Positions 1-64,000 of a stretch of 64,000 nucleotides of DNA are shown here, one piece after another. How positions within the stretch are numbered: position 1 is the first letter of the stretch; every line of letters starts with the position of its first letter. The stretch is from positions 310,001 through 374,000 of the forward strand of contig CANNER010000001.1 in NCBI GenBank assembly GCA_947503715.1. Direction: 5' to 3'. The position numbers and the translations under genes were made by a program. The notes under the pieces are model-generated. The model was not told the origin of the DNA and made no database searches. It was given only the letters and a program-made list of their open reading frames with translations. The DNA comes from an uncultured Caulobacterales bacterium (GTDB lineage Bacteria; Pseudomonadota; Alphaproteobacteria; Caulobacterales; Maricaulaceae).

Positions 1-1
1 G

Positions 2-511
2 GACCTCCGCGCATTACGGGAAGAGGCGGCGGAGAGTGGCGGTCTGATCGAGGGATTGATGATCAAAGATACGTCCTCGACCTATGTCTCCGGCCGTCCG
101 AAACATATGTGGTACAAGTGGAAACGCGACCCGTTCCTGCTTGATGCCGTCCTGATGTATGCGCAGCGCGGCACGGGGAAACGGTCGAGTTATTATTCCG
201 ATTACACCTTTGGCCTCTGGGGGCCGGACGGAACATTGTTGCCAATCGGCAAGGCCTATTTCGGATTTACCGATGAGGAGTTGAAATTGCTGGATAAGTG
301 GATCCGCAATCACAAACTCAAGCGCTTCGGTCCAGTGCAGGAAGTCGAGAAAGAACTCGTCTTCGAGATCGCGTTTGACTCCGCGCAGACCTCCTCCCGC
401 CATAAATCCGGCTATGCCCTGCGTTTCCCACGCATCCACCGAATCCGCTGGGACAAACCTGCAGGAGAGGCCGACAGAATTGAAGCCGTCGCCGCGCTTG
501 TAGGCAAGTAA
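2..511 (+). CDS. ATP-dependent DNA ligase, C-terminal part (5' end outside window)
   Basis: The open frame runs in from the left edge, so only about 169 C-terminal residues are present. The visible text matches the end of the adenylation domain (a Tyr-Val-Ser-Gly-Arg block followed by a Trp-Tyr-Lys-Trp-Lys motif VI-like stretch with the nucleotide-contact lysines) and the OB-fold. It ends with the RHKSGYALRFPR-type tail seen in bacterial ATP-dependent ligases of the kind encoded with an Lhr-like helicase and an exonuclease. The enzyme would seal nicks using ATP, probably in repair. Reading continues upstream of the first TTG at 56 without a stop, so that TTG is not the true start. The next gene begins 20 bases downstream. 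Confidence 0.85.
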   Translation, partial: DLRALREEAAESGGLIEGLMIKDTSSTYVSGRPKHMWYKWKRDPFLLDAVLMYAQRGTGKRSSYYSDYTFGLWGPDGTLLPIGKAYFGFTDEELKLLDKWIRNHKLKRFGPVQEVEKELVFEIAFDSAQTSSRHKSGYALRFPRIHRIRWDKPAGEADRIEAVAALVGK

Positions 512-531
512 TTTTCCGTTAGGGTCGCGCC

Positions 532-1974
532 ATGGGGAAAACACATTTTGAAACAGTCATCATCGGGTCCGGCTTTGGCGGTCTCTGCATGGGCATCAAG
601 CTGAAAGAGGCGGGGCGCGAGGATTTCGTCATCGTCGAGAAGGCCGAAGAGGTCGGCGGGACATGGCGGGAAAACACCTATCCCGGTGCGGAATGCGATA
701 TTGCGAGCGCGCTCTATTCCTATTCCTTCGCCCCCAATCCGGCTTGGGATTTTAAGTGGGCGAAGCAGAAACAGATTCATATATATCAGAGAGGTATTGC
801 GAGAGATTACGGTCTGTATGACCACCTAAAATTTGGGCGAACAGTTATCTCCGCAAGTTTTGCCGACGGAGTTTGGACGACGACATTTCGCGATGGCGAG
901 GTTCTGACAAGTCGCTTTTTAGTCTCCGCCATCGGGCAGCTACACATTCCGAAAACACCGGAGATTGAAGGCGCAGAAAAATTCGAAGGCGCAAGTTTTC
1001 ATTCCGCGCAATGGGATAATAGTTTCGACTATGTTGGCAAAAATATTGGGGTGATTGGTAATGCGGCCAGCGCCATTCAACTCATCCCGGAACTCGCCGA
1101 GGTCGCGGATAAATTGACAGTTTATCACCGCACACCAAATTGGATCATCCCGAAAAAGGACCGACCTTATTCGCGGCTGGAAAAATGGCTCGGCAAAAAA
1201 GTTCCGGCGCTGGGCAAACTCTATCGGTTCAGTCTTTTCGCGCAGGGCGAATATTTTGTCTGGCGGATTATTCAGGGCAAACCGCTGGCGCGAAAACTCG
1301 GTGAGATTTGGGTAAAGTCGGGCCTGAAGAAACATATCAAAGACCCTGAATTACGTGCCAAAATGTTGCCGGATTATCCAATGGGGGCGCGGCGCATTTT
1401 GCTCTCGGATAAAATCTATCCAGCGTTTGCGCGGGAGAATGTGGAGGTCGTGACCAAGGGGTTAGATCGTTTTACGAAAGATGGGCTTGTCACGAAAGAC
1501 GGGACCGAACGCCAACATGATCTCGTCGTTTATGCGACGGGGTTTCATACCAATCCATTTCTGAAAGAAATTGATGTGCGAGGTGAGGGCGGTGTCTCGC
1601 TCAAGGACCACTGGGCGGAGGGGGCGCAGGCCTATATGGGGACCATGACGGACGGCTTTCCGAACCTATTCATCCTCTATGGTCCCAACACGAATACCGG
1701 TCATACCTCGATTATTTACAAGCTGGAAAACCAGATCGGCTATGTCGTCAAACTCATCGAAAAAACTGCGGGCGTCATTGCGGTGAAGCCAGAGGCCGAA
1801 TCGGAATTTAGCGCGGAAATGCAACGCCGCCTCAAAGACCTCGCCTGGTCAAAGGTCGATGCGAGCTGGTACAAGGTCGGCGATAAAGTCCCGAATAATT
1901 GGCCCGGTAGCGCATTGGAGTTCAAGCGCCGTTTCAAAACGCCCGACTGGGAGGCTTACGAGATTACGGAATGA
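532..1974 (+). CDS. Flavin-containing (Baeyer-Villiger-type) monooxygenase
   Basis: The 480-residue protein has an N-terminal FAD-binding Rossmann motif (GxGxxG, residues 12-17), the Baeyer-Villiger fingerprint F-x-G-x3-H-x3-W-D at residues 151-162, and a second nucleotide-binding turn (GVIGNAAS) near residues 173-180 for NADPH. Such enzymes insert oxygen next to a ketone to give an ester or lactone. The following gene starts inside the stop codon (ATGA) and encodes a lipase-like hydrolase, so a ketone-to-ester-to-acid route is plausible but inferred. The second dinucleotide motif is slightly degenerate (Asn-Ala-Ala in place of Ser-Gly). The stretch at about 780-1350 is more AT-rich than the flanks. 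Confidence 0.85.
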   Translation: MGKTHFETVIIGSGFGGLCMGIKLKEAGREDFVIVEKAEEVGGTWRENTYPGAECDIASALYSYSFAPNPAWDFKWAKQKQIHIYQRGIARDYGLYDHLKFGRTVISASFADGVWTTTFRDGEVLTSRFLVSAIGQLHIPKTPEIEGAEKFEGASFHSAQWDNSFDYVGKNIGVIGNAASAIQLIPELAEVADKLTVYHRTPNWIIPKKDRPYSRLEKWLGKKVPALGKLYRFSLFAQGEYFVWRIIQGKPLARKLGEIWVKSGLKKHIKDPELRAKMLPDYPMGARRILLSDKIYPAFARENVEVVTKGLDRFTKDGLVTKDGTERQHDLVVYATGFHTNPFLKEIDVRGEGGVSLKDHWAEGAQAYMGTMTDGFPNLFILYGPNTNTGHTSIIYKLENQIGYVVKLIEKTAGVIAVKPEAESEFSAEMQRRLKDLAWSKVDASWYKVGDKVPNNWPGSALEFKRRFKTPDWEAYEITE

Positions 1975-2819
1975 CGACATTACGCTATAAAATGCTGGAG
2001 ACAGTTCTGCGTTTTACGGGGGCGCGGAACTCCATTGCGAAGGCTGTGGCCAAAGGCAATGTGCCCTCTGTGGCACCGCCTATGTCTGTTCGCAAACGCT
2101 GGAAGAAGAGCGAATTTCAAGGACGTGATATTTGGACCTGTGAGCCAAAAACTGGCGGCAATGGACGTGTTTATGTTCACCAACATGGCGGGGCCTATGT
2201 GATTGGTCTGATCGGATTGCATTATGCGATGTTTACGAAGCTCGCCGATATGTCGGGGACGACGGTTATCCTGCCGGATTATCCCTTGCCGCCGGAAGCT
2301 ATCGCGGATGAAGTCATCGACTTCGCCAACGCCCATTTCGATACTGTTGTCGCGCAATATGGCGCGGAAAATGTGAAGCTCGGAGGCGACTCAGCGGGTG
2401 GCAATCTGGCGCTTGCTATGTGTCAAACGCTGACGCCCGCGCACCCCATCATTTTACTCTCACCTTGGCTCGATTTGGACATGTCGACCGTGCCCGATGA
2501 TATCCCGAATGAGGAGGTTCTGTTGGAGCCCGACGGCGCGCGCAAAGCCGCGCATCAATATGCCGGACCCCGCGACCCGAAAGACCCGTTGATCAGTCCG
2601 CTTTTCGCTGATCCCGAGACGCTTCCTCAGATGATGATTTTCACGGGTGAGAAGGACTTGCTCTATGCGGATATCGTGACGTTTTCAGAGAAAGCGAAGG
2701 CCGCCGGAAAGCTGAAAAAACTCGCGACCTATGGCGAGTTTGGGCATTACTGGATGTTCTATCCCACGCCGGATCGGGAGAGCACACTGGTGGAATTGGC
2801 GAGTATTTTGCGAAGCTAA
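1971..2819 (+). CDS. Alpha/beta hydrolase, hormone-sensitive-lipase family
   Basis: This is a 282-residue cytoplasmic hydrolase. The oxyanion-hole motif HGG is at residues 72-74, the nucleophile elbow GDSAGG at 139-144 (Ser141), an Asp in GEKDLL and a His in the C-terminal FGHYW complete a plausible triad. It belongs to the HSL group that includes epsilon-lactone hydrolases and short-chain esterases. The start overlaps the monooxygenase stop by four bases (ATGA), so the two are translationally coupled. Hydrolysis of the ester or lactone made upstream is the likely job. Its stop codon overlaps that of the convergent aldolase gene. Confidence 0.85.
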   Translation: MTTLRYKMLETVLRFTGARNSIAKAVAKGNVPSVAPPMSVRKRWKKSEFQGRDIWTCEPKTGGNGRVYVHQHGGAYVIGLIGLHYAMFTKLADMSGTTVILPDYPLPPEAIADEVIDFANAHFDTVVAQYGAENVKLGGDSAGGNLALAMCQTLTPAHPIILLSPWLDLDMSTVPDDIPNEEVLLEPDGARKAAHQYAGPRDPKDPLISPLFADPETLPQMMIFTGEKDLLYADIVTFSEKAKAAGKLKKLATYGEFGHYWMFYPTPDRESTLVELASILRS

Positions 2820-3562
2820 AATCGCCCGCGCACATCCTCCAAAAACGTGTTTGTTCCGTTAATCATGAAACCTTGCTCGGACCCCAGCAGAAATAGGTTA
2901 ATCCCCATCTCTCGCCATTTCGGCAGCTCGCTTAAATCTGATGTGAACGTCCCAACCCGACGGCCCCGCGCGACGGCGCGACTCGTGATGTCCTCGACTG
3001 TTGCGATGACATCGGGATGGTTGCGGTCCGTGTGACCCATGGACAGCGTCAGGTCAGACCGCCCAATGAAGTAGCAATCAATACCGTCTACGTCCAAAAT
3101 CGCGTCGAGATCTTGGACGGCTTCAATATCCTCAATCTGTCCGATGACGACGGTATCCCCACCTGCCAAGCGAACGTGTTCTTCCAGTGTTCGCGTCCCC
3201 GCCGCGCGCGTCCCGCCGCAAAACCCGCGGCTTTGTTTATAATCCGACTTTGCGACAATCATCTGCGCATCTTCCGCACTCATCAGGTGCGGCGCGACGA
3301 AGCCGCCCGCCCCGCAATCCAATGCGGTCGCGATATGTTCGGCTGACGCGATGGGCAAGCGGACCAGATTTGGCAGGCCCACTGACCGACAGGCTAACAC
3401 GCAATCCGAAATATCCCGACGGTCAAAGGGGTTGTGCTCGGCATCTATACAGAGAAAGTCGAGCGTCGTCCGACCCAACACTTCGCAGATTGTGGGAGAG
3501 GGTGTTTTGAGGAAGGTTCCGACCAATGTCTCACCCTCTGCCAATTTTTGTTTGAAGGTCAT
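2816..3562 (-). CDS. HpcH/HpaI-type aldolase (citrate-lyase/2-oxo-acid aldolase family)
   Basis: About 248 residues in the class II metal-dependent HpcH/HpaI aldolase fold: an early catalytic-type block (DFLCIDAEHNPFD), an Arg-Leu-Pro segment near residues 75-80, GxxGFVAPHL-like phosphate-loop region, and the acidic metal ligands in the QIEDIEAVQDLD and GIDCYFIGRSDL segments. These enzymes cleave or form 4-hydroxy-2-oxo acids with pyruvate or oxaloacetate. I chose the ATG at 3562, which has a GAGG sequence about 8 bases upstream, over a GTG at 3586. The gene is convergent with the HSL hydrolase, and its substrate is unknown. Confidence 0.8.
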   Translation of the reverse strand: MTFKQKLAEGETLVGTFLKTPSPTICEVLGRTTLDFLCIDAEHNPFDRRDISDCVLACRSVGLPNLVRLPIASAEHIATALDCGAGGFVAPHLMSAEDAQMIVAKSDYKQSRGFCGGTRAAGTRTLEEHVRLAGGDTVVIGQIEDIEAVQDLDAILDVDGIDCYFIGRSDLTLSMGHTDRNHPDVIATVEDITSRAVARGRRVGTFTSDLSELPKWREMGINLFLLGSEQGFMINGTNTFLEDVRGRF

Positions 3563-3650
3563 GCGGGCCTCATTTTTCGGTTTCACCTTGCAACTCTATC
3601 CGGATTTGTCACAACTGTCTCAACGATAAAATATATTCGGGGAAAATGCG

Positions 3651-5192
3651 ATGACGCTTCAGGCTTATGATTGGATTTCTTATCACGCGGCGACGACGCC
3701 GGGTAAACGCGCGATGTTTGACCTCGCGAGTGGACGGGACTTTTCTTATGCGCAGATGAATGACCGCGTGGCCCGGGTCGCGGGCATGTTGCGCGATAAC
3801 GGCATCATGCCCGGGGACCGCGTCGCGTTCCTGTGTCTGAACACGACGGATGTAATGGAGCTCGTCTTTGGATGTTGGCGGGTCGGTGCGATTTGTCTGG
3901 CGCTGAACTTCCGGCTCACCCCACCGGAGCTCGCTTATATTTTGAATGATTCTGAAGCGTCCATGGTACTCGTCGATGCGCCCTTTGCACCTTTGGCGGA
4001 AGCGACAAAAGGCCTGACCGATGTGGCTCACTGGATCGGGACAGACGGCGTCGGCGGAGAGAGCGCATATGAAACCGGGCTCGCAGTGGCCACGCCAATC
4101 TATGACTACCATCCGCAATCGCTGGAAGATCAGTGCCTGCTCATGTATTCCTCCGGCACGACGGGTTCGCCCAAAGGCGTGATTATCACCCACGCGATGC
4201 TCGACTTTACGGCCTCCGCCGCTATCCGCCTCGGCGCGTCAGGCCCGTCAGATGTTTCGCTGAATAATATGCCGCTCTTCCATATTGGCGGGCTGAATGT
4301 CACGGCGCTGCCCTCCATCTGGATAGGCGGGACCTGCATCATCATGCGGATGTTTGACCCCGATGGGACGATCAAGGCGATTTCTAACCCTGATCTCGGC
4401 ATCACAACCATGTTCTGCGTGCCGGCTGCCTATAATGCGATGCGGGCGAGTGCGGAGATGGAAAGCGCCGATTTCTCTCGCATCACGCTCGCGCTGTGCG
4501 GGGCGGAGACGGTGCCGGAAGCGCTCATTCATTGGTGGATGGAACGCGGCATTATCATTCAGGAGGGATACGGGATGACGGAAACAGCGGCGTCCGGCGC
4601 GATGCTCCTGAAATCCGATATTCCCGACCGAATTGGCTCGGCGGGACGACCGCTTATGCATTCCCGCATCAAGATCGTGGATGATAACGGCCAAGAGGTG
4701 CCGCGCGGCACGCCCGGTGAAATCTGGTTCAAAGGTCTTTCCGTGACGCCCGGATATTGGCGAAATCCGAAAGCGAATGCGGAGAGTTTCACCGATGGGT
4801 GGTTCCATTCCGGCGATATCGGAATCATGGATGAAGATGGCTATATCTCAATCGAGGACCGCGTGAAGGACATGTATATTTCCGGCGGCGAGAACGTCTA
4901 TCCGGCGGAAATTGAGGGTCTGCTTTACGGGTTAGAACAAGTCGTCGAGGTCGCCGTGATCGGCGTCCCGGATGAGCGCTGGGGCGAGACAGGCTGCGTC
5001 TGCGCCGTCGTGAAAGAGGGGGAAGCGTTGTGTCTTGAAGACGTTTTAGGTCATCTCGACGGGCGCCTAGCGAAATATAAACAGCCGGGGCATTTGCACC
5101 TGATTAAGGAACTACCGCGCGGCGGCACGGGGAAGGTGTTGAAATTTGAACTGCGCAAGGCTGTGCCGGGGATGTTGGGGTCAGCAGACTAG
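3651..5192 (+). CDS. Acyl-CoA synthetase (AMP-forming)
   Basis: This is a 513-residue ANL-superfamily ligase that activates a carboxylate with ATP and then CoA. The P-loop (YSSGTTGSPKG) spans residues 166-176, a YGMTE motif lies near residue 305, the D-G-W-F-H-S-G-D hinge segment and the IKDMYISGGENVYP-like stretch follow, and the catalytic lysine is Lys495 in PRGGTGK. A GGGGA ribosome site precedes the ATG. The enzyme would feed acids into the beta-oxidation genes further along. Chain length or substrate class cannot be judged from the sequence. A possible -35/-10 pair lies around 3606-3634. Confidence 0.88.
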   Translation: MTLQAYDWISYHAATTPGKRAMFDLASGRDFSYAQMNDRVARVAGMLRDNGIMPGDRVAFLCLNTTDVMELVFGCWRVGAICLALNFRLTPPELAYILNDSEASMVLVDAPFAPLAEATKGLTDVAHWIGTDGVGGESAYETGLAVATPIYDYHPQSLEDQCLLMYSSGTTGSPKGVIITHAMLDFTASAAIRLGASGPSDVSLNNMPLFHIGGLNVTALPSIWIGGTCIIMRMFDPDGTIKAISNPDLGITTMFCVPAAYNAMRASAEMESADFSRITLALCGAETVPEALIHWWMERGIIIQEGYGMTETAASGAMLLKSDIPDRIGSAGRPLMHSRIKIVDDNGQEVPRGTPGEIWFKGLSVTPGYWRNPKANAESFTDGWFHSGDIGIMDEDGYISIEDRVKDMYISGGENVYPAEIEGLLYGLEQVVEVAVIGVPDERWGETGCVCAVVKEGEALCLEDVLGHLDGRLAKYKQPGHLHLIKELPRGGTGKVLKFELRKAVPGMLGSAD

Positions 5193-5210
5193 GGCGTACA
5201 TTCAAATATT

Positions 5211-5329
5211 TGTCATTGTCCGACTTGATCGGACAATCCATTCGCATTGACTATCATTTGTCAATGAAGCGAATGGGTTTGTTTAAAAGTGAATGCGAAT
5301 GGATCATCCGGTCAAGCCGGATGATGACA
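5211..5329. repeat. Double-hairpin palindromic element, copy 1
   Basis: The element starts with TGTCA (5211-5215) and ends with TGACA (5325-5329). Each end is followed inward by a perfect 8-bp hairpin with the same loop CTTGA (read inward): stem TTGTCCGA/TCGGACAA at 5216-5236 and, from the other end, TCATCCGG/CCGGATGA at 5304-5324. An inner 11-bp inverted repeat (CCATTCGCATT / AATGCGAATGG) lets the whole unit fold. It lies between two convergent genes and could act as a bidirectional terminator. Related copies are at 11639, 45893 and 46368. Confidence 0.8.
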
Positions 5330-5358
5330 TTAATTAAATGTGTCTTTTTCAACGCACC

Positions 5359-5970
5359 CTATAACGGCATCGGGCTGTCGTGAAAGACCTTCCGCATGAG
5401 CGGGATGAAGCTCTCCAAACTATCGGCCTCAAAATCCGGATCGAACGCTGGCGCGTCCCATTCATCGACGAGCTTCACCGCGAGGTCATACCACGGCTCG
5501 TCCTTCCATTGTAGGCGGAGGTCCGTGGGTGCACCCATATAGTGGTAATAATGCTCGCCCTGAAACGCTTGGTGATTGCGGATAACGTGATAGCTGTCAT
5601 CCGAAATATAAGGCCGCATCATCTCGGCGGCGATAGGGCCGTGGTTCGGGACATTGATCACTTTCGCGATGTCGTGGCAGAGCGCGATGACGATCTGCTC
5701 ATCCGTCGCGCCGTCCCGACGGGCGAGCGTGCCGCACATCAAGGCGTGTTGGAGCTGGTCGCAGGCGAAACCGAGTGTCGCGTTTTCGAGCTGTTTCAGC
5801 ATCTCAATGAAACGATCTGCCGTTTTGCCGAAATCCTGTTTATGCGCTGCACCGATCTTCTTCCAATCTTCCAACGTGCCGTCCTGCATCCGCGTAAATT
5901 TTGCCTGCTGGCTGACGAGGGCCGGGTCGGTTTTGATAACGTCTTCAAGATTTTGTGCGTCTAACATCAT
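5359..5970 (-). CDS. HD-domain protein, possibly of the PhnZ/mixed-valent di-iron oxygenase group
   Basis: The 203-residue protein has the histidine/aspartate pattern of HD proteins: His75, the His99-Asp100 doublet, His110, His133, His140 and a C-terminal Asp in VDEWDAP (about 172). Extra His ligands and the late Trp-Asp segment resemble HD oxygenases such as PhnZ, while ordinary HD phosphohydrolases have fewer conserved histidines; this subgroup assignment is an inference. A GGAG sequence lies 5 bases before the first of two adjacent ATG codons, so the start could be 5970 or 5967. No phosphonate or inositol genes are visible nearby, so the substrate is unknown. Confidence 0.65.
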   Translation of the reverse strand: MMLDAQNLEDVIKTDPALVSQQAKFTRMQDGTLEDWKKIGAAHKQDFGKTADRFIEMLKQLENATLGFACDQLQHALMCGTLARRDGATDEQIVIALCHDIAKVINVPNHGPIAAEMMRPYISDDSYHVIRNHQAFQGEHYYHYMGAPTDLRLQWKDEPWYDLAVKLVDEWDAPAFDPDFEADSLESFIPLMRKVFHDSPMPL

Positions 5971-6134
5971 TTAATCTCCACTATTTTTTCGGATCCTATC
6001 AGAAATTTTCACGGGCCGGAGATTTTTTTCATTCACAGACGCATGCACAAATGAACCTCGCCTATCCACCTCGCGTAAATGCTATTAGATTTGATCAGTG
6101 TGTTGTTCTATTTGATCGCCCATTCGGAGATTTT

Positions 6135-8195
6135 ATGCGCGCTTTTGTCCTGATGTTCTTAATTTGGCTTTTGGCTTGGCCGGCTTTCGCAGCCGAATCT
6201 GAGCCCGTGGATACAGGTAAAGTCACGGCGTCCATTGTCAGTTCCCATAACAGCGTCGCGCCGGGGCAGGAATTTTACATCGCACTGCGCACAGTGCTGG
6301 ATGAGGGTTGGCATACCTATTGGCGCAATCCGGGGGATAGCGGAGAACCTGTTCAAATTAATTGGGACTTACCCGAAGGTGTCACAGCCGGAGAGATTAG
6401 CTGGCCTATACCGCGCCCCATCCCGACGGGGGCGATTGTCAATTACGGCTTTGAAGGGACGCCACTTTTCCCTGTCAAATTCACGGTCAGTCCGGACGTT
6501 GAGCCCGGCACAGACATTACAGTCGTCTCAAACTTTTATTATCTCGTCTGTGCGGATGTTTGCATCCCTGAGGATGGCAGTGTCAGTCTATCCATGATCG
6601 TAGGTGAGCCCGTAGAAGACGCGCGGTGGAGCCCTGAGATTGTGGCCGCATTGGCCTCGTCCCCCATTCGCGGGGAGGTGCAGGGCGCAATCCAAAAATC
6701 CGGTGACGTCATCGATATCAGCTTCACAGACTTGCCGGACGGTGATTTCTCGAATGCCTATTTCTTCCCCTATGATCAGGGCGTTTTAGGTCACAGCAAT
6801 CCGCAATCCGTGAGGCGCGGCGAGGACGGTCTCCGTCTGTCCACCACGCCTGATTATCTCTGGGAGGGTAGCCCACCGGAAACGCTTGAAGGCGTTTTGA
6901 CCTATGAAGCGGGCGGCGAGCTAAAGGGCACAAATGTGGCTCTGACTGTGGGGAAAAGCCTGAATATTGGTGCGACCGCCGTCCCGAGGCCCGCAGTCGG
7001 CGGGCTCACGGTTTGGACCGCGATTATTGGTGCTATGATTGGCGGGCTCATTCTAAATCTAATGCCCTGTGTTTTTCCGGTGATCTCAATCAAGGCCTTG
7101 TCGATTGCCAAAACAGCTCATGGCGAACGGAGTGTCATTCGCCGCGAAGGCTGGCTTTATACGGCGGGTGTGATGGCAACTTTCTTATTGCTCACGATTG
7201 TTTTGCTGGCCCTGAAAGCGGGCGGGGCGGAGATCGGATGGGGCTTCCAATTGCAGTCCCCAAAGGTGGTTGCCGGTCTGGCTATTTTGCTGTTCGTGAT
7301 TGGGTTAAACCTCTTAGGCGTTTTCGAATTTGGCGGTGGTCTGCAAAATACGGGGCAGTCCCTCACACAGAAGTCAGGGGCGGCCGGGTCGTTTTTCACG
7401 GGCGCCTTGGCGGTGATCGTTGCCACGCCCTGTACGGCGCCGATGATGGCCGGGGCCGTGGGCTATGCCTTGGCCGCGCCCGCGATTGTGACACTCGCTG
7501 TCTTTATGGCGCTGGCCCTTGGATTTGCTCTACCGTTCTTGCTGATCGCCTATGTCCCGGGTCTATTGTCCAAGCTGCCGAAGCCCGGGCCTTGGATGGT
7601 GCGGTTTAAAGAAGTTCTATCCTTCCCGATGTTCGCGGCGGCGATCTGGCTTGTCTGGGTGCTGAGTTTGCAGGCGGGTGAAGACGGCGTGCTGGTTGTT
7701 TTGTCAGCCATGCTGGCGGTGGCCATCGCCATTTGGTGTTTCAAAAACACGCGTTTGTTTGGAAAAGCGATTGGTGCGCTGGCTGTCTTAGCAGCTATAT
7801 TCATGCCGCTCTCACTTTCTGGCGCTGGCACGGGTGAGGCCGTGGCGGTCGAGTTGAAAGCGGAAGCCTGGTCTCCGGCCCGTGTCGAAGAGCTTCAGGC
7901 GGAAGGCCGGCCCATCTTTGTGGACTTCACAGCCGCCTGGTGCGTGACCTGTAAGGTCAATGAAAAACTTGTCCTCAATACGTCGAAAGTGCAAGAATTG
8001 TTTGAGGAAACGAACACAGTTTTTTTGATCGCGGATTGGACGAATAAGGATGATGTCATCGCCGCAGAGCTGGCAAAATATGACCGGGCGGGCGTGCCGC
8101 TCTATCTCGTTTACTCTGACAATTCCGTGAGTCCGGCCATTTTGCCTCAAACCTTGAGCTATAATGTGATAAGGAAAGCTATAGCTGGTGAATAA
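6135..8195 (+). CDS. DsbD/ScsB-like protein-disulfide reductase
   Basis: The 686-residue inner-membrane protein would carry electrons from cytoplasmic thioredoxin to periplasmic thiols. It has a signal peptide (residues 1-20), an N-terminal periplasmic domain with paired Cys139 and Cys143, a multi-helix DsbD core with the membrane cysteines in LMPCVFP and ATPCTAP, and a C-terminal thioredoxin domain with W-C-V-T-C (Cys603, Cys606). I chose the ATG at 6135, which has GGAGA 6-9 bases upstream and begins a good signal peptide; the frame is open to 5955 without a plausible start. The next gene encodes a secreted thioredoxin-like protein, a likely client. Confidence 0.9.
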   Translation: MRAFVLMFLIWLLAWPAFAAESEPVDTGKVTASIVSSHNSVAPGQEFYIALRTVLDEGWHTYWRNPGDSGEPVQINWDLPEGVTAGEISWPIPRPIPTGAIVNYGFEGTPLFPVKFTVSPDVEPGTDITVVSNFYYLVCADVCIPEDGSVSLSMIVGEPVEDARWSPEIVAALASSPIRGEVQGAIQKSGDVIDISFTDLPDGDFSNAYFFPYDQGVLGHSNPQSVRRGEDGLRLSTTPDYLWEGSPPETLEGVLTYEAGGELKGTNVALTVGKSLNIGATAVPRPAVGGLTVWTAIIGAMIGGLILNLMPCVFPVISIKALSIAKTAHGERSVIRREGWLYTAGVMATFLLLTIVLLALKAGGAEIGWGFQLQSPKVVAGLAILLFVIGLNLLGVFEFGGGLQNTGQSLTQKSGAAGSFFTGALAVIVATPCTAPMMAGAVGYALAAPAIVTLAVFMALALGFALPFLLIAYVPGLLSKLPKPGPWMVRFKEVLSFPMFAAAIWLVWVLSLQAGEDGVLVVLSAMLAVAIAIWCFKNTRLFGKAIGALAVLAAIFMPLSLSGAGTGEAVAVELKAEAWSPARVEELQAEGRPIFVDFTAAWCVTCKVNEKLVLNTSKVQELFEETNTVFLIADWTNKDDVIAAELAKYDRAGVPLYLVYSDNSVSPAILPQTLSYNVIRKAIAGE

Positions 8196-8250
8196 TCCGG
8201 CCCGCTTTGACACGCGTAGAAAAGATATCCCTCACATTCAGGAGATTAAA

Positions 8251-8868
8251 ATGTCGATTTCAAAAGTTCTACTTTCAACCCTCGCCGTTTCCGCTCTCGC
8301 ATTGGCCGCACCGGCCACCGCAAAAATCGCAACAGGATCCAATGTCTCTGACATGACCGTCACGGACTCAAATGGCGTTCAACATAATCTTTCCGACTTT
8401 GCCGGCCAGAAAGTCGTCCTCGAATGGACGAATGAAGGCTGCCCCTATGTGAAGAAGCACTACTCCACGAACAACATGCAAAAGACGCAAGCCATGGCGA
8501 CAGCAGATGGTGCCGTCTGGCTCTCCGTCATTTCAAGTGCTCCCGGCAAGCAGGGCTATAAGTCCCCTGACGAAGCCAATGCCTGGAAAGACGCGCAAGG
8601 TGCCGTGTCCACGGCCATCGTCCTAGATCCCGAAGGCGAGATGGGCAAAACTTTTGCCGCGAAAACAACGCCACATATGTATATTATCGATGAATCGCAA
8701 ACGCTCGTCTATCAGGGTGCGATTGACGATAACCGTTCCGCTAATCCGGCAACCGTCGAAGGAGCGCAAAACTACGTTCTGGCCGCGATGGATGATTTGA
8801 AAGCTGGAAATGCCGTCGCTATATCTGACACGGCGCCTTATGGCTGTTCAGTCAAATATAAGTCATAG
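8251..8868 (+). CDS. Periplasmic thioredoxin-like (AhpC/redoxin-type) protein
   Basis: This is a 205-residue exported protein. The signal peptide ends near Ala-Thr-Ala (about residue 24), and a thioredoxin-fold domain follows with the EWTNEGCPYVKKHY active-site region, which keeps one cysteine in the position of the peroxidatic or redox Cys, and a cis-Pro-like TTPHMY motif. A second Cys is near the C-terminus (YGCSVKY). The start at 8251 has GGAG 6 bases upstream; the frame is open to 8188, overlapping dsbD, but that extension has no signal peptide. It is probably reduced by the upstream DsbD-like protein. A strong intrinsic terminator follows. Confidence 0.85.
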   Translation: MSISKVLLSTLAVSALALAAPATAKIATGSNVSDMTVTDSNGVQHNLSDFAGQKVVLEWTNEGCPYVKKHYSTNNMQKTQAMATADGAVWLSVISSAPGKQGYKSPDEANAWKDAQGAVSTAIVLDPEGEMGKTFAAKTTPHMYIIDESQTLVYQGAIDDNRSANPATVEGAQNYVLAAMDDLKAGNAVAISDTAPYGCSVKYKS

Positions 8869-8890
8869 ACTCAATAAATAAGAAAATTTG

Positions 8891-8925
8891 CCCGCTGCTG
8901 ACGATCTGTTTGCAGTGGGTTTTTT
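8891..8925 (+). terminator. Intrinsic terminator after the DsbD/redoxin pair
   Basis: An 8-bp stem (CCCGCTGC at 8891-8898 with GCAGTGGG at 8912-8919, one G-T pair) is followed directly by six T residues. Confidence 0.85.
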
Positions 8926-8982
8926 ATGAGGTGAGTCTTAATGTCGCGCCGGAGATTTTCTTCTCCGGGAGAATGTAACTTA

Positions 8983-9414
8983 TTACTCCGCAAGTCTCTC
9001 TAGCGTCTCCCGCATCTTAGCCGAAATTTTTACAGGCCGCCGCGTCTGCTCATCAACATATACATGCACGAACCTGCCCTGCGCGCTGGCTGTGGTTTCG
9101 TCATTCCGGAAGAGACCGATTTCATAGGTCACGCTGGATGACCCGATTTTCGCCGCGCGTAATCCTGCGACGACATCATCCGGAAAACTAATGGCGGAAA
9201 AGTAATCGCAAGACGTTCCGACGACGAGGCCTATGACTTTGCTTTTGCCTATCTCCAACAGCTCATTCTCGATCAACCACCGGTTCACAACCGTGTCGAA
9301 ATAGAAATAATAAACCGAATTATTCACATGCCCATAAACATCATTATCCGCCCAGCGCGTGGGGATCGTGAGGTGGTGCGGGTAGCTGTCGAGGGTGTTG
9401 GGGGTCGGTCGCAT
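8983..9414 (-). CDS. Acyl-CoA thioesterase, hot-dog (4HBT/YbgC-like)
   Basis: This is a 143-residue hot-dog-fold protein. The segment R-W-A-D-N-D-V-Y-G-H-V-N-N (residues 20-32) carries the catalytic Asp23 and the G-H-V-N motif of YbgC/FadM-type thioesterases, which hydrolyse acyl-CoA thioesters. It starts three bases after the end of the SdpI-like gene, so it is the last gene of a minus-strand operon with the alcohol dehydrogenase. A role in salvaging CoA during oxidation of acyl chains fits the neighbourhood. Confidence 0.85.
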   Translation of the reverse strand: MRPTPNTLDSYPHHLTIPTRWADNDVYGHVNNSVYYFYFDTVVNRWLIENELLEIGKSKVIGLVVGTSCDYFSAISFPDDVVAGLRAAKIGSSSVTYEIGLFRNDETTASAQGRFVHVYVDEQTRRPVKISAKMRETLERLAE

Positions 9415-9417
9415 GGA

Positions 9418-9792
9418 TTAGCCTGAAAATTTCATATTTATAATCAATATGGCGATGACCACAGCGCCTAAAATCATCAGGGTCGATAGACCCAGACTGA
9501 GCAGAAGGTTGATGACAGCCGTTCGATTCGCGCGTTTATAAACCCGCTCAATCATCATAATCGAAAGCAGAGCCGCCCCCGTCAGGGACCAGCCTAAAAC
9601 GGTATTCGAAGCATACCAGAGATCAGGATTGGTCAAGCTTTCCGGCGTTCTATATCCAATCATGCCATTTGGCGGCGTTTCTCCGGAAAGCAGCGGAATT
9701 GCAAGCCACAACGTTATGGCAGGAATCGCATAGGCGAAAATGCGCGCCAGAAATTCGTCTGCTCTGAAATTATCAAAGCCGTTTTTAAACAC
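9418..9792 (-). CDS. SdpI/YhfL-family small membrane protein
   Basis: This is a 124-residue integral membrane protein with about three hydrophobic segments. The middle part (M-I-G-Y-R-T-P-x-S around residue 42, then a W-x-x-x-N stretch) is the signature of the SdpI family, whose founding member gives immunity to a killing toxin in Bacillus; most proteobacterial members have unknown roles. The start is a GTG at 9792 with GGAG 8 bases upstream. The gene sits between alcohol dehydrogenase and thioesterase genes, which gives no clear functional hint. Confidence 0.75.
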   Translation of the reverse strand: MFKNGFDNFRADEFLARIFAYAIPAITLWLAIPLLSGETPPNGMIGYRTPESLTNPDLWYASNTVLGWSLTGAALLSIMMIERVYKRANRTAVINLLLSLGLSTLMILGAVVIAILIINMKFSG

Positions 9793-9810
9793 CGGGTTGC
9801 TCCCACAGAC

Positions 9811-10941
9811 TCACAAAATCGTTTCGTAAATTTTCACAACCGCCTCATGCGTCATCTCACGGGCATTGTTCATCAGCAGGCGGTCTTTTGTCATGGCGTC
9901 ATCTGCCATCATGTGGACGGCGTCCGCTGTGATATTCACCTCGTGTAGGCGCGTCGGGACTTTCGTCTCGGCCTTGATGCGGAGCATTTCATCGACGAGC
10001 GACGAGCCGTTTTGTCCCACACCTAAATCGCTCGCGATTTCGGCGTACCAGTGATCGGCCTCAGGCTGATTATATTTCATGACTTCCGTCAGGACGAGCG
10101 CATTGGAGAGGCCGTGTGGCACGTGGAAAAACCCGCCGAGCGGATAGGCGAGGGCGTGGACGGCGGCACAGGGCGCATTGGAAAAAGCTTGCCCGGCAAT
10201 CATCGCGCCCATCAGCATTTCATTGCGGGCGTCGATGTTGGTTGGCTCATTCACGGCCTGCACGATATTGTTTCGCAGCTTGCGTAATGCTGTCAGGGCA
10301 AGCGCGTCCGAGATCGGGTTTTTCAGACGGATGGAGGTGTAGGCTTCAATCGCATGGACCATTGCATCAATACCCGTACTCGCGGTGATTGACGCGGGCA
10401 GGCCGAGCGTAAGTTCCGCGTCCAGCAGCACGCGGTCCGCGTAGAGTGGGTCGGAAACGACGCCCTTCTTGGCCGTTTTCCCCGTTGTGAGAATGGCGAC
10501 ATTCGTAACCTCAGACCCCGTGCCGGATGTGGTCGGAATTAGGAGGAGCGGCAGGCGAGGGCCCTTGACCTGATCGACGCCATACATGGTCTCCAACGAT
10601 TGATCCGACCCTGCCAAACAGGCCGCGACCTTCGCCGTATCCATGGGCGATCCGCCGCCAAAGCCGATGACGAGGCCCGCATCAAACAGGCGCATATCAT
10701 TGGCGATTTGCTGGACGATGCTGTCCGGTGGGTCGGGCACGACCTGATCGTAAATCATGACGTCATATCCCGCATCGGACAGCGCCGCGACGCCCGCGTC
10801 CATCAGGCCGAGCTTGCGCACGCCCATATCGGTGACAATCGCGATGCGTTTATTCGTACAAAGCCCCTCGACAAAAAGATCAAGCTTGGCGGCCCCGCCG
10901 GGTGCGATACGAATGTCGGAAACGGTTTTGAATATGTGCAT
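9811..10941 (-). CDS. Iron-containing alcohol dehydrogenase
   Basis: The 376-residue protein belongs to the group III (Fe-ADH) family. The nucleotide-binding GGGSPMD motif is near residue 95, followed by the T-T-S-G-T-G-S-E-V-T segment, and the metal ligands lie in the M-V-H-A-I-E-A-Y and A-V-H-A-L-A-Y-P-L-G-G-F-F-H-V-P-H-G segments. It would interconvert alcohols and aldehydes with NAD(P). It is followed by the SdpI-like and thioesterase genes on the same strand with short gaps. The substrate is not evident. Confidence 0.88.
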   Translation of the reverse strand: MHIFKTVSDIRIAPGGAAKLDLFVEGLCTNKRIAIVTDMGVRKLGLMDAGVAALSDAGYDVMIYDQVVPDPPDSIVQQIANDMRLFDAGLVIGFGGGSPMDTAKVAACLAGSDQSLETMYGVDQVKGPRLPLLLIPTTSGTGSEVTNVAILTTGKTAKKGVVSDPLYADRVLLDAELTLGLPASITASTGIDAMVHAIEAYTSIRLKNPISDALALTALRKLRNNIVQAVNEPTNIDARNEMLMGAMIAGQAFSNAPCAAVHALAYPLGGFFHVPHGLSNALVLTEVMKYNQPEADHWYAEIASDLGVGQNGSSLVDEMLRIKAETKVPTRLHEVNITADAVHMMADDAMTKDRLLMNNAREMTHEAVVKIYETIL

Positions 10942-10995
10942 ATGGGATTCCTCTTAGGCTCTAGCTTGCCGTTGATTTTGAGCGTTGTCCACTTA

Positions 10996-11613
10996 TCAAG
11001 CCGCGCGCGTTGACCAACCGAACCAGATTGCCGTGAGCGCCAAAGCCAGCGCGAGTACTCGCCGCACCCAAAGGCTCCGTTTCGGATCGTCCAGAAAACG
11101 GTGAAATGTACCCGCAAAGGTGACGATTAAAAGATGCACGACTGTCGCGATCCCGACATAGAGCACGGTCAGACCGAAAATCTCTGACCAATCCGCCTCT
11201 CGCGAGGAGAGGAAGGTCGGCAGGACCGTGATGTAGAACAAGGCCGCTTTCGGGTTGAGCAGATTGACCGTCAGACCGTGCCGGAAATAGGTCAAATCGC
11301 TGGACGCCGATTCGGCTTTTTGCGGTGAGCTCTCGCCCGCTTCACGCCAACCTTCCCATGCGAGGTAGAGCAAATAAGCAATTCCGCCCCAGCGCAGAAT
11401 TTGAAACAGAATGGGATTTTGCGTGATAAGAGCCCCCACGCCTGCCGCACTGAGCAGCCCAATAAGTAAGAGCCCAATCGCGATCCCCGCCGTTGTGGCA
11501 AACCCATGCCGCCGTCCCTTGGTCGCGCTGATCAGCGCGAGAAAGGCCATATTCGGGCCGGGTGTGAGTTCGATCAGGATAGAGGCAGAGATAAAAGTGA
11601 GTAGATTTTCCAT
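10996..11613 (-). CDS. LysE/RhtB-family exporter
   Basis: This is a 205-residue inner-membrane protein with six hydrophobic segments. The N-terminal T-P-G-P-N-M motif (about residues 17-22) is characteristic of LysE/RhtB amino-acid and metabolite exporters. It stands 54 bases upstream of the alcohol dehydrogenase gene on the same strand, so it may share a transcript. The exported compound is unknown. Confidence 0.88.
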   Translation of the reverse strand: MENLLTFISASILIELTPGPNMAFLALISATKGRRHGFATTAGIAIGLLLIGLLSAAGVGALITQNPILFQILRWGGIAYLLYLAWEGWREAGESSPQKAESASSDLTYFRHGLTVNLLNPKAALFYITVLPTFLSSREADWSEIFGLTVLYVGIATVVHLLIVTFAGTFHRFLDDPKRSLWVRRVLALALALTAIWFGWSTRAA

Positions 11614-11638
11614 CGTGCTGCCGCGTAATTTTTATTCC

Positions 11639-11768
11639 TGTCATACCGACGCGGTGAAGCCGCCCGGTACCCATTCCGTGAGGCCAGCGAAATAGGCAGA
11701 TATTCATTTTCACTGCAAATTTCACGACATGGGCACCGGGCGACCCTACTGGCCGCGTCGGTGTGACA
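11639..11768. repeat. Double-hairpin palindromic element, copy 2
   Basis: The element is bounded by TGTCA (11639-11643) and TGACA (11764-11768). The left arm folds as TACCG...CGGTA with an inner GCGG-tgaa-GCCGC-like helix; the right arm, read inward, folds as CACCG...CGGTG. Both hairpins are followed by CCC. It lies downstream of the quinone-reductase gene and upstream of the LysE gene, both on the minus strand. Loops differ from those in copies 1, 3 and 4, so this is a subfamily member. Confidence 0.7.
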
Positions 11769-11776
11769 TCCTAATT

Positions 11777-12748
11777 TTATTCACCCATCGTCAGAATGAC
11801 TTTCCCCATCGCCTTGCGGCTCGTCAGTTCGTCAAACGCATCAGCAAACTTCTCCAGCGGATAGTGATTGCTGATCCTGGGTTTGATCTGGCCTGTTTGC
11901 AGCATTTGCATGATCTCCGCGATATTGCCCATATGGGCTTTGGGGTCACGTTGTGTCCACGCACCCCAGAAGACGCCGCGAATGTCGATGGATTTGAGGA
12001 GGCAGAGATTGAGCGGAATGCGCGGAATATCGCCCGCCGCAAAGCCGATGACCATGTAACGGCCGCCCCAATTCATCGCACGGACACAGGGTTCGGCGAA
12101 TTTATCGCCGACCGGATCGTAGAGCACGTCTGCGCCGCCTAACTCTTTGATGGCTTTTTTCAGGTCCATGTCATTTGAGTAATTGATGCCTTCATCCGCG
12201 CCGTGTTCTTTACAGACCGCGAGTTTCTCATCCGTGCTGGCACAGGCAATGACGCGCGCGCCCATGGCTTTGCCGAGTTCGACGGCGGCCAGTCCAACAC
12301 CGCCTGCCGCGCCCAGCACGACGAGCGTTTCGCCCGGCTGGAGGTTCGCGCGCTGCTTCAAGGCATAATAGGACGTGCCGTAAACGAGGACCAAGCCCGC
12401 AGCGATGTCGAACGGCATGTCGCCGATGGGGCCGACAACGGCGACGGGGGCGAGGACTTCGGTCGCAAAGGCCCCGACCTGCCCGAGATAGGCGACGCGG
12501 TCGCCGACCTTCAGGTGTTTCACGTCATCGGCGACTTCGCTGATAATGCCCGCCGCTTCGCCGCCGGGAATGAAGGGGAAGGGCGGTTGGGCTTGGTATT
12601 TGCCTTCCGCGATGAGGATGTCGGGAAAGTTCACGCCTGCCGCTTTTAGTGCAATGCGGACATGGCCGGGTTTCATAGGCGAGGGAGTGACATCCTCGAC
12701 CGCGTGTTTGTGATAATCTTGGAATTTGTGTACGTTTAAAGCTCTCAT
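11777..12748 (-). CDS. NADPH:quinone oxidoreductase-like zinc-independent MDR enzyme
   Basis: The 323-residue medium-chain dehydrogenase/reductase has an N-terminal GroES-like domain and a Rossmann domain with L-G-A-A-G-G-V-G-L-A-A at about residues 148-158. No structural-zinc cysteine cluster is present, as in quinone oxidoreductases and enoyl reductases. I chose the ATG at 12748, which overlaps the stop of the upstream enoyl-CoA hydratase gene as ATGA; an in-frame TTG at 12760 is less likely. The coupling suggests that it reduces an enoyl or quinone-like intermediate in the same pathway. Confidence 0.85.
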   Translation of the reverse strand: MRALNVHKFQDYHKHAVEDVTPSPMKPGHVRIALKAAGVNFPDILIAEGKYQAQPPFPFIPGGEAAGIISEVADDVKHLKVGDRVAYLGQVGAFATEVLAPVAVVGPIGDMPFDIAAGLVLVYGTSYYALKQRANLQPGETLVVLGAAGGVGLAAVELGKAMGARVIACASTDEKLAVCKEHGADEGINYSNDMDLKKAIKELGGADVLYDPVGDKFAEPCVRAMNWGGRYMVIGFAAGDIPRIPLNLCLLKSIDIRGVFWGAWTQRDPKAHMGNIAEIMQMLQTGQIKPRISNHYPLEKFADAFDELTSRKAMGKVILTMGE

Positions 12749-13572
12749 TTTTTGTTCCAATTCGGTTTCCGCTTCTCAACAAAGCTCGTTATGCCTTCCA
12801 CGCCCTCATCAGACATCATGCAGTCTGCAAACACATTTGCGGCGTAATCCATCATCTCTGCGCCTGACTTATCGCGGGAGGAGAGGATAAGGTGTTTCGT
12901 CGCCGCGATGGCTCCGGGAGCGCATTTCATCACGCCGCGTTTTATCTCGGCTTCTTTATCATCTAATTCGTCGGGGCTGACCACCACGTGGTCGACCAAA
13001 CCGTAATCCACCGCCTCGCGTCCCGTAAATCTCGCCCCCGTGAGCATAATCCGGCGGGCCGTAGGTAGCCCCACTCTGGCGACGACGAAGGGCGCGATTT
13101 GCGCGGGCGGAATGCCGATCATGGTCTCGGTTAGACTAAACTTCGTGTCTTCCGTCGCGACAATCACGTCCCCGCAACACATCAGGCCGAGCCCGCCCGC
13201 AATGGCTGCGCCCTCGACGAGGACGATCACGACTTGCGGCATTTCATTGAGGGATAGCAGCACATCGCCGATCCCGCGATTCATCTTCGCGACTTCGGCT
13301 TTGCCCACACCGGGGGCCTGCATCGCGTTGAAACTTTTCAGGTCCCCGCCCGAGCAGAAAATGTCGTGCTTCCCCCGCAAGGTAATCCCGCGCACGGAAC
13401 GGTCATCGCGCACGCTGTCCATCACGGCGAGCAATTCCGCGCACATCGCGTCATTGATCGCATTGCGACTTTTCGGGTTATCCAGCCAGATTGTCAGCCA
13501 GCCTTCCGCGAGGTCGAGTTGCAGAACGGTCGTGTCCGGTAATTTTTGCATAGAGACTTTCATAAACGTCAT
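12745..13572 (-). CDS. Enoyl-CoA hydratase/isomerase (crotonase) family
   Basis: About 275 residues of crotonase fold. Oxyanion-hole segments are present (C-S-G-G-D-L near residue 80 and G-A-A-I-A-G-G-L-G-L near 125), followed by the E-T-M-I-G-I-P-P-A-Q stretch with a candidate catalytic Glu. It would hydrate or isomerise an unsaturated acyl-CoA. The start is uncertain: ATG codons at 13572, 13563 and 13551 are all possible, none has a strong ribosome site, and the frame is open to 13647. Overlap with the downstream reductase gene (ATGA) shows coupling. It is divergent from the thiolase gene. Confidence 0.82.
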   Translation of the reverse strand: MTFMKVSMQKLPDTTVLQLDLAEGWLTIWLDNPKSRNAINDAMCAELLAVMDSVRDDRSVRGITLRGKHDIFCSGGDLKSFNAMQAPGVGKAEVAKMNRGIGDVLLSLNEMPQVVIVLVEGAAIAGGLGLMCCGDVIVATEDTKFSLTETMIGIPPAQIAPFVVARVGLPTARRIMLTGARFTGREAVDYGLVDHVVVSPDELDDKEAEIKRGVMKCAPGAIAATKHLILSSRDKSGAEMMDYAANVFADCMMSDEGVEGITSFVEKRKPNWNKK

Positions 13573-13645
13573 TTGATTATCGCGCGCAATAGGGCATAAC
13601 TGAATCATATTCAATTTTCCAAGTCCACCGTTCAGGAGTTCTCCC

Positions 13646-14821
13646 ATGCGCGAAGCCGTCCTCGTCTCTACCGCCCGTACCCCGATTGGCCGCGCCTATC
13701 GCGGGGCTTTCAACAACACGCCGTCCCCAACACTCGCGGGTCACTGTATCGATCATGCGGTCAAACGTGCCGGTATTGACGGAGCTTTGGTCGAAGACGT
13801 CGTTATGGGCTGCGCCCTGCAACAGGGCGTTCAGGTCACAGTGGGCCGGAATGCGGTGCTCGCCTCAAACCTGCCCGTGACTGTGCCCGCCATGAGCGTG
13901 GATCGTCAGTGTTCCTCCGGCATGGTCGCGATTGGCATTGCCGCGCGCAAGATTATGTGCGGCGAAGTCGACATTGCCATTGGCGGCGGTGTGGACAGCA
14001 TTTCCATGGTCCAAACGCCGGAAATGCGCGTTGCGCCCGATATGAACGTCATCAAGAAACACCCCAACGCCTATATCCAAATGATCGACACGGCGGAGAT
14101 TGTGGCGGAACGTTACGGCGTCTCGCGTGAGCGGATGGACGAATACGCGCTGATCTCTCAGCAGCGCACACATGCCGCGCAGGAAGCGGGCGCCTTTGAC
14201 GACGAAATCGTCCCGCTCGCCTCGACGATGAAAGTCATGAATAAGGAAACGAAAGAAGTGACCGAACATGAGGTCACATTGGAAAAAGACGAGGGCAACC
14301 GCCCCGGCACGAATATCGAAGGTCTGAACGGCCTGAAACCCGTGCGCGGTCCGGGCAAGACGATTACGGCGGGCAATGCGTCACAGCTGTCTGATGGCGC
14401 GTCCGTCTCCGTCCTGATGGATTCCAAGACGGCTGAAAAGCACGGTCTGGAGCCGCTTGGCTATTATCGCGGCATGGCCGTCGCAGGGCTCGAGCCGGAT
14501 GAAATGGGCATTGGCCCGATCTATGCCGTGCCAAAACTCCTCGCGCAGCATGGTCTGAAAATGGAAGATATCGATCTGTGGGAGCTGAATGAGGCTTTCG
14601 CCGTGCAGGTACTCTATTGCGCGGACAAACTCGGCATTCCGATGGAAAAAATGAACGTCAATGGCGGCGCGATTTCTGTGGGCCATCCATATGGGATGAG
14701 TGGCGCACGGATGTCTGCGCATGCTTTGATCGAAGGTAAACGTCGGGGTGCGAAATATGTTGTGAGTACGATGTGTATCGGAGGCGGCATGGGCGCGGCT
14801 GGGCTTTTTGAAGTTGCTTAG
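13646..14821 (+). CDS. Acetyl-CoA acetyltransferase / 3-ketoacyl-CoA thiolase
   Basis: This is a full-length 391-residue thiolase with the nucleophile Cys89 (D-R-Q-C-S-S-G-M), His347 ([10 protein letters not shown]) and the acid/base Cys377 (C-I-G-G-G-M-G). AGGAG lies 8 bases before the ATG. It would carry out the thiolytic last step of beta-oxidation, or the reverse condensation. It opens a plus-strand run with a small unknown gene, an SDR, two acyl-CoA dehydrogenases and a MaoC hydratase, which together cover all steps of a beta-oxidation cycle. Confidence 0.9.
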
Positions 14822-14830
14822 AGCCCGATC

Positions 14831-15181
14831 TTGCCCCGTTATAAGTGCCTCATTCAAGGTGAGAACTTTTTGATGGACCGTGAAGACGGTGAAACGCTTA
14901 TGGGGTTTTATACTACACGTTTTGTAAGAGCTACGAATCCAAAAGAAGCCGAGTTGAAATGTCTTCGGCTCCTTAGAAGAAAAGATGAATACGGAAACAA
15001 AAGAAATAGTGGGCGTAAAGGATCGGCTAAAGTCTATTTTTTAGATATTACGAAGGCGAAAAGGCAATCTTCGTTTTCATTTGGAAAAGGCAACGTCTTT
15101 TTCAGAATGATTGATGTGGATGAAAATGGCGAACATCTTGATGCTTTGGAAATTGAGTTGGAAGCCCACGCAAAATGGTGA
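14831..15181 (+). CDS. Small conserved protein of unknown function, AT-rich gene
   Basis: This is a 116-residue soluble protein that begins P-R-Y-K-C-L-I-Q-G-E-N-F-L and continues with G-F-Y-T-T-R-F-V; I recall this N-terminal pattern from small hypothetical proteins in diverse bacteria, but I know of no function. The start is probably the TTG at 14831, because the conserved N-terminus begins there; an ATG at 14873 with GGTGAG upstream would remove it. Base composition is about 40% G+C against about 57% in flanking genes, which points to recent acquisition. The stop overlaps the region just before the SDR start. Confidence 0.6.
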   Translation: MPRYKCLIQGENFLMDREDGETLMGFYTTRFVRATNPKEAELKCLRLLRRKDEYGNKRNSGRKGSAKVYFLDITKAKRQSSFSFGKGNVFFRMIDVDENGEHLDALEIELEAHAKW

Positions 15182-15186
15182 AAAAC

Positions 15187-16104
15187 ATGAATAAAATCGA
15201 ATTCGAAAACCGCGTCGCAATCGTCACCGGCGCAGGTGGAGGCCTCGGTCGCTCGCACGCGCTGGCCCTCGCGGCGCGTGGCGTGAAAGTTGTCGTCAAC
15301 GACCTTGGCGGATCTGTGGATGGTACAGGCGGCGGCGCGACGATGGCGGAGAATGTCGTCGCAGAAATTATTGCGGCGGGCGGCGAAGCCATGGCGAATG
15401 GCGCGAATGTCACCAATGCCGACGACGTCCAGGCCATGGTCGATGCGACGATTGAAAAATGGGGCAAGGTTGACATCCTCGTCAATAATGCGGGTATCCT
15501 CCGCGATAAATCTTTCTCCAAAATGGACGTTGCGGATTGGGATCTGGTCGTCGCGGTTCATCTCAAAGGCTCCATGCTCTGCACGAAAGCGGTCTGGAAC
15601 CACATGAAGGCGAATGGCTATGGTCGGATCGTCATGACGACATCGTCTTCGGGCATGTATGGCAACTTTGGCCAAACAAATTACGGCGCGGCCAAGGCCG
15701 GCCTGTCCGGTTTTATGCGCACACTCTGTCTCGAAGGGGCGAAATATGACATCCGCGTCAACACGCTCTCGCCGACAGCGCGGTCCCGCATGACGGAAAA
15801 CCTGATGCCGGAAGAAATTCTAGAAAAGCTGACGGTTGAGTCTGTATCGGCAGGTCTGGTCTATCTCGTCTGCGACGACGCGCCCAATCGCATGATCCTC
15901 TGCGCTGGGGCAGGAGGCTATTCCGAGACGAAAGTGTTCGAAACCTCCGGCATCAACCTCGCAGAAGGTGACCAAACGGCGGAGAATGTCGCGAAATTTA
16001 TCGATAAAATTCGCGACACGTCGGACATGGAAGAATTTACAAATGGCGGGCAGCAAGGAGCCAAATTCCTGACCCGCATCCAAAAGGGCGAGTTCCAGAA
16101 ATAG
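15187..16104 (+). CDS. SDR-family hydroxyacyl-CoA dehydrogenase (17beta-HSD4/MFE-2-like)
   Basis: The 305-residue short-chain dehydrogenase has T-G-A-G-G-G-L-G (residues 14-21), N-N-A-G (100-103), serines at 153-155, Tyr166 and Lys170. The long insertion after beta-2 (V-N-D-L-G-G-S-V-D-G-T-G) is typical of the 3-hydroxyacyl-CoA dehydrogenase unit of peroxisomal multifunctional enzyme 2 and of bacterial steroid side-chain enzymes. I chose ATG 15187 with GGTGA upstream; ATG 15175 overlaps the previous stop. The next genes encode acyl-CoA dehydrogenases and a MaoC hydratase, so it probably oxidises the 3-hydroxyacyl-CoA. Confidence 0.87.
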   Translation: MNKIEFENRVAIVTGAGGGLGRSHALALAARGVKVVVNDLGGSVDGTGGGATMAENVVAEIIAAGGEAMANGANVTNADDVQAMVDATIEKWGKVDILVNNAGILRDKSFSKMDVADWDLVVAVHLKGSMLCTKAVWNHMKANGYGRIVMTTSSSGMYGNFGQTNYGAAKAGLSGFMRTLCLEGAKYDIRVNTLSPTARSRMTENLMPEEILEKLTVESVSAGLVYLVCDDAPNRMILCAGAGGYSETKVFETSGINLAEGDQTAENVAKFIDKIRDTSDMEEFTNGGQQGAKFLTRIQKGEFQK

Positions 16105-16126
16105 GGGCCCCAACAGGGAGAGTAAG

Positions 16127-17302
16127 ATGACTGATTTACAAACATTTAGAACCGAAGCCCGCGCGTGGCTGGAAGACAATTGCCCGCCGGAAATGCGCGA
16201 GCCGATGAAGGGCGACAAAGATGCCTGTTGGGGTGGACGCAATTTCACCTTCCAAAGCGAGGCGCAGAAAGTCTGGTTGGAGCGCATGGTCGCGCAAGGG
16301 TGGACCGTCCCAACCTGGCCAAAGGAATATGGCGGGGCAGGATTGTCGCGTCAGGAAGAGATTGTTCTCTTGCAGGAAATGAAGCGCATCAATGCGCGAA
16401 ACCCGCTCTCCTCCTTTGGCATTTGGATGCTTGGGCCGGCCCTGCTGAAATTCGGCACGGAAGAGCAGAAGCTTGAGCATTTACCGCCCATCGCGCGCGG
16501 TGAAATCCGTTGGTGTCAGGGATATTCAGAGCCGGGCGCAGGCTCCGATCTCGCCTCACTCAAGACCAAGGCCGAAGACAAGGGCGATCACTATATCGTC
16601 AATGGGCAGAAGGTTTGGACATCCTATGCCGATCAAGCCGACTGGATTTTCTGTCTCGTCCGCACGGATAATACGGGCAAGAAACATCACGGCATTTCCT
16701 TCGTCCTGTTCGACATGGCGAGTGAGGGTGTGGAAGCGCGTCCGATTAAACTCATTTCCGGCCGGTCGCCATTCTGTGAAACCTTCCTGACGGATGTCAA
16801 AGTCCTCAAGAAAAACCTCGTCGGGGAAGAGCATAAGGGTTGGTCCATTGCGAAATATCTCCTGACGCATGAGCGGGAAATGATCGGCAATCAGGAAGGT
16901 GTCACACGTCCGCTCCACGAAATCGCGGCAGGGTCACTCGGTCTGACGGATGGCAAGCTCGCCGACCCGATGCTCCGCGCAAAAGTGGCCGAAGCCGAGA
17001 TTGACGAATGGGCGTTTAACCTGACCATGAAACGTAAATTGGCCGAAGCCAAAGCGGGCGCCTCCCTCGGCGCGGATAGCTCCATGCTGAAATATTACGG
17101 CACAGAGCTGAATAAGCGAAAGTTCGAATTGATGATGGATGCAACGGGCCATGAGGGTCTGGAGTGGGAATCGGAACGTTCCAATGACGGCAAAATGGCG
17201 CGCAGCTGGTTGCGGACAAAAGGTAACTCCATTGAAGGCGGCACGAGTGAGGTTCAGTTGAACATTATCAGCAAGCACATCCTTCAACTGCCGGGCGCGT
17301 AG
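16127..17302 (+). CDS. Acyl-CoA dehydrogenase, catalytic-type subunit
   Basis: This is a 391-residue FAD enzyme of the acyl-CoA dehydrogenase family with the G-Y-S-E-P-G-A-G-S-D-L signature near residues 129-139 and the V-W-T-S-Y segment. The C-terminal motif I-E-G-G-T-S-E-V-Q places Glu370 where the catalytic base lies in medium-chain dehydrogenases. GGGAG precedes the ATG. A second acyl-CoA dehydrogenase gene follows after a structured 133-base gap. Pairs like this form alpha2beta2 heterotetramers in actinobacterial steroid catabolism, with the catalytic Glu on one chain only; the same arrangement is proposed here. Confidence 0.88.
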   Translation: MTDLQTFRTEARAWLEDNCPPEMREPMKGDKDACWGGRNFTFQSEAQKVWLERMVAQGWTVPTWPKEYGGAGLSRQEEIVLLQEMKRINARNPLSSFGIWMLGPALLKFGTEEQKLEHLPPIARGEIRWCQGYSEPGAGSDLASLKTKAEDKGDHYIVNGQKVWTSYADQADWIFCLVRTDNTGKKHHGISFVLFDMASEGVEARPIKLISGRSPFCETFLTDVKVLKKNLVGEEHKGWSIAKYLLTHEREMIGNQEGVTRPLHEIAAGSLGLTDGKLADPMLRAKVAEAEIDEWAFNLTMKRKLAEAKAGASLGADSSMLKYYGTELNKRKFELMMDATGHEGLEWESERSNDGKMARSWLRTKGNSIEGGTSEVQLNIISKHILQLPGA

Positions 17303-17402
17303 CGTTAAATCGACGATTGATAATCGTCGATAGCGAAGCGCGGACCGCCTTAATGGTGGTCCGAAAGGCAGGCGGCGACAGCCGCGCCGATCACATTTAA
17401 CG
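17303..17402. repeat. Palindromic three-hairpin element between the acyl-CoA dehydrogenase genes
   Basis: The element begins right after the stop codon and is bounded by 8-bp inverted ends CGTTAAAT (17303-17310) and ATTTAACG (17395-17402). Inside are three perfect or near-perfect hairpins: 9-bp stem TCGACGATT/AATCGTCGA with a 3-base loop (17310-17330), 9-bp stem CGGACCGCC/GGTGGTCCG (17341-17363) and GCGGC/GCCGC (17372-17385). No T run follows, so it is not a standard terminator. It could be an inserted palindromic repeat or an mRNA-processing or stability structure. Confidence 0.65.
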
Positions 17403-17435
17403 ACTGCAAAGACAATCGTATTAAAGGAATAAAAA

Positions 17436-18572
17436 ATGGCACTCGTACTCAACGAAGATGAAGTCATGATGCGCGATATGGCGCAATCATTCTTCGCCGA
17501 AAAAGCCCCCGTCAAAGCCTTGCGCGAACTCCGCGATACCAATGACGAAACGGGATTTGACCGCGCGCTCTGGGCCAATATGGCCGAAATGGGCTTTGCT
17601 GGCATTGTCGTGCCCGAAGAGCATGGCGGCGTGGATATGGGCTATCTCGCAGCGGGTCTCGTCGCCGAGCAAATGGGCCGGAACCTGACGGCGTCTCCGT
17701 TCCTCTCGACAGCTATCCTCGCGGCAACCGCGTTGAAATATGGTTCGGACGAACAGAAATCGGAATGGCTGCCGAAGATCGCTTCTGGCGAAACGATCAT
17801 TGCACTCGCGCTGGATGAGGGCGTGAAACACAATCCGCGCGGGACAGCGACAACGGCTGAACCGTCCGGCAACGGGTTTAAATTGAACGGTTCCAAGGCC
17901 ATGGTCGTGGATGGGCATGTGGCAGACAAGATGATTGTTGTCGCGCGAACCTCTGGCGAAGAGGGCGATGCGGAGGGGCTCTCGCTCTTCCTCGTCGATC
18001 CAAAATCAGACGGCGTCTCCACGGAGCGGACCATCATGGTCGATTCGCGCAATGCCGCCCGCATTGATTTTGACGATGTCGAAGTGGACGGCGATGCTCT
18101 GCTCGGCACGCTCGATGGTGGCATGGAGGTGTTGGACGCGGTTCTCACCGCAGGGCGCGGCATTGCGGCGGCGGAATTGCTCGGCGCGGGCGCGCAAGCC
18201 TTTGAAGATACCGTCGCCTATATCAAAGAACGCAAACAATTTGGCGAAATCATCGGCTCCTTCCAAGCGCTGCAGCATCGCAGCTCGCATCTTTATTCCG
18301 AAGTCGAAATTGCCCGCTCTGCCGTTATCGGCGCGCTGACCGCGCTGGATGAGGGCGACGAGAACGCTGCGCTCTATTGCGCGATGGCGAAAGCCAAGCT
18401 CGGCTCTGTTGCGAAACTCGCGTCGCAGGAGGGCGTGCAGATGCATGGCGGCGTCGGCATGACGGATGAATATGATATCGGCCTCTTCATGAAACGTATT
18501 CGGGTCTTGCAAGAACTGATGGGAGATGCACATTATCATATGAATGAGTTCGCAGAAGCGAACCAGTACTAA
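17436..18572 (+). CDS. Acyl-CoA dehydrogenase, probable non-catalytic partner subunit
   Basis: The 378-residue protein has the family fold (E-H-G-G-V-D-M-G near residue 60, L-A-L-D-E-G in the middle, and a C-terminal Q-M-H-G-G-V-G-M-T-D-E-Y-D-I-G). It lacks the E-G-T motif and its catalytic glutamate near the end; the equivalent region reads E-L-M-G-D-A-H-Y. This is what is seen in the non-catalytic chains of heterotetrameric acyl-CoA dehydrogenases. AAAGGA lies 8 bases before the ATG. The gene ends 14 bases before the MaoC gene. Confidence 0.86.
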   Translation: MALVLNEDEVMMRDMAQSFFAEKAPVKALRELRDTNDETGFDRALWANMAEMGFAGIVVPEEHGGVDMGYLAAGLVAEQMGRNLTASPFLSTAILAATALKYGSDEQKSEWLPKIASGETIIALALDEGVKHNPRGTATTAEPSGNGFKLNGSKAMVVDGHVADKMIVVARTSGEEGDAEGLSLFLVDPKSDGVSTERTIMVDSRNAARIDFDDVEVDGDALLGTLDGGMEVLDAVLTAGRGIAAAELLGAGAQAFEDTVAYIKERKQFGEIIGSFQALQHRSSHLYSEVEIARSAVIGALTALDEGDENAALYCAMAKAKLGSVAKLASQEGVQMHGGVGMTDEYDIGLFMKRIRVLQELMGDAHYHMNEFAEANQY

Positions 18573-18586
18573 CCAAGGGGACTACC

Positions 18587-19045
18587 ATGAAATCCGTAAA
18601 AGCCGCAGAACTCGCCTCCATTGTCGGGACCGAAATCGGAACATCCGAGTGGATCACGATTGAACAGGACCGCGTCAACCAATTCGCGGATGTGACGGAG
18701 GATCATCAATTCATCCATGTGAATCCCGAGATGGCGAAAATGACGCCCTTTGGTGGCCCAATCGCGCATGGTTTCCTGACGCTCTCCCTGCTGTCCAAAT
18801 TCAGCGAAGGCGGCGGCCTCGTTATTGAAGGCATTAAAATGGGCGTGAATTACGGGTTCGAGAAAGTCCGTTTCCTTGCCCCCGTCAAAGTCGGCAAGAA
18901 GGTCCGCGGCGTGTTCAAGCTCAAGAGTTTCGACGAAAAACGCCCGGGGCAATTCCTGCTGACCTATGAAGTCACGGTCGAGATTGAGGGCGAAGAAAAG
19001 CCGGCGCTCATCGCTGACTGGCTCGCGATGCAATTTACGGGGTAA
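18587..19045 (+). CDS. MaoC-family enoyl-CoA hydratase
   Basis: This 152-residue hot-dog protein has a hydratase-2 active-site segment (F-A-D-V-T-E-D-H-Q-F-I-H-V, residues 33-45) with Asp39 and His44 as the likely catalytic pair, followed by G-P-I-A-H-G-F-L-T (residues 57-66). It would hydrate a trans-2-enoyl-CoA. GGGG precedes the ATG. It is the last gene of the beta-oxidation run and is followed by a strong terminator. Confidence 0.9.
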   Translation: MKSVKAAELASIVGTEIGTSEWITIEQDRVNQFADVTEDHQFIHVNPEMAKMTPFGGPIAHGFLTLSLLSKFSEGGGLVIEGIKMGVNYGFEKVRFLAPVKVGKKVRGVFKLKSFDEKRPGQFLLTYEVTVEIEGEEKPALIADWLAMQFTG

Positions 19046-19070
19046 TCGGAACTCCCACATAGATTTTTTG

Positions 19071-19099
19071 AAAAGCCGGCTCATATGAGGCGGCTTTTT
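19071..19099 (+). terminator. Intrinsic terminator after the MaoC gene
   Basis: An 8-bp stem AAAAGCCG / CGGCTTTT encloses a loop that itself contains CTCATATGAG, and the 3' arm ends in five T residues. Confidence 0.85.
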
Positions 19100-19247
19100 C
19101 ATATCTGTGGTTCGTTCCCATTTCATCTGACACGTAATCCGCGCTTGCTGGACTGAAGACGGTGCGACTGAGCGTCCGGCTGTAAGACAATCGCGCAGGC
19201 TCATCTGACTCGTTGTCACTGATGCAAATCCCGCTTACAGGTCGCTC

Positions 19248-19682
19248 ATGACCGAAACCCTCAAACGCCCCATTGTGACACGTACCGGACTCATCACCGG
19301 ATTACTCGCCTTCACTCTGCCATTTCTCGCGGATGCGATTATCTTTGGCGGGTCGGGGCAGGGCGAGAAGATGTTTAATTCACCTGCGGGTCTACTCGGC
19401 AATGCCGCCTATGCCGCGATTGTGTTCTGGCTGCTGGATAGCGCGATGCGTCCGCGAAAACGCGTGCGGATTGCGCTTTGGGTCGGGTTGGCTTTGACAG
19501 CCATAATTTGGTTGGCCTTTGGCCTCACGGGACAGGCCTATCAGGTCGATGAAACGCTCGGGAATGCGAATATCGGCTTATACATCCTACTCATGGCGTG
19601 GCCGCTTATTTGCGTTGTGGTCATGGGCGTTGTCGCAAAAGTTGGTGAACCACCGGAAGAGGAGACTGCCCATGTCGCTTGA
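19248..19682 (+). CDS. Four-helix membrane protein of unknown function
   Basis: The 144-residue protein has four hydrophobic segments (about residues 14-34, 47-63, 75-93 and 107-127) separated by short loops. I do not recognise a family. The start codon has AGG shortly upstream. Its end overlaps the GloB gene start by 11 bases, so the two are co-translated. The 200 bases before it hold only the terminator of the previous operon and an unremarkable stretch. Confidence 0.6.
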   Translation: MTETLKRPIVTRTGLITGLLAFTLPFLADAIIFGGSGQGEKMFNSPAGLLGNAAYAAIVFWLLDSAMRPRKRVRIALWVGLALTAIIWLAFGLTGQAYQVDETLGNANIGLYILLMAWPLICVVVMGVVAKVGEPPEEETAHVA

Positions 19683-20397
19683 AATCGCCCTCTTCCCCTG
19701 CCTGTCGGATAATTATGGCTTCCTGATCCATGATGCGGAGACGGGCGCGACAGCGGCGGTCGATACGCCGGATGCCCGTGAAATATCGGCGCAGTGCGAG
19801 GCGCGCGGCTGGATCCTGACCGAAATCTGGAACACCCATTGGCATCCAGACCACACGGGCGGCAATGTCGCGTTGAAGCGTCGCTATCGTGCAAAAGTCC
19901 GCGGGCCGCACCGTGTCGCGGGTGAAATCTCCGCGATTGACGAGACACTGGGCGAGGGAGATAGCTTCGACTTCGCCGGTCACCGCGTCGAGATCCTGCA
20001 CACGCCGGGTCACACGGATGAGCACATCATCTTTCATATTCCCGATGCGAAAGCTGCCTTTGTCGGTGATACGATTTTCGCTCTGGGCTGTGGGCGCTTG
20101 TTTGAAGGCACACCGCAGCAAATGTGGGACAGCCTCTCAAAAATCATGGCCCTTCCGGATGATACGGCCCTCTATTGCGCGCATGAATATACGCTTTCCA
20201 ACGCGAAATTCGCGCTCTTGGTTGAGCCGGAAAATTCGGCGCTTTTGAAAGTTGTCGCCGAGGCAAAAGCCAAGCGGCAGAAGAATATTCCAACTGTCCC
20301 GACATCGGTTGCGGCGGAACGCCTGACGAATCCGTTCATCACGGCGGGCAGTGCAGAAGAGCTCGGACGCCGCCGCGCCTTGAAGGATAACTTCTGA
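19672..20397 (+). CDS. gloB: Hydroxyacylglutathione hydrolase (glyoxalase II)
   Basis: This 241-residue metallo-beta-lactamase-fold enzyme has the metal motif T-H-W-H-P-D-H (His56, His58, Asp60, His61), a second metal His in H-T-P-G-H-T and an Asp in F-V-G-D-T. The C-terminal H-E-Y-T-L-S-N-A-K-F segment and the terminal R-R-x-K-D-N-F are typical of GloB. It hydrolyses S-lactoylglutathione in methylglyoxal detoxification. The frame is open upstream to 19519, but homology begins at the ATG 19672, preceded by GAGGAG. Confidence 0.92.
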   Translation: MSLEIALFPCLSDNYGFLIHDAETGATAAVDTPDAREISAQCEARGWILTEIWNTHWHPDHTGGNVALKRRYRAKVRGPHRVAGEISAIDETLGEGDSFDFAGHRVEILHTPGHTDEHIIFHIPDAKAAFVGDTIFALGCGRLFEGTPQQMWDSLSKIMALPDDTALYCAHEYTLSNAKFALLVEPENSALLKVVAEAKAKRQKNIPTVPTSVAAERLTNPFITAGSAEELGRRRALKDNF

Positions 20398-20401
20398 GCC
20401 G

Positions 20402-20427
20402 CGTTAAACATGAATACAGTGTTAACG
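20402..20427. promoter_or_regulatory. Dyad-symmetric site upstream of the Arg-rich protein gene
   Basis: CGTTAA (20402-20407) and TTAACG (20422-20427) form an inverted repeat, extended imperfectly by ACA and TGT inside. It lies about 36 bases before the start of the next gene, where an operator would sit. No regulator is implied. Confidence 0.3.
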
Positions 20428-20462
20428 TGACTCTCAGTCTTGCTTCAGGCTTAATGTGAGAC

Positions 20463-22133
20463 ATGGCTACCATGACACATTTCCGCACTACACGATTCTG
20501 GCTCCTAACGGGGGCGGCGCTGATGACAGCGGGGACCGTCCATGCGCAATCCAAACCCACGCCGCCTTATGCGTCTGCGCCTACGATGGTGCAGGCTGCG
20601 CCCGGTTTTCCTTCCATTCCGGCGGATCAAATTGCGCGTGATGTGACGGAAGAAATTAATCCCCGCACGGGCCAGCGCGAACTTATCGCCGCGCCTTTTG
20701 ATCCGTTTGAACAGGATCCAACTGTTGCGGCCTCTGTACGGTTGCGGTCTATGGATCAGGCCGTCGCCATTGACGGACAGCTCTTGCGCGATGGTGCGCT
20801 CTTGGAAATGGATATCTATTATAATTCCCCTTCGGACGACCCCTATGACGGACGCGGCTATGGCGATGCGCTATTCCTCAATGGTGAACTCGCGCCCGTC
20901 GTGACACGCGATAGTCGTATTCTGGAATGTTCCAGCCGCGTCGAAAATGTCGTCTATGACCACACGGCCTATTATGGCGGCCCGAGTATCGGGATTTATC
21001 GACCCTATCGTCATTATGCCGGGCATTACGGATTCGCAAATAGCGGGTTCGGCTTTGGCTTCGGATCGCGTGGATATCGGGATCGCGGCTACGGTTTCGG
21101 CTATAGCAGTCGGGGCTATTCACAGCCGCGTTTGCGCAATAGAAACCTAAGACGCGACAATCGTGAATTACGCCGCGAAATCCGTGATCGTGATGACCGC
21201 CAAGACGCCCGCCGTGACCGCGAACGCGCGGAACGGATTAAACGCGATGAAGATCGCCGCAATCTTGGTCGTGTCGACTCCTATAGCGGTCGATCCGGTA
21301 CACGGGGCGGCGCGCAACGCGGTGTAAACCCACCGCGTCGTTTGGAAATGGGCACGCGGACACGTTCTGATCGCGATGCAGTGCGCCGTTCCGAACCCAG
21401 ACAGATAGAGACCAGACGGGCTGAGCCACGTCGTGCCGCGCCCGAACGCGCGGAGCGGAGACAGTCTGAGACAAGACGAAGCGCGCCGAGACGAACTGAG
21501 ACACGACGCGAAACGGCCCCACAGCCGCAACGCGCGGAGCCACGGCGTCAGAGTAATCCGTCGCCACGTCGGGCAGCCCCGCAACGTGCGCAGCCTGCGC
21601 CGCGCAGTTCTACGCCGCCAAAGCGGACACGCTCTGCACCGCCAAAGACGACGCGTTCAACACCCCGTCGGCAGAGTAATCCGGGCAGAACCGTCAGGCG
21701 TCAGCTCGATTTCTTCCCGCGTGATGGATATGGTGGACGAGAGGTCGTGACTTCCCGCTCTGTCGATTGCGCGCGAGAGGAAACGCTGCGCGTGTTCTTA
21801 CCTGCAGATCGTCTGGATGCCGCACGGTTTGATGGTTTGACTGTTCTCGTACTGGATCGTGATGGCGGTGAGACACCCGTCTTTATCCCGCCAAATTATA
21901 TTGAGGGTTTCCGCTTGGCGGCTTCCGGTCAAATCCGTCCACAAGGTGTGAACCCGAACTCCCAAAATGGAACGCTAACGCGCATTCCACAGACGCAAGG
22001 CAACACATACCGCCTGCCTGATACGCAGATCGAATCTGCACCCTGTCCGGTGGGAACGACGCCGCAAGCCGACGGAACCTGTTTGCAAAACGGGACTACA
22101 AATATCAGCCTATCTGGTTATCCGCGGCCCTAA
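20463..22133 (+). CDS. Secreted Arg-rich low-complexity protein
   Basis: The 556-residue protein has a signal peptide ending near V-H-A-Q (residue 29), an ordered N-terminal part to about residue 170, a Gly/Tyr-rich stretch, and then about 200 residues very rich in Arg with Glu, Gln, Pro and Ser (repeats of the type R-R-x-E-P-R-R). The C-terminal 140 residues look folded and end with C-P-V-G-T-T-P-Q-A-D-G-T-C, a motif also found in the small secreted protein at 43253. I do not recognise a family. The strongly basic core could bind nucleic acid, LPS or peptidoglycan, but this is speculation. The next ATG (20472) would also keep the signal peptide. Confidence 0.7.
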   Translation: MATMTHFRTTRFWLLTGAALMTAGTVHAQSKPTPPYASAPTMVQAAPGFPSIPADQIARDVTEEINPRTGQRELIAAPFDPFEQDPTVAASVRLRSMDQAVAIDGQLLRDGALLEMDIYYNSPSDDPYDGRGYGDALFLNGELAPVVTRDSRILECSSRVENVVYDHTAYYGGPSIGIYRPYRHYAGHYGFANSGFGFGFGSRGYRDRGYGFGYSSRGYSQPRLRNRNLRRDNRELRREIRDRDDRQDARRDRERAERIKRDEDRRNLGRVDSYSGRSGTRGGAQRGVNPPRRLEMGTRTRSDRDAVRRSEPRQIETRRAEPRRAAPERAERRQSETRRSAPRRTETRRETAPQPQRAEPRRQSNPSPRRAAPQRAQPAPRSSTPPKRTRSAPPKTTRSTPRRQSNPGRTVRRQLDFFPRDGYGGREVVTSRSVDCAREETLRVFLPADRLDAARFDGLTVLVLDRDGGETPVFIPPNYIEGFRLAASGQIRPQGVNPNSQNGTLTRIPQTQGNTYRLPDTQIESAPCPVGTTPQADGTCLQNGTTNISLSGYPRP

Positions 22134-22150
22134 CGTCCCATATTGAAACA

Positions 22151-22191
22151 CACCCTGTCTGAAATTTGGACAGGGGTGCGAAAATTCGCGT
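22151..22191. promoter_or_regulatory. Dyad repeats upstream of the sigma-54 promoter (candidate enhancer sites)
   Basis: CACCCTGTC / GACAGGGGTG (22151-22178) and GCGAA-aa-TTCGC (22179-22190) are dyads centred about 60-85 bases before the predicted start site. This is the usual place for binding of sigma-54 activators. There is no T run, so the first dyad is not a terminator. A related CCCTGTCA/TGACAGGG dyad forms the terminator downstream. Confidence 0.35.
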
Positions 22192-22219
22192 GAAAAGCGT
22201 CAAAAACGCCCCTGTTCAC

Positions 22220-22236
22220 TTGGCACGCGCATTGCA
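22220..22236 (+). promoter_or_regulatory. Consensus sigma-54 (RpoN) promoter
   Basis: TTGGCACG-N4-TTGCA matches the RpoN consensus at every strongly conserved position, with GG (22222-22223) and GC (22234-22235) 12 bases apart. The predicted transcription start is near 22247. By simple chance such an exact match would be rare in a window of this size. Confidence 0.7.
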
Positions 22237-22246
22237 AAAATAGTTT

Positions 22247-22366
22247 TGAACCCAGGGAGGCATCCCAAAGTTCCCACGTTGCCCGGACCCGGACATTACT
22301 CCCGTCCACCCGGGTGCCCAAAGTCAGAATAAGGCCCTGTCATTTCCCAAAGGTGACAGGGTTTTA
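22247..22366 (+). ncRNA. Putative sigma-54-dependent small RNA
   Basis: The predicted transcript of about 120 bases runs from the sigma-54 promoter to an intrinsic terminator and contains no convincing reading frame. It can form GGGA-ggca-TCCC, a longer hairpin with CCCGG/CCGGG and inner GGAC/GTCC (about 22291-22318), and the terminator hairpin. It could act as a free small RNA or as an attenuated leader for the acyl-CoA synthetase operon that starts at 22440. No known RNA family is recognised. Confidence 0.4.
22335..22366 (+). terminator. Intrinsic terminator upstream of the acyl-CoA synthetase operon
   Basis: A perfect 8-bp stem CCCTGTCA (22335-22342) / TGACAGGG (22354-22361) is followed by TTTTA. 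The preceding coding gene ended about 200 bases earlier, so this terminator more likely ends a separate short transcript. Confidence 0.75.
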
Positions 22367-22439
22367 TCGTCTCTGGACTTTCCTTTTTCATCGCCCGCCT
22401 TAATGTGCGCCCGACACAACAAGAACCGGGAGAACGGGC

Positions 22440-24227
22440 ATGGGCTTTTCATTATCACGCGAGATTAAATATGTGGGCGGATTGCTCCGTATGTTGCGCT
22501 CCGTGAAGGATGTGGACGCAGAATCTAACCACCTCATCGCGGATGAGTTGGAACGCCGCGTCGATGCGTTCGGGACCAATATCGCCTTTATCGAGGGCGA
22601 GCGCGAATGGACCTATGACGATATGGAAACCTATGCCAATCGCGTCGCAGCATGGGCGGCGGCACAGGGCTTGGCTAAGGGCGACACTGTCGCAGTTTTC
22701 GCTCGCAACCGATTGGAATATATTCCGCTTTGGTTTGGACTATCCAAACTCGGCGTCATTCCTGCACTGCTAAATTATCAACTCGCAGGCAAAGCACTGG
22801 CACATTGCGTGAATATTTCCGACGCCGCGCATGTAATCGTCGATGTCGAAATGGCGAAACAATGGTCCGCCGCCAAGAAGCAGGTTAAGGGCGACCCGAA
22901 AGTCTGGGCCGCCTTTGGCGATATTAAGGGCTATGACAGCTTTGACGAGGCGCTGGTTGATCTCGTTCCGAACCGTCCGGCTAAATCCGTGCGGGATGGT
23001 CTCACGGCTGGCGGCATGGCGATGAAGATGTTTACCTCTGGTACCACGGGCATGCCAAAGGCCGCAAAGGTCACGCATGTCCGCGCACAGAATTACATGC
23101 GTGGTATGGGCAAGGGCGCGAAGGCCGGGCCCAGCGATCGCATGATGATGGTCCTGCCCATGTATCATGCCACGGGTGGCTTGGTCGGCAGTGGCGCGAT
23201 GCTGACCTATGGCGGTGCAGTCATTATTATCCCGAAATTTTCGGCCTCAAAATTTTGGGATGATGCCGTAAAATACGGCGCGACAATGTTCACCTATGTC
23301 GGAGAACTCTGCCGCTTCCTCCTCTCGCAACCCGCCAATGAGAATGAGCGGAAGCACAAAATCCAATGGATTATGGGCAATGGCCTTCGCCCTGAAGTCT
23401 GGGGGAGTTTCGTCAGCCGTTTCAACATTCCGCATGTCATCGAATTTTACGGCGCGACCGAGGGCAATGTCAGCCTAATTAATGTCGACGGTCCCGTCGG
23501 CGCAGTGGGTCGGGTGCCGAGCTATCTGGCGTGGAAATTCAATATTGATGTCATTCGCTATGATGTCGAAACCGGACAAAATCCACGCGGGGCGGACGGA
23601 TTCTGTATTCGCGAAGACCTGAATGAGGTCGGCGAAATGATTGGTGAAATCCGCCAAGATGACCCACGTTTCCGCTTTGAAGGTTACGGCACAAAGGAAG
23701 ACACACAGAAGAAAATCCTGCGCGATGTATTCAAAAAAGGTGACGCATGGTTCCGCACGGGCGACCTGATGAAACGGGATGAGGATGGCTATTATTACTT
23801 CATGGACCGCGTCGGTGACACCTTCCGCTGGAAGGCGGAAAATGTGGCGACAGGTGAAGTCGCAGCCGTTCTGTCGACCTTCCCAGGTGTCACACAGGCC
23901 AATGTCTACGGTGTCGAGGTGCCGGGCTATGACGGTCGTGCGGGCATGGCCGCGATCGTGTCCGAGGAAGAACCGGACCTCGAAGCGTTAAAAGCGCATG
24001 TTGAGAAGAACTTGCCGCATTATGCGCGTCCGGTCTTCCTACGATTGTCGAAAGAGTCCGATACGACGAGTACGTTCAAGTTCAAGAAAACGAATCTGGT
24101 CAAGGCCGGTTTTGATCCCGCCAAGATTTCAGACCCGATCTATTTCGCCGATCCGAAATCCGGAACCTATGCGACGGTAGATGCGGATGTTTTCAAGGGC
24201 ATTCACGGCGGGACTGTTCGGCTCTAA
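22440..24227 (+). CDS. FATP-like long-chain acyl-CoA synthetase
   Basis: The 595-residue AMP-forming ligase resembles fatty-acid-transport proteins and FadD6-type very-long-chain synthetases. The P-loop T-S-G-T-T-G-M-P-K spans residues 199-207, E-F-Y-G-A-T-E-G-N follows in the middle, and the FATP-type segment F-R-T-G-D-L-M-K-R-D-E-D-G-Y-Y-Y-F-M-D-R-V-G-D-T-F-R-W-K-split over the hinge lies near residues 437-465. GGGAG precedes the ATG. It heads a four-gene operon in which each gene abuts or overlaps the next. It may activate lipids or steroid acids. Confidence 0.88.
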   Translation: MGFSLSREIKYVGGLLRMLRSVKDVDAESNHLIADELERRVDAFGTNIAFIEGEREWTYDDMETYANRVAAWAAAQGLAKGDTVAVFARNRLEYIPLWFGLSKLGVIPALLNYQLAGKALAHCVNISDAAHVIVDVEMAKQWSAAKKQVKGDPKVWAAFGDIKGYDSFDEALVDLVPNRPAKSVRDGLTAGGMAMKMFTSGTTGMPKAAKVTHVRAQNYMRGMGKGAKAGPSDRMMMVLPMYHATGGLVGSGAMLTYGGAVIIIPKFSASKFWDDAVKYGATMFTYVGELCRFLLSQPANENERKHKIQWIMGNGLRPEVWGSFVSRFNIPHVIEFYGATEGNVSLINVDGPVGAVGRVPSYLAWKFNIDVIRYDVETGQNPRGADGFCIREDLNEVGEMIGEIRQDDPRFRFEGYGTKEDTQKKILRDVFKKGDAWFRTGDLMKRDEDGYYYFMDRVGDTFRWKAENVATGEVAAVLSTFPGVTQANVYGVEVPGYDGRAGMAAIVSEEEPDLEALKAHVEKNLPHYARPVFLRLSKESDTTSTFKFKKTNLVKAGFDPAKISDPIYFADPKSGTYATVDADVFKGIHGGTVRL

Positions 24228-24782
24228 ATGAAAACCGCGTCCGATATCCTCGATTTCTGGTTCTCGGACGCCGCGAAAAAGCGGTGGTTTAAATCTACCG
24301 ATGCATTTGATGCGACGATACGGATGGAGTTCGAACCAACGGCTATGGCGCTGGCCGCCAATGCTGCGATGCGCGAAAAATGGGAAGCGGGCGGACCGGA
24401 ATCGCATCTCGCGCTCATCCTCGCACTCGATCAGTTTCCGCGGAATATGTATCGCGCCACGTCGGGCATGTTCGCTTGGGACCCGCTGGCACTGAACTCT
24501 GCTAAACGCCTCGTTAAAAATGGCGGTGATCTGCGCCTGAACCAAAGCCAACGGTCGTTCGTTTACATGCCCTATATGCACAGCGAGGATTTGGCGGACC
24601 AAGAGGCCTGTATTGCGCTCTGCGATGCGCGGTTGGATGATGATAACACGCTGAAATTCGCCATCATTCACCGCGATATTATCGCGAAATACGGACGCTT
24701 TCCGCATCGTAATGAAATTCTGGGCCGGGATATGGCAGAAGGTGAACAGGCCTTTCTGGACGATGGGGGATTTTCGGGATGA
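24228..24782 (+). CDS. DUF924-family protein
   Basis: The 184-residue soluble protein opens with D-I-L-D-F-W-F and has the conserved L-I-L-A-L-D-Q-F-P-R-N-M-Y-R and F-x-Y-M-P-Y-M-H-S-E-D stretches that define DUF924. These are alpha-helical proteins of unknown biochemical role, distantly reminiscent of TPR folds. The start codon directly follows the stop of the acyl-CoA synthetase, and the end overlaps the DJ-1-like gene by four bases. Confidence 0.88.
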   Translation: MKTASDILDFWFSDAAKKRWFKSTDAFDATIRMEFEPTAMALAANAAMREKWEAGGPESHLALILALDQFPRNMYRATSGMFAWDPLALNSAKRLVKNGGDLRLNQSQRSFVYMPYMHSEDLADQEACIALCDARLDDDNTLKFAIIHRDIIAKYGRFPHRNEILGRDMAEGEQAFLDDGGFSG

Positions 24783-25390
24783 TGGATATTGGCGTAGTCA
24801 TCTTCGACGATGTTGAAGAACTGGATTTTGTCGGGCCGTGGGAAGTCTGGAACATGGTCAATGAGGTCAAGAAATACCGGGGTGAAGACGAACCGTTTCG
24901 TATGCATCTTCTCAGTCCGACCGGCGGAGAGGTGCGGGCTGTTAAAGGCCTCCGCGTTCTGACGGATGCCGCCATCTCGGATGTTGAAAAACTCGATATC
25001 ATTTGCATTCCGGGCGGAGCGGGGACGCGGCCCCTTATGAAGGATAGAGTCTTCATAGACTGGCTCAAAAATATCGCGCCGACCTGCCAATGGGTCACGA
25101 GCGTGTGTACGGGCGCGTTCCCGATTTCCAAGGCTGGACTGGCGGACGGAAAAAATCTGACGACGCATTGGGCCGCATTTGAGGAGTTCAAGGAGGCAGG
25201 TCTCGCGGGCGAATTGGTGCCCTATGTGCGCTATGTCCGCGATGGCAATCTGCTTACCTCTGCCGGCGTATCTGCCGGAATAGACATGGCGCTCTGGTTG
25301 ACGGGACAGATTTTCACACCGCAATTCGCCCGCGATGTGCAGCGCGCTATGCAGTACGATCCGGCGCCGCCCTATGCCGGAGATGTATGA
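24779..25390 (+). CDS. DJ-1/PfpI-family protein (isonitrile-hydratase-like)
   Basis: This 203-residue glutamine-amidotransferase-like protein has the nucleophile elbow S-V-C-T-G-A-F with Cys110, an upstream Glu near residue 14-15 in D-D-V-E-E-L-D and a T-T-H-W histidine about 20 residues after the Cys. The order matches the isonitrile hydratase/ThiJ branch, which includes hydratases and regulators without the DNA-binding part. ATGA overlaps on both sides tie it into the operon. The substrate is unknown. Confidence 0.82.
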   Translation: MMDIGVVIFDDVEELDFVGPWEVWNMVNEVKKYRGEDEPFRMHLLSPTGGEVRAVKGLRVLTDAAISDVEKLDIICIPGGAGTRPLMKDRVFIDWLKNIAPTCQWVTSVCTGAFPISKAGLADGKNLTTHWAAFEEFKEAGLAGELVPYVRYVRDGNLLTSAGVSAGIDMALWLTGQIFTPQFARDVQRAMQYDPAPPYAGDV

Positions 25391-26391
25391 TGAATGAGCC
25401 GAAAAAGCCGGATAATTTCATTGCGCGTATAAAGCGCCGGATGGAAGAAAATGCGGCGGATGACAAACCGTCAAAATTCCAGCTTCAGTTGGAAAAATTT
25501 AAATTCGACCCGGATGCCATCAACGTCTTCCAAGACAGCTTTCGCCGCGTCACGAACCAATTTGACCTCCCCGGCCCGCGCATGGCCCGGACAGAAAATT
25601 TTAATATCGGGGAGGGTGAGGACGCCATTCCGTGCCGCCTCTTTGTGCCCTTTGGCGCGGATGAACCGAGCGGGCCTTGCCTGATTTATCTGCATGGAGG
25701 CGGGTTTGTGACCTGCGATATTGAAACCCATGAAGGCATTACGCGGCGTCTCGCCAATGGCGCGGTGTGCCGGGTCCTATCCGTTGATTACCGCCTCGCG
25801 CCGCAACATCCCTATCCTGCGGGACCGGAGGATTGCGAGACGGTTTTGCAATGGGCCTTGGAAGGTTTGGGGCTGGAGAGCCACGGCATTGATCCCAAAA
25901 ACATCGCGATTGGCGGCGATAGTGCAGGGGGCAATATGGCGGCTTACCTCGCGCAGAAATACCGTCGCCAAATTAAGAGCCAGATATTACTCTATCCGCT
26001 CATGCAACTGGTCGCGTTAAAGCCACCCAAACCCGGACCACAGGATTGGTTGCAATTCGGTTTCATGGCGTTGAAATTTATTGATGAACATTACGTTGCC
26101 GGTGCGGATCCGCATGAAACTCGTTTGTCACCGCTGCTAGAAAAAGACCTCAGCCATATGCCGCCCGCCTATGTTCTCACGGCGGGGCTGGACCCGTTGC
26201 GGGATGAAGGAAAATTATATGCGGAAAATTTGCGCGCGCATGGTGTGGAGGTGACCTATCACCACGAAAAGGCCATGCCGCACGGATTTCTAAACTTTGC
26301 ACGGGCCTTCCCAAAGGCGAAATCCATTCCACTGGATGCCGCCGATGTTCTGCGTCGACACTTCCCGCGTTTGCAGGGCTTGGGCGCTTAA
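25387..26391 (+). CDS. Alpha/beta hydrolase, hormone-sensitive-lipase family
   Basis: This is a 334-residue esterase. H-G-G-G (residues 103-106) forms the oxyanion hole, G-D-S-A-G-G gives the nucleophile Ser179, and the acid and base lie in A-G-L-D-P-L-R-D-E-G and M-P-H-G-F. The N-terminal cap helices are rich in Lys and Phe. It is the last gene of the acyl-CoA synthetase operon and overlaps the convergent sulfotransferase gene by four bases. It probably releases an acid that the synthetase then activates. Confidence 0.88.
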   Translation: MMNEPKKPDNFIARIKRRMEENAADDKPSKFQLQLEKFKFDPDAINVFQDSFRRVTNQFDLPGPRMARTENFNIGEGEDAIPCRLFVPFGADEPSGPCLIYLHGGGFVTCDIETHEGITRRLANGAVCRVLSVDYRLAPQHPYPAGPEDCETVLQWALEGLGLESHGIDPKNIAIGGDSAGGNMAAYLAQKYRRQIKSQILLYPLMQLVALKPPKPGPQDWLQFGFMALKFIDEHYVAGADPHETRLSPLLEKDLSHMPPAYVLTAGLDPLRDEGKLYAENLRAHGVEVTYHHEKAMPHGFLNFARAFPKAKSIPLDAADVLRRHFPRLQGLGA

Positions 26392-27461
26392 TCCAGTTTA
26401 ATTGGCGCTTGCCAGATGGAGGCCTTGTCGCGGATAAATATCTTTCTCACGGGAAAGTGGATTATAGCGGAGAGTCGGATGATGAGTGGGAGCTGGTGCT
26501 TTACCCAGACGGTGAATTGATGTTTGCTGAAGTCTACGAATTTATGCGGGGTCTCTAGGGATTTAATATTCGGATCATCCGTATGATATCCGAAGTCACG
26601 CAGCCAAGGCTTAGCTGTTGCCTCAAAGTCTTCTCTGTCTTTATTGGGCAATTTGCGCCATTTCTCAATATTGTCAGAGGCTTTCATACTCTGAATTTTC
26701 GCGTGGCTGTCGGTGTGGGAGAGCGCCGCCGCCGTTGCTGAGGGACCTTGTGAGTCTTGAACAGGGCGATCCAAAAATTTAGATAGCTTCGCGAGGCAGG
26801 CGTCCAAATCCGTCGCCATATCCTCATATTTCAATTCCAGATAGCGGGCCGGATTACTCGCGCCCCATTTTGCAAAGCCGCTGACATGTTCGGACCAGAG
26901 ATGCCCGGCTTTGGCATAGGTCTTCGGGCCGAACCATTGTGCGATCCAGCTCTTGGCGACGTCGCGACCGTCGCGCACGACATGGACGATTTTGACGTCT
27001 TGTAATCCGTCCAGCGTATCGAGTGTCGGTTTGACCCGGTAATGGGCGCTCTTATCCCCGACCGCATCTGCGCCTTTCAGCTTTGCAAATTCGGAGAAGA
27101 GGGCGCTTATCAGGCTTGGATAATCGGTGGAGGCATCCAGAACGGAATCAGACAAGCCTTCGTCATAAATCGCCATAAAAGAACTGGGCCGAATGCCCGC
27201 GCGGTATTCATCCGAATCCTGTGAATTATAGGTCCAGATGGAGACGAATTGAAAAATATCGCGCAGGAGGCGCTTGCGGTTCTTGCGCTTATTCAGATCG
27301 CCATAGAGCCAGAGATAGTCTTCGAAAATCGAGATAAAATGCGTTTCGGACGGGAAGGCGATGCCGAACCGCGTTTCCAGCAGGTCCACCATCCAATAGG
27401 TGCCGGACCGGGGGGAGCCCGCGATAATAATATCAGGTCGCGCCATGATAATCTCATTCAT
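26388..27461 (-). CDS. Sulfotransferase-family protein
   Basis: The 357-residue protein has the PAPS-binding 5'-phosphosulfate loop A-G-S-P-R-S-G-T-Y-W (residues 14-23) and a 3'-phosphate-type segment V-V-R-D-G-R-D-V-A-K-S-W near residue 160. Bacterial members transfer sulfate to carbohydrates, lipids or small molecules; the acceptor is unknown. The start may be the ATG at 27461 or the one at 27446 (M-A-R-P-D). It is divergent from the flippase-like gene. Confidence 0.85.
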   Translation of the reverse strand: MNEIIMARPDIIIAGSPRSGTYWMVDLLETRFGIAFPSETHFISIFEDYLWLYGDLNKRKNRKRLLRDIFQFVSIWTYNSQDSDEYRAGIRPSSFMAIYDEGLSDSVLDASTDYPSLISALFSEFAKLKGADAVGDKSAHYRVKPTLDTLDGLQDVKIVHVVRDGRDVAKSWIAQWFGPKTYAKAGHLWSEHVSGFAKWGASNPARYLELKYEDMATDLDACLAKLSKFLDRPVQDSQGPSATAAALSHTDSHAKIQSMKASDNIEKWRKLPNKDREDFEATAKPWLRDFGYHTDDPNIKSLETPHKFVDFSKHQFTVWVKHQLPLIIRLSAIIHFPVRKIFIRDKASIWQAPIKLD

Positions 27462-27604
27462 TTAATACAGCCCGGACGGCCTTCAATTCGAGGTGGGCTT
27501 TGTCACGTTGAAACTTGCATGTCCACGGTCACCACGCTTTCGAGGGGTTTCCAACGGGTACGGAAGCCATTAACACGCCCCTAACTATCGAACGGAAACT
27601 TGTC

Positions 27605-28543
27605 TTGAAATACCTTAAAATCGGCATCTCTGTTCTTGTGTGGCTCCTGCTCATCTGGTTCCTGTTCAAGACATTGGACCGTCTGCCCAGTTGGGCGGAA
27701 TGGGCGGGATATATGTCTGGTCCAATCATTATGGCGATTGGTGTATTTGCGCTCTGCTTTCTCGCGGCAACCGGATTGCGGGCGTTCCGGTTTGGCTTTC
27801 TCTTGCGCAAAGTCGTCGTCGTGCCTTGGAAGAATATCCTCACCGATTTCCCGTGGCTCCTCATGATCGGGGCGGTCACGCCTCTGCGTTTGGGGGAAGG
27901 CTACCGCGCGGTCTGGGTTCGGAAATTCGGGTCGCATTCGCTCTCCGTCATCGCGCTGTGGATAGCTGAGCGGTTGATCGATCTGTTTATGCTGGTCCTC
28001 ATTCTGTCCGTCACAATAGCCTTGAACGGCGCGTTTGAGGCCGGCACGCGCGGCATTGCGACGGGCGTCATTGCGGCGCTCTTGCTTGGCTATCTCCTCA
28101 CCTGCTTTTTCCTCAAACCCCTCGTCAGATTTGTGGAGGCCCGCCCGCATATGACACGGCTGGGTGAAATTGGCCGCGCCCTCTCTGTCGTGAACACACT
28201 GCCCAACCATGCCGTGATGCTCTCCACCTCACTCGCCATCTGGCTGTTTATCGGCTCAGGGTTCACTGCGATTATGAGCGCGAGTGCGCCTGTTGCCTCA
28301 CCCGGCCTGTTCGGATTTGCCTCGACAGCATTGGTGAACTTGGCGGGTATATTCTCGGTCATGCCTGGTAATGTCGGGGGCTATCAGGCGGTTGTCGTCG
28401 CGGCGTCCGAGCCCTTCGGCTTTCCGGAAACCTCAGCTTTCATGGCCTCGGTCATCCTGATGAGTGTCGCGCTGACGATTACGATTACGTTGGGGTTGTG
28501 CGCGCTTCTCATTCGGCGGTTTATTTTGAAAGCTGACGCATGA
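27605..28543 (+). CDS. Lysylphosphatidylglycerol-synthase-TM/UPF0104-like membrane protein
   Basis: About 312 residues with roughly eight hydrophobic segments and the conserved G-E-x-x-R-A-V-W-V pattern near residue 100 and P-G-N-V-G-G-Y-Q-A near residue 260 of the UPF0104/LPG-synthase membrane-domain family. Members flip or bind lipids, or modify hopanoid-type lipids. No ATG is available near the first transmembrane helix. I chose the TTG at 27605 with GGAA upstream, but the frame is open to 27515, so the start is uncertain. The stop overlaps the SelO start (ATGA). Confidence 0.75.
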   Translation: MKYLKIGISVLVWLLLIWFLFKTLDRLPSWAEWAGYMSGPIIMAIGVFALCFLAATGLRAFRFGFLLRKVVVVPWKNILTDFPWLLMIGAVTPLRLGEGYRAVWVRKFGSHSLSVIALWIAERLIDLFMLVLILSVTIALNGAFEAGTRGIATGVIAALLLGYLLTCFFLKPLVRFVEARPHMTRLGEIGRALSVVNTLPNHAVMLSTSLAIWLFIGSGFTAIMSASAPVASPGLFGFASTALVNLAGIFSVMPGNVGGYQAVVVAASEPFGFPETSAFMASVILMSVALTITITLGLCALLIRRFILKADA

Positions 28544-29877
28544 GTAGTTTCGAACCCCGAACGTCCATCCATGAATTGGGAGATGACTTTTACGACGCGG
28601 TTGAACCTGCGGATTTCAATCTGGTCGGCGTGAGATATTTCGATGAGGATCTCGCAAAGGACATAGGACTGAATTTGACGGATCACCAAGTCGTCGACTA
28701 TTTTCTTCATTTCAAACCGTTGGAGGGCAGTCTCCCTGAACCGCTGGCCTTACGTTATCACGGTCACCAATTCCGCCACTATAATCCAGACATCGGGGAT
28801 GGGCGCGGGTTCCTCTTTGCGCAATGTGAACATGAGGAGAAACTTCTAGACTTCGGGACCAAAGGCTCCGGCACGACGCCTTTCTCGCGGTCCGGCGATG
28901 GTCGGCTCACATTGCTCGGCGGGGTTCGTGAAGCGTTGGCGACGACACATCTCCATGCGATGGGGGTCAATACCAGCCGGACATTAGCTCTGATTGAAAC
29001 GGACGAAGCGCTGCAACGCCATGATGAGCCGTCCCCGACCCGCGCCGCCGTCATGACCCGTTTGAGCCATAGTCACATCCGCTTCGGTACATTTCAGCGG
29101 CAGGCCTTTTTCGGCAAGACGGAGAATCTTGAAGCGCTCGTTCAATATTGTATCCGGCATTTTTATGCTGGCGCGACAAATGTGGCCGAGTTCTATGACA
29201 AAGTCGTCAAAGCCAGTGCCGACACGGTCGCGTCCTGGATGGCAGCGGGGTTCGTCCACGGCGTCATGAATACGGATAATATGAATATCACGGGGGAGAG
29301 TTTTGATTACGGTCCGTATCGTTTCCTCCCTTATTTAGAGCCGGGTTTTACCGCCGCCTATTTCGATCATAACGGGCTATATGCCTTTGGGCGACAACCT
29401 GATGCAATGGGGTGGAACCTCGCGCAATTGGCGCAATCACTCTCGCTCATCACGGAAGATGCGCCGCTTATCTCATCATTGGAAAACTTTGCCGATCATT
29501 ATCAAGCGGCGCTGAATGCACATGTCCTACGACGGCTTGGCGTTACGTCGAAAGGCGCAGCCACGGATAACGCCTTCATCCAAACGACATTCCAACTCCT
29601 GAAAGACAGCCAAACGCCTTGGCCGCAATTCTGGCATGATTGGCATGGCGGGGCAGGGCGTGCGGACAGTTTGCAAGCCGAAGCTTATGAGGGGCAGGCC
29701 TGGACGGATTGGGCAACGGATTATGCGCAATTTGAGCCCGTCTCCGCGCCGCCGGAAATGGACCGCGCCGCAAGTCTGCTCTATGAGGAGATTGGCGCGC
29801 TCTGGCAGCCCATCGCGGAAAATGACGATTGGTCGGGTTTTGAGGCCAAATTGACCGATTTGTCGCATCCTGTCTGA
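28540..29877 (+). CDS. SelO/YdiU-family protein adenylyltransferase
   Basis: The 445-residue pseudokinase-fold protein has the features of SelO: Y-x-G-H-Q-F near residue 70, K-G-S-G-T-T-P-F-S-R-S-G-D-G-R (about 105-119), R-E-A-L before the helix, and the metal-binding G-V-M-N-T-D-N-M-N followed by D-Y-G-P. SelO transfers AMP to Ser, Thr or Tyr of target proteins, affecting redox balance. The C-terminal Cys or selenocysteine motif found in many members is absent here; the protein ends S-H-P-V. ATGA overlap couples it to the flippase-like gene. Confidence 0.88.
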   Translation: MSSFEPRTSIHELGDDFYDAVEPADFNLVGVRYFDEDLAKDIGLNLTDHQVVDYFLHFKPLEGSLPEPLALRYHGHQFRHYNPDIGDGRGFLFAQCEHEEKLLDFGTKGSGTTPFSRSGDGRLTLLGGVREALATTHLHAMGVNTSRTLALIETDEALQRHDEPSPTRAAVMTRLSHSHIRFGTFQRQAFFGKTENLEALVQYCIRHFYAGATNVAEFYDKVVKASADTVASWMAAGFVHGVMNTDNMNITGESFDYGPYRFLPYLEPGFTAAYFDHNGLYAFGRQPDAMGWNLAQLAQSLSLITEDAPLISSLENFADHYQAALNAHVLRRLGVTSKGAATDNAFIQTTFQLLKDSQTPWPQFWHDWHGGAGRADSLQAEAYEGQAWTDWATDYAQFEPVSAPPEMDRAASLLYEEIGALWQPIAENDDWSGFEAKLTDLSHPV

Positions 29878-29964
29878 ACGCCTGACGCCCGTGAGACGTA
29901 AAAGGGTTAGATCACAGGTCAAGACCGTCATCCCGACGACCGATACGCTTTAAAGGAACAGACT

Positions 29965-30639
29965 ATGCCATATTTCCCTCGCATCATTGCCGCCTCCGCC
30001 GCCCTATGTCTCGCCGCCTGTAGTGCCGAGACCGCATCGCAGATTGAGGCCAAGACCGAGATCCTCACTGACGTCACCCAGCAATCCACTGAGATGACTA
30101 AGGCGGGCGCGGACCTCTCAGACCTGCCCTCCGGCACTTATGAGTCAGAGCAAGGCCACGCTTATGTCGCCTTTCAATACTGGCATCAGGGCTATTCCAA
30201 ACCTATCATCCGTTGGGGCACGACCAATGCGACGGTAGTGTTCGACAATGAAAACCCTGAAAATTCTACACTGGAAGTCATCCTGCCGACCAAGGATATT
30301 GATACAGGCGTTCCGGCTTGGGATAAAAAAATCAAATCTGCTGACTTCTTCGATGTTGAAAACTATCCTGAGATTAAATTCGTCTCGACCAATATTGAGC
30401 AATTGACTGACGGTTACGGCACACTCACGGGTGAGTTGACCATTAAAGATGTGACTAAGCCTTTCACCCTGACGGGGACAATCAATAAAGTTGGCAATCA
30501 TTTCCGCAGCGGCGTCGATATGTTTGGCGTCTCTGCCACGGGCCAACTTAAACGCTCTGAATTTGGTGTTGATACTTATGCGCCGTCAGCCGATGATATC
30601 GAAATTATGGTCGAGGTTGAATTTCAAAAGGTTGAGTAA
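29965..30639 (+). CDS. YceI-family lipoprotein
   Basis: The 224-residue lipoprotein precursor has a lipobox L-A-A-C (Cys19), a variable linker, and then a YceI lipocalin-like beta-barrel from about residue 55 with the L-x-G-x-L-T-I-K-D-V-T-K-P segment. YceI proteins bind isoprenoid lipids such as polyprenyl quinones. AAAGGA precedes the ATG. A cytochrome b561 gene starts directly after the stop; this pairing is common and suggests a quinone-linked periplasmic redox function. Confidence 0.87.
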   Translation: MPYFPRIIAASAALCLAACSAETASQIEAKTEILTDVTQQSTEMTKAGADLSDLPSGTYESEQGHAYVAFQYWHQGYSKPIIRWGTTNATVVFDNENPENSTLEVILPTKDIDTGVPAWDKKIKSADFFDVENYPEIKFVSTNIEQLTDGYGTLTGELTIKDVTKPFTLTGTINKVGNHFRSGVDMFGVSATGQLKRSEFGVDTYAPSADDIEIMVEVEFQKVE

Positions 30640-31197
30640 TTGGCGACGAAATCGGAGAGTTATTCACGGGTTGCGATTGCGTTTCACTGGGCGATCGCGC
30701 TGTTAATTATCGGACTTGTCCTTTTCGGCTGGCTGATGACCCATGAGTGGATGCCTAATCGGTTCGCGATCTATCAGTGGCATAAGAGCTTTGGGATTTT
30801 GGTCTTAGTCCTGTCTCTCGGTCGCTTAATCTGGCGTTTCATGAACCCGCCACCCGCTTTGCCAGACGGCATGAAGGGCTGGGAGACTGTGGCGGCCAAG
30901 ATCACCCATATCGGGTTCTACGTCTTAATGATTGGTATGCCCCTTCTGGGCTGGGCGATGATCAGCGCCTCACGGCTTCCTATTGAGAACGAATTATTTT
31001 ACCTCATCCCGCTGCCGGACCTGCCGGGCATTTCAGCGTCTGATGCTGTTGAAGCACGGTTCAAACTCCTGCATGAGATCGGGGCGAAATTGATAATTGT
31101 ACTGTTTGTTTTGCACGTGGGCGGTGCGTTAAAACACCATTTCATTTCCAAGGACAATGTTTTGGCGCGGATGATCCCCGCTTTGCGACGTCCGTAA
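30640..31197 (+). CDS. Cytochrome b561-family membrane protein
   Basis: This 185-residue protein has four transmembrane segments and haem-ligand histidines in A-F-H-W (about residue 13), W-H-K-S (about 48), and two in later helices (V-L-H-V-G-G-A-L-K-H-H, about 160). It belongs to the CybB/YodB di-haem family that moves electrons across the inner membrane. The start is a TTG directly after the YceI stop codon, with AAGG about 11 bases upstream. It ends 23 bases before the tRNA gene. Confidence 0.87.
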   Translation: MATKSESYSRVAIAFHWAIALLIIGLVLFGWLMTHEWMPNRFAIYQWHKSFGILVLVLSLGRLIWRFMNPPPALPDGMKGWETVAAKITHIGFYVLMIGMPLLGWAMISASRLPIENELFYLIPLPDLPGISASDAVEARFKLLHEIGAKLIIVLFVLHVGGALKHHFISKDNVLARMIPALRRP

Positions 31198-31220
31198 AGT
31201 GGACGAAGGCCAGTCTTCAA

Positions 31221-31297
31221 GGTCCCGTAGCTCAGTCGGATAGAGCATCAGATTCCTAATCTGGAGGCCGGTGGTTCGAATCCACCCGGGATCGCCA
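31221..31297 (+). tRNA. tRNA-Arg (anticodon CCU)
   Basis: A 77-base cloverleaf with a seven-pair acceptor stem (31221-31227 with 31287-31293, one G-T pair), anticodon stem-loop with CCT at 31255-31257, a T-loop GTTCGAATC sequence and an encoded 3' CCA. It reads the rare AGG codon. Confidence 0.93.
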
Positions 31298-31328
31298 AAA
31301 TGTCGCGGCGTTAGACTGTGGTTACTTT

Positions 31329-31353
31329 GGAACAGTTTATAAATTACGTCGTT
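31329..31353 (+). promoter_or_regulatory. EcfG-type promoter upstream of nepR-ecfG
   Basis: GGAAC (31329-31333), a 16-base spacer and CGTT (31350-31353) match the general-stress sigma factor consensus (GGAAC-N16/17-CGTT). It lies 92 bases before nepR, so EcfG probably activates its own operon. Confidence 0.8.
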
Positions 31354-31445
31354 CTATGACTGTAATTAAATGCAAACCGCATTTTAAGTTACATCAAAAA
31401 AATGATGAGGTTTACTTTAACCTCAATCAATCAAAGGAGGACAAT

Positions 31446-31610
31446 ATGACGAAACGCAATGGCGAAAGTAAAAAAGGCAGTGTAAAGCGTCGGTCAAATC
31501 ATGATAAAGTCGGACAAGACATCAAATCAATCTATGATGATGTCGTCAGTGAACCGGTGCCGGATGAAATGGCCGATTTCGACAAGCCGAAGCGTAAACT
31601 AGAAAGTTGA
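31446..31610 (+). CDS. nepR: Anti-sigma factor NepR
   Basis: The 54-residue protein contains the NepR core I-K-S-I-Y-D-D-V-V-S-E-P-V-P-D (residues 27-41), the helix-forming segment that binds EcfG and, under stress, the response regulator PhyR. The start at 31446 has a perfect AGGAGG seven bases upstream; the frame is open to 31356, but that part is not NepR-like. It is followed by ecfG after six bases. No phyR or histidine kinase gene is in the window, although they often lie next to nepR. Confidence 0.92.
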   Translation: MTKRNGESKKGSVKRRSNHDKVGQDIKSIYDDVVSEPVPDEMADFDKPKRKLES

Positions 31611-31616
31611 GTTAAT

Positions 31617-32270
31617 ATGGCGAAATCCAACGACGATAAGACATCGGGAGATGATATACCGAAATTTGTTGAATCGGAATTTCGCCAAGAACTCACATCT
31701 CTAATTCCGCATTTACGGGCCTTTTCCCGGTCCCTTTGCAAAGATTCGACCTTGGCTGATGATGTTGTGCAGGATGCCCTCATCAAGGCCTGGGCTGCGC
31801 GGGAGAGTTACAAGCCCGGAACGAATATGAAGGCTTGGGCCTTCACGATTTTACGCAATCAATTTTATTCAATAAAAAGACGGTCTTGGCGTCGGCAATC
31901 GCTGGACCCTGAAATCGCAGCGGAAACAATCGTCTCTGTTGAAACACCCGTCGCAGCCGTCCGTCTAAACGAGTTGCGACAGGCTTTGGATGAGTTGTCC
32001 GATGATCAGCGCGAGGCCCTTATCCTCGTCGGGGCAGGGGGCTTTTCCTATCAGGAAGCCGCAGAGGTTTGCGGTGTCAAAACGGGAACGATCAAGAGCC
32101 GCGTCAGTCGTGCCCGCGCAAATCTAGAGGTCATTTTACAATCCGGCGATTATGAACATGACGAAGACGGGATTGAAGCCCTCGGGGCAATGGAAGCCAT
32201 TTTTGAGGAAGTTGAAGAGATCGTCGTCGATTCGGATGAAGTCGCCGACGATTATATAGACACACTTTAG
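31617..32270 (+). CDS. ecfG: General stress response ECF sigma factor EcfG
   Basis: This 217-residue sigma factor has region 2 with D-D-V-V-Q-D-A-L-I-K-A-W (about residues 48-59) and region 4 with the helix-turn-helix Y-Q-E-A-A-E-V-C-G-V-K-T-G-T-I-K-S-R-V. The D-x-x-I-x-x-L-R-x-F/A-R-S-L start and overall order match the ECF15 (EcfG) group. An acidic tail follows region 4. Activity would be held in check by NepR and released by phosphorylated PhyR. A second copy of its promoter motif lies directly downstream. Confidence 0.92.
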   Translation: MAKSNDDKTSGDDIPKFVESEFRQELTSLIPHLRAFSRSLCKDSTLADDVVQDALIKAWAARESYKPGTNMKAWAFTILRNQFYSIKRRSWRRQSLDPEIAAETIVSVETPVAAVRLNELRQALDELSDDQREALILVGAGGFSYQEAAEVCGVKTGTIKSRVSRARANLEVILQSGDYEHDEDGIEALGAMEAIFEEVEEIVVDSDEVADDYIDTL

Positions 32271-32296
32271 GCTGGATAATTTTTCTCAAAATTCTT

Positions 32297-32322
32297 GGAA
32301 CGGACTCGTCCGCGGACACGTT
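32297..32322 (+). promoter_or_regulatory. EcfG-type promoter upstream of the DUF883 gene
   Basis: GGAAC (32297-32301), a 17-base spacer and CGTT (32319-32322). It lies 51 bases upstream of the DUF883 start codon and gives the YqjD/YqjE-like pair its own stress control. Confidence 0.8.
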
Positions 32323-32372
32323 GGTTTTGCAAGATATGTTGATTTTGACAATTTGAAACCAAGGAGAAAAAT

Positions 32373-32666
32373 ATGCCTGCTAAGAAAACAGCGACACCCA
32401 TTGAGACTGACCTGTCGGCACAAATTGAAGTCCTACGCGCCGACGTTGCTCTGCTGACGAAAACACTGAAAGAGCAGACGAAAGTGACAGTTACGGAAAA
32501 AGCCGAAAGCGCGAAAGCGATGGCCCATGAGAGAGTTGACCTTGCCAAGGCAAAATATGACGACCTGTCATCGCAGGCTGAGGCATCGATTAAGGAAAAC
32601 CCGCTAGCCTCCGTGGCGATTGCAGTCGGCGCCGGTATGGTCTTGGGCCTTTTGACCCGTCGATAG
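32373..32666 (+). CDS. DUF883 (ElaB/YqjD-like) membrane-anchored protein
   Basis: This 97-residue protein has a helical, charged N-terminal two-thirds and one C-terminal hydrophobic helix with Gly spacing (G-A-G-M-V-L-G-L-L) ending in T-R-R. The conserved tail V-x-E-N-P-L-A-S-V-A-I-A-V-G is the DUF883 signature. In E. coli YqjD and ElaB are stationary-phase proteins that attach ribosomes to the inner membrane. AAGGAG precedes the ATG. The EcfG promoter upstream suggests induction by general stress. Confidence 0.87.
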   Translation: MPAKKTATPIETDLSAQIEVLRADVALLTKTLKEQTKVTVTEKAESAKAMAHERVDLAKAKYDDLSSQAEASIKENPLASVAIAVGAGMVLGLLTRR

Positions 32667-32681
32667 GACTTTCCCATTAAG

Positions 32682-33119
32682 ATGCTAAGATTACTGACCT
32701 TCGTGCTCCCTCTATTATTGAAGGGGCCGACAAAGGGCCCGATCAAAAATTTGGTCGGGCGTTCTGCGTTTTCCGCATTGGCTTTTTTCGGATTTTTTTT
32801 CCTGTTGGCAGCCTTGTTTGTCTGGCTAATGGTGACCTATTCACTCGTGGTGGCTTTCTTGGCGATGGCCGTCATCTTCTTTTCGGGTGCACTCCTGATG
32901 TTGATAAAACAACGTTTGGCGGCCTCTAAGAAAGGGCGTCGGATATCGCCTACGACGAAGACAGAAGACGCGTTGACAGGACTTTTGCCTGATTCTCTGG
33001 CGAGCGACCCTTCCATTCAACATGTTCTGCGAGAAATAGGAAAAAACCCCATCCCCGCAGCTGCGATAGCTGCATTAGTTGGTGCGGTTGTCGCACGGGA
33101 GCTTTTCAAAAAAGACTGA
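32682..33119 (+). CDS. YqjE-like/phage-holin-family membrane protein
   Basis: The 145-residue protein has a soluble N-terminal stretch, two hydrophobic helices (about residues 31-51 and 54-76) and a positively charged segment, then a soluble part and a third short hydrophobic stretch near the C-terminus (P-A-A-A-I-A-A-L-V-G-A-V-V). Placement right after a DUF883 gene mirrors the E. coli yqjD-yqjE order. The family name is an inference from this order and topology. The gene ends just before a convergent gene. Confidence 0.65.
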   Translation: MLRLLTFVLPLLLKGPTKGPIKNLVGRSAFSALAFFGFFFLLAALFVWLMVTYSLVVAFLAMAVIFFSGALLMLIKQRLAASKKGRRISPTTKTEDALTGLLPDSLASDPSIQHVLREIGKNPIPAAAIAALVGAVVARELFKKD

Positions 33120-33120
33120 C

Positions 33121-33759
33121 TTAGCTTATCCCTAGTTGATCCAAACGCCATTCCAAAGCATCCAAACGGTCCATCCCGAAAAACGGTTCGCCGCGTAAGA
33201 CAGTTGTCGGTACACCCCAATGCCCTGCCTCGCGCAGGGCTTTGTCATTTGCGTCCAGCTTGGCATCCAATTCCGTTTCATGTCCGGAAATCTTCGCCTC
33301 TAACGCAGCCAAGTCGATATCGACATTTCCCAAAGCCTCTGACAGGCGGTTTTCGGCCGTCCAATCTTCGCCACTCCATATGATGGGGCTAACGGTTGTA
33401 ATAAAATCAAGTCCGCATTCCGACTCAGCCGCTAAAATTCCAAGATAGGCGAGCCGATAGATGTAAGGCTGATCCTCTGCGATTTTCGCATTGGTCAAGT
33501 CTTGTACAATTGGGTCAGGTTTGGGAATTGAAATCGTTTGCTCTGTCATCTCTCCCAAGCGAAAGACATCCTTTAGTAAATAGGTAATCCATGGCATCCC
33601 GCGACTGACAAAAAACTCCGGATCACGAATGGCGAGCGGGTGGACGATCCGCACGTTAAATTCGACATCCCGACGCGCCGCGATGTCATTGATCTGTTTC
33701 AATGCGAGATAGGAATAGGGTGAGCGGAAGGACCAATAGAGATCAATGGGTTCAGACAT
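33121..33759 (-). CDS. 2-hydroxychromene-2-carboxylate isomerase-like (DsbA-fold) protein
   Basis: About 212 residues with a thioredoxin-like fold of the DsbA/kappa-GST type. The N-terminal D-L-Y-W-S-F-R-S-P-Y-S-Y-L-A places a Ser where DsbA has Cys, and the C-terminal W-G-V-P-T-T segment gives the cis-Pro loop. This is the pattern of HCCA isomerases in naphthalene and related aromatic pathways, and of uncharacterised relatives. I chose the ATG at 33759 where homology begins; the frame is open to 33822. It is divergent from the nuclease gene. Confidence 0.82.
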   Translation of the reverse strand: MSEPIDLYWSFRSPYSYLALKQINDIAARRDVEFNVRIVHPLAIRDPEFFVSRGMPWITYLLKDVFRLGEMTEQTISIPKPDPIVQDLTNAKIAEDQPYIYRLAYLGILAAESECGLDFITTVSPIIWSGEDWTAENRLSEALGNVDIDLAALEAKISGHETELDAKLDANDKALREAGHWGVPTTVLRGEPFFGMDRLDALEWRLDQLGIS

Positions 33760-33810
33760 AGTCGTGCTTTCCGATTCGACGGCGCGTATATTCTGTGAGA
33801 CTATAGCGCT

Positions 33811-34644
33811 ATGTTGTCTCAAGACACATCACAAATCCGATTGACCCGCCGTGCGACCATTGCATCTGTACTGGCTGCAGGTTTTGTTATGGGAAATGCC
33901 AAGGGCTTTCCTCCCGTGGATCTCAGTGCAGGCGAAACAGGCCGTGTTATCCGCATCATCGACGGCGATAGTTTTGTGATGGCCCTCAAAGACGGCGAGT
34001 TGGCCGTCCGCCTTTCCGCCATACAGGCGCCGCGAACGCGACAGCGTTCAGACAAAGCTTGGCCATTTTCAGAAGAAGCGAAAGCGGGACTTAAAGCCCT
34101 GATTGGCGGTCGCACCGTCCGACTGAGTTATGGCAAAACTAAACGTGACCGTTTCGGGCGGGCCGTGGCGCAGGTTCAAACGCTCACACCTGAAGGACAG
34201 GATGACCTCTGGGTGCAGGGTGAAATGATCCGACTGGGCCTCGCGCGTGTCTATAGCTGGCGCGGCGAGACAGCGGATATGGGGGCGCTTTATGCGTTGG
34301 AGACTATTGCGCGCGACAGGCAGCGCGGTATCTGGGCGGATGAATTTTACGCCGTCCGCGCGCCTGACCCTGACCCATTGGCGCAATATGTTGATAGTCT
34401 TCAAATCGTGGAAGGTGTCATTACGTCGGTGGCGGATGTGCGGGGACGCGTCTATTTAAATTTCGGGTCGGATTACAAAACCGACTTCACCATCGCGATT
34501 GCCCGCAAAAATGTCCGCGCATTTGAAGCGATCGCTCCGCTGACCCTGACGGGGGCGCGTGTGCGTGTGCGGGGCTGGGTGGAAATGATAAACGGCCCGA
34601 TGATCTGGATGGATCACCCGGGCCGTCTGGAGCTCTTAGCCTGA
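33811..34644 (+). CDS. Exported thermonuclease-family protein (SNase-like)
   Basis: The 277-residue protein has an N-terminal twin-Arg-like signal (T-R-R-A-T-I-A-S-V-L-A-A-G), an SNase domain from about residue 45 to 175 with I-I-D-G-D-S-F, V-R-L-S-A-I-Q-A-P-R and Y-G-K-T-K-R-D-R-F-G-R-A-V-A, and about 90 further residues of unknown function. The metal-binding and arginine positions of micrococcal nuclease are mostly kept, although the usual D-x-D-T-x-x-x-x-D pattern is altered. It would be a secreted or periplasmic nuclease, or an inactive relative. Confidence 0.8.
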   Translation: MLSQDTSQIRLTRRATIASVLAAGFVMGNAKGFPPVDLSAGETGRVIRIIDGDSFVMALKDGELAVRLSAIQAPRTRQRSDKAWPFSEEAKAGLKALIGGRTVRLSYGKTKRDRFGRAVAQVQTLTPEGQDDLWVQGEMIRLGLARVYSWRGETADMGALYALETIARDRQRGIWADEFYAVRAPDPDPLAQYVDSLQIVEGVITSVADVRGRVYLNFGSDYKTDFTIAIARKNVRAFEAIAPLTLTGARVRVRGWVEMINGPMIWMDHPGRLELLA

Positions 34645-34651
34645 AACGTGG

Positions 34652-35011
34652 TTAAGCGCAGTTCAACCCTTCAGGCAGATTGACGCGCATAGGACCACGG
34701 TCATCCTGTAACCAGCAAATAGACCCGTCCGTCATGAGGGTCATATTTGTTGGCGTTCCGGGAACGCGGTCCGTTAGCCCCTCTACAACTTTCGGGCGGA
34801 CCTTCAGGCGCGGCGTATCAACTAATCGACCCGGATCCATATCAAGATCATCCCGTTTCATGGCCTCTTTGACGGCGGATTTAATCGCCGTCATCTGTTC
34901 AGAATCCGGCATCGAGGTGAGCTTAGCCGGGCGAGGGGCTGATGATGTTGAGGCGCAGGCCGTCATCCCGATAATTGCCCCTGTCATCGCCGCTATCCGA
35001 AAAGGCATCAT
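34652..35011 (-). CDS. Small lipoprotein of unknown function
   Basis: The 119-residue precursor has a lipobox M-T-A-C (Cys20) and a Ser/Pro-rich linker. The mature part is mixed alpha/beta with a single late Cys (G-L-N-C-A). The start overlaps the stop of the S41 protease gene (TAATG), so the two are translationally coupled and probably act together at the envelope. I do not recognise a family. Confidence 0.65.
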   Translation of the reverse strand: MMPFRIAAMTGAIIGMTACASTSSAPRPAKLTSMPDSEQMTAIKSAVKEAMKRDDLDMDPGRLVDTPRLKVRPKVVEGLTDRVPGTPTNMTLMTDGSICWLQDDRGPMRVNLPEGLNCA

Positions 35012-36612
35012 TATTCCACCTCAATACGAAGCGTGCGGAGACGTTCAAGATCGCGGACACGATCATCAGACAACATATCTGCGGGACTATCGATAAATAT
35101 GTCGGGCGTCTGTGTTTTTGATTGCGCGACACTCACATCGGGGGAAGGGCAGGTCCCGTCTTCCCGGAATTGAAGAGCGGCGGAGAGAAGCGTTTCATCC
35201 TCTGCGCCCAACTGTCCTATGAAATCATCCTCAATGTTACAGCCCGGTGTTTGAACACCGAAGGCCGATGTGCCTTCCGGTTCGAATCCATCTGCATAAT
35301 CGCCAAAGCCCTTATCATTCGCGCCCCGGAACTGGACGGTGAAATAGGTCTCGCCGCAATTATCTGTGGGATAGAAACCATAAGGCTTACCGCAGGTCTT
35401 TGACCCGATCAGGATGACTTCAACATCAATCCCGCGCAGACCATTAATTACGGCTTCTGAGGCGGAACATGTTCGTTCCGTCGATAAGATGAAAACGCGG
35501 TCCAGATCTAATTCCGGGAGGTCCACATCTTCATCCAAGGAGAAGTCCAATCCGGTTCCGAAAAACGGTGTCGGGCGTAAAGTTTGGCCTGTGACAGGAT
35601 TAATTGTCGGGTTTTTGTCCGAGAATGTCAGCCGATCAAAGGTTCGCCCATCCGTCGCCGCATCGCCCGCAATCATAAATCCTGTTTGCGCCGCAACGGC
35701 CAGCAAACCACCCCCATTATAGCGAAGGTCAAGAACGAGATCGGAAATGTCCTCATCCTCCATTTCAATCATAGCGTCATAGATGGCTTTTTCAGACGTG
35801 AAGGGGGAGAAGGTCGTGAAGTGAATATAACCGACTTTTCCGCTCTCTGTATCAATGATGGCCGTGTCCGTGACGGGGAGTTCCACGACATCCGCGGTTT
35901 CGAGTGTGACGGTTCGTTGCGTGCCATTCGTATCTTCAACGACGAAAATATGCGTGTCGCCAACACGTGTCGGGAAGATCGCTTCGTTCAAAATGTCGAG
36001 ATCGGCCTGTGTATTGGCCCCATTGACGGCATCAATCCCGTCGACTTCGAGGATTTTATCACCGCGGAGGAAGCCTCCCTCTTCGCCCGCTGGACCATTA
36101 TCCTGCGTATAGGCAATGCGAATATCGCGCGGCGGAGATGTTCTGAGAAGGCGGAATGTGGCACCATATCCGGCGCTGGCTTCGCCCGCGCGGTCTGCTT
36201 CATATGTTTCCGTATCAATGCTGAAATGAAACTCGTCTTTGGGCTTGCCGGAAGCCGTCGTCGCGAATGTCCGTAATTCTGCAAAATAATCCAGACGGTC
36301 GGCTATGCTCGCCGGATCGAGGTCTGTGACCTCGTCATACCAAAGGTAGGTTTCATCGGTCCAAGACCGCAACCAGAATTTTTCTAACAATGTTGATCCA
36401 GCCCGGTCGGATGTCCCCGCGCGTGGATTTTCGCATTGCGCGATAAAGTCGCTGGCGGGGTCAAATTTCCCGGCTTCAAAGGTCGGACCTTCGCTCACGG
36501 GAGGGGGCGTTATGATGGTGGTTGGCGTATTGCTACCCCCGCCCCCGCCACAGGCCGCCAAGAGTGTGAGTGCAGCACCGGCTGCCAAAATCGTCTTCAA
36601 ATTATGTGTCAT
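35011..36612 (-). CDS. S41-family peptidase, lipoprotein
   Basis: This 533-residue lipoprotein has a lipobox L-A-A-C (Cys21) followed by a poly-Gly run. A PDZ-like segment lies near residues 170-210, and the S41 catalytic core has the Ser in E-R-T-C-S-A-S-E-A-V (about residue 383) and the Lys in I-G-S-K-T-C-G-K-P (about 404). Two cysteines near the Ser and Lys could pair. S41 enzymes (C-terminal processing and tricorn-like) cut periplasmic proteins. A four-residue glycine repeat follows the lipidated Cys, a common spacer in surface lipoproteins. Confidence 0.85.
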   Translation of the reverse strand: MTHNLKTILAAGAALTLLAACGGGGGSNTPTTIITPPPVSEGPTFEAGKFDPASDFIAQCENPRAGTSDRAGSTLLEKFWLRSWTDETYLWYDEVTDLDPASIADRLDYFAELRTFATTASGKPKDEFHFSIDTETYEADRAGEASAGYGATFRLLRTSPPRDIRIAYTQDNGPAGEEGGFLRGDKILEVDGIDAVNGANTQADLDILNEAIFPTRVGDTHIFVVEDTNGTQRTVTLETADVVELPVTDTAIIDTESGKVGYIHFTTFSPFTSEKAIYDAMIEMEDEDISDLVLDLRYNGGGLLAVAAQTGFMIAGDAATDGRTFDRLTFSDKNPTINPVTGQTLRPTPFFGTGLDFSLDEDVDLPELDLDRVFILSTERTCSASEAVINGLRGIDVEVILIGSKTCGKPYGFYPTDNCGETYFTVQFRGANDKGFGDYADGFEPEGTSAFGVQTPGCNIEDDFIGQLGAEDETLLSAALQFREDGTCPSPDVSVAQSKTQTPDIFIDSPADMLSDDRVRDLERLRTLRIEVE

Positions 36613-36660
36613 GTCACATCCTTATCTGTCCGCACCCTAACCTAGGCTGAACGTTCCCAC

Positions 36661-36688
36661 AAAAAAGCCCCCCGTCAAGCGGAGGGCT
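36661..36688 (-). terminator. Intrinsic terminator of the carD gene
   Basis: On the minus strand AGCCCTCCGC pairs with the GGGGGGCT arm around a short loop and is followed by six T residues. It lies 40-70 bases after the carD stop codon. Confidence 0.8.
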
Positions 36689-36727
36689 GTTCAAATTTAC
36701 AGTCAAATGACGGTATTTAGCGGGACG

Positions 36728-37327
36728 TTACGCCGCGGCTTCGTCGTCTTTATTGGCGGCTTCCGCATCTTTCGCGGCTTTTGCGGCCTGACGGCTGCGG
36801 GCCTTGGCCAGCGTATCCAGAACATCTTCCAGCGCGGCATCGCGGGAGGATTTACGGATGGCCGCGACTTCGCGGACCATCCGGTCAATCGCACGTTCAT
36901 ACAGTTGACGCTCTGAATAGGATTGCTCCGGCTGCGCATCTGTGCGGTGAAGGTCGCGGACAACTTCTGAGACGAGGATGAGGTCGCCGGAATTGATCTT
37001 GGCTTCATATTCCTGTGCGCGGCGGGACCACATTGTACGTTTAATACGCGCACGGCCCTTAAGCGTCGTGAAGGAGTCTTTCAGAATCAACTCATTGGAG
37101 AGTGCCCGCATACCGGATGTGGCGGCCTTAACCGTTGGTACGCGGAGGGTCATTTTATCCTGCTCGAAATGTACGGTGTAAACTTCGATATCAAATCCAG
37201 CGATAACCTCTTGGTCGATGGATTGGACGATGCCGACGCCATGGGCCGGATAGACAACATTCTGCCCCACACGGAATAAGCGCTTATTAGACGTTTTTTT
37301 CTTCGCAGTCGTTTTCTTCGCAGCCAT
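36728..37327 (-). CDS. CarD-family transcription regulator (CdnL)
   Basis: About 199 residues. A Lys-rich N-terminus is followed by the RNA-polymerase-interacting CarD domain (F-R-V-G-Q-N-V-V-Y-P-A-H-G-V-G near residues 15-29) and the helical DNA-binding part with R-x-x-K-R-x-M-W-S-R-R. CdnL stabilises open complexes at rRNA and other strong promoters and is part of alphaproteobacterial growth control. The start may be the ATG at 37327 or the one at 37333. Its own terminator follows. Confidence 0.9.
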   Translation of the reverse strand: MAAKKTTAKKKTSNKRLFRVGQNVVYPAHGVGIVQSIDQEVIAGFDIEVYTVHFEQDKMTLRVPTVKAATSGMRALSNELILKDSFTTLKGRARIKRTMWSRRAQEYEAKINSGDLILVSEVVRDLHRTDAQPEQSYSERQLYERAIDRMVREVAAIRKSSRDAALEDVLDTLAKARSRQAAKAAKDAEAANKDDEAAA

Positions 37328-37482
37328 AATCATCTTTCTATACTCTAAATGTCCAACGAGGACTCAAACCAAAAGCGCGGCGACCCCCGTAAGGTACATC
37401 CGCGCTTTCAATTAATTTAAGAAGGCCATACCACAATTTTAGGGCAAAAGCGAATCCGCCCTTTGTGACGTCGGGAAAGCGC

Positions 37483-37827
37483 TTATTCGTCGCCCGTGCC
37501 GGCTTTTTCGCTGAAATATTTCTCGAACTTGCCGGTCTCGGACTCGTATTTTTCGCGATCTTCGGGCGGCTCTTTTTTGACCGTGATGACGGGCCAGATT
37601 TCAGCATATTTCGAATTGATCTCAAGCCATTTTCCGTCCGGATCGTCCTCTGTATCAGGTACAATCGCGTCGACGGGGCATTCGGGCTCGCAGACGCCAC
37701 AATCAATGCATTCATCCGGATGGATGACGAGCATATTTTCGCCTTCATAGAAGCAATCCACGGGACAGACTTCGACGCAGTCCATGAACTTGCATTTGAT
37801 GCATTCGTCTTTGACGATATAAGTCAC
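37483..37827 (-). CDS. fdxA: Seven-iron ferredoxin FdxA
   Basis: The 114-residue protein has the two cluster motifs of [3Fe-4S][4Fe-4S] ferredoxins: C-I-K-C-x4-C-x3-C-P-V-D-C in the first 25 residues and C-I-D-C-G-V-C-x3-C-P at about residues 40-51. A long acidic C-terminal extension follows, as in FdxA of other alphaproteobacteria. Placement next to carD and the S4 protein is the usual order. Confidence 0.93.
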
Positions 37828-37915
37828 GGTATTCAGGCTCCATTCGTATTCTTGGGCGATGTGGCGGTTTGCACCGGCACTGTCAACTATCGGGCGCTTT
37901 CACACACGAGATTGT

Positions 37916-38212
37916 TCATTCCATCGGCTCATAGAGCGTTTGGGCTTCAGGGGCAGGGCCACGACGTGTCCCTGCCTCTTTCATACGCACGGAAAGCAGT
38001 TCTGTGCCGCGCATAAATGTCACGCCGTCCCCTGGACGGATGATCGTGTGGGGTTTGCGCGTGCGTTCAGTTTTGCCGTGACGCGTGACGCGGACTTTCC
38101 CGCCCAATATGAGCTTCGCCGCGCCGGTGCGGGTTTTCTGTAATCGCGTGCGATAGAGCCAGACATCAAGGCGGCAGGCCTCCGCGCGCTTGTCCTGCGG
38201 GTCTTTATCCAT
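37916..38212 (-). CDS. S4-domain RNA-binding protein (Hsp15-like)
   Basis: About 98 residues. The S4 fold begins with R-L-D-V-W-L-Y-R-T-R-L-x-K-T-R (residues 14-28), followed by G-G-K-V-R-V-T-R and I-R-P-G-D. Relatives of Hsp15 bind stalled 50S subunits carrying nascent chains, although the role of the alphaproteobacterial version is not settled. The start is the ATG at 38212; a TTG at 38227 is also possible. The gene sits directly after the large helicase gene on the same strand. Confidence 0.85.
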   Translation of the reverse strand: MDKDPQDKRAEACRLDVWLYRTRLQKTRTGAAKLILGGKVRVTRHGKTERTRKPHTIIRPGDGVTFMRGTELLSVRMKEAGTRRGPAPEAQTLYEPME

Positions 38213-38241
38213 TTGTGTTGAGCGCAAGCGTGGCAGGTGGC

Positions 38242-41166
38242 TTAGTCCTTTTTCGTCTCTTTAAGCGCGGCAAGTGCGGCAAAGGGCGAGTTTTCAACCT
38301 GTTTTTGGGTGGGCGGTTTCGCGTTGCGCGGTGCGTTTTTACGCGGATTTGGCCCTTTGAAATTGGGCTTATTGCCGCGTTTCCCTTTAAACGCAGGCTT
38401 TCCGCCGGGCTTGAAACCTTTCTGGCCCCGTGACGGGAAATACCAATATTCGAGGTTTTCGCGTTCCATCGCATTGCCTTCCGCATCCGTGTCGCGGTGA
38501 TGGTAGACAGAAATCGTTTTCTTCGGTTTGGGTTTGCGAACGGGTGTTGCGCCCACCGTTTCGAGCACGGGTTTGGCAACCGCTTCAGGAAGTGTGGTCG
38601 TGTCAGGGACAATGGGCTGAGGCGTCTCTGCCACAGCAGATTCGGGCGTTTCGACCTTGACGGCCTCTGTTACAGCCGCAGCGACCTGTTCAGGAACAGT
38701 CTCTAATACGGGCTCCGGAGCTTTCGTCAGCGCCTCTTCGACCGTCTCAGACTTATAGCCCAGTTCCTGCAATACGCCTTGCACATCTTCATAGGTCGAG
38801 CCGAGTAGGGCGAGCATTTCGGCGACGATTTGGAATTTATGCCCGCGCACATCATCCTTCTTCGTCTCTTTAAAAAGGTTTTGCGCATCGCGGATGAGGA
38901 AGGACAGGCGGTTGAGAATATCGAACCGAATAATACGCGGCCCGACCGCACGGTAGCCCGCGAGCGAGAGAGCCTGTTCGGAATAATTCTTTGAGGCTAA
39001 TTCACCGTCATTTGGAATGGACGTGACACCCGCGAAGGGGACCCACGGCTTTTTATCTCCGCCCGCGCCATAGGCGACGAGAAGGGAGAGGAGGCGCGCG
39101 GGTTTCGGCTTCATCATCTCATTCAGATAGACATTATAATGTCCGAAAATAACACTGACGCCGCGAAGCTGACGCCGCGCATCCTGATCCAAATCGCGCA
39201 CGGTTTGCAAATGTTCGCGCCGTTCAATTGCGCCATTATTTTCCAACAGGATATACCCAAATCCTTTGGCGGCGGGGAGGGTATCTTCTGCCGCGATGAG
39301 GTCTTTTAACGCTTTCAACGGCGCGAGATGAGTTTGTACTTCAGCTTGTAAATATTCGCGCATCCGGTTTGTAGCCATTTCCTGAAGCACAGGTTTGCCG
39401 AGCTTGCCCCCGATGAGTTCTGCATCCGGCGTGAACACAGATCCGCTGGGTGCGATGCGGCCGACGGCTTTTCCGCCCCACATAATTTCGCCGGAGTCTG
39501 AGAGTGTAAAGATCGCATGCGTGCCGGAACTGATCGAGGTCAGCAATCGGTCCACTTCGGGTCCCACCGCTTGTTGTGCAGCCGATTGCAGGGCCTGCGC
39601 CTCCAGCCCGCCTTGGCTGGTATCCGCCGTGAATTTCAAACCTTCAAGACGACCAATAAGGTCGTCCTCGATATACACCTCTCCGGTGTCTTTAATGGTG
39701 GCGCTCATGTCCAGATCGGCTCCTATGCCTTTTAACAGCTTGCGGGTTCGCCGATCGACGAAACGGGCTGTTAAGGCCTCGTGTAGCGCGTCTGATAGCC
39801 TGTCTTCAACCTCTCTTGCGTGATTTATCCAATGTTCGGCGTTTTTCATCCAAGAGGACTTTGACGCACAATAGGTCCAAGTCCGGATTTTCGCGAGTCG
39901 ACCGGAGAGCTGGTCCACCCCACCAAACGTGTCGTCACAGCGGCTGATCTTGCGGTCCATGAAATCATCCGACAACGTTCCGCCCCCTGCCATGAGAGTC
40001 CGCCAGATATCCTGCAACAGCTTCACATGTGTATCGATGGTCAGGTTGCGGAAGTCCGGCACCTGACACACATCCCAGAGCATTTTGACCTGCGCGCGGG
40101 TGCGCAGCGCGTCATGAATCTGCGGAATGGCTTTTAGCCGCTCCAGCGCGCCCTCATCATCCGCGCCTTTAATCCGGCGCAGGCGGCTGGTCGGGCGCGG
40201 CGCGTGCAGCGTTTCCATCAGCGTGTCGATGGTCGAAAAGTCGAGATCAGAATTGCGCCATTCGACATAATGGAGCGGCTCAAAGTCATGCGCTTCAATC
40301 CGTTTGACGAGCCCTTCCTCCATGGGCGGGCAATCGCCCGTCGTTCCGAACGTCCCGTCATTGCGGAATCGTCCCGCGCGGCCCGCAATCTGTCCGGCCT
40401 CCATCGGGGTGAGGTAGCGCCGCCGACGCCCGTCATATTTCGTCAGCCCGGCAAAGGCCACGTGATCGGTGTCGAGGTTCAATCCCATCCCCACGGCATC
40501 TGTCGCGACGAGGAAGTCCACTTCACCGGATTGGAACATCTCGGCCTGAGCATTGCGGGTGCGGGGTGAGAGACCGCCCATGACGACCGCCGCCCCGCCG
40601 CGAAAACGGCGAATGGCTTCCGCAATCGCGTAAACTTCCGCCGCAGAAAACGCGACAATGACGGAGCGTTTCGGCAGACGCGTCAGCTTCGTCGCGCCGT
40701 CAAAATGCAGTTCAGAGAACCGCTCGCGATGGTCAAATTTAATCTTCGGCACGAGGGTGGCCAACACATCTCTTGCCGTCTCCGCGCCGAGAAACAGGGT
40801 CTCCTCCATCCCGCGCGCATACATGACGCGGTCCGTGAAAATATGCCCGCGCTCATGGTTCGCCATCAGCTGGACCTCATCGACGGCGAGGAAGGCAAAG
40901 CGTTTCTCGACGGGCATGGCCTCAACCGTGCAGACATAAAACCGGGCCTTGGGCGGAATGATCTTCTCCTCGCCGGTAATCAGCGCGACCTGCGCCGCCC
41001 CGACCTTCAGGACAATGCGATCATAAATCTCCCGCGCGAGCAGGCGCAGCGGCAGGCCAATCACCCCCGACGCATGCCCCAACATCCGCTCGACGGCATA
41101 ATGCGTTTTGCCGGTATTGGTCGGGCCAAGAACGGCTTTGATTATGGGGTCAGAATAGCGGGGCAT
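38242..41166 (-). CDS. SUV3-like ATP-dependent RNA helicase
   Basis: This 974-residue protein has a Walker A motif G-P-T-N-T-G-K-T (residues 14-21), a DEVQ box (Asp96-Gln99) and motif VI-type Q-I-A-G-R-A-G-R in the first 300 residues, then the C-terminal domain of mitochondrial SUV3-type helicases. The last 150 residues are basic and low-complexity. Mitochondrial SUV3 acts with a degradosome; bacterial relatives appear to have similar RNA-remodelling roles. The order helicase, S4 protein, fdxA, carD is typical of alphaproteobacteria. Confidence 0.87.
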   Translation of the reverse strand: MPRYSDPIIKAVLGPTNTGKTHYAVERMLGHASGVIGLPLRLLAREIYDRIVLKVGAAQVALITGEEKIIPPKARFYVCTVEAMPVEKRFAFLAVDEVQLMANHERGHIFTDRVMYARGMEETLFLGAETARDVLATLVPKIKFDHRERFSELHFDGATKLTRLPKRSVIVAFSAAEVYAIAEAIRRFRGGAAVVMGGLSPRTRNAQAEMFQSGEVDFLVATDAVGMGLNLDTDHVAFAGLTKYDGRRRRYLTPMEAGQIAGRAGRFRNDGTFGTTGDCPPMEEGLVKRIEAHDFEPLHYVEWRNSDLDFSTIDTLMETLHAPRPTSRLRRIKGADDEGALERLKAIPQIHDALRTRAQVKMLWDVCQVPDFRNLTIDTHVKLLQDIWRTLMAGGGTLSDDFMDRKISRCDDTFGGVDQLSGRLAKIRTWTYCASKSSWMKNAEHWINHAREVEDRLSDALHEALTARFVDRRTRKLLKGIGADLDMSATIKDTGEVYIEDDLIGRLEGLKFTADTSQGGLEAQALQSAAQQAVGPEVDRLLTSISSGTHAIFTLSDSGEIMWGGKAVGRIAPSGSVFTPDAELIGGKLGKPVLQEMATNRMREYLQAEVQTHLAPLKALKDLIAAEDTLPAAKGFGYILLENNGAIERREHLQTVRDLDQDARRQLRGVSVIFGHYNVYLNEMMKPKPARLLSLLVAYGAGGDKKPWVPFAGVTSIPNDGELASKNYSEQALSLAGYRAVGPRIIRFDILNRLSFLIRDAQNLFKETKKDDVRGHKFQIVAEMLALLGSTYEDVQGVLQELGYKSETVEEALTKAPEPVLETVPEQVAAAVTEAVKVETPESAVAETPQPIVPDTTTLPEAVAKPVLETVGATPVRKPKPKKTISVYHHRDTDAEGNAMERENLEYWYFPSRGQKGFKPGGKPAFKGKRGNKPNFKGPNPRKNAPRNAKPPTQKQVENSPFAALAALKETKKD

Positions 41167-41259
41167 AATAGGTTAAAGACCTTTGCCGATTCGTTTGCCA
41201 GAAGCAAAGCGTCATAATAGATGCATAGACGCTTTGTATACGCATTTGAAAGGCAGGAT

Positions 41260-41733
41260 ATGGGAATTGAAATCGAAAGAAAATTTCTTGTCAAGAACGA
41301 CGCATGGCGAACAGGAACCCCGACATTATATGTCCAAGGTTATCTCAACCCCGATAAGAACCGCACAGTAAGGGTAAGAATTGCGGAGACCAAGGCGATG
41401 ATTACTGTCAAAGGTATCACGACCGGTCCGTCCCGGGCCGAATACGAATATCCTATCCCGCTTGAAGATGCTCAAAACATGCTAAAGCTCTGCAAAGGTC
41501 CGTTGATTGAGAAACACCGGTGGTTCTACCGCGCTGGAGATTTGACGTGGGAAATTGACGAGTTTTTTGGTCCCAATGCAGGTCTGATTGTTGCCGAAAT
41601 CGAATTGGATCATGAAGATCAAAATGTCGATTTGCCGGATTGGGTGGGCCGAGAGGTGACAGATGATAATAGGTATTTTAATTCAAGCCTATCCGTCACG
41701 CCTTTCACCACTTGGGCAAAAGTACTTGGTTAG
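41260..41733 (+). CDS. CYTH-domain protein (inorganic triphosphatase-like)
   Basis: The 157-residue protein starts with the E-I-E-R-K-F-L-V CYTH signature and contains alternating charged strands (V-R-V-R-I-A, I-T-V-K-G, E-Y-E-Y-P, K-H-R-W-F-Y, W-E-I-D-E-F-F, E-I-E-L) that form the triphosphate tunnel. Bacterial single-domain members hydrolyse inorganic triphosphate or nucleoside triphosphates. AGGA lies 6 bases upstream of the ATG at 41260; the frame is open to 41221. The composition is somewhat AT-richer than nearby genes. Confidence 0.87.
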   Translation: MGIEIERKFLVKNDAWRTGTPTLYVQGYLNPDKNRTVRVRIAETKAMITVKGITTGPSRAEYEYPIPLEDAQNMLKLCKGPLIEKHRWFYRAGDLTWEIDEFFGPNAGLIVAEIELDHEDQNVDLPDWVGREVTDDNRYFNSSLSVTPFTTWAKVLG

Positions 41734-41756
41734 TCTGGCCAGCGGTAAGACGCAGT

Positions 41757-42653
41757 CTATTCCGCCCCTACAATCTCCAACTCATCCACCTTCACGACGG
41801 CCTTAAACCCGCTGATCTTATAGGTGAACCGCACGGGAATATGGACGCCGGCCTCCTCATAATATTTGAAATAGACGTTTACGGGCTCGGCGGCTTCTTC
41901 CTCGCTGGGTAGGTCTTCGGGGTCATAGCCTGAGACGCTCTCGTAATAGGCGCGGCAGTGGATGGTGTCGTCCTTGTCGCCGTTAAACTTCACGCGTTTC
42001 GTGCCGACGCGTTCCATCCGCAGATTATAGTGCTGCTTGCTGTCGAAAAACGGAACGCGGCCTTGGCAGAGCTCGCCTTCTGTTTTTGTGCCCATCATCA
42101 TCAGCTGCAAGATGCCCGAAATCGTATCATTCGCCGTATAGCGTTCGCGCGGCGTGGCGGGCGGGACGCCCTGACTGCCGAGAGGCGGGACGATGTTCAC
42201 GTTCACTTTTGCGGCGCTGCGGTCATAATTCATCTCGACGCGGCGGTTTTTCTTGTCCGTATTCTGTTGCACATGCCAGTCAGGGCGCAGGCCGTTCGCG
42301 CCGTAGCTGCCCTTCGTCACGGCCCAAATTTCCATTTTTTTCAAAAGCGCGGCGAGGCCGGAGGATTTGACATCCGCATAGGCGACATAATCGTTTTCAT
42401 CAAAACGCGCGATATAATCCGACTTTATGACGCGAAAGCCAAAGACATAGCCCTTCATCTTCATGCGGATTTGCGTGTCATCGGGTGTTGTTGCAGGGAC
42501 CGTGTAAGTCATGGGTCCGAAATTTTCCTCATTGAGGATACTGAAACTATCACTTTGGGCCAGCAGGTCAGGCATGTAGACCTGCGAAAGTGCCGTCGCG
42601 CCAAAAGCGAGAGCCGCGGTTGTTCCAATGAGGGTTTTTACGATAAAGGTCAT
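41757..42653 (-). CDS. DUF3108-family periplasmic protein
   Basis: The 298-residue protein has a signal peptide ending near A-L-S (about residue 23), then beta-rich sequence with a Y-x-F-G-F-R-V-I-K segment and late repeats, typical of DUF3108. In alphaproteobacteria this gene usually lies next to rpmB on the other strand, as here. The function is unknown; it probably acts in the periplasm or outer membrane. Confidence 0.8.
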   Translation of the reverse strand: MTFIVKTLIGTTAALAFGATALSQVYMPDLLAQSDSFSILNEENFGPMTYTVPATTPDDTQIRMKMKGYVFGFRVIKSDYIARFDENDYVAYADVKSSGLAALLKKMEIWAVTKGSYGANGLRPDWHVQQNTDKKNRRVEMNYDRSAAKVNVNIVPPLGSQGVPPATPRERYTANDTISGILQLMMMGTKTEGELCQGRVPFFDSKQHYNLRMERVGTKRVKFNGDKDDTIHCRAYYESVSGYDPEDLPSEEEAAEPVNVYFKYYEEAGVHIPVRFTYKISGFKAVVKVDELEIVGAE

Positions 42654-42815
42654 GACGGTCTTATGGCAGGTCTGATGTGGCGCGATTATGAACGAAGCTG
42701 TGGCATAGCATTACAAATGGCTCATGCAATTGCGAAAGCTATGCGTCGCTGTCAAACCGATGAAACCGCTTGACGGGAGGCGACTCGTTCCTTAGGTCGC
42801 GCTTTCTAGTTATCC

Positions 42816-42837
42816 GCCCACATGTGTGGGCCTTTTT
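42816..42837 (+). promoter_or_regulatory. Terminator-like hairpin in the rpmB leader
   Basis: A perfect 16-base palindrome GCCCACATGTGTGGGC (42816-42831) is followed by a T run (42833-42837) and ends 21 bases before the rpmB start codon. No plus-strand gene lies within 1 kb upstream, so it is more likely a leader attenuator than the end of another transcript. Confidence 0.5.
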
Positions 42838-42857
42838 GTTATGTCTTAGGTGTTCCC

Positions 42858-43151
42858 ATGGCTCGTCGTTGCGACCTTCTCGATACCGGCCCAATGTCCG
42901 GAAATAATGTTTCTCACGCGATGAACAAGACTCGTCGTCGTTTTGAGGTGAACCTGTGTAATGTCACACTCGCCTCTGACGCGCTGGGACAAAAGTTCCG
43001 CATGCGTATTGCGGCGAAAACACTCCGCACGGTTGACTTCAAAGGCGGCCTTGATGCGTTTCTGATGGGTACAAAGAACCACAAGCTGACCGACAAAGCC
43101 AAGAAGATCAAAAAACAGCTCGTCAAGCTGGAAGAATCAAAAGCTGCATAA
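42858..43151 (+). CDS. rpmB: 50S ribosomal protein L28
   Basis: This is a 97-residue L28 protein. It begins M-A-R-R-C-D-L-L-D-T-G-P-M-S-G-N-N-V-S-H-A and contains the R-R-R-F-E-V-N-L and L-R-T-V-D-F-K-G-G-L segments, as in other alphaproteobacteria. The start at 42858 matches the family; the frame is open to 42822. It lies alone, with a terminator-like hairpin in its leader and an intrinsic terminator after it, and an adjacent divergent DUF3108 gene. Confidence 0.95.
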   Translation: MARRCDLLDTGPMSGNNVSHAMNKTRRRFEVNLCNVTLASDALGQKFRMRIAAKTLRTVDFKGGLDAFLMGTKNHKLTDKAKKIKKQLVKLEESKAA

Positions 43152-43180
43152 ACCGCGCTCTGATTTGAAAAAGACACTGA

Positions 43181-43206
43181 AACCCGCCCTTCGTGGCGGG
43201 TTTTTT
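43181..43206 (+). terminator. Intrinsic terminator after rpmB
   Basis: An AACCCGCC / GGCGGGTT stem around CTTCGT is followed by six T residues. Confidence 0.9.
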
Positions 43207-43252
43207 ATTGCATTATCTGGAGTTTGGGTCGCTACCAATTGCGATGCCCAGA

Positions 43253-43684
43253 CTACTCCGCGTAATCACCCGTAATCATGCAGGTCCCGTCGGGTTGCGC
43301 CGATGTGCCTTCGGGGCAGGCGATATTGACAGTCGTCGCGGGGGCTGCCGTGTCCATCATCGGCTTTTCGGTCACCTCAATCGTGTCGCCCATGATCGTC
43401 ACGCCGTCCTCGCCGGAGGTCATGACACCGTCCGTGGCAACCATGATTTTCTCGGGTGTCTCAATGGTGAGCGGATCACCTGTTGCGGTCATTTTGCCGT
43501 CCTTGTTCATGACCTTATCGGCTTTAATCGTGACCTCATTCTCCATCATGGATTTGGCTTTGTCTTTCGCCATGTCCGTGACGTCGGTTTTGGCTTTCTC
43601 GGTCAAGCTGTCCTGCGCGAGGGCAGGGGCGGCCATGAGGCCCGCCGCGACGAGGGCGGCGGCAAATGTGTGTTTAGTGTTCAT
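43253..43684 (-). CDS. Small secreted protein with CP-x-GT-x-x-Q-x-DGTC tail
   Basis: The 143-residue protein has a signal peptide ending near A-L-A-Q (residue 24) and a Lys/Asp/Met-rich helical stretch. It then has repeating short Gly/Thr/Asp motifs (T-A-T-G-D, V-T-I-M-G-D), and a tail with C-P-E-G-T-S-A-Q-P-D-G-T-C. The same tail motif ends the Arg-rich protein at 20463. GGAGAG precedes the ATG at 43684; the frame is open to 43768, overlapping the next gene. I do not recognise a family. Confidence 0.65.
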   Translation of the reverse strand: MNTKHTFAAALVAAGLMAAPALAQDSLTEKAKTDVTDMAKDKAKSMMENEVTIKADKVMNKDGKMTATGDPLTIETPEKIMVATDGVMTSGEDGVTIMGDTIEVTEKPMMDTAAPATTVNIACPEGTSAQPDGTCMITGDYAE

Positions 43685-43739
43685 GTAAATCTCTCCGAAC
43701 TCCCCAGCCCATCCAAGAGACTCAGGAAATCGGGCGAGA

Positions 43740-44336
43740 TTAAGGCTCGCAGTCAGGTTCCTGCTCAATCAGACCAAACCGTAACATTTCGTCCACGGTG
43801 AGCCAGTGAATGTCATCCGGTCCGGCCGCCGCGCGGGTAAACTCGTAGAAATCAGGGTCCACGCCCATATCCTTCAGGAAATCCCGCTGCATCCCGCGTT
43901 GCGGATCAAACAGGGTCTGGTCCCCGCGCGAGCCCAGCGGAGAGCCCCAGGAATGCACGCCAATCATCGCGCCGCAGTCAATCGTGCGCGGGCTGCCCGC
44001 GATAAACCAATCCACAGCCCCGCTCGCGATTTGGCCATTTGACGGGACATGGGTCGCCAACCCCGCTTCGCGTATGCCGCGCACGAGGCGCGTATTCGTC
44101 ACCACATCCTGCGTGCCGGGCATGGCTTGCAGGATGAGCGTTTTGACCTCCGGATTTTCGCGCACGAAATCTTTGACGAGATTGTGGGAATAACTATCCG
44201 TGCGCCCGACCACCACGGCGGCGTCCCCCTCGACGAAAAATTCCAGCGTCGGCGGGCGCGGGCGGATCATGTCTTTCACGGCGACGAAACCGCCAATCCC
44301 CAACACGCCGAAAATAACCAGATGTACGAATTTCAT
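43740..44336 (-). CDS. Membrane-anchored ClpP/crotonase-fold (COG3904-like) protein
   Basis: The 198-residue protein has one N-terminal transmembrane segment (residues 3-20) and a ClpP-like domain. A likely nucleophile Ser lies in I-A-S-G-A-V-D-W-F near residue 106, and a His in I-G-V-H-S-W near residue 128, as in other ClpP-like periplasmic proteins of unknown substrate. It overlaps the frame of the downstream secreted-protein gene, but not its real start. It is divergent from cysS. Confidence 0.65.
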   Translation of the reverse strand: MKFVHLVIFGVLGIGGFVAVKDMIRPRPPTLEFFVEGDAAVVVGRTDSYSHNLVKDFVRENPEVKTLILQAMPGTQDVVTNTRLVRGIREAGLATHVPSNGQIASGAVDWFIAGSPRTIDCGAMIGVHSWGSPLGSRGDQTLFDPQRGMQRDFLKDMGVDPDFYEFTRAAAGPDDIHWLTVDEMLRFGLIEQEPDCEP

Positions 44337-44396
44337 AAATCACATCTGGCGTAACAGAGGCTTCCAAACAAGGGGCGCGTCGTTTAGGACGCCCGC

Positions 44397-45878
44397 ATGA
44401 CTGACCAGACTGAAAACCCGCTCACGCTCTATAATTCGCTCACGCGGACAAAAGAACAATTCGTCCCGCAGGACCCCAAACGCGTGACGATGTATAATTG
44501 CGGCCCGACGGTCTATTCCTACGCCCATATTGGCAATGCCCGCGCGGCGGTCGTCGCCGATGTGTTGTTCCGAGTCTTGCGTCATATCTACGGCGAGGAT
44601 GCGGTGGTCTATGCACGGAATATTACCGATGTGGATGATCGGATTATTCAAAGCTCCAAAGAAACGGGCCTGCCCATTTCCGAGATCACGGAAAAATATG
44701 CGCGGATTTATAATGAAGACCTCGCGGCGCTGAACTGCCTCCCGCCCACAGTCCAGCCCCACGCGACGCAACATATCCCGCATATGATAGAGATGATTAA
44801 GGACCTGATCGACAAAGGTGTCGCCTATGAGAGCGACGGTCATGTCTTCTTTGACGTCTCGAAATATGACGATTACGGCAAGCTCTCCGGCAATACGCTG
44901 GACGCGTTACGCGGCGGCGACCGCGTCGGTGAAGGCGAAGTTGCACGTAAGAAAAACGCGGCGGATTTCGTCCTCTGGAAACCGGAGCTTCACGGCGTCG
45001 GCTGGGATGCGCCCTTCGGACGTGGACGCCCCGGCTGGCACATTGAATGTTCCGCCATGGCCAAAGCGACGCTGGGCGAGGTCATCGATATTCACTGCGG
45101 CGGCGTCGACCTGAAATTCCCCCACCACGAAAATGAAATCGCCCAAAGCTGCTGCGCGAATGAGAAAGAGGTGTTTGCGAATTACTGGGTCCACAATGAA
45201 TTCCTGAACATGGGCAGCGAGAAAATGTCCAAGAGTTTGGGAAATGTGACGTTAGTGCACAACCTGCTGAAGGAGTGGGACGGGGAGGTTATAAGATTGG
45301 CGTTATTGAAAGCGCATTATCGGAGTGAATTGAGTTGGTCCGAGGATTTACTGCGGGAGAGTAAGGCGCAGTTGGATGGATTATACCGAACTCTTATTGA
45401 GGTTGATCAGGAACTGAATTCACGATTTGAAGAGCCTGAACTAAATCCGCTTGTTCATATTGATGAACTTGTTCAGGATTTAAACACGCCCAATTTTATA
45501 GCTGATTTGAAGATGTTTTCTTCAAGGTTAAAGGATCACGTAACTGATCTCGTAATGCGGGCCGACTATACTGATAACGAAGGGTATGGTGGTGTTTTTA
45601 ATGATCTTGAAAAAGATATAATGTTGGGCTTTAGATCATACGAGGAGTTGCGTCACGCGGCCAACCTCCTAGGCTTCCTCCAAAAAGACCCTGAAGACTG
45701 GTTCAAAGGCAACGTCTCCACGAGCGAGTCCGCAGAATTTGACGCCATCGCCAAGCGCCGCGAAGAGGCCCGCGCGAAAAAAGACTGGCCCGCCGCCGAC
45801 GCCGCGCGGGACGAAGCGACAGCGCGGGGGATCATCCTCGAAGACGGCCCCGACGGCACGACCTGGCGAAAGGCGTAG
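44397..45878 (+). CDS. cysS: Cysteinyl-tRNA synthetase
   Basis: The 493-residue class I synthetase has the zinc ligand Cys35, H-I-G-N (residues 44-47), further zinc residues in the C-x-H-H segment, and K-M-S-K-S (about residues 277-281). The DALR anticodon-binding-type domain and a Lys/Arg-rich C-terminus follow. It is about 30 residues longer than typical bacterial CysRS. The part from about 45240 to 45655 is about 40% G+C while both flanks exceed 52%, which suggests recombination with foreign DNA inside the gene. Confidence 0.95.
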   Translation: MTDQTENPLTLYNSLTRTKEQFVPQDPKRVTMYNCGPTVYSYAHIGNARAAVVADVLFRVLRHIYGEDAVVYARNITDVDDRIIQSSKETGLPISEITEKYARIYNEDLAALNCLPPTVQPHATQHIPHMIEMIKDLIDKGVAYESDGHVFFDVSKYDDYGKLSGNTLDALRGGDRVGEGEVARKKNAADFVLWKPELHGVGWDAPFGRGRPGWHIECSAMAKATLGEVIDIHCGGVDLKFPHHENEIAQSCCANEKEVFANYWVHNEFLNMGSEKMSKSLGNVTLVHNLLKEWDGEVIRLALLKAHYRSELSWSEDLLRESKAQLDGLYRTLIEVDQELNSRFEEPELNPLVHIDELVQDLNTPNFIADLKMFSSRLKDHVTDLVMRADYTDNEGYGGVFNDLEKDIMLGFRSYEELRHAANLLGFLQKDPEDWFKGNVSTSESAEFDAIAKRREEARAKKDWPAADAARDEATARGIILEDGPDGTTWRKA

Positions 45879-45892
45879 CGGCGACCACCAAT

Positions 45893-45993
45893 TGTCACCC
45901 CGCACTTGATGCGGGGCCTGTCGTCTATGTGCGCAGGCTTAAGATAGTAAACGTTAGGTCCCGCATCTCCGCTTCGCTGCGTGCGGGATGACA
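45893..45993. repeat. Double-hairpin palindromic element, copy 3
   Basis: Bounded by TGTCA (45893-45897) and TGACA (45989-45993). Left arm stem CCCCGCA/TGCGGGG around CTTGA; right arm, read inward, stem TCCCGCA/TGCGGGA. Each hairpin is followed by CC. It lies just after the cysS stop codon and is the inverted counterpart of copy 4. Confidence 0.8.
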
Positions 45994-46040
45994 CCGTATT
46001 TTTGTTTGCCTTATTTAATTTGTTCACTTAATGTTCCAGA

Positions 46041-46334
46041 ATGCAATATCACGTCTATATCATGGCGAGTTCGATTTATCGCGCCATTTACATTGGCGTT
46101 ACGAATGATATTGCCCGCCGCGTTGCGGAACACCGCGCGGATATCGGTAGCAAACATGTCACGAAATATAAGATTTATAAGCTCGTCTATGTGACCTCTT
46201 TCGATGATATTGACGAAGCCATAACCCATGAAAAAAAGCTCAAAAAATGGAAGCGGGTTTGGAAGGATGCGTTGATTGAGGAAACCAATCCGGGCTGGCA
46301 CGATCTTTCCGGTGAATTTTGGTCTGAGAATTAG
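46041..46334 (+). CDS. GIY-YIG-domain nuclease-like protein
   Basis: This 97-residue single-domain protein begins Y-H-V-Y-I-M-A-S and continues with I-Y-I-G-V-T-N-D-I-A-R-R-V-A-E-H-R, the GIY-YIG motif with the catalytic Tyr and Arg, followed by a late Glu (H-E-K-K-L-K-K-W) and Asn (E-E-T-N-P-G-W). Stand-alone versions like this are widespread and mostly uncharacterised. There is no strong ribosome site. It lies between two inverted copies of the palindromic element. Confidence 0.85.
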   Translation: MQYHVYIMASSIYRAIYIGVTNDIARRVAEHRADIGSKHVTKYKIYKLVYVTSFDDIDEAITHEKKLKKWKRVWKDALIEETNPGWHDLSGEFWSEN

Positions 46335-46367
46335 TGGGTTTGGAATTCACGTAGATATACTCCCAAT

Positions 46368-46461
46368 TGTCATCCCGACACCAGTGGATGCGGGACCTAT
46401 CGGCTGCGCCCTCACGCTGGCGTTCATAAACGATAGGCCCCGCGTCAAGCGCGGGGTGACA
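46368..46461. repeat. Double-hairpin palindromic element, copy 4 (inverted to copy 3)
   Basis: Bounded by TGTCA (46368-46372) and TGACA (46457-46461). Read from the right, the first arm has stem CCCCGCG/CGCGGGG around CTTGA. Sequence outside the hairpins aligns with copy 3 in reverse orientation. Confidence 0.8.
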
Positions 46462-46740
46462 TTGGGAGTGTTTTGCGCAGTCCTAAAACTATATCCACGT
46501 TTAAGCGTCTGTAAGACCTCAATGATATCAATTGTATAAGCTAAATTTCGACAATCGTATCCCCACCCCTTTCAACCTATGCCATCTATAAGCTGTCTTC
46601 TTTCAAAGGGCAGTCGAGCGTACGTTGGCTTTTCTGGAAAGGAGCGGTGCTTGTCATTGGGTGAAACCGGGTAACGTCGGTGGAACTGGGTGGCCTATCG
46701 AGAGCTGATCGTTCCCAGACTGAATGGTTCGGCCGGTAGT
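46462..46740. other. Unassigned intergenic stretch with possible RNA structure
   Basis: About 280 bases without a credible gene. Short inverted repeats such as CTGGG (46686-46690) / CCCAG (46714-46718) and ACCG/CGGT are present. It lies 3' of the 6S RNA on the minus strand. I cannot match it to tmRNA, RNase P RNA or SRP RNA. Confidence 0.4.
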
Positions 46741-46861
46741 GGAAAAAGGTGCCGTCGCGTGGGATTCCTCTAGCAATGGATGCTGGAAGGGCTCGAAAAC
46801 TATTTATTTAACTGGGTTTCCGACCCGAGCCTGACCACCCACGCGAACATCCCGTTTTTCC
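46741..46861 (-). ncRNA. ssrS: Probable 6S RNA
   Basis: On the minus strand the transcript starts GGAAAAACGGGATGTTCGCG, whose ATGTTCGC is the 5' motif of 6S RNA, and ends CGCGACGGCACCTTTTTCC, which parallels the 3' GCGGCGGCATC motif. The ends pair (GGAAAAA/TTTTTCC), and next comes GCGTGGG/CCCACGC. A large internal bubble follows with a small hairpin AGCA/TGCT on its 3' side, and a terminal stem GGCTCG/CGAGCC closes the molecule. A -10-like TATATT (46870-46875) is eight bases upstream. At 121 bases it is short for the family. Confidence 0.72.
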
Positions 46862-46869
46862 AAATCTAA

Positions 46870-46875
46870 AATATA
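46870..46875 (-). promoter_or_regulatory. -10 element of the 6S RNA promoter
   Basis: TATATT on the minus strand ends about eight bases before the predicted 6S start at 46861-46862. The -35 region is weak. Confidence 0.45.
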
Positions 46876-46914
46876 CAGGACGCGACAGGGTCCGAGGTAA
46901 GGGAGACGCAAAGA

Positions 46915-47253
46915 ATGCCCCGAAAATATAATCACCGCTATGCAGCGCGTCAGGCCAACCTGTTACGCGCAGAACAGGCCCGCGATTGTCTGCATGAGAT
47001 GCGCGCAAAACGCCGCTCGAATAGACGTGTGCAGACGCGGCTGGAAGGCGTGGCGCGCTATCGCCATTTTCTCAATGCGGTGGAGAATAATGCGGTGCAG
47101 GATGCGATTGATATCGTGGAGCTGCGCCATATCAATATTGACCGCGCCAAATCCGGCCTACCGCCTTACGCGACGATGGAGGAGGCGCTTAACCCGCCCT
47201 TGCCGCCCGAACCCGTGCGGCCACCACCCTATAAATCTTCAGATTATGAGTGA
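46915..47253 (+). CDS. Small basic hypothetical protein
   Basis: The 112-residue protein is rich in Arg and helical, with a Pro-rich C-terminus (P-P-L-P-P-E-P-V-R-P-P-P). AGGGAG lies about 10 bases before the ATG, and a bidirectional terminator follows. The 5' region overlaps the 6S promoter on the other strand. I do not recognise a family. The strong ribosome site and full use of the space up to the terminator support a real gene. Confidence 0.55.
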   Translation: MPRKYNHRYAARQANLLRAEQARDCLHEMRAKRRSNRRVQTRLEGVARYRHFLNAVENNAVQDAIDIVELRHINIDRAKSGLPPYATMEEALNPPLPPEPVRPPPYKSSDYE

Positions 47254-47265
47254 GAGTTGGCCAAT

Positions 47266-47325
47266 AAAAAACCCGCCTCATAATGCAATTCGCTTTCGCG
47301 AAATGTATGGGCGGGTTTCTTGTTT
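47266..47325. terminator. Bidirectional terminator between the hypothetical gene and rplI
   Basis: AAACCCGCC (47269-47277) and GGCGGGTTT (about 47310-47318) form a stem with A runs on the left and T runs on the right. The loop itself contains a CGC-ttt-GCG hairpin. Confidence 0.75.
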
Positions 47326-47342
47326 CTTATGAAGAACGAGAT

Positions 47343-47990
47343 TTAAGCGTCGTCGCCTTCTTTAGCCGTTTCAGCAGGTGCTTCTTCTTCGCCTGTTGGG
47401 GCGTCGCCCATGATTTCGTCCGGCGCGTCGCCTTCGAACATGGAGACGGCGTTGGCCGCGCGTTCAGCATTAGCTTCGGCCATATCGGCTTTTTCCTCGG
47501 CCATTGCGGCGGCAATGACGTCTTCGCCTTTAGCTTGACGCTCGGCTTCGTCTTCAGAGCGGGCCACGTTGACTTCGACATCGACGAGGACTTCCGGATG
47601 AAGCTTCACTTTCACACCATGGAGGCCCAATGTTTTAATCGGGTTTTCCAGGACGATCATGTTGCGCTTCACGCCTTTATCTTCGAGATGCTCAGCAATA
47701 TCGCGGGCCGAAACGGACCCGTAAAGATTACCTGTATCGCCAGCTTTGCGGATGAGGATGACTTTTGTGCCATCGAGTTTTTCACCGTCAGCCGCGGCTT
47801 TGTCGCGGTTTTCGGCGTTGCGCTGCTCAAGATATTCACGTTCCGCTTCAAAACGGGCGAGATTTGCTTTGGTCGCGCGAAGGGCTTTTTCCTGCGGCAG
47901 CAGAAAATTCCGGCCAAAGCCGGGCTTAACAGAGACGACATCGCCCATATTGCCGAGTTTTTCGACGCGTTCGAGTAGGATCACTTCCAT
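47343..47990 (-). CDS. rplI: 50S ribosomal protein L9, with acidic C-terminal extension
   Basis: This protein has 215 residues, against about 150 in most bacteria. The N-terminal L9 domain ([26 protein letters not shown]) and the connecting helix are standard. The C-terminal domain reaches about residue 150, and then an Ala/Glu-rich tail of about 65 residues follows, a feature common in alphaproteobacterial L9. It is the last gene of the rpsF-rpsR-rplI operon. Confidence 0.93.
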
Positions 47991-48004
47991 TGTCAGTTTC
48001 CTTC

Positions 48005-48265
48005 TTACTTAACTTCGTAGGGCAGAAGGCCCAGGAAGCGTGCGCGTTTGATGGCTTGTGCCAGCTTCCGCTGTTTCTTGTGGGAGACCGCCGTGATGCG
48101 GGCCGGCGCGATTTTGCCTTTTTCAGACATGTAGCGTTGCAGCATCTTTGGATCTTTATAATCGATTGCGATCGCATTATCGCCAGAGAATGGGCAGACT
48201 TTGCGACGACGACGGAAACCCGAACGGGAGGGCAGGTTTTCGATTTTGATTTGGTCTTTTGCCAT
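48005..48265 (-). CDS. rpsR: 30S ribosomal protein S18
   Basis: This 86-residue S18 protein has the core [15 protein letters not shown][16 protein letters not shown] and Q[17 protein letters not shown] stretches. Lys- and Arg-rich ends are typical. It follows rpsF after three bases and precedes rplI in the usual order. Confidence 0.95.
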
Positions 48266-48268
48266 GAT

Positions 48269-48619
48269 CTAGTTCCGATCTCTACGCTTGCGCTCTTCGC
48301 GCTTCTTCAGGATGGGGGACGGGTCTTCGTTGAATTCGTCAACGCGGATCGACATATAGCGAAGGATATCTTCGTTAATGCGGTGCGTGCGTTCGATTTC
48401 GTGGATGACGTCAGAATGTGCGTTCACTTTCAGCAGGGAATAATGCGCCTTACGGTTCTTATTCATGCGGTAAGCGAGGTTGCGCAGACCCCAATATTCA
48501 GCACCTTCAACAGTGCCGCCCATATTTTCGATCTTGGTTGCAAGATTTTGGACGAATTCCTCAACAGCGTTGGAGGAGACGTCCGGTCGTGTGATCACGA
48601 CATGCTCATAAAGAGACAT
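48269..48619 (-). CDS. rpsF: 30S ribosomal protein S6
   Basis: This 116-residue S6 protein begins M-S-L-Y-E-H-V-V-I-T-R-P-D and has the W-G-L-R-N-L-A-Y-x-M-N-K-x-R-K-A-H-Y segment and V-N-A-H-S-D-V-I-x-E. The end is a basic tail. It is the first gene of the operon. A leader of about 110 bases with hairpins precedes it. Confidence 0.95.
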   Translation of the reverse strand: MSLYEHVVITRPDVSSNAVEEFVQNLATKIENMGGTVEGAEYWGLRNLAYRMNKNRKAHYSLLKVNAHSDVIHEIERTHRINEDILRYMSIRVDEFNEDPSPILKKREERKRRDRN

Positions 48620-48703
48620 TCAACAGTCCTTCAGACTATGGATGGCGGCAAGTGCTCCCGAGAAGGTAGGGCAGGCACGTGATGGATAGAGTGATCCGGA
48701 ACA

Positions 48704-48765
48704 GCCCGGGCTCCACCGACATCCGGTGAAGCGCGGCTACTAGGCGTTGATACGGGCTTTGTCCA
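48704..48765 (-). promoter_or_regulatory. rpsF promoter and structured leader
   Basis: TGGACA (48760-48765) and TAGTAG (48737-48742) with a 17-base spacer form a plausible promoter. The transcript would begin with a hairpin CACCG/CGGTG (48714-48728) and GCCCGGGC (48704-48711). S6-S18 complexes bind CCG-containing leader hairpins in other bacteria, so autoregulation is possible, but no motif match was verified. Confidence 0.35.
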
Positions 48766-48796
48766 CCGTAAAACTGCGGAAAAAACGCGCGTGAGC

Positions 48797-50380
48797 TTAG
48801 GTGATGTCCTTGCGAAGGCCGAGGCGGAAATCCATGATCCGGTCTTCAACATCGTCTTCGCTCATGCCGTCATATTCATCCGGTGTGGCAGGGCGAAGAT
48901 CGTCAGCTGTCAGGTCGGGACGGTACTCCATCTGCCCTGTCGGCGCAGGTTGGATGTCAGGCGTTTCCGCAGGTTCGCTCGACATGCGGCGGGACTGCGC
49001 GACGTTCAGGGCTGTGGCCACATCGCGGTAACGCCGGTCAAAATCTGTGACGTCTTGCTTGGTTTTCAAAAGCTCGCTCGTCGTTTCTTCCAGTTGGAAG
49101 GCCTGTGTTTCGACTTGCGCTTCTAGACGTTCGCGTTCCAGATCCTGTGCGGTCCTGATTTTGCGGAGTTCCGTGACGTCCCGCGCGGCATTGCGGACGA
49201 TGTCGTCCTTGATTTCGAGCTGCTTTTTCAGATGATCGACTTGTTGGTGCAGCGCAGTCAGTTCGTCTTCACGGCTGATGATGTTGAACTCTGATTGCGT
49301 TTTGAAGGTCCGGATGTCTTCGTGAAGGCTCATCATTTCGGCCTTCATCGCGTTATTTTGCGTTTGGGCTGTGGCAAGCGCTTTGCGAAGCTCGTCGCTA
49401 TCTTTCTGAGCTGTTTCGGCCTGATGACGGTAATCGGCGCAGTCCTGCGCGAGGCTGTCTGCGACCTTACGGGCTTCGATAAAGGCGGTCTGTTTGGACT
49501 CCACATCGACGACGGACTCGGTGATACGGGCGCGGAGGACTTCGTTTTCTTTGCGCTCGACATCGAGGGAGGTCTGGGCGCGCTCTGCTTGTAAGGCGTT
49601 GCGGTCAGCCGTTTCGCGGGCCGTGTTCAAGGCGCGCTCATATTCCTGCAGGGATTTTTGAGCGGTCGTCAGCTTGCTGCGCGTGGCTTCGTAGAGACGG
49701 GACTTTTCCGCGAGGCGGCGCTCATGATCTTCCAGATCCTCACGCAGGACTTCGATCTTCTTGGCCTGTGCGTCCAGATCACGTTCAACGGTGCGGTTGC
49801 GGGCTTTCAGGCGGCGGTTTTCCGGCTCAAGGCGGCTGAGCAAGGAGAAGTCAACTTCGGCCCGCTCGACAAAGCCCGTCAGGTTTTCTATCCGTTGCTG
49901 TGCGCGGCGGTAGAGTTCTTCACCGCTCTGAATGTCGGCGGAAATCCGCGCGACGTCCAACCGCATGGACCCGAGATCAGCGCGGTCAGAGCGGGAGACG
50001 GGTGGGGGCGGGGCGACGTAATCCTCAGAGTCCGCAGGCTTAAAGTGATCGGATGGCACCATCGCTACGCGTTGAATTTCCGGCGCAGTCGGGGTGACAT
50101 CAATAGACTCCGCAGTCTTCGGGATGTCTGCGCGCAAACCGGTCGGAACCGGAATTGTAGGTAAGTCCATGGGTTCGAAATTACGAGAGGCCGTTTCGGT
50201 TGGCTGCGGTGTGGTTTTCTCTTCCGAGGGCGGCGTAGTGTCAGGTTCAGGCGGCGTGTCAGCAGAGGCCACGAGCCGTTCCAGCTCATCCCATTTTGCC
50301 TGACGGTCTGCCGCGACCGCTTGTGCTTTGCGGTCAGTCTCACTGTCCGGTGTTTGAGACTTTTTCTTGAAAAACGCCAT
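48797..50380 (-). CDS. Long coiled-coil protein (possible cytoskeletal or scaffold protein)
   Basis: The 527-residue protein has no transmembrane segment. It has a basic start (M-A-F-F-K-K-K), a Pro/Thr-rich linker to about residue 130, then a nearly continuous heptad-rich coiled coil of about 300 residues (roughly 140-450) and an acidic C-terminal tail. The layout is like bacterial intermediate-filament-like proteins such as crescentin, but sequence identity cannot be judged. A CtrA-type box lies upstream, so expression may follow the cell cycle. It is divergent from the fab genes. Confidence 0.7.
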   Translation of the reverse strand: MAFFKKKSQTPDSETDRKAQAVAADRQAKWDELERLVASADTPPEPDTTPPSEEKTTPQPTETASRNFEPMDLPTIPVPTGLRADIPKTAESIDVTPTAPEIQRVAMVPSDHFKPADSEDYVAPPPPVSRSDRADLGSMRLDVARISADIQSGEELYRRAQQRIENLTGFVERAEVDFSLLSRLEPENRRLKARNRTVERDLDAQAKKIEVLREDLEDHERRLAEKSRLYEATRSKLTTAQKSLQEYERALNTARETADRNALQAERAQTSLDVERKENEVLRARITESVVDVESKQTAFIEARKVADSLAQDCADYRHQAETAQKDSDELRKALATAQTQNNAMKAEMMSLHEDIRTFKTQSEFNIISREDELTALHQQVDHLKKQLEIKDDIVRNAARDVTELRKIRTAQDLERERLEAQVETQAFQLEETTSELLKTKQDVTDFDRRYRDVATALNVAQSRRMSSEPAETPDIQPAPTGQMEYRPDLTADDLRPATPDEYDGMSEDDVEDRIMDFRLGLRKDIT

Positions 50381-50436
50381 CTAACGACAACCCTCGATTC
50401 GTGTATCACCCATGGTCTGGCGTTAATTAATCTTGG

Positions 50437-50451
50437 TTAACGACGTGTTAA
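50437..50451. promoter_or_regulatory. CtrA-type binding site
   Basis: TTAA (50437-50440), a 7-base gap and TTAA (50448-50451) match the CtrA consensus. Further TTAA half-sites occur at 50423-50430 and 50455-50458. It lies between the divergent coiled-coil gene and fabD, about 60 bases from the former. Confidence 0.55.
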
Positions 50452-50491
50452 AGCTTAACCTAAACGTTCACAAAACGCTCTCTTTTGCGCA

Positions 50492-50519
50492 TTGACCTGT
50501 TCAATCAATCGCCTAGCCT
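50492..50519 (+). promoter_or_regulatory. Candidate sigma-70 promoter of fabD
   Basis: TTGACC (50492-50497), a 16-base gap and TAGCCT (50514-50519) lie about 30 bases before the fabD start codon. Confidence 0.4.
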
Positions 50520-50549
50520 GTCACAGAATCTGAAAAGGACGAGACCGTA

Positions 50550-51497
50550 ATGGCATTTGCATTCATTTTTCCAGGACAGGGCAGTCAGTTTGTCGGCATG
50601 GGTCAAGCGCTTGCAGACGCTTTTCCCGCCGCGCGAGAGGTTTTTGACCGTGTTGATACGGCACTGGAGCAGAAACTGTCAGACCTGATGTGGACGGGAG
50701 AAGTCGATGAACTCACTCTCACGGCAAACACGCAACCCGCTCTGATGGCCTGCTCTCTCGCGGCGATGGCGGCGTTAGATGCGGAGTTCGGTGTAAACAT
50801 CACAGACGCAAAATTCGTGGCGGGTCATAGTTTAGGCGAATATAGTGCCCTCGCAGCGGCTGGATCCCTCACGATTGAGGACACGGCGAAGCTGCTGCGC
50901 ATTCGTGGCAATGCAATGCAATCCGCTGTTCGCGTAGGTGCAGGCGCGATGGCAGCCTTGCTCGGTGCGAGTGTCGAAGACGCCGAGGCCGCCTGCGCTG
51001 TTGGCTCTGAAAAAGGCATTGTTCAAATCGCCAATGATAATGCGACGGGACAGATCGTGCTCTCCGGTGAAGTCGCCGCCGTTGAAGCTGCCGCTCAAGC
51101 CGCGCGCGATGCGGGCGTGAAAAAGGCGATGATGTTGAATGTGTCCGCGCCGTTCCATTGCGACCTGATGAAACCGGCAGCGGACGCGATGGAGGGCGCA
51201 CTGGCCGAAGCCTGTATCCTCCCACCGCTCGTGCCGGTCGTGAATAATATTCAGGCGCGCCCCATTTCTGATCCGGATGACCTCCGCGAAGATCTCGTCA
51301 AACAAGTCACGGGGCGTGTACGTTGGCGCGAGAGCATTGAGTGGATGGCCGGAGATGGCAGTGTCGACACATTCGCCGAACCGGGCTGCGGCAAAGTCCT
51401 CACGGTCATGCTCCGCCGTATCGTCAAGGGTGTCAGTGGCAATCAATTGGATACACCGGACGCGCTCGAAGCGTTTGCAAAAGAGATTAAAGGGTAG
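50550..51497 (+). CDS. fabD: Malonyl-CoA:ACP transacylase
   Basis: The 315-residue FabD has F-P-G-Q-G-S-Q (residues 7-13), the nucleophile Ser94 in G-H-S-L-G-E, and a catalytic His near residue 204 in A-P-F-H. It loads malonate onto the acyl carrier protein. AAGGA precedes the ATG. It is the first gene of fabD-fabG-acpP-fabF; fabG starts five bases after it. Confidence 0.96.
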   Translation: MAFAFIFPGQGSQFVGMGQALADAFPAAREVFDRVDTALEQKLSDLMWTGEVDELTLTANTQPALMACSLAAMAALDAEFGVNITDAKFVAGHSLGEYSALAAAGSLTIEDTAKLLRIRGNAMQSAVRVGAGAMAALLGASVEDAEAACAVGSEKGIVQIANDNATGQIVLSGEVAAVEAAAQAARDAGVKKAMMLNVSAPFHCDLMKPAADAMEGALAEACILPPLVPVVNNIQARPISDPDDLREDLVKQVTGRVRWRESIEWMAGDGSVDTFAEPGCGKVLTVMLRRIVKGVSGNQLDTPDALEAFAKEIKG

Positions 51498-51502
51498 AGA
51501 AC

Positions 51503-52243
51503 ATGTTCGATTTGACAGGAAAACGCGCACTTGTGACAGGTGCAACAGGCGGGCTGGGCGGTGAAATCGCGCGGGCTTTTCACGCACGCGGCGCGCATGT
51601 CGCGCTCTCCGGCACGCGGGCGGAGAAATTGGAGGCGTTGGCGGCGGAGCTTGGTGAACGGGCTTATGTCACGCCTTGTAATCTCTCAGATGGGGACGCC
51701 GTTGATGCGCTGCCCGGACAAGCGGCAGACGCGTTGGGTGGCTCTGTCGAAATTCTGGTCGCGAATGCGGGCATCACGCGGGACGGCCTCCTGATGCGGA
51801 TGAAGCAGGCTGACTTTGATGATGTTATTAAGATTAATCTCGAATCCTATTTCCGTCTGTCCAAGGCCTGCCTGCGCCCGATGATGAAGGCGCGGTCCGG
51901 TCGTATTATCGGAATTACCTCTATTGTTGGAGTGACGGGCAACCCGGGACAGACGAATTATGCAGCATCTAAGGCGGGCATGATCGGCTTCTCCAAGTCC
52001 CTCGCGCAAGAAGTCGCCTCGCGCGGCATTACGGTGAACTGTATCGCGCCCGGTTTCATTCGATCGCCCATGACAGATGCGCTAACAGACGGGCAGAAAG
52101 ACGCGACTCTCTCACGTATCCCGGCGGCTAAATTAGGCGAGGGTGCGGATATTGCGGCAGGTGCGGTTTATCTCGCATCCGATGAAGGGGCTTACGTTAC
52201 GGGTCAGACGCTTCACATTAACGGTGGTATGGCGATGATTTAG
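51503..52243 (+). CDS. fabG: 3-oxoacyl-ACP reductase
   Basis: This is a 246-residue SDR enzyme. It has T-G-A-T-G-G-L-G-G (residues 12-20), N-A-G-I, S-I-V-G-V-T-G-N-P-G-Q-T-N-Y-A-A-S-K with the catalytic Tyr and Lys, and the terminal G-G-M-A-M-I typical of FabG. It reduces 3-oxoacyl-ACP with NADPH. The context between fabD and acpP makes the assignment firm. Confidence 0.95.
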   Translation: MFDLTGKRALVTGATGGLGGEIARAFHARGAHVALSGTRAEKLEALAAELGERAYVTPCNLSDGDAVDALPGQAADALGGSVEILVANAGITRDGLLMRMKQADFDDVIKINLESYFRLSKACLRPMMKARSGRIIGITSIVGVTGNPGQTNYAASKAGMIGFSKSLAQEVASRGITVNCIAPGFIRSPMTDALTDGQKDATLSRIPAAKLGEGADIAAGAVYLASDEGAYVTGQTLHINGGMAMI

Positions 52244-52410
52244 GGCGGTTTCCGTGTCTGTATCACAGGCGCGAATCTCCTAGGCACGTCGATTTCCCTA
52301 TGCTAGGCCGCGCTTTGACGTGGATGAGGGGTTGAAATCGGGACGGATTGTCCCATCTCTCGCCAGTAACCGACGGAAAATTATCTCCGTCTATGACTAA
52401 AGGAATATAT

Positions 52411-52647
52411 ATGTCAGACGTACTCGAACGCGTGAAGAAGATGGTTGTTGAGCATCTCGACGCCGAAGAAGCAAAAGTGACCGATAAGGCTCACTTCATC
52501 GATGATCTCGGAGCCGACTCCCTCGACACTGTCGAACTCGTCATGGCATTTGAAGAAGAATTCGACATCGAAATCCCGGATGATGCGGCAGAGCACATTC
52601 AAACGGTTGGCGATGCTGTGAAGTTCATCTCAGAGAAAACCGGCTAA
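52411..52647 (+). CDS. acpP: Acyl carrier protein
   Basis: The 78-residue acidic protein has the phosphopantetheine site D-S-L in [10 protein letters not shown] (Ser37). The ATG at 52411 has AAGGA upstream; the frame is open to 52348. The 167-base gap before it contains two small hairpins (GGGAC/GTCCC and GACGGA/TCCGTC) that may adjust expression of this very abundant protein. Confidence 0.96.
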
Positions 52648-52659
52648 GGTTATTTCTCT

Positions 52660-53943
52660 ATGCGTCGGGTTGTCGTTACAGGCTTAGGTCTCGTTTCCCC
52701 CGTCGGCTGCGGCGTTGAAACCGCATGGGACAACATAATCGCCGGGAAATCCGGCGCGTCCCGTATTGAACATTTCGATGTCAGCGATCTTGCGTGCAAG
52801 GTCGCTGCTGTCATCCCTCGGGTGGATGGTCGCGCAGGCGGAACCCCTGACATGCCGGGTGTCTTTGACCCTGATGCCGTCATGAGCGCGCGAGACCGCA
52901 AGCGCATTGACGATTTTATTCTCTATTCCATCACCGCCGCTGACGAAGCGATTGCCGATTCCGGTTGGCAGGCCCAATCAACGGAACAGGCCGAACGCGC
53001 GGGCGTGATACTCGGATCCGGCATTGGTGGGCTACAAACGACCTATGATGCGTCCATTCTGCTCCATGAGCGAGGCCCAAGACGCATCTCACCTTTTGTG
53101 ATTCCGTCCATGTTGGTCAATCTGTCCTCCGGACAGGTTTCAATGCGCCACGGTCTCAAGGGTCCTAACAGCGCGGTTGCGACGGCCTGTGCCACGGGCG
53201 CGCATGCCATTGGTGATGCGGCGCGGATTATTGCCTGCGGCGATGCAGATATGATGGTTGCGGGTGGCGGTGAAGCGTCTATCACGCGACTTGGTATTGG
53301 TTGCTTTGTCGCCTGCCGCGCGATGACGACAGGCTATAATGATGAGCCTGAAAAAGCGTCCCGCCCTTATGATACAGGGCGTGATGGCTTCCTGATGGGC
53401 GAAGGTGCCGGTGTCGTCATACTTGAAGATTATGAGAGCGCGAAAGCGCGCGGGGCAAATATTTACGCCGAGCTCGTCGGGTATGGTTTGTCCGGCGATG
53501 CCTATCATATTACCAGCCCCGCACCCGAGGGTGAAGGTGGTTACCGCGCCATGCGCATGGCGTTGAAAAAATCCGGCCTTGAGCCGTCTGATATTGGCTA
53601 TGTCAATGCGCACGGTACCTCGACTCCGATGGGCGATGAGTTGGAAGTCCGCGCTGTGGAACGTCTTGTCGGCGACCATGCCCCTCATGTGAAAATGTCG
53701 TCGACCAAATCCGCGACGGGTCATCTTCTGGGGGCTGCTGGTGCGATTGAGGCGATCTTTTCCATCTTGGCTTTACGGGATAAAATGGCTCCGCCGACCC
53801 TCAATTTGGATGATCCTTCTGTCGACACGGATGTTGATCTTTGTCCGCATAAAGCCGTGCCGTTTAAGGGCAAAGCTGTCATGTCGAACTCCTTCGGGTT
53901 TGGTGGGACAAATGCGGCGTTGATTTTCAAACAGCCGGAATAG
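52660..53943 (+). CDS. fabF: 3-oxoacyl-ACP synthase II
   Basis: The 427-residue KAS II has the nucleophile Cys177 (A-T-A-C-A-T-G-A-H), active-site His in N-A-H-G-T-S-T and T-G-H-L-L-G-A-A-G, and the terminal G-F-G-G-T-N-A. It carries out chain elongation. It follows acpP after 12 bases and precedes mltG. Confidence 0.96.
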   Translation: MRRVVVTGLGLVSPVGCGVETAWDNIIAGKSGASRIEHFDVSDLACKVAAVIPRVDGRAGGTPDMPGVFDPDAVMSARDRKRIDDFILYSITAADEAIADSGWQAQSTEQAERAGVILGSGIGGLQTTYDASILLHERGPRRISPFVIPSMLVNLSSGQVSMRHGLKGPNSAVATACATGAHAIGDAARIIACGDADMMVAGGGEASITRLGIGCFVACRAMTTGYNDEPEKASRPYDTGRDGFLMGEGAGVVILEDYESAKARGANIYAELVGYGLSGDAYHITSPAPEGEGGYRAMRMALKKSGLEPSDIGYVNAHGTSTPMGDELEVRAVERLVGDHAPHVKMSSTKSATGHLLGAAGAIEAIFSILALRDKMAPPTLNLDDPSVDTDVDLCPHKAVPFKGKAVMSNSFGFGGTNAALIFKQPE

Positions 53944-53949
53944 TCAGGC

Positions 53950-54984
53950 GTGACCGCCGAGACAGATAAACAGCCACCGCAGAAGCTTCGCAAACGTGAT
54001 AAACGTGCGTTGACCCTCATGGCTATTGCGGCCCTACTCACTTTTTTCGGAGGGGTTGTACTCGCCGGATATGCCGCGATTAATTATAAATATGAGCGGG
54101 GTACTGAAATTGAAAAAGGTATCTTCCAAGTTCCGAAAGGTGCTGGTCTCTCCACTATCGCTGATAAACTTGAAGATGAAGGTTTCATTGAGGACGCTTT
54201 TCTATTCAAGCTTGTGACGAAGCTTCGTGGAAATGAAGCAAACTTCAAAGCTGGCGAATTTGGCATTGAACAAAATTCGTCCATGTCTGCGATTTATGAT
54301 GTATTAGCGGATGGTAAAGCCATTCTCTATCCGTTCACAGCAGCAGAGGGTTTGACCTCAGCTATGATTGTCCGATCTTTGGATAGTGTTTCGACATTGG
54401 TGGACGATGATCCGGCCATTCCAGCGGAAGGCACGCTCCTCCCCGAAACCTATCTTACACCCCGCGGGATGACGCAGTCTCAACTCCTCCAAAAAATGGC
54501 ATTGGCCCGGACACAATTATTAGACGAAGCTTGGGAAAAACGTGACCCGACCATTCCCGTGAAGACAAAAGAAGAGGCGATCATTCTTGCCTCTGTTGTC
54601 GAGAAAGAAACGGGTATCGGCATGGAGCGCGGCATGGTCGCGGGCGTGTTCACAAACCGTCTGCGCAAGGGGATGAAGCTGCAATCTGATCCCACCATTA
54701 TTTACGGTATCACGCAGGGTGAAGCGCTCGGTCGTCGCATTCGCCGCTCTGAAATTGACCGCCGGACGGATTGGAATACATACCAAATTCCGGCGCTACC
54801 CAAGACGCCGATTTGTAATCCAGGCCGCGATGCCATCCTCGCGGTCTTAAATCCGTCTGAGACGGATGCGCTCTTTTTCGTGGCAGACGGAACGGGCGGG
54901 CATGCCTTTGCCAAGACATTACGTGAGCATGAGCGCAATGTGGCGAAATGGCGGAAAATCCAGAGAGAACGAGGGCTTCGTTAA
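53950..54984 (+). CDS. mltG: Endolytic peptidoglycan transglycosylase MltG
   Basis: This 344-residue membrane protein has a cytoplasmic N-terminus with many Lys and Arg, one transmembrane helix (about residues 25-45), a LysM-like segment and a YceG domain. The catalytic Glu lies in L-A-S-V-V-E-K-E-T. It trims nascent glycan strands. The start is a GTG six bases after the fabF stop. The stop TAA overlaps the gmk ATG (TAATG). Confidence 0.92.
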   Translation: MTAETDKQPPQKLRKRDKRALTLMAIAALLTFFGGVVLAGYAAINYKYERGTEIEKGIFQVPKGAGLSTIADKLEDEGFIEDAFLFKLVTKLRGNEANFKAGEFGIEQNSSMSAIYDVLADGKAILYPFTAAEGLTSAMIVRSLDSVSTLVDDDPAIPAEGTLLPETYLTPRGMTQSQLLQKMALARTQLLDEAWEKRDPTIPVKTKEEAIILASVVEKETGIGMERGMVAGVFTNRLRKGMKLQSDPTIIYGITQGEALGRRIRRSEIDRRTDWNTYQIPALPKTPICNPGRDAILAVLNPSETDALFFVADGTGGHAFAKTLREHERNVAKWRKIQRERGLR

Positions 54985-55631
54985 TGAGCGCGTTGGAAGA
55001 GTTAAAACAGGACCGTCGCGGTCTGATGGTTGTCCTGTCTTCGCCAAGCGGGGCGGGAAAGACGACTCTGACCCGTCGCCTCCTTGTCGACAATCCTGAT
55101 ATGGCGATGAGCGTATCCGCCACAACCCGCGCACCAAGACCGGGCGAGCAGGACGGTGTCGACTATTTCTTTGTCTCCAAGGATAAGTTCGCATCTTGGG
55201 AAGCTGAGGGTGAATTTCTCGAGCATGCTAAAGTCTTCGATAATTACTATGCGACGCCGCGCACACCTGTCGAAAATGCGCTGTCGCAAGGTCGCGATGT
55301 TATCTTTGATATTGATTGGCAGGGCGCACAGCAATTAACGCAGGCGGCCGCCGATGATCTCGTCAAAATCTTCATTCTGCCGCCCAATATGCGCGAGTTG
55401 GAACAGCGTCTCCGCACACGCGCGCAAGATAGCGATGAGGTGATTGCCAAGCGGATGAGCAAGTCCGAGAATGAGATCAGTCATTGGGCGGAATATGACT
55501 ATGTGATCGTCAATGAAGATGTCGACACGGCCTTAGCTGAGCTGAAAACAATTGTAGCGTCAGAGCGCATGCGCCGCCGCCGTCAAATGTGGCTGGGTGG
55601 GTTTGTCAAAAGCCTGATTTCTGGCGGATAG
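54984..55631 (+). CDS. gmk: Guanylate kinase
   Basis: The 215-residue kinase has a P-loop S-S-P-S-G-A-G-K-T-T (about residues 17-26), S-A-T-T-R-A-P-R-P-G-E, and the Y-A-T-P-R-x-P-V and D-I-D-W-Q-G segments. It phosphorylates GMP to GDP. The ATG at 54984 overlaps the mltG stop; the frame is open to 54948, inside mltG. Confidence 0.95.
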   Translation: MSALEELKQDRRGLMVVLSSPSGAGKTTLTRRLLVDNPDMAMSVSATTRAPRPGEQDGVDYFFVSKDKFASWEAEGEFLEHAKVFDNYYATPRTPVENALSQGRDVIFDIDWQGAQQLTQAAADDLVKIFILPPNMRELEQRLRTRAQDSDEVIAKRMSKSENEISHWAEYDYVIVNEDVDTALAELKTIVASERMRRRRQMWLGGFVKSLISGG

Positions 55632-55681
55632 AATCTTGGGTTTTTAATAAAATTCGAACGCCTTAGGGTTAAGGCTATCGA

Positions 55682-56467
55682 ATGTTGGAGATTTGCTTCG
55701 CCATAATCATGGGGTTTGGAGGTGCGGCTGTTGCCGTTGATGCCTTTGGTGATGACCCACGTCTAGACCGTATTCTGGTCCGGTCTGCGGTTATTTTGTT
55801 CTTCATGGCGGTCATAACGGCCTTGCGATCTGATAATGCAATGGGCGTTTTAAAGATGGCGCAGAACCTGATCGTGACCTCACTGGAGTTCCAAACCGGC
55901 TGGGTTGTATTAGGTGCGGTGATCGCAATCCTCTATCAGGTCTGGCATGAAGGGCATATCCATTCGCTTTGGGTCCGGTTCAGTCCTAATTCCGCCCCTA
56001 CAAGAGAAGCCCGCGCGGGGCAACGCTCCGCCGTTCAGGGTGCCCGTCCAAAAGTTGCCACGGGAACACTCGTCGGAACATCCACGCCTTATCTCACGAA
56101 TGAACTAGACTTGAAGACTGAGTCGTTGGTTCGGCTATCTTTCTACGCCTTTGAAAACCGGAATGCGCGGACCGTGACACATATTGAATCTTCGCTTCGT
56201 TTAGGAACAGGATATCGCAGGAAAGCTTTTCTGAAAATCGCCGCAGAGACGGGGCGACGAGGGAATCCAAAACGGATCGTTCATCGCTATTGGCGGTCGG
56301 TGAATGGCAGCAGTCGGATGGGCCAGGCTCTTTTTGGTGAGCTTTGTAACCTTGCCCGTGCCACACATAATCTGGATGATGCCACGCTTGCGCGTCTAAA
56401 GAAGGTGGGGCTTGCGCTGCAACTCACACCCGACGAGATGAGTTCCGCGCTCAGTTTTATGCGCTAA
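55682..56467 (+). CDS. Membrane protein with a TerB/DjlA-like C-terminal domain
   Basis: The 261-residue protein has three N-terminal hydrophobic segments (to about residue 87), a linker with many Arg, and a helical C-terminal domain. The last stretch, G-E-L-C-N-L-A-R-A-T-H-N-L-D-D-A-T-L-A-R-L followed by G-L-A-L-Q-L-T-P-D-E, is like the TerB-like domain of DjlA. No J domain is present. It overlaps ksgA by 11 bases, convergently. The function is unknown. Confidence 0.6.
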   Translation: MLEICFAIIMGFGGAAVAVDAFGDDPRLDRILVRSAVILFFMAVITALRSDNAMGVLKMAQNLIVTSLEFQTGWVVLGAVIAILYQVWHEGHIHSLWVRFSPNSAPTREARAGQRSAVQGARPKVATGTLVGTSTPYLTNELDLKTESLVRLSFYAFENRNARTVTHIESSLRLGTGYRRKAFLKIAAETGRRGNPKRIVHRYWRSVNGSSRMGQALFGELCNLARATHNLDDATLARLKKVGLALQLTPDEMSSALSFMR

Positions 56468-57305
56468 TCATTCCGGCCAGCGCTTGAAATGCGGAGATTG
56501 GCAGGGTTTCCGGACGGGCTTTCGGATCAACACCCGCAAGCGTGAGCCAGTCTTCCAGAACCAGATTATTTTGCTCTGCGAGAGACCTGAGGGAACGGCG
56601 CAACATTTTACGGCGCTGGCCAAAGGCGGCTTGTGTAACACGTCCCAATGTTTTTAGATCGGGGAAGGGGGCATCCAGAGGTTCAAGCACGACGACCGCG
56701 CTATCCACTTTCGGCGGCGGCGTGAATGCGCGGGCGGGAACTTCAAAGGCCAGACGGCAATGCGCGACCGATTGGCAGAGGACCGCCAGACGTCCGTAAT
56801 GATTTTCTCCGGGCTGTGCGACAACGCGCTGGGCGACTTCCAATTGGAACATGAGAACCATCTGCTCCCAGAAGATCGGGGAGGCCGTGACCCAATCGAT
56901 CAGCATTTTTGTCCCTACATTATAGGGCAGGTTGGCGACAATTTTTCGCGGCGCAGGAAGGTTCGCCGCAATATCATATTTCAGCGCATCGCCCTGCGCG
57001 ATTTCCAGACGACCTTCCGCCCGATCACCGATCTCTGCGAGGGCCGGGATAAACCGTTGATCCATTTCAATCGCGACGACTTTTGATGCCCCGCGTAGAA
57101 GTAAGGCCCGCGTCAGACCGCCCGGACCGGGACCGATTTCTGCGACTGACACGCCGTCCAACGGTTCAGCCAAACGTGCGATTTTATCCGTCAGGTTCAT
57201 ATCCAGCAGGAAATGCTGACCCAGTTTCTTGTTCGCGCCAAGATCATGTGCGCGCACGGTTTCCGCCAGAGTGGGCAGACCCGCAATCCCGTTCCTATTA
57301 TCCAT
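56457..57305 (-). CDS. ksgA: 16S rRNA (adenine1518/1519-N6) dimethyltransferase
   Basis: This 282-residue SAM-dependent methyltransferase has L-G-Q-H-F-L-L-D (residues 27-34), E-I-G-P-G-P-G-G-L-T (SAM loop), and the N-L-P-Y-N-V motif IV of RNA adenine methylases. It dimethylates two adenines near the 3' end of 16S rRNA. It overlaps pdxA by eight bases and is the last gene of lptF-lptG-surA-pdxA-ksgA. Confidence 0.95.
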   Translation of the reverse strand: MDNRNGIAGLPTLAETVRAHDLGANKKLGQHFLLDMNLTDKIARLAEPLDGVSVAEIGPGPGGLTRALLLRGASKVVAIEMDQRFIPALAEIGDRAEGRLEIAQGDALKYDIAANLPAPRKIVANLPYNVGTKMLIDWVTASPIFWEQMVLMFQLEVAQRVVAQPGENHYGRLAVLCQSVAHCRLAFEVPARAFTPPPKVDSAVVVLEPLDAPFPDLKTLGRVTQAAFGQRRKMLRRSLRSLAEQNNLVLEDWLTLAGVDPKARPETLPISAFQALAGMISA

Positions 57306-58281
57306 AACGATGGGTCGCGATCTCTCTGGCTCTGCGGATGGCCGCGATCAGGCTGTCCGGGCGGGCAATGCCTTTTCCTGCAATATCAAAGGCCGTGCCG
57401 TGATCCGGGCTGGTCCGCACGAAGGGTAGGCCGAGTGTGATATTCACGCCGCCGTGGAAATCCAATGTCTTGACGGGAATTAGGCCCTGATCGTGATACA
57501 TTGCGAGCACGGCGTCATAGCCCTGACGTGCTTCAGCGTGGAAAAGTGTGTCAGCGGGCTGGGCGTCGGTGACGTCATGGCCTTCCCTGCGAAGCTTTTC
57601 TGCTGCCGGATTAATGATCTCAATCTCTTCTCGGCCTAGTGCCCCACCTTCACCCGCATGCGGATTTAGACCGGCTAGGGCGAGGTGCGGATTTGCAATC
57701 CCGAAATCAGTTTTCAGCGCGCCCAACATGACGCGGGCCGTGCGGAGGATGGATTCCTCTGAGACTTGTTCAACCGCGTCCCGAAGCGGAACATGAACTG
57801 TGACAATGCCAACCCGCAAATCCTGTGCGGCTAACATCATGACCGGGCCTTTGGTGTAAGGCGTTTCGTGTCCTTTTCCGAGATGGCCTAGAAATTCAGT
57901 ATGTCCGGGAAACTCAAATCCAGCTTCGTAGAGCAGGTGTTTTGCAATCGGGTTAGTGATGACCGCCGAGGCCTGACCGTTCAGGCAGAGATCAACGGCG
58001 CGTTCAATGCTTTGAATAACGGTGCGGGCATGGGCTTTATCGGGTTGCCCGGGCGTTGCGATGTCGCCCTCAACGGCGAGAACGGGAAGTGTCTCTTCAA
58101 AGATATTTGCAGCCTCTGAAATCGCAGAGATGACCGTATGTGGCGTGTTCGCAAATATCGCGGGCGGTGCGATGACCGCAAAGGCGTGTTCAGAATGCCC
58201 GCGCAAAGCCTCCCAGGCTTTGACCGTTATCTCAGGGCCAATCCCCGCAGGGTCACCCATTGTAAGAGCAAATGGGTGCAT
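57298..58281 (-). CDS. pdxA: 4-hydroxythreonine-4-phosphate dehydrogenase
   Basis: The 327-residue PdxA begins with M-G-D-P-A-G-I-G-P-E-I, has G-H-T-E-F-L near the middle, and has the metal-binding histidines in V-H-V-P-L, A-M-Y-H-D-Q-G and the late D-H-G-T-A-F-D. It works in pyridoxal phosphate synthesis. It follows surA after 11 bases and overlaps ksgA. Confidence 0.95.
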   Translation of the reverse strand: MHPFALTMGDPAGIGPEITVKAWEALRGHSEHAFAVIAPPAIFANTPHTVISAISEAANIFEETLPVLAVEGDIATPGQPDKAHARTVIQSIERAVDLCLNGQASAVITNPIAKHLLYEAGFEFPGHTEFLGHLGKGHETPYTKGPVMMLAAQDLRVGIVTVHVPLRDAVEQVSEESILRTARVMLGALKTDFGIANPHLALAGLNPHAGEGGALGREEIEIINPAAEKLRREGHDVTDAQPADTLFHAEARQGYDAVLAMYHDQGLIPVKTLDFHGGVNITLGLPFVRTSPDHGTAFDIAGKGIARPDSLIAAIRRAREIATHRYG

Positions 58282-58292
58282 CAGATCAGGAT

Positions 58293-59528
58293 TTAGCGAA
58301 CGACGAGCGTCGCCTGACGGCGAAGATCGCGCAGAGCACGTTTGGAGGCCTGTGCGAGTTGCTGATCGAGCAGGCGATCTTCAATGGCGTCACGTGTTGG
58401 AATGTCAGATCCCGTTGCCTGCCGCTCACAGACCATGATGGATGTCGCGCCGTCAGGACGTTCAAATGCATCAGACAGCGCGCCTACATCCGTCTTCTCC
58501 AGCGTAGCGGCGATTTCGTCACTGATCTCGGAGGCTTTTAACTCACCCATATCGGCGGCTTCCGTATTCTCAAAATTTGCAACATCTTCTTCCAGCGAGT
58601 CGCAGCTGGTGACGACGTCACGCAGTTCGATGAGGCGGGATTTCGCTGTCTCAAATTCGTCTGTCACAGTGACCTGCTTTAGCTTGTAGAGCGTGTCTGC
58701 TTCGGAAATGCGGGTTTCGACGAGCGCGACAACATAAACGCCGCCCGGAACTTGGATTGGTCGGGAAACACTGCCGGGTTCCATCTGTTGGATAACCTCG
58801 TCAATCTCAGGTCGTAACTCACCTTGGCGGACCCAACCGACATCCCCACCCCGAGCAGCAGAGGCGGCACTGGAAAATTGCTGTGCGAGGAGCGGAAAGG
58901 GGGCGCCGCCCTGAATTTGCGTGATCATGGCATTGGCGCCTTCCATCGCACCGTCCATGCCGCCAATATCCGGCGAGGCTTCGATATAGATTTCTGCGAC
59001 GCGGTAATTCGGCTTGGACGCGTTGGCTGTGATTTGGTTGAGTGTTTCGTCAATCTGCGCATCGGAAATGCGAATACGGGAGCCGTAGAGACCGTTGACG
59101 ATTCGTTGCCAAGCCACCTCGGATCGGACCTGATCACGGAGCGTTTCAATCGATACCCCTGCGGCAGAGAGATTGGCAATCAACTCACGTGGGTCGGCAC
59201 CATTCCGCGAGAGGAGTTGCGCGACACGTTGATTAACTTCCTCATCTGAAATCGTCTGCTCATATTTGGCCGATTCCTGCATCTGCAAATGCTCATCGAC
59301 TAAGTTACGCAAGGCCTGTGTTTGCAGGCGTTGTAGCGTCGCTTCATCCGTTTCCGCACCCGTCGTGGCGAGCATGAACAGGACCCGTTGGCGCAGGTCG
59401 TGGATCGTCACGATGTCGGAATTTACCACAGCAGCAATGCCGTGCGGGGCGCTCTGCGCGGAGGCAATAGCGGGCGTAGCTGTTGTCAGTAGTAGGGCCG
59501 CGAGGGCGGATTTCATTGAAAAGCGCAT
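58293..59528 (-). CDS. surA: SurA-like periplasmic peptidyl-prolyl isomerase/chaperone
   Basis: This 411-residue exported protein has a signal peptide ending at A-S-A-Q (about residue 26), a SurA N-terminal helical domain, and one PPIase-like region in the C-terminal half (A-A-R-G-G-D-V-G-W-V-R-Q-G-E-L). It would help outer-membrane proteins fold. The ATG at 59528 starts the signal peptide; the frame is open to 59567. The usual upstream neighbour lptD is missing. Confidence 0.88.
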   Translation of the reverse strand: MRFSMKSALAALLLTTATPAIASAQSAPHGIAAVVNSDIVTIHDLRQRVLFMLATTGAETDEATLQRLQTQALRNLVDEHLQMQESAKYEQTISDEEVNQRVAQLLSRNGADPRELIANLSAAGVSIETLRDQVRSEVAWQRIVNGLYGSRIRISDAQIDETLNQITANASKPNYRVAEIYIEASPDIGGMDGAMEGANAMITQIQGGAPFPLLAQQFSSAASAARGGDVGWVRQGELRPEIDEVIQQMEPGSVSRPIQVPGGVYVVALVETRISEADTLYKLKQVTVTDEFETAKSRLIELRDVVTSCDSLEEDVANFENTEAADMGELKASEISDEIAATLEKTDVGALSDAFERPDGATSIMVCERQATGSDIPTRDAIEDRLLDQQLAQASKRALRDLRRQATLVVR

Positions 59529-59639
59529 AGTGTCGTCTTCAGTTAGGTTTGGCGGCTTATACCGCACCGATAATCTTGCGCAAGTTTAGGGCGCGGCTGA
59601 TGCGAAGTGTATTAAACTACGGTCAGGTTTCAGTTGTAG

Positions 59640-60722
59640 CTATCCGTCCTCAATCCGGGCGAGATAGGTGATGCCGAGTAGCAGGACCAGCGCCGGAACG
59701 GCCCAAGCCGCTAAGGTGACGGGGAGAATCGCAACTTCGCCAAAAGCGCTCATGACACTATCGGCGAAGAAAACCGCAAATCCCATCACTGCACCCGTCA
59801 CAAGCAACCGTAATGTCCCGCCCTGTCGTGTCAGCGACATGGACACACCCGCCGCAATAAATGTCATGGCAACGAGCAGGAACGGCAGCGCGAGCAATTT
59901 GTTAAGCTGGAGGTGGAGCGCCCGCGCGGAAAACCCGGCCTTTTTATTGGCCGCGATTTCGCTGCGGATTTTCCAGAAGGGTGGGTCGGACTTGCGACCC
60001 GTCTGCTCTGCTAATTCCTCCGGCCCAATAGCGGTCGGGAGTGTGATGGTTTCGAGTCTCTGCGTTTCCTCACCCGGCGCGTTCTCAATCACTTTGGTTA
60101 GAGTCCAATATCCTGGGGTGCGTAATTCGGCTTGGTCCGCATCATAGCGGCGGGCAAAGCTGGTCGTGCCGTCCGCTTCCACAGTCATTTCGTAGAAAGT
60201 TGCGCCGTCCAATCGTTTCCCGGCCAGTACTTTCGCCTGTATGATACGCTGCGCCGAATCTGATCCCTCGCGCAACCAAATTTCCTGTGCAGAGGCTCCG
60301 CCTGTAAGTTCGGTGGACCGCGTTTCATAGCGGCTCATAAGGTCTGATGCGACGGGGTTGCCAACCGTCGCCCAGAGGATGCCGAGTACAGCCGAGACAA
60401 TCAGAGCCGGGCGTAGAAATCGCCAAGCTGAAAGACCGGAGGCGCGCATGACGATAAGTTCTGACCGTCGGTTCATACCAAAAAGTGCGCCCATGACGCC
60501 AAACAAAACGACGAAAGGGATCGTCTGTTCAATTAGTTTTGGTACTTTCAAAAATGTCAGGCCCAATAGATCGAATAAGCCGACATCCACATCCGCGCCG
60601 ATATTCCGAGACCCCTCAACGAAATCGACCAGAGTGATGATCGCTGTGACAATCAGAAAGGCGAGACCAATCCCGCGCAGGGTTCGGCCCGCGATATATC
60701 TGGAAAGTGTCGCGCCGGTCAT
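59640..60722 (-). CDS. lptG: LPS export ABC transporter permease LptG
   Basis: The 360-residue protein of the LptF/LptG permease family has six transmembrane helices, with the N-terminal half containing three, a large periplasmic domain around residues 130-270, and the last three helices at the end. It overlaps lptF by four bases. With LptF and LptB it moves LPS from the inner membrane to the LptA bridge. Confidence 0.93.
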   Translation of the reverse strand: MTGATLSRYIAGRTLRGIGLAFLIVTAIITLVDFVEGSRNIGADVDVGLFDLLGLTFLKVPKLIEQTIPFVVLFGVMGALFGMNRRSELIVMRASGLSAWRFLRPALIVSAVLGILWATVGNPVASDLMSRYETRSTELTGGASAQEIWLREGSDSAQRIIQAKVLAGKRLDGATFYEMTVEADGTTSFARRYDADQAELRTPGYWTLTKVIENAPGEETQRLETITLPTAIGPEELAEQTGRKSDPPFWKIRSEIAANKKAGFSARALHLQLNKLLALPFLLVAMTFIAAGVSMSLTRQGGTLRLLVTGAVMGFAVFFADSVMSAFGEVAILPVTLAAWAVPALVLLLGITYLARIEDG

Positions 60723-61876
60723 GAGAGTTTCACTTCAGGCGCATTCGTCATAGCCGTGTCGTAAGCGGCCCCTGCGCGCTTTTTTCCGAACCGAACGCGT
60801 CCCCGGTTCATAAGATAGGCGAGACAGACGAGGATCACGATGATGGGTAGAATATATTGCGCAACGTTCAAGCCTGAATTCCCTTCGGCACTGGAGGCGA
60901 GTCCAAACCCGATTAACCGGATGCTAAACCCTGTCACGGCACAAATGGCAATTTTACGCCCATTGCCCAGTTTTGAATGTTGCCCGCGCAGCAGGAAGGC
61001 AAGAGTCAGCAGGACAAGGGCGAGATTATAGAGTGGTGACGCCAGTCGCGCGTGACCCTCCGCCGCCAGTTCCCGCCTTGTTTTCGGCGTGATGTAATCC
61101 CGGGGATCAGGGCGAAGGAGGTCGTGGAGAAACTTATCAGATGATTTGAGGCGCAGCACATTATCCAGCGCTACGACATCTGAAAGGTCCAGTTGATAGG
61201 TTTCAAACGCAACGACATCCAATCCGCCATCATCCAGAGGCGTTTGAACAGAGCCATTTACTAAGACCAGAGACGTAAAACTCGTGGAGCGCTGCAACCG
61301 CCCGGTCTTGGCCGTATGAGTCGTAATCGAGTTCGGGTCTCGCGCGTCGTGAATCATGACATCACGTAATTCACCGTCCGGCATAATTTCACGTGTGTAG
61401 ACAGTCAGTTCGGGAGCAGGGGTCACGAACTCTCCGGCTTGTACCATCTGGCTGGCAATATCCGTGCGGACTTTCAGGATTTCCTTGCGCATCTGCTGAA
61501 AAGAGAGCGGCTGGACAAGCAGATTGATGATCAGGTGGAGAAGCAGAGCATAGACACCCAGCCGCAAGACGGGTGTACCAATTGACCAAGGGGAAACACC
61601 ATTGGCTTTCGCAACAACGAGTTCGGAATCGTTCGTCATCCTGTTCAGGGCATAAATCGCGGCCATAAAAACGGCGAGCGGTAGAATAATTCCAATGAGC
61701 TGCGGCAGAGCCAAGATCGTGATGTAGAAAAATGTTGTCGCGCTCTGGCGGTTCTCAACAATCAGGTCGAGCGTCTGTAAGGATTGCGTCAGTAATGCCA
61801 GCAATGCGAGTGCCGACAGGGACAAAATAGCGGGCAGAAAAGCCTGCGAAAAAATATAGCGTTGCAACACTGGCAT
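60719..61876 (-). CDS. lptF: LPS export ABC transporter permease LptF
   Basis: About 385 residues, with six transmembrane helices and a periplasmic beta-jellyroll domain. The N-terminus (R-Y-I-F-S-Q-A-F-L-P-A-I-L) and the E-L-V-V-A-K-A-N-G segment are typical of LptF. I chose the ATG at 61876 near the first transmembrane helix; the frame is open to 61918. It is divergent from pepA. Confidence 0.93.
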   Translation of the reverse strand: MPVLQRYIFSQAFLPAILSLSALALLALLTQSLQTLDLIVENRQSATTFFYITILALPQLIGIILPLAVFMAAIYALNRMTNDSELVVAKANGVSPWSIGTPVLRLGVYALLLHLIINLLVQPLSFQQMRKEILKVRTDIASQMVQAGEFVTPAPELTVYTREIMPDGELRDVMIHDARDPNSITTHTAKTGRLQRSTSFTSLVLVNGSVQTPLDDGGLDVVAFETYQLDLSDVVALDNVLRLKSSDKFLHDLLRPDPRDYITPKTRRELAAEGHARLASPLYNLALVLLTLAFLLRGQHSKLGNGRKIAICAVTGFSIRLIGFGLASSAEGNSGLNVAQYILPIIVILVCLAYLMNRGRVRFGKKRAGAAYDTAMTNAPEVKLS

Positions 61877-62010
61877 GGCTGTGGCGTTTGGCGTCCCGGT
61901 GACAAAATGCGGTCCCACAGAATTTCTGTGCGCATTTCACGAATTCAGGGTCTTCTAATGCCCGTCTGCTTCCTTTACCAGTGCGGAAACTACTAGATTG
62001 AGGCGATTTC

Positions 62011-63465
62011 ATGAAAGTCACATTTTCCAGTCCCGGCGCTGCAAATTCAGGCGCGGCCCTTGTTATTTCTGCCAGCGGGGAAGGACACGCCTATGACAGT
62101 GCAGCCCTTAGTGCGGCGGCCAAAGCGGCTGACTTTCACGGCAAAAAGGGTGATGGGTTTGAGACTTATGCGGTCACAGGCGGCGGCACAGTCAAGCTCT
62201 TCATGCGCGGCCGCGGGGATCAAGACCATTTCGATTACGAAATGGCCACCGCACGGGTTGCGAAATCCTTACGCGGAACGGGCGAGACGGAGCTGACAGT
62301 TCATTTGGACGGCACAGATGCCACACCTGTTGACGCGGCACGGGCGGCCCTTGGCGCGCGCCTAGCGGCCTATGTCTGGGAAAAGCACAAGTCGAAAGCC
62401 ACGAAGGCGAAGAAGCCGCATCTGGAATCGATCACAATCGTCTCTGACGACGCAGAAGCTTCGCAGGCGGCCTATGATAATTATTTCGGCCCTGTCGGTG
62501 ACGGCGTCGTATTTGCCCGCGATCTCGTCAATGCGCCGCCCAATGAGATTTATCCGAAAGCCTATGCGGACCGGATTGAGACACTCTCCGAATTTGGCAT
62601 TGAGGTGGAAGTTCTCGGCGAAAAGAAAATGGAAAAGCTGGGCATGCATTCTCTCTTGGGTGTCGGTCTCGGCTCTGAGCGGGAAAGCCAGCTCGTCATC
62701 ATGAAATATATGGGCGGTGAAAAAGGCGAGGCCCCAACCGCGCTCGTCGGCAAAGGTGTCACATTTGATACGGGCGGCATCAGCCTCAAACCCGGCGCGA
62801 ATATGTGGGACATGAAGGGCGATATGGGCGGGTCCGCCGCCGTTGTCGGTGCGATGATTGGTCTCGCGAAACGCAAAGCCAAAGCGAACGTTGTTGGGCT
62901 TGTTGGTCTCGTTGAGAATATGCCTGACGGCAAAGCGCAACTGCCCGGTGATATCGTCGTGTCCATGTCCGGTCAGACAATTGAAGTTCAGAATACGGAT
63001 GCGGAAGGCCGCCTCGTGCTCGCGGACGCGCTCCACTACGCACAGGAAGAATATAAGCCGAAAGCGATGGTCAATCTTGCGACCCTAACCGGCGCGATTA
63101 TCGTGTCTCTCGGTCATGAATATGCGGGCGTGTTCTCGCGCAATGACGAAATTGCAAAAGAACTCGTCGCCGCAGGGGAAACATCGACGGATCTGACATG
63201 GCGCCTGCCCATGGCCGACGCCTATGACAAGATGCTCAACAGCCCGAATGCGGATATGAAAAATATTGGCGGGCGTGCTGCGGGGTCCATCACGGCGGCA
63301 CAATTCCTCGGTCGTTTTGTCAAAAAAGACCTGCCTTGGGCGCATATCGATATTGCCGGAACGGGTATGAAAAACGGCTCCAAAGATCCGCGCGAACCCA
63401 CATTTGGGACAGGCTTTGGCGTGCGTCTGCTTAATCGTTGGATTGCGGATAATTACGAAGGCTAA
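62011..63465 (+). CDS. pepA: Leucyl aminopeptidase (cytosol aminopeptidase)
   Basis: The 484-residue M17 metallopeptidase has an N-terminal regulatory domain and a C-terminal catalytic domain with G-K-G-V-T-F-D-T-G-G-I-S-L-K-P and the signature N-T-D-A-E-G-R-L-V-L-A-D. These supply the two-metal site. It releases N-terminal residues from peptides. It is divergent from lptF, an order seen in other alphaproteobacteria. Confidence 0.95.
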   Translation: MKVTFSSPGAANSGAALVISASGEGHAYDSAALSAAAKAADFHGKKGDGFETYAVTGGGTVKLFMRGRGDQDHFDYEMATARVAKSLRGTGETELTVHLDGTDATPVDAARAALGARLAAYVWEKHKSKATKAKKPHLESITIVSDDAEASQAAYDNYFGPVGDGVVFARDLVNAPPNEIYPKAYADRIETLSEFGIEVEVLGEKKMEKLGMHSLLGVGLGSERESQLVIMKYMGGEKGEAPTALVGKGVTFDTGGISLKPGANMWDMKGDMGGSAAVVGAMIGLAKRKAKANVVGLVGLVENMPDGKAQLPGDIVVSMSGQTIEVQNTDAEGRLVLADALHYAQEEYKPKAMVNLATLTGAIIVSLGHEYAGVFSRNDEIAKELVAAGETSTDLTWRLPMADAYDKMLNSPNADMKNIGGRAAGSITAAQFLGRFVKKDLPWAHIDIAGTGMKNGSKDPREPTFGTGFGVRLLNRWIADNYEG

Positions 63466-63466
63466 C

Positions 63467-63913
63467 GTGGCCGATTATTGGTTCTACCATCTCGAAGCTT
63501 CGACGCTGGAAGGTGTCTTGCCGGGCTTGCTTGAGAAGACATTGGAAAAGGGCTGGCGGGCGCTTGTGAAAATGCCCGCAGAGAAACTCGCCCAGATGGA
63601 TGAGTTTCTCTGGACCTTTCGCGATGATGCTTTTCTGCCCCATGGCCGGGATGACGAACCGATGGAGTCATTGCAGCCCATTCTCCTGAGTGCCGGGAAG
63701 GACAGCGCCGAGGGCTTTGATGCTGTCTTTCTGATCGACGGGGCGTCAGTTACGGATATGGCCGGGGCCAGCCGCGCCATGGTCATGATTAACGGCCGTT
63801 CGCAAGAGGATATTCAGCGCGAGCGGGGCCGATGGAAAACCCTAAAGGATGCGGGTGAAAGCCTTGCCTATTACCAACAGGATGAACGTGGACGTTGGAC
63901 GAAAAAGGCTTAA
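63467..63913 (+). CDS. holC: DNA polymerase III subunit chi
   Basis: This 148-residue protein begins V-A-D-Y-W-F-Y-H-L and has L-L-E-K-T-L-x-K-G-W-R-A-L-V and D-E-F-L-W-T-F-x-D-D-A-F-L-P-H-G, the pattern of HolC. Subunit chi links the clamp loader to SSB. The start is a GTG one base after the pepA stop; a longer frame from 63404 lies inside pepA. Confidence 0.92.
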   Translation: MADYWFYHLEASTLEGVLPGLLEKTLEKGWRALVKMPAEKLAQMDEFLWTFRDDAFLPHGRDDEPMESLQPILLSAGKDSAEGFDAVFLIDGASVTDMAGASRAMVMINGRSQEDIQRERGRWKTLKDAGESLAYYQQDERGRWTKKA

Positions 63914-63915
63914 GC

Positions 63916-64000
63916 GTGATTTCCAATCAATTCCCTGAAAACTATGCCGCCGACCCTACCGTTGCGCACATCTTAGAGCAACTCACCTCATCCGACACGT
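63916..64000 (+). CDS. Start of a further gene (cut by the window end)
   Basis: A frame opens at a GTG two bases after the holC stop and continues to the window edge with no stop (28 residues visible: I-S-N-Q-F-P-E-N-Y-A-A-D-P-T and so on). The close spacing suggests that it belongs to the pepA-holC operon. The product cannot be named. Confidence 0.5.
   Translation, partial: MISNQFPENYAADPTVAHILEQLTSSDT

Follow-up and report, generated by a model that had tools for sequence, protein, structure and literature searches.

A small-RNA gene very probably lies in the 64-kb stretch of DNA analysed here (the window), between a gene for a Gly/Arg-rich protein and one for a long-chain acyl-CoA synthetase. 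According to sequence comparison, the predicted gene, its sigma-54 promoter, its RNA structure, its terminator and an upstream enhancer motif are conserved, and the RNA, which belongs to a family without Rfam entry, appears to have its own promoter and terminator, independent of its neighbours. We propose that it is a trans-acting, base-pairing small RNA that is sigma-54-dependent and TacA-activated, a proposal which, taken as a whole, we consider moderately probable. The features of the locus are listed in Table 1.

Table 1. Features of the small-RNA locus and its neighbours (positions in the window).
Feature	Position	Strand	Basis
Sigma-54 promoter TTGGCACGCGCATTGCA (TTGGCACG-N4-TTGCA)	22220-22236	+	Pattern match; conserved GG-N10-GC
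Putative main enhancer-binding site CGTCCCATATTGAAACA	22134-22150		69 bp 5' of -24 element; 19.0 bits
Putative second enhancer site TGTCTGAAATTTGGACA, core of the dyad described in the earlier note	22156-22172		13.7 bits
Predicted small RNA, ~119 nt	22247-22365	+	Start from promoter and end from terminator (both inferred); conserved family
Hairpin 1: GAAC..GGGA GGCA UCCC..GUUC	22248-22273	+	Predicted fold; pair counts, 15 copies
UUCCCACGU, candidate pairing seed; UUC part in stem 1	22271-22279	+	High conservation within RNA
Hairpin 2, UUACUCCC in loop	22281-22315	+	Arm complementarity kept, 15 RNAs
Intrinsic terminator hairpin, T-rich 3' side	22331-22365	+	z -5.6; own vs swapped arms, 17 RNAs
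Upstream gene, 556 aa Gly/Arg-rich protein	20463-22133	+	Conserved C-terminal part
Downstream gene, long-chain acyl-CoA synthetase, separate unit	22440-24227	+	NF006134, 723 bits, cut-off 625

Sigma-54 promoter

An earlier note on this DNA had described a perfect sigma-54 promoter, and the exact consensus TGGCACG-N4-TTGC is indeed present without mismatch at 22220-22236, its single match in the window; with up to two mismatches the pattern is not enriched (23 matches vs 25.3 expected from shuffles). The stricter pattern YTGGCACG-N4-TTGCW occurs twice in the whole 3.15-Mb genome and never in the backward control, while the looser YTGGCAY-N5-YTGCW, searched in four genomes, is barely above its control (32 vs 23). 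The GG-N10-GC spacing is kept in all 17 copies of the RNA promoter found in the genus and in 14 of the 15 loci inspected outside it, which were selected for the promoter because the search model includes it; the fifteenth, L114, looks false. Promoter bases make up nine of the 16 invariant alignment columns of the 17 genus copies. The rpoN gene was found in 37 of 40 genomes, including that of the window; it was unmatched in G005, G009 and G016, of which G005 (78% complete) and G016 (91%) nonetheless carry the RNA.

A small RNA may be preceded by a sigma-54-type motif that is idle, as with EcpR1 of Sinorhizobium, whose motif was non-functional under the conditions tested, according to the accessible part of PMC4414408; however, one motif is concerned there, whereas promoter, enhancer and RNA are kept together here. 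In the portion of PMC3616915 that is available, predicted sigma-54 motifs precede 112 start sites of Sinorhizobium, and TacA is named without known targets. These motifs are likewise alphaproteobacterial, and such a motif also stands before the small RNA EcpR1, as far as the available parts of the two sources report (PMC3616915, PMC4414408).

Conservation within the genus

To search for the locus, the N-terminal part of the acyl-CoA synthetase encoded downstream served as anchor. The synthetase gene was found in 16 of the 18 genus genomes, including that of the window (not in G009 and G012), and in 15 of these 16 it is preceded by the -24/-12 element, a short RNA and a terminator; the check proposed in the earlier note, the presence of promoter, RNA and terminator in relatives, thus finds all three at the same place in these genomes; five more genera hold members of the family as well. 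The remaining genome, G017, has the synthetase gene without the RNA upstream, and its upstream gene differs. In G005 and G002 the unit is present twice in full, in tandem and each time with its promoter and terminator, the copies being 274 and 297 bp apart, and the genus holds 17 copies in 15 genomes. The covariance model R1, which consists of the promoter and hairpin 1 and was built from 15 of the 17 copies (G006 and G014 omitted), detected no copy in G017 (100% complete), G012 (92%) and G009 (65%). A DNA search of 40 genomes, including that of the window, matched six, all within the genus. G013 is Litorimonas cladophorae, of the family Robiginitomaculaceae.

RNA structure and C-rich motifs

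The predicted fold of the RNA from about 22247 consists of hairpin 1, hairpin 2 and the terminator hairpin, the last T run of which is followed by ATCG. The terminator alone is far stabler than shuffled sequences, and the portion before it is no stabler than shuffles (z -0.5), so that the support for hairpins 1 and 2 comes from comparison. A simple terminator scan of the window did not return the hairpin at 22331-22365; its stability (z -5.6) and its complementary arms across relatives bear out the terminator that the earlier note had placed after a short structured RNA.

Because the arms differ in length, the arms of each RNA were compared with arms swapped between RNAs, with permutations that take no account of relatedness. 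The own arms of hairpin 2 reach a mean of -12.9 kcal/mol vs -5.9 when swapped (15 of 17 RNAs, G011 and G007 being omitted for want of the loop anchor, and the anchors having been chosen after the sequences were seen), and those of the terminator reach -22.9 vs -13.9 kcal/mol in all 17; none of 5000 permutations reached the own value in either case. The predicted arms of both hairpins vary yet stay complementary. In the alignment of 15 copies used for hairpin 1, where rows G011 and G007 are visibly misaligned, 90% of cells are paired vs 86.3% after shuffling, seven cells are changed on both sides vs 2.5, and the covariation score is 0.255 vs 0.174 (0 of 500 shuffles each), while the number of pairs changed on both sides (three, reached by 118 of 500 shuffles) and that of further pair types (seven, reached by 318 of 500) are not above shuffles.

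The transcript was described in the earlier note as lacking a reading frame, and no open reading frame of at least 60 aa crosses it on the plus strand; a 63-aa frame with a TTG start overlaps it on the minus strand (22130-22321). One-base length differences between species (CCCAAAG/CCCAAG) would break any frame through hairpin 1.

The stretch UUCCCACGU is among the best conserved of the RNA. The motifs TTCCCAC, CTCCCAC and ACTCCC, a set chosen after the RNAs had been seen, occur 50 times in 31 RNAs (two of the 50 overlapping another), vs 2.7 +- 1.7 in shuffles with a maximum of 10. Thirty of the 50 copies are mostly unpaired in the predicted fold, and the motif is absent from three of the 31 RNAs (G002b, G022 and G068).

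Proposed mechanism and target search

In the proposed mechanism, the palindromes at 22134-22172 would be occupied by a TacA-like response regulator, which would activate sigma-54 RNA polymerase, and the transcript would start at about 22247 and end at the terminator, at about 22365. The RNA would expose UUCCCACGU and ACUCCC in loops or unpaired stretches; UUCCCACGU and the CUCCC motifs would pair, most likely with Hfq, to target mRNAs at their G-rich translation start regions (GUGGGA/GGGAG) and repress them. The RNA would act in this way as the post-transcriptional arm of a developmental programme (swarmer-to-stalked, c-di-GMP-linked). Pairing with mRNA start regions is a reasonably likely mode of action, which we infer, together with Hfq and the targets, from the motif type only.

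The search for ACGTGGGAA near an ATG in four genomes gave 26 matches among those listed, against eight in the control. Four of the 26 are the antisense strand of the RNA itself, and one, by judgement, lies before a convincing start codon, that of a secreted protein (G000:C1:1098213). In four close orthologues of this protein, the 100 bp preceding the matched part do not contain its 10-nt match, and the search gave no convincing target.

In addition, AACTTTGGGAA, which is complementary to part of the RNA, was observed just before the ATG in seven of eight loci of a paralogue group, a multigene family of apparently secreted proteins (L162, L168, L169, L154, L155, L166 and L167). Its duplexes with the RNA core of the same genome (-15.5 to -21.3 kcal/mol) lie within the background, for which 48 start regions from the window gave a best value of -27.0 and a median of -14.4 kcal/mol, and the group is a possible target group of the small RNA.

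The repetition of the motif, with at least two matches in 20 of the 31 RNAs (overlapping in two of the 20, G073 and G072), would also suit a sponge RNA, in which the UCCCAC motifs serve to soak up an RNA-binding protein or a second small RNA and not to pair with mRNAs. CrfA of Caulobacter, formerly taken as an mRNA regulator, is such a sponge, according to the accessible text of PMC12559287. However, the CrfA site is G/A-rich in the same text (PMC12559287), whereas the motif here is C-rich, a type suited to pairing with Shine-Dalgarno sequences, and no partner is known, so that we regard a sponge as unlikely.

Putative enhancer palindrome

Motif finding on the 130 bp upstream of the 17 genus RNA promoters yielded a 17-bp palindrome, TGTTCCAAATTGGAACA, with 271 bits in total vs 141-147 in six shuffled sets. 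As related promoters are not independent, the matrix was tested on promoters elsewhere: measured against 2000 control windows, all 14 real loci outside the genus exceed the 95% level and 13 of them the 99% level, these levels being, if anything, higher since the windows were stretches of genus genomes, some with the RNA's own promoter. L114 fails the control level. The palindrome lies 67-69 bp (12 copies) or 77-82 bp (12 copies) upstream of the -24 element, 24 of 31 in all, in two classes that were set after the numbers had been seen; they are about one helical turn apart, as would be expected if the bound protein has to point towards the polymerase. The second site of the window begins 22 bp after the best one, about two helical turns, and the scores of both (19.0 and 13.7 bits) come from a matrix whose training set included this genome. 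The RNA promoters of G014 and G006 are without a good palindrome (5.6 and 4.2 bits), and that of G002b is weak (10.8 bits).

The earlier note had pointed to dyads upstream of the promoter as enhancer sites, a role supported by a palindrome that is shared across relatives at preferred distances. An outward TTGGnACA pair, previously considered as the enhancer, is superseded by the motif-finding result, and an earlier consensus scan, whose consensus had been picked out visually from the two promoter sets, is not independent evidence.

Candidate activator

Five strong enhancer-binding proteins are encoded in the window's genome, namely TacA-like, LuxO-like, NtrX, RtcR and PspF-like proteins, the listing reaching down to matches of ~1e-20. 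The contact loop reads GSFTGA in the TacA-like, GAFTGA in the LuxO-like and GAYAGA in the RtcR protein, and is missing in NtrX and the PspF-like protein. In four carriers of the RNA that are each 99% complete (G003, G006, G014 and G015), only TacA-like, NtrX and PspF-like proteins are found among the matches listed, and of these the TacA-like protein alone keeps the contact loop, as GSFTGA. RtcR was rejected as activator because it is not among the proteins listed for these four genomes, and PspF-like and NtrX because the GAFTGA loop is missing in the six genomes inspected (G000, G003, G006, G014, G015 and G017). By exclusion and the shared motif, the activator is likely to be the TacA-like response regulator, a name that we presume from domain make-up and resemblance.

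Small RNAs transcribed by sigma-54 under LuxO are known from Vibrio, and the RNA could stand under another enhancer-binding protein, above all the LuxO-like one (G000:C1:104981), in a Qrr-like circuit. With the NCBIfam LuxO model this protein reaches 546 bits vs 390 with NtrC; it has GAFTGA and adjoins a hybrid histidine kinase that carries PAS and Hpt domains, and contact loops of a similar kind are present in both it and RtcR of this genome. However, it stays under the LuxO cut-off of 800 bits, and G003, G006, G014 and G015 carry the RNA with no LuxO-like protein among the matches listed; we judge such a circuit improbable. Apart from the RNA, the LuxO-like regulator follows directly after the PAS hybrid kinase with receiver and Hpt domains (G000:C1:102500-108500; L045:14-3495), and the pair is possibly a quorum- or stress-sensing circuit in an alphaproteobacterium.

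According to the available part of PMC10274813, Caulobacter has four such proteins, two of which, FlbD and TacA, are the only ones with GAFTGA, and TacA drives sigma-54 genes including staR. In Caulobacter, c-di-GMP switches on the ShkA-TacA pathway at the G1-S transition, and this pathway serves as a model for second-messenger timing of development, in the text available from PMC7010744. If the proposal is true, this pathway gains an RNA output in relatives of Caulobacter, and TGTTCC-N5-GGAACA would be a candidate TacA binding motif.

The PspF-like protein (G000:C4; L048:3052-4134; also L052, L055, L058, L061 and L064) has its GAFTGA loop replaced (e.g. ESFLDGREDTNG) in the window's genome and in five others inspected. 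The genes beside it in L048 are, we assume, pspABC-like, and the 630 bp upstream of pspA in this genome hold no sigma-54 site by pattern. These features suggest that psp control may no longer be sigma-54-dependent in the genus.

Spread beyond the genus and independence from neighbouring genes

Among 137 genomes of the family, R1 matched 59 at E <= 1, of which 15 are in the genus and 44, mostly weak, outside it. Inspection covered 15 of these 44 genomes, with E up to 0.09; the loci fall in g19 (six), g27 (two), g21 (four), g6 (one), g2 (one) and g7 (one). Fourteen look real and belong to five genera (g19, g27, g6, g21 and g2), while the g7 locus, L114, was rejected for its missing enhancer, different neighbours and poor -12 element. 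Of 398 genomes sampled across the order, 13 gave a match at E <= 0.02, every one of them from the same family, and among 385 genomes sampled across the class the window's genome was the sole match at E <= 0.005; the stricter filters of both searches lose weak matches. The conserved-core pattern matched six stretches in genome contigs, five of them in Litorimonas or Caulobacterales bins; its occurrence in Acidobacteriaceae bacterium KBS 96 (L020) was taken for chance.

Outside the genus, 11 of the 14 loci have a homologue of the upstream gene before the RNA. The Gly/Arg-rich protein of the window has a low-complexity middle and matches no Pfam or NCBIfam family at E 0.001. The synthetase gene lies downstream of the RNA in nine of the 14 loci and was not found within ~1.5 kb of it in the other five, which leaves a functional link to the lipid-activating enzyme unsupported. 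In none of the four g21 loci was the synthetase gene found; the long frame that follows there runs convergently, its C-terminus being alike in all four, and promoter and RNA persist. Since promoter and RNA are kept while the neighbours change, the RNA is an independent unit and not a leader.

A leader or attenuator of the synthetase mRNA, whose hairpins and terminator control read-through into 22440-24227, would agree with the synthetase gene following immediately after the RNA on the same strand, in the window as in those nine loci; however, the g21 loci, as well as the two genomes with tandem full copies, each having promoter and terminator, argue against it, and we consider it very unlikely. 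That the locus is not a gene, only a chance promoter and an ordinary terminator, would fit the unremarkable stability of the RNA before the terminator, but is scarcely credible in view of the comparative evidence from conservation, arm complementarity, the C-rich motif and the enhancer.

Comparison with known small RNAs

At the gathering level, Rfam gives nothing near the RNA and only a tRNA in the window; five permissive matches (E 0.9 to 4.3) are to unrelated families and were rejected. To our knowledge, proven sigma-54-dependent small RNAs are few. The Qrr RNAs of Vibrio are short intergenic RNAs with hairpins and a terminator, present in more than one copy in some species and transcribed from LuxO/sigma-54 promoters with an upstream enhancer. 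The RNA described here resembles them in its sigma-54 promoter with upstream enhancer, its short intergenic hairpin RNA, its terminator and its more than one copy in some species, but differs from them in its activator, which is most likely TacA-like, in the tandem arrangement of its extra copies at a single locus, and in lineage. The comparison with Qrr made in the earlier note thus holds as an analogy of sigma-54 small RNAs, whereas no known Rfam family is matched, and identity was rejected for this reason and because four carriers have no LuxO-like protein among the matches listed.

Among alphaproteobacterial RNAs, the SisA-D/alphaR8 family of Caulobacter shares a C-rich motif of the anti-Shine-Dalgarno type and a terminator with the RNA, and SisA family members pair with translation start regions through a UUUCCUCCCU core, according to the accessible sections of PMC12559287. 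The Sis promoters share no motif in those sections (PMC12559287), whereas the sigma-54 promoter is the best conserved part here. Identity with alphaR8 was rejected, since the UUUCCUCCCU core is absent from the window's RNA and CCTCCC occurs in one of the 31 RNAs (G006). NfeR1 of Sinorhizobium is likewise an alphaproteobacterial small RNA with an anti-Shine-Dalgarno motif. It differs in having a sigma-70 promoter that is activated by LsrB and repressed by NtrC, as given in the available part of PMC10746234.

The TacA-sigma-54 regulon of Caulobacter (staR, spmX) is alike in its sigma factor and probably in its activator family, and the palindrome found here recurs before XRE regulator promoters of several genomes, that of the window's genome excepted; however, its known targets are protein genes, as far as reported in the accessible parts of the sources cited. 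tacA and shkA are themselves predicted targets of Caulobacter RNAs in the available part of PMC5988900. The openly licensed literature searched on Caulobacter or Hyphomonas rpoN and on Litorimonas small RNAs does not, by title or passage, describe this RNA, nor do the available parts of PMC5988900, PMC5590869, PMC7885107 and PMC3616915. Neither a TacA-dependent small RNA nor one described for this lineage was found in that literature, although work elsewhere could exist. We tentatively suggest that TacA/sigma-54 small RNAs, so far only in Robiginitomaculaceae, may be the post-transcriptional arm of the c-di-GMP-timed swarmer-to-stalked switch; by analogy, this would be a Qrr-like logic wired to cell development and not to quorum sensing, which is conceivable at a similarly tentative level.

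Other sigma-54 promoters and palindrome sites

A second recurrent sigma-54 promoter of the genus lies ~40 bp before an XRE regulator gene of 133-137 aa (L041:1828-2288 and other XRE loci). The neighbour upstream of this gene in the two loci looked at, L041 and L198, is presumably N-formylglutamate amidohydrolase-like. The same kind of neighbour is reported for sisA of Caulobacter in the accessible sections of PMC12559287. StaR and CdxA are XRE regulators, according to the available text of PMC10688885, and the regulator is of the StaR/CdxA type, without a choice between the two.

The matrix trained on small-RNA promoters places eight of 13 XRE promoters above the 95% control level and six above the 99% level, the other five being below 95%. 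The XRE promoter of the window's genome is without the palindrome (3.9 bits in one scoring, 1.2 in another), and in G015 the palindrome is 136 bp from the XRE promoter, outside the usual distances. Thirty of the 32 matches of the looser sigma-54 pattern in four genomes were inspected: six have a palindrome above 15 bits, namely all four small-RNA promoters (all members of the training set) and two of four XRE promoters, while the other 24 score at most 5.4 bits, 19 of these overlapping an open frame of at least 600 nt.

A third recurrent promoter class of the sigma-54 type, with no palindrome in the three loci scored (L185, L190 and L192), was observed before genes for small, apparently secreted proteins that start roughly with MVSRIFK (L068, L072, L077, L084, L185, L190 and L192). 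Finally, a second strong palindrome match of the window (57777-57793, 17.0 bits) lies inside the open frame 57298-58281 on the minus strand and is perhaps due to chance.
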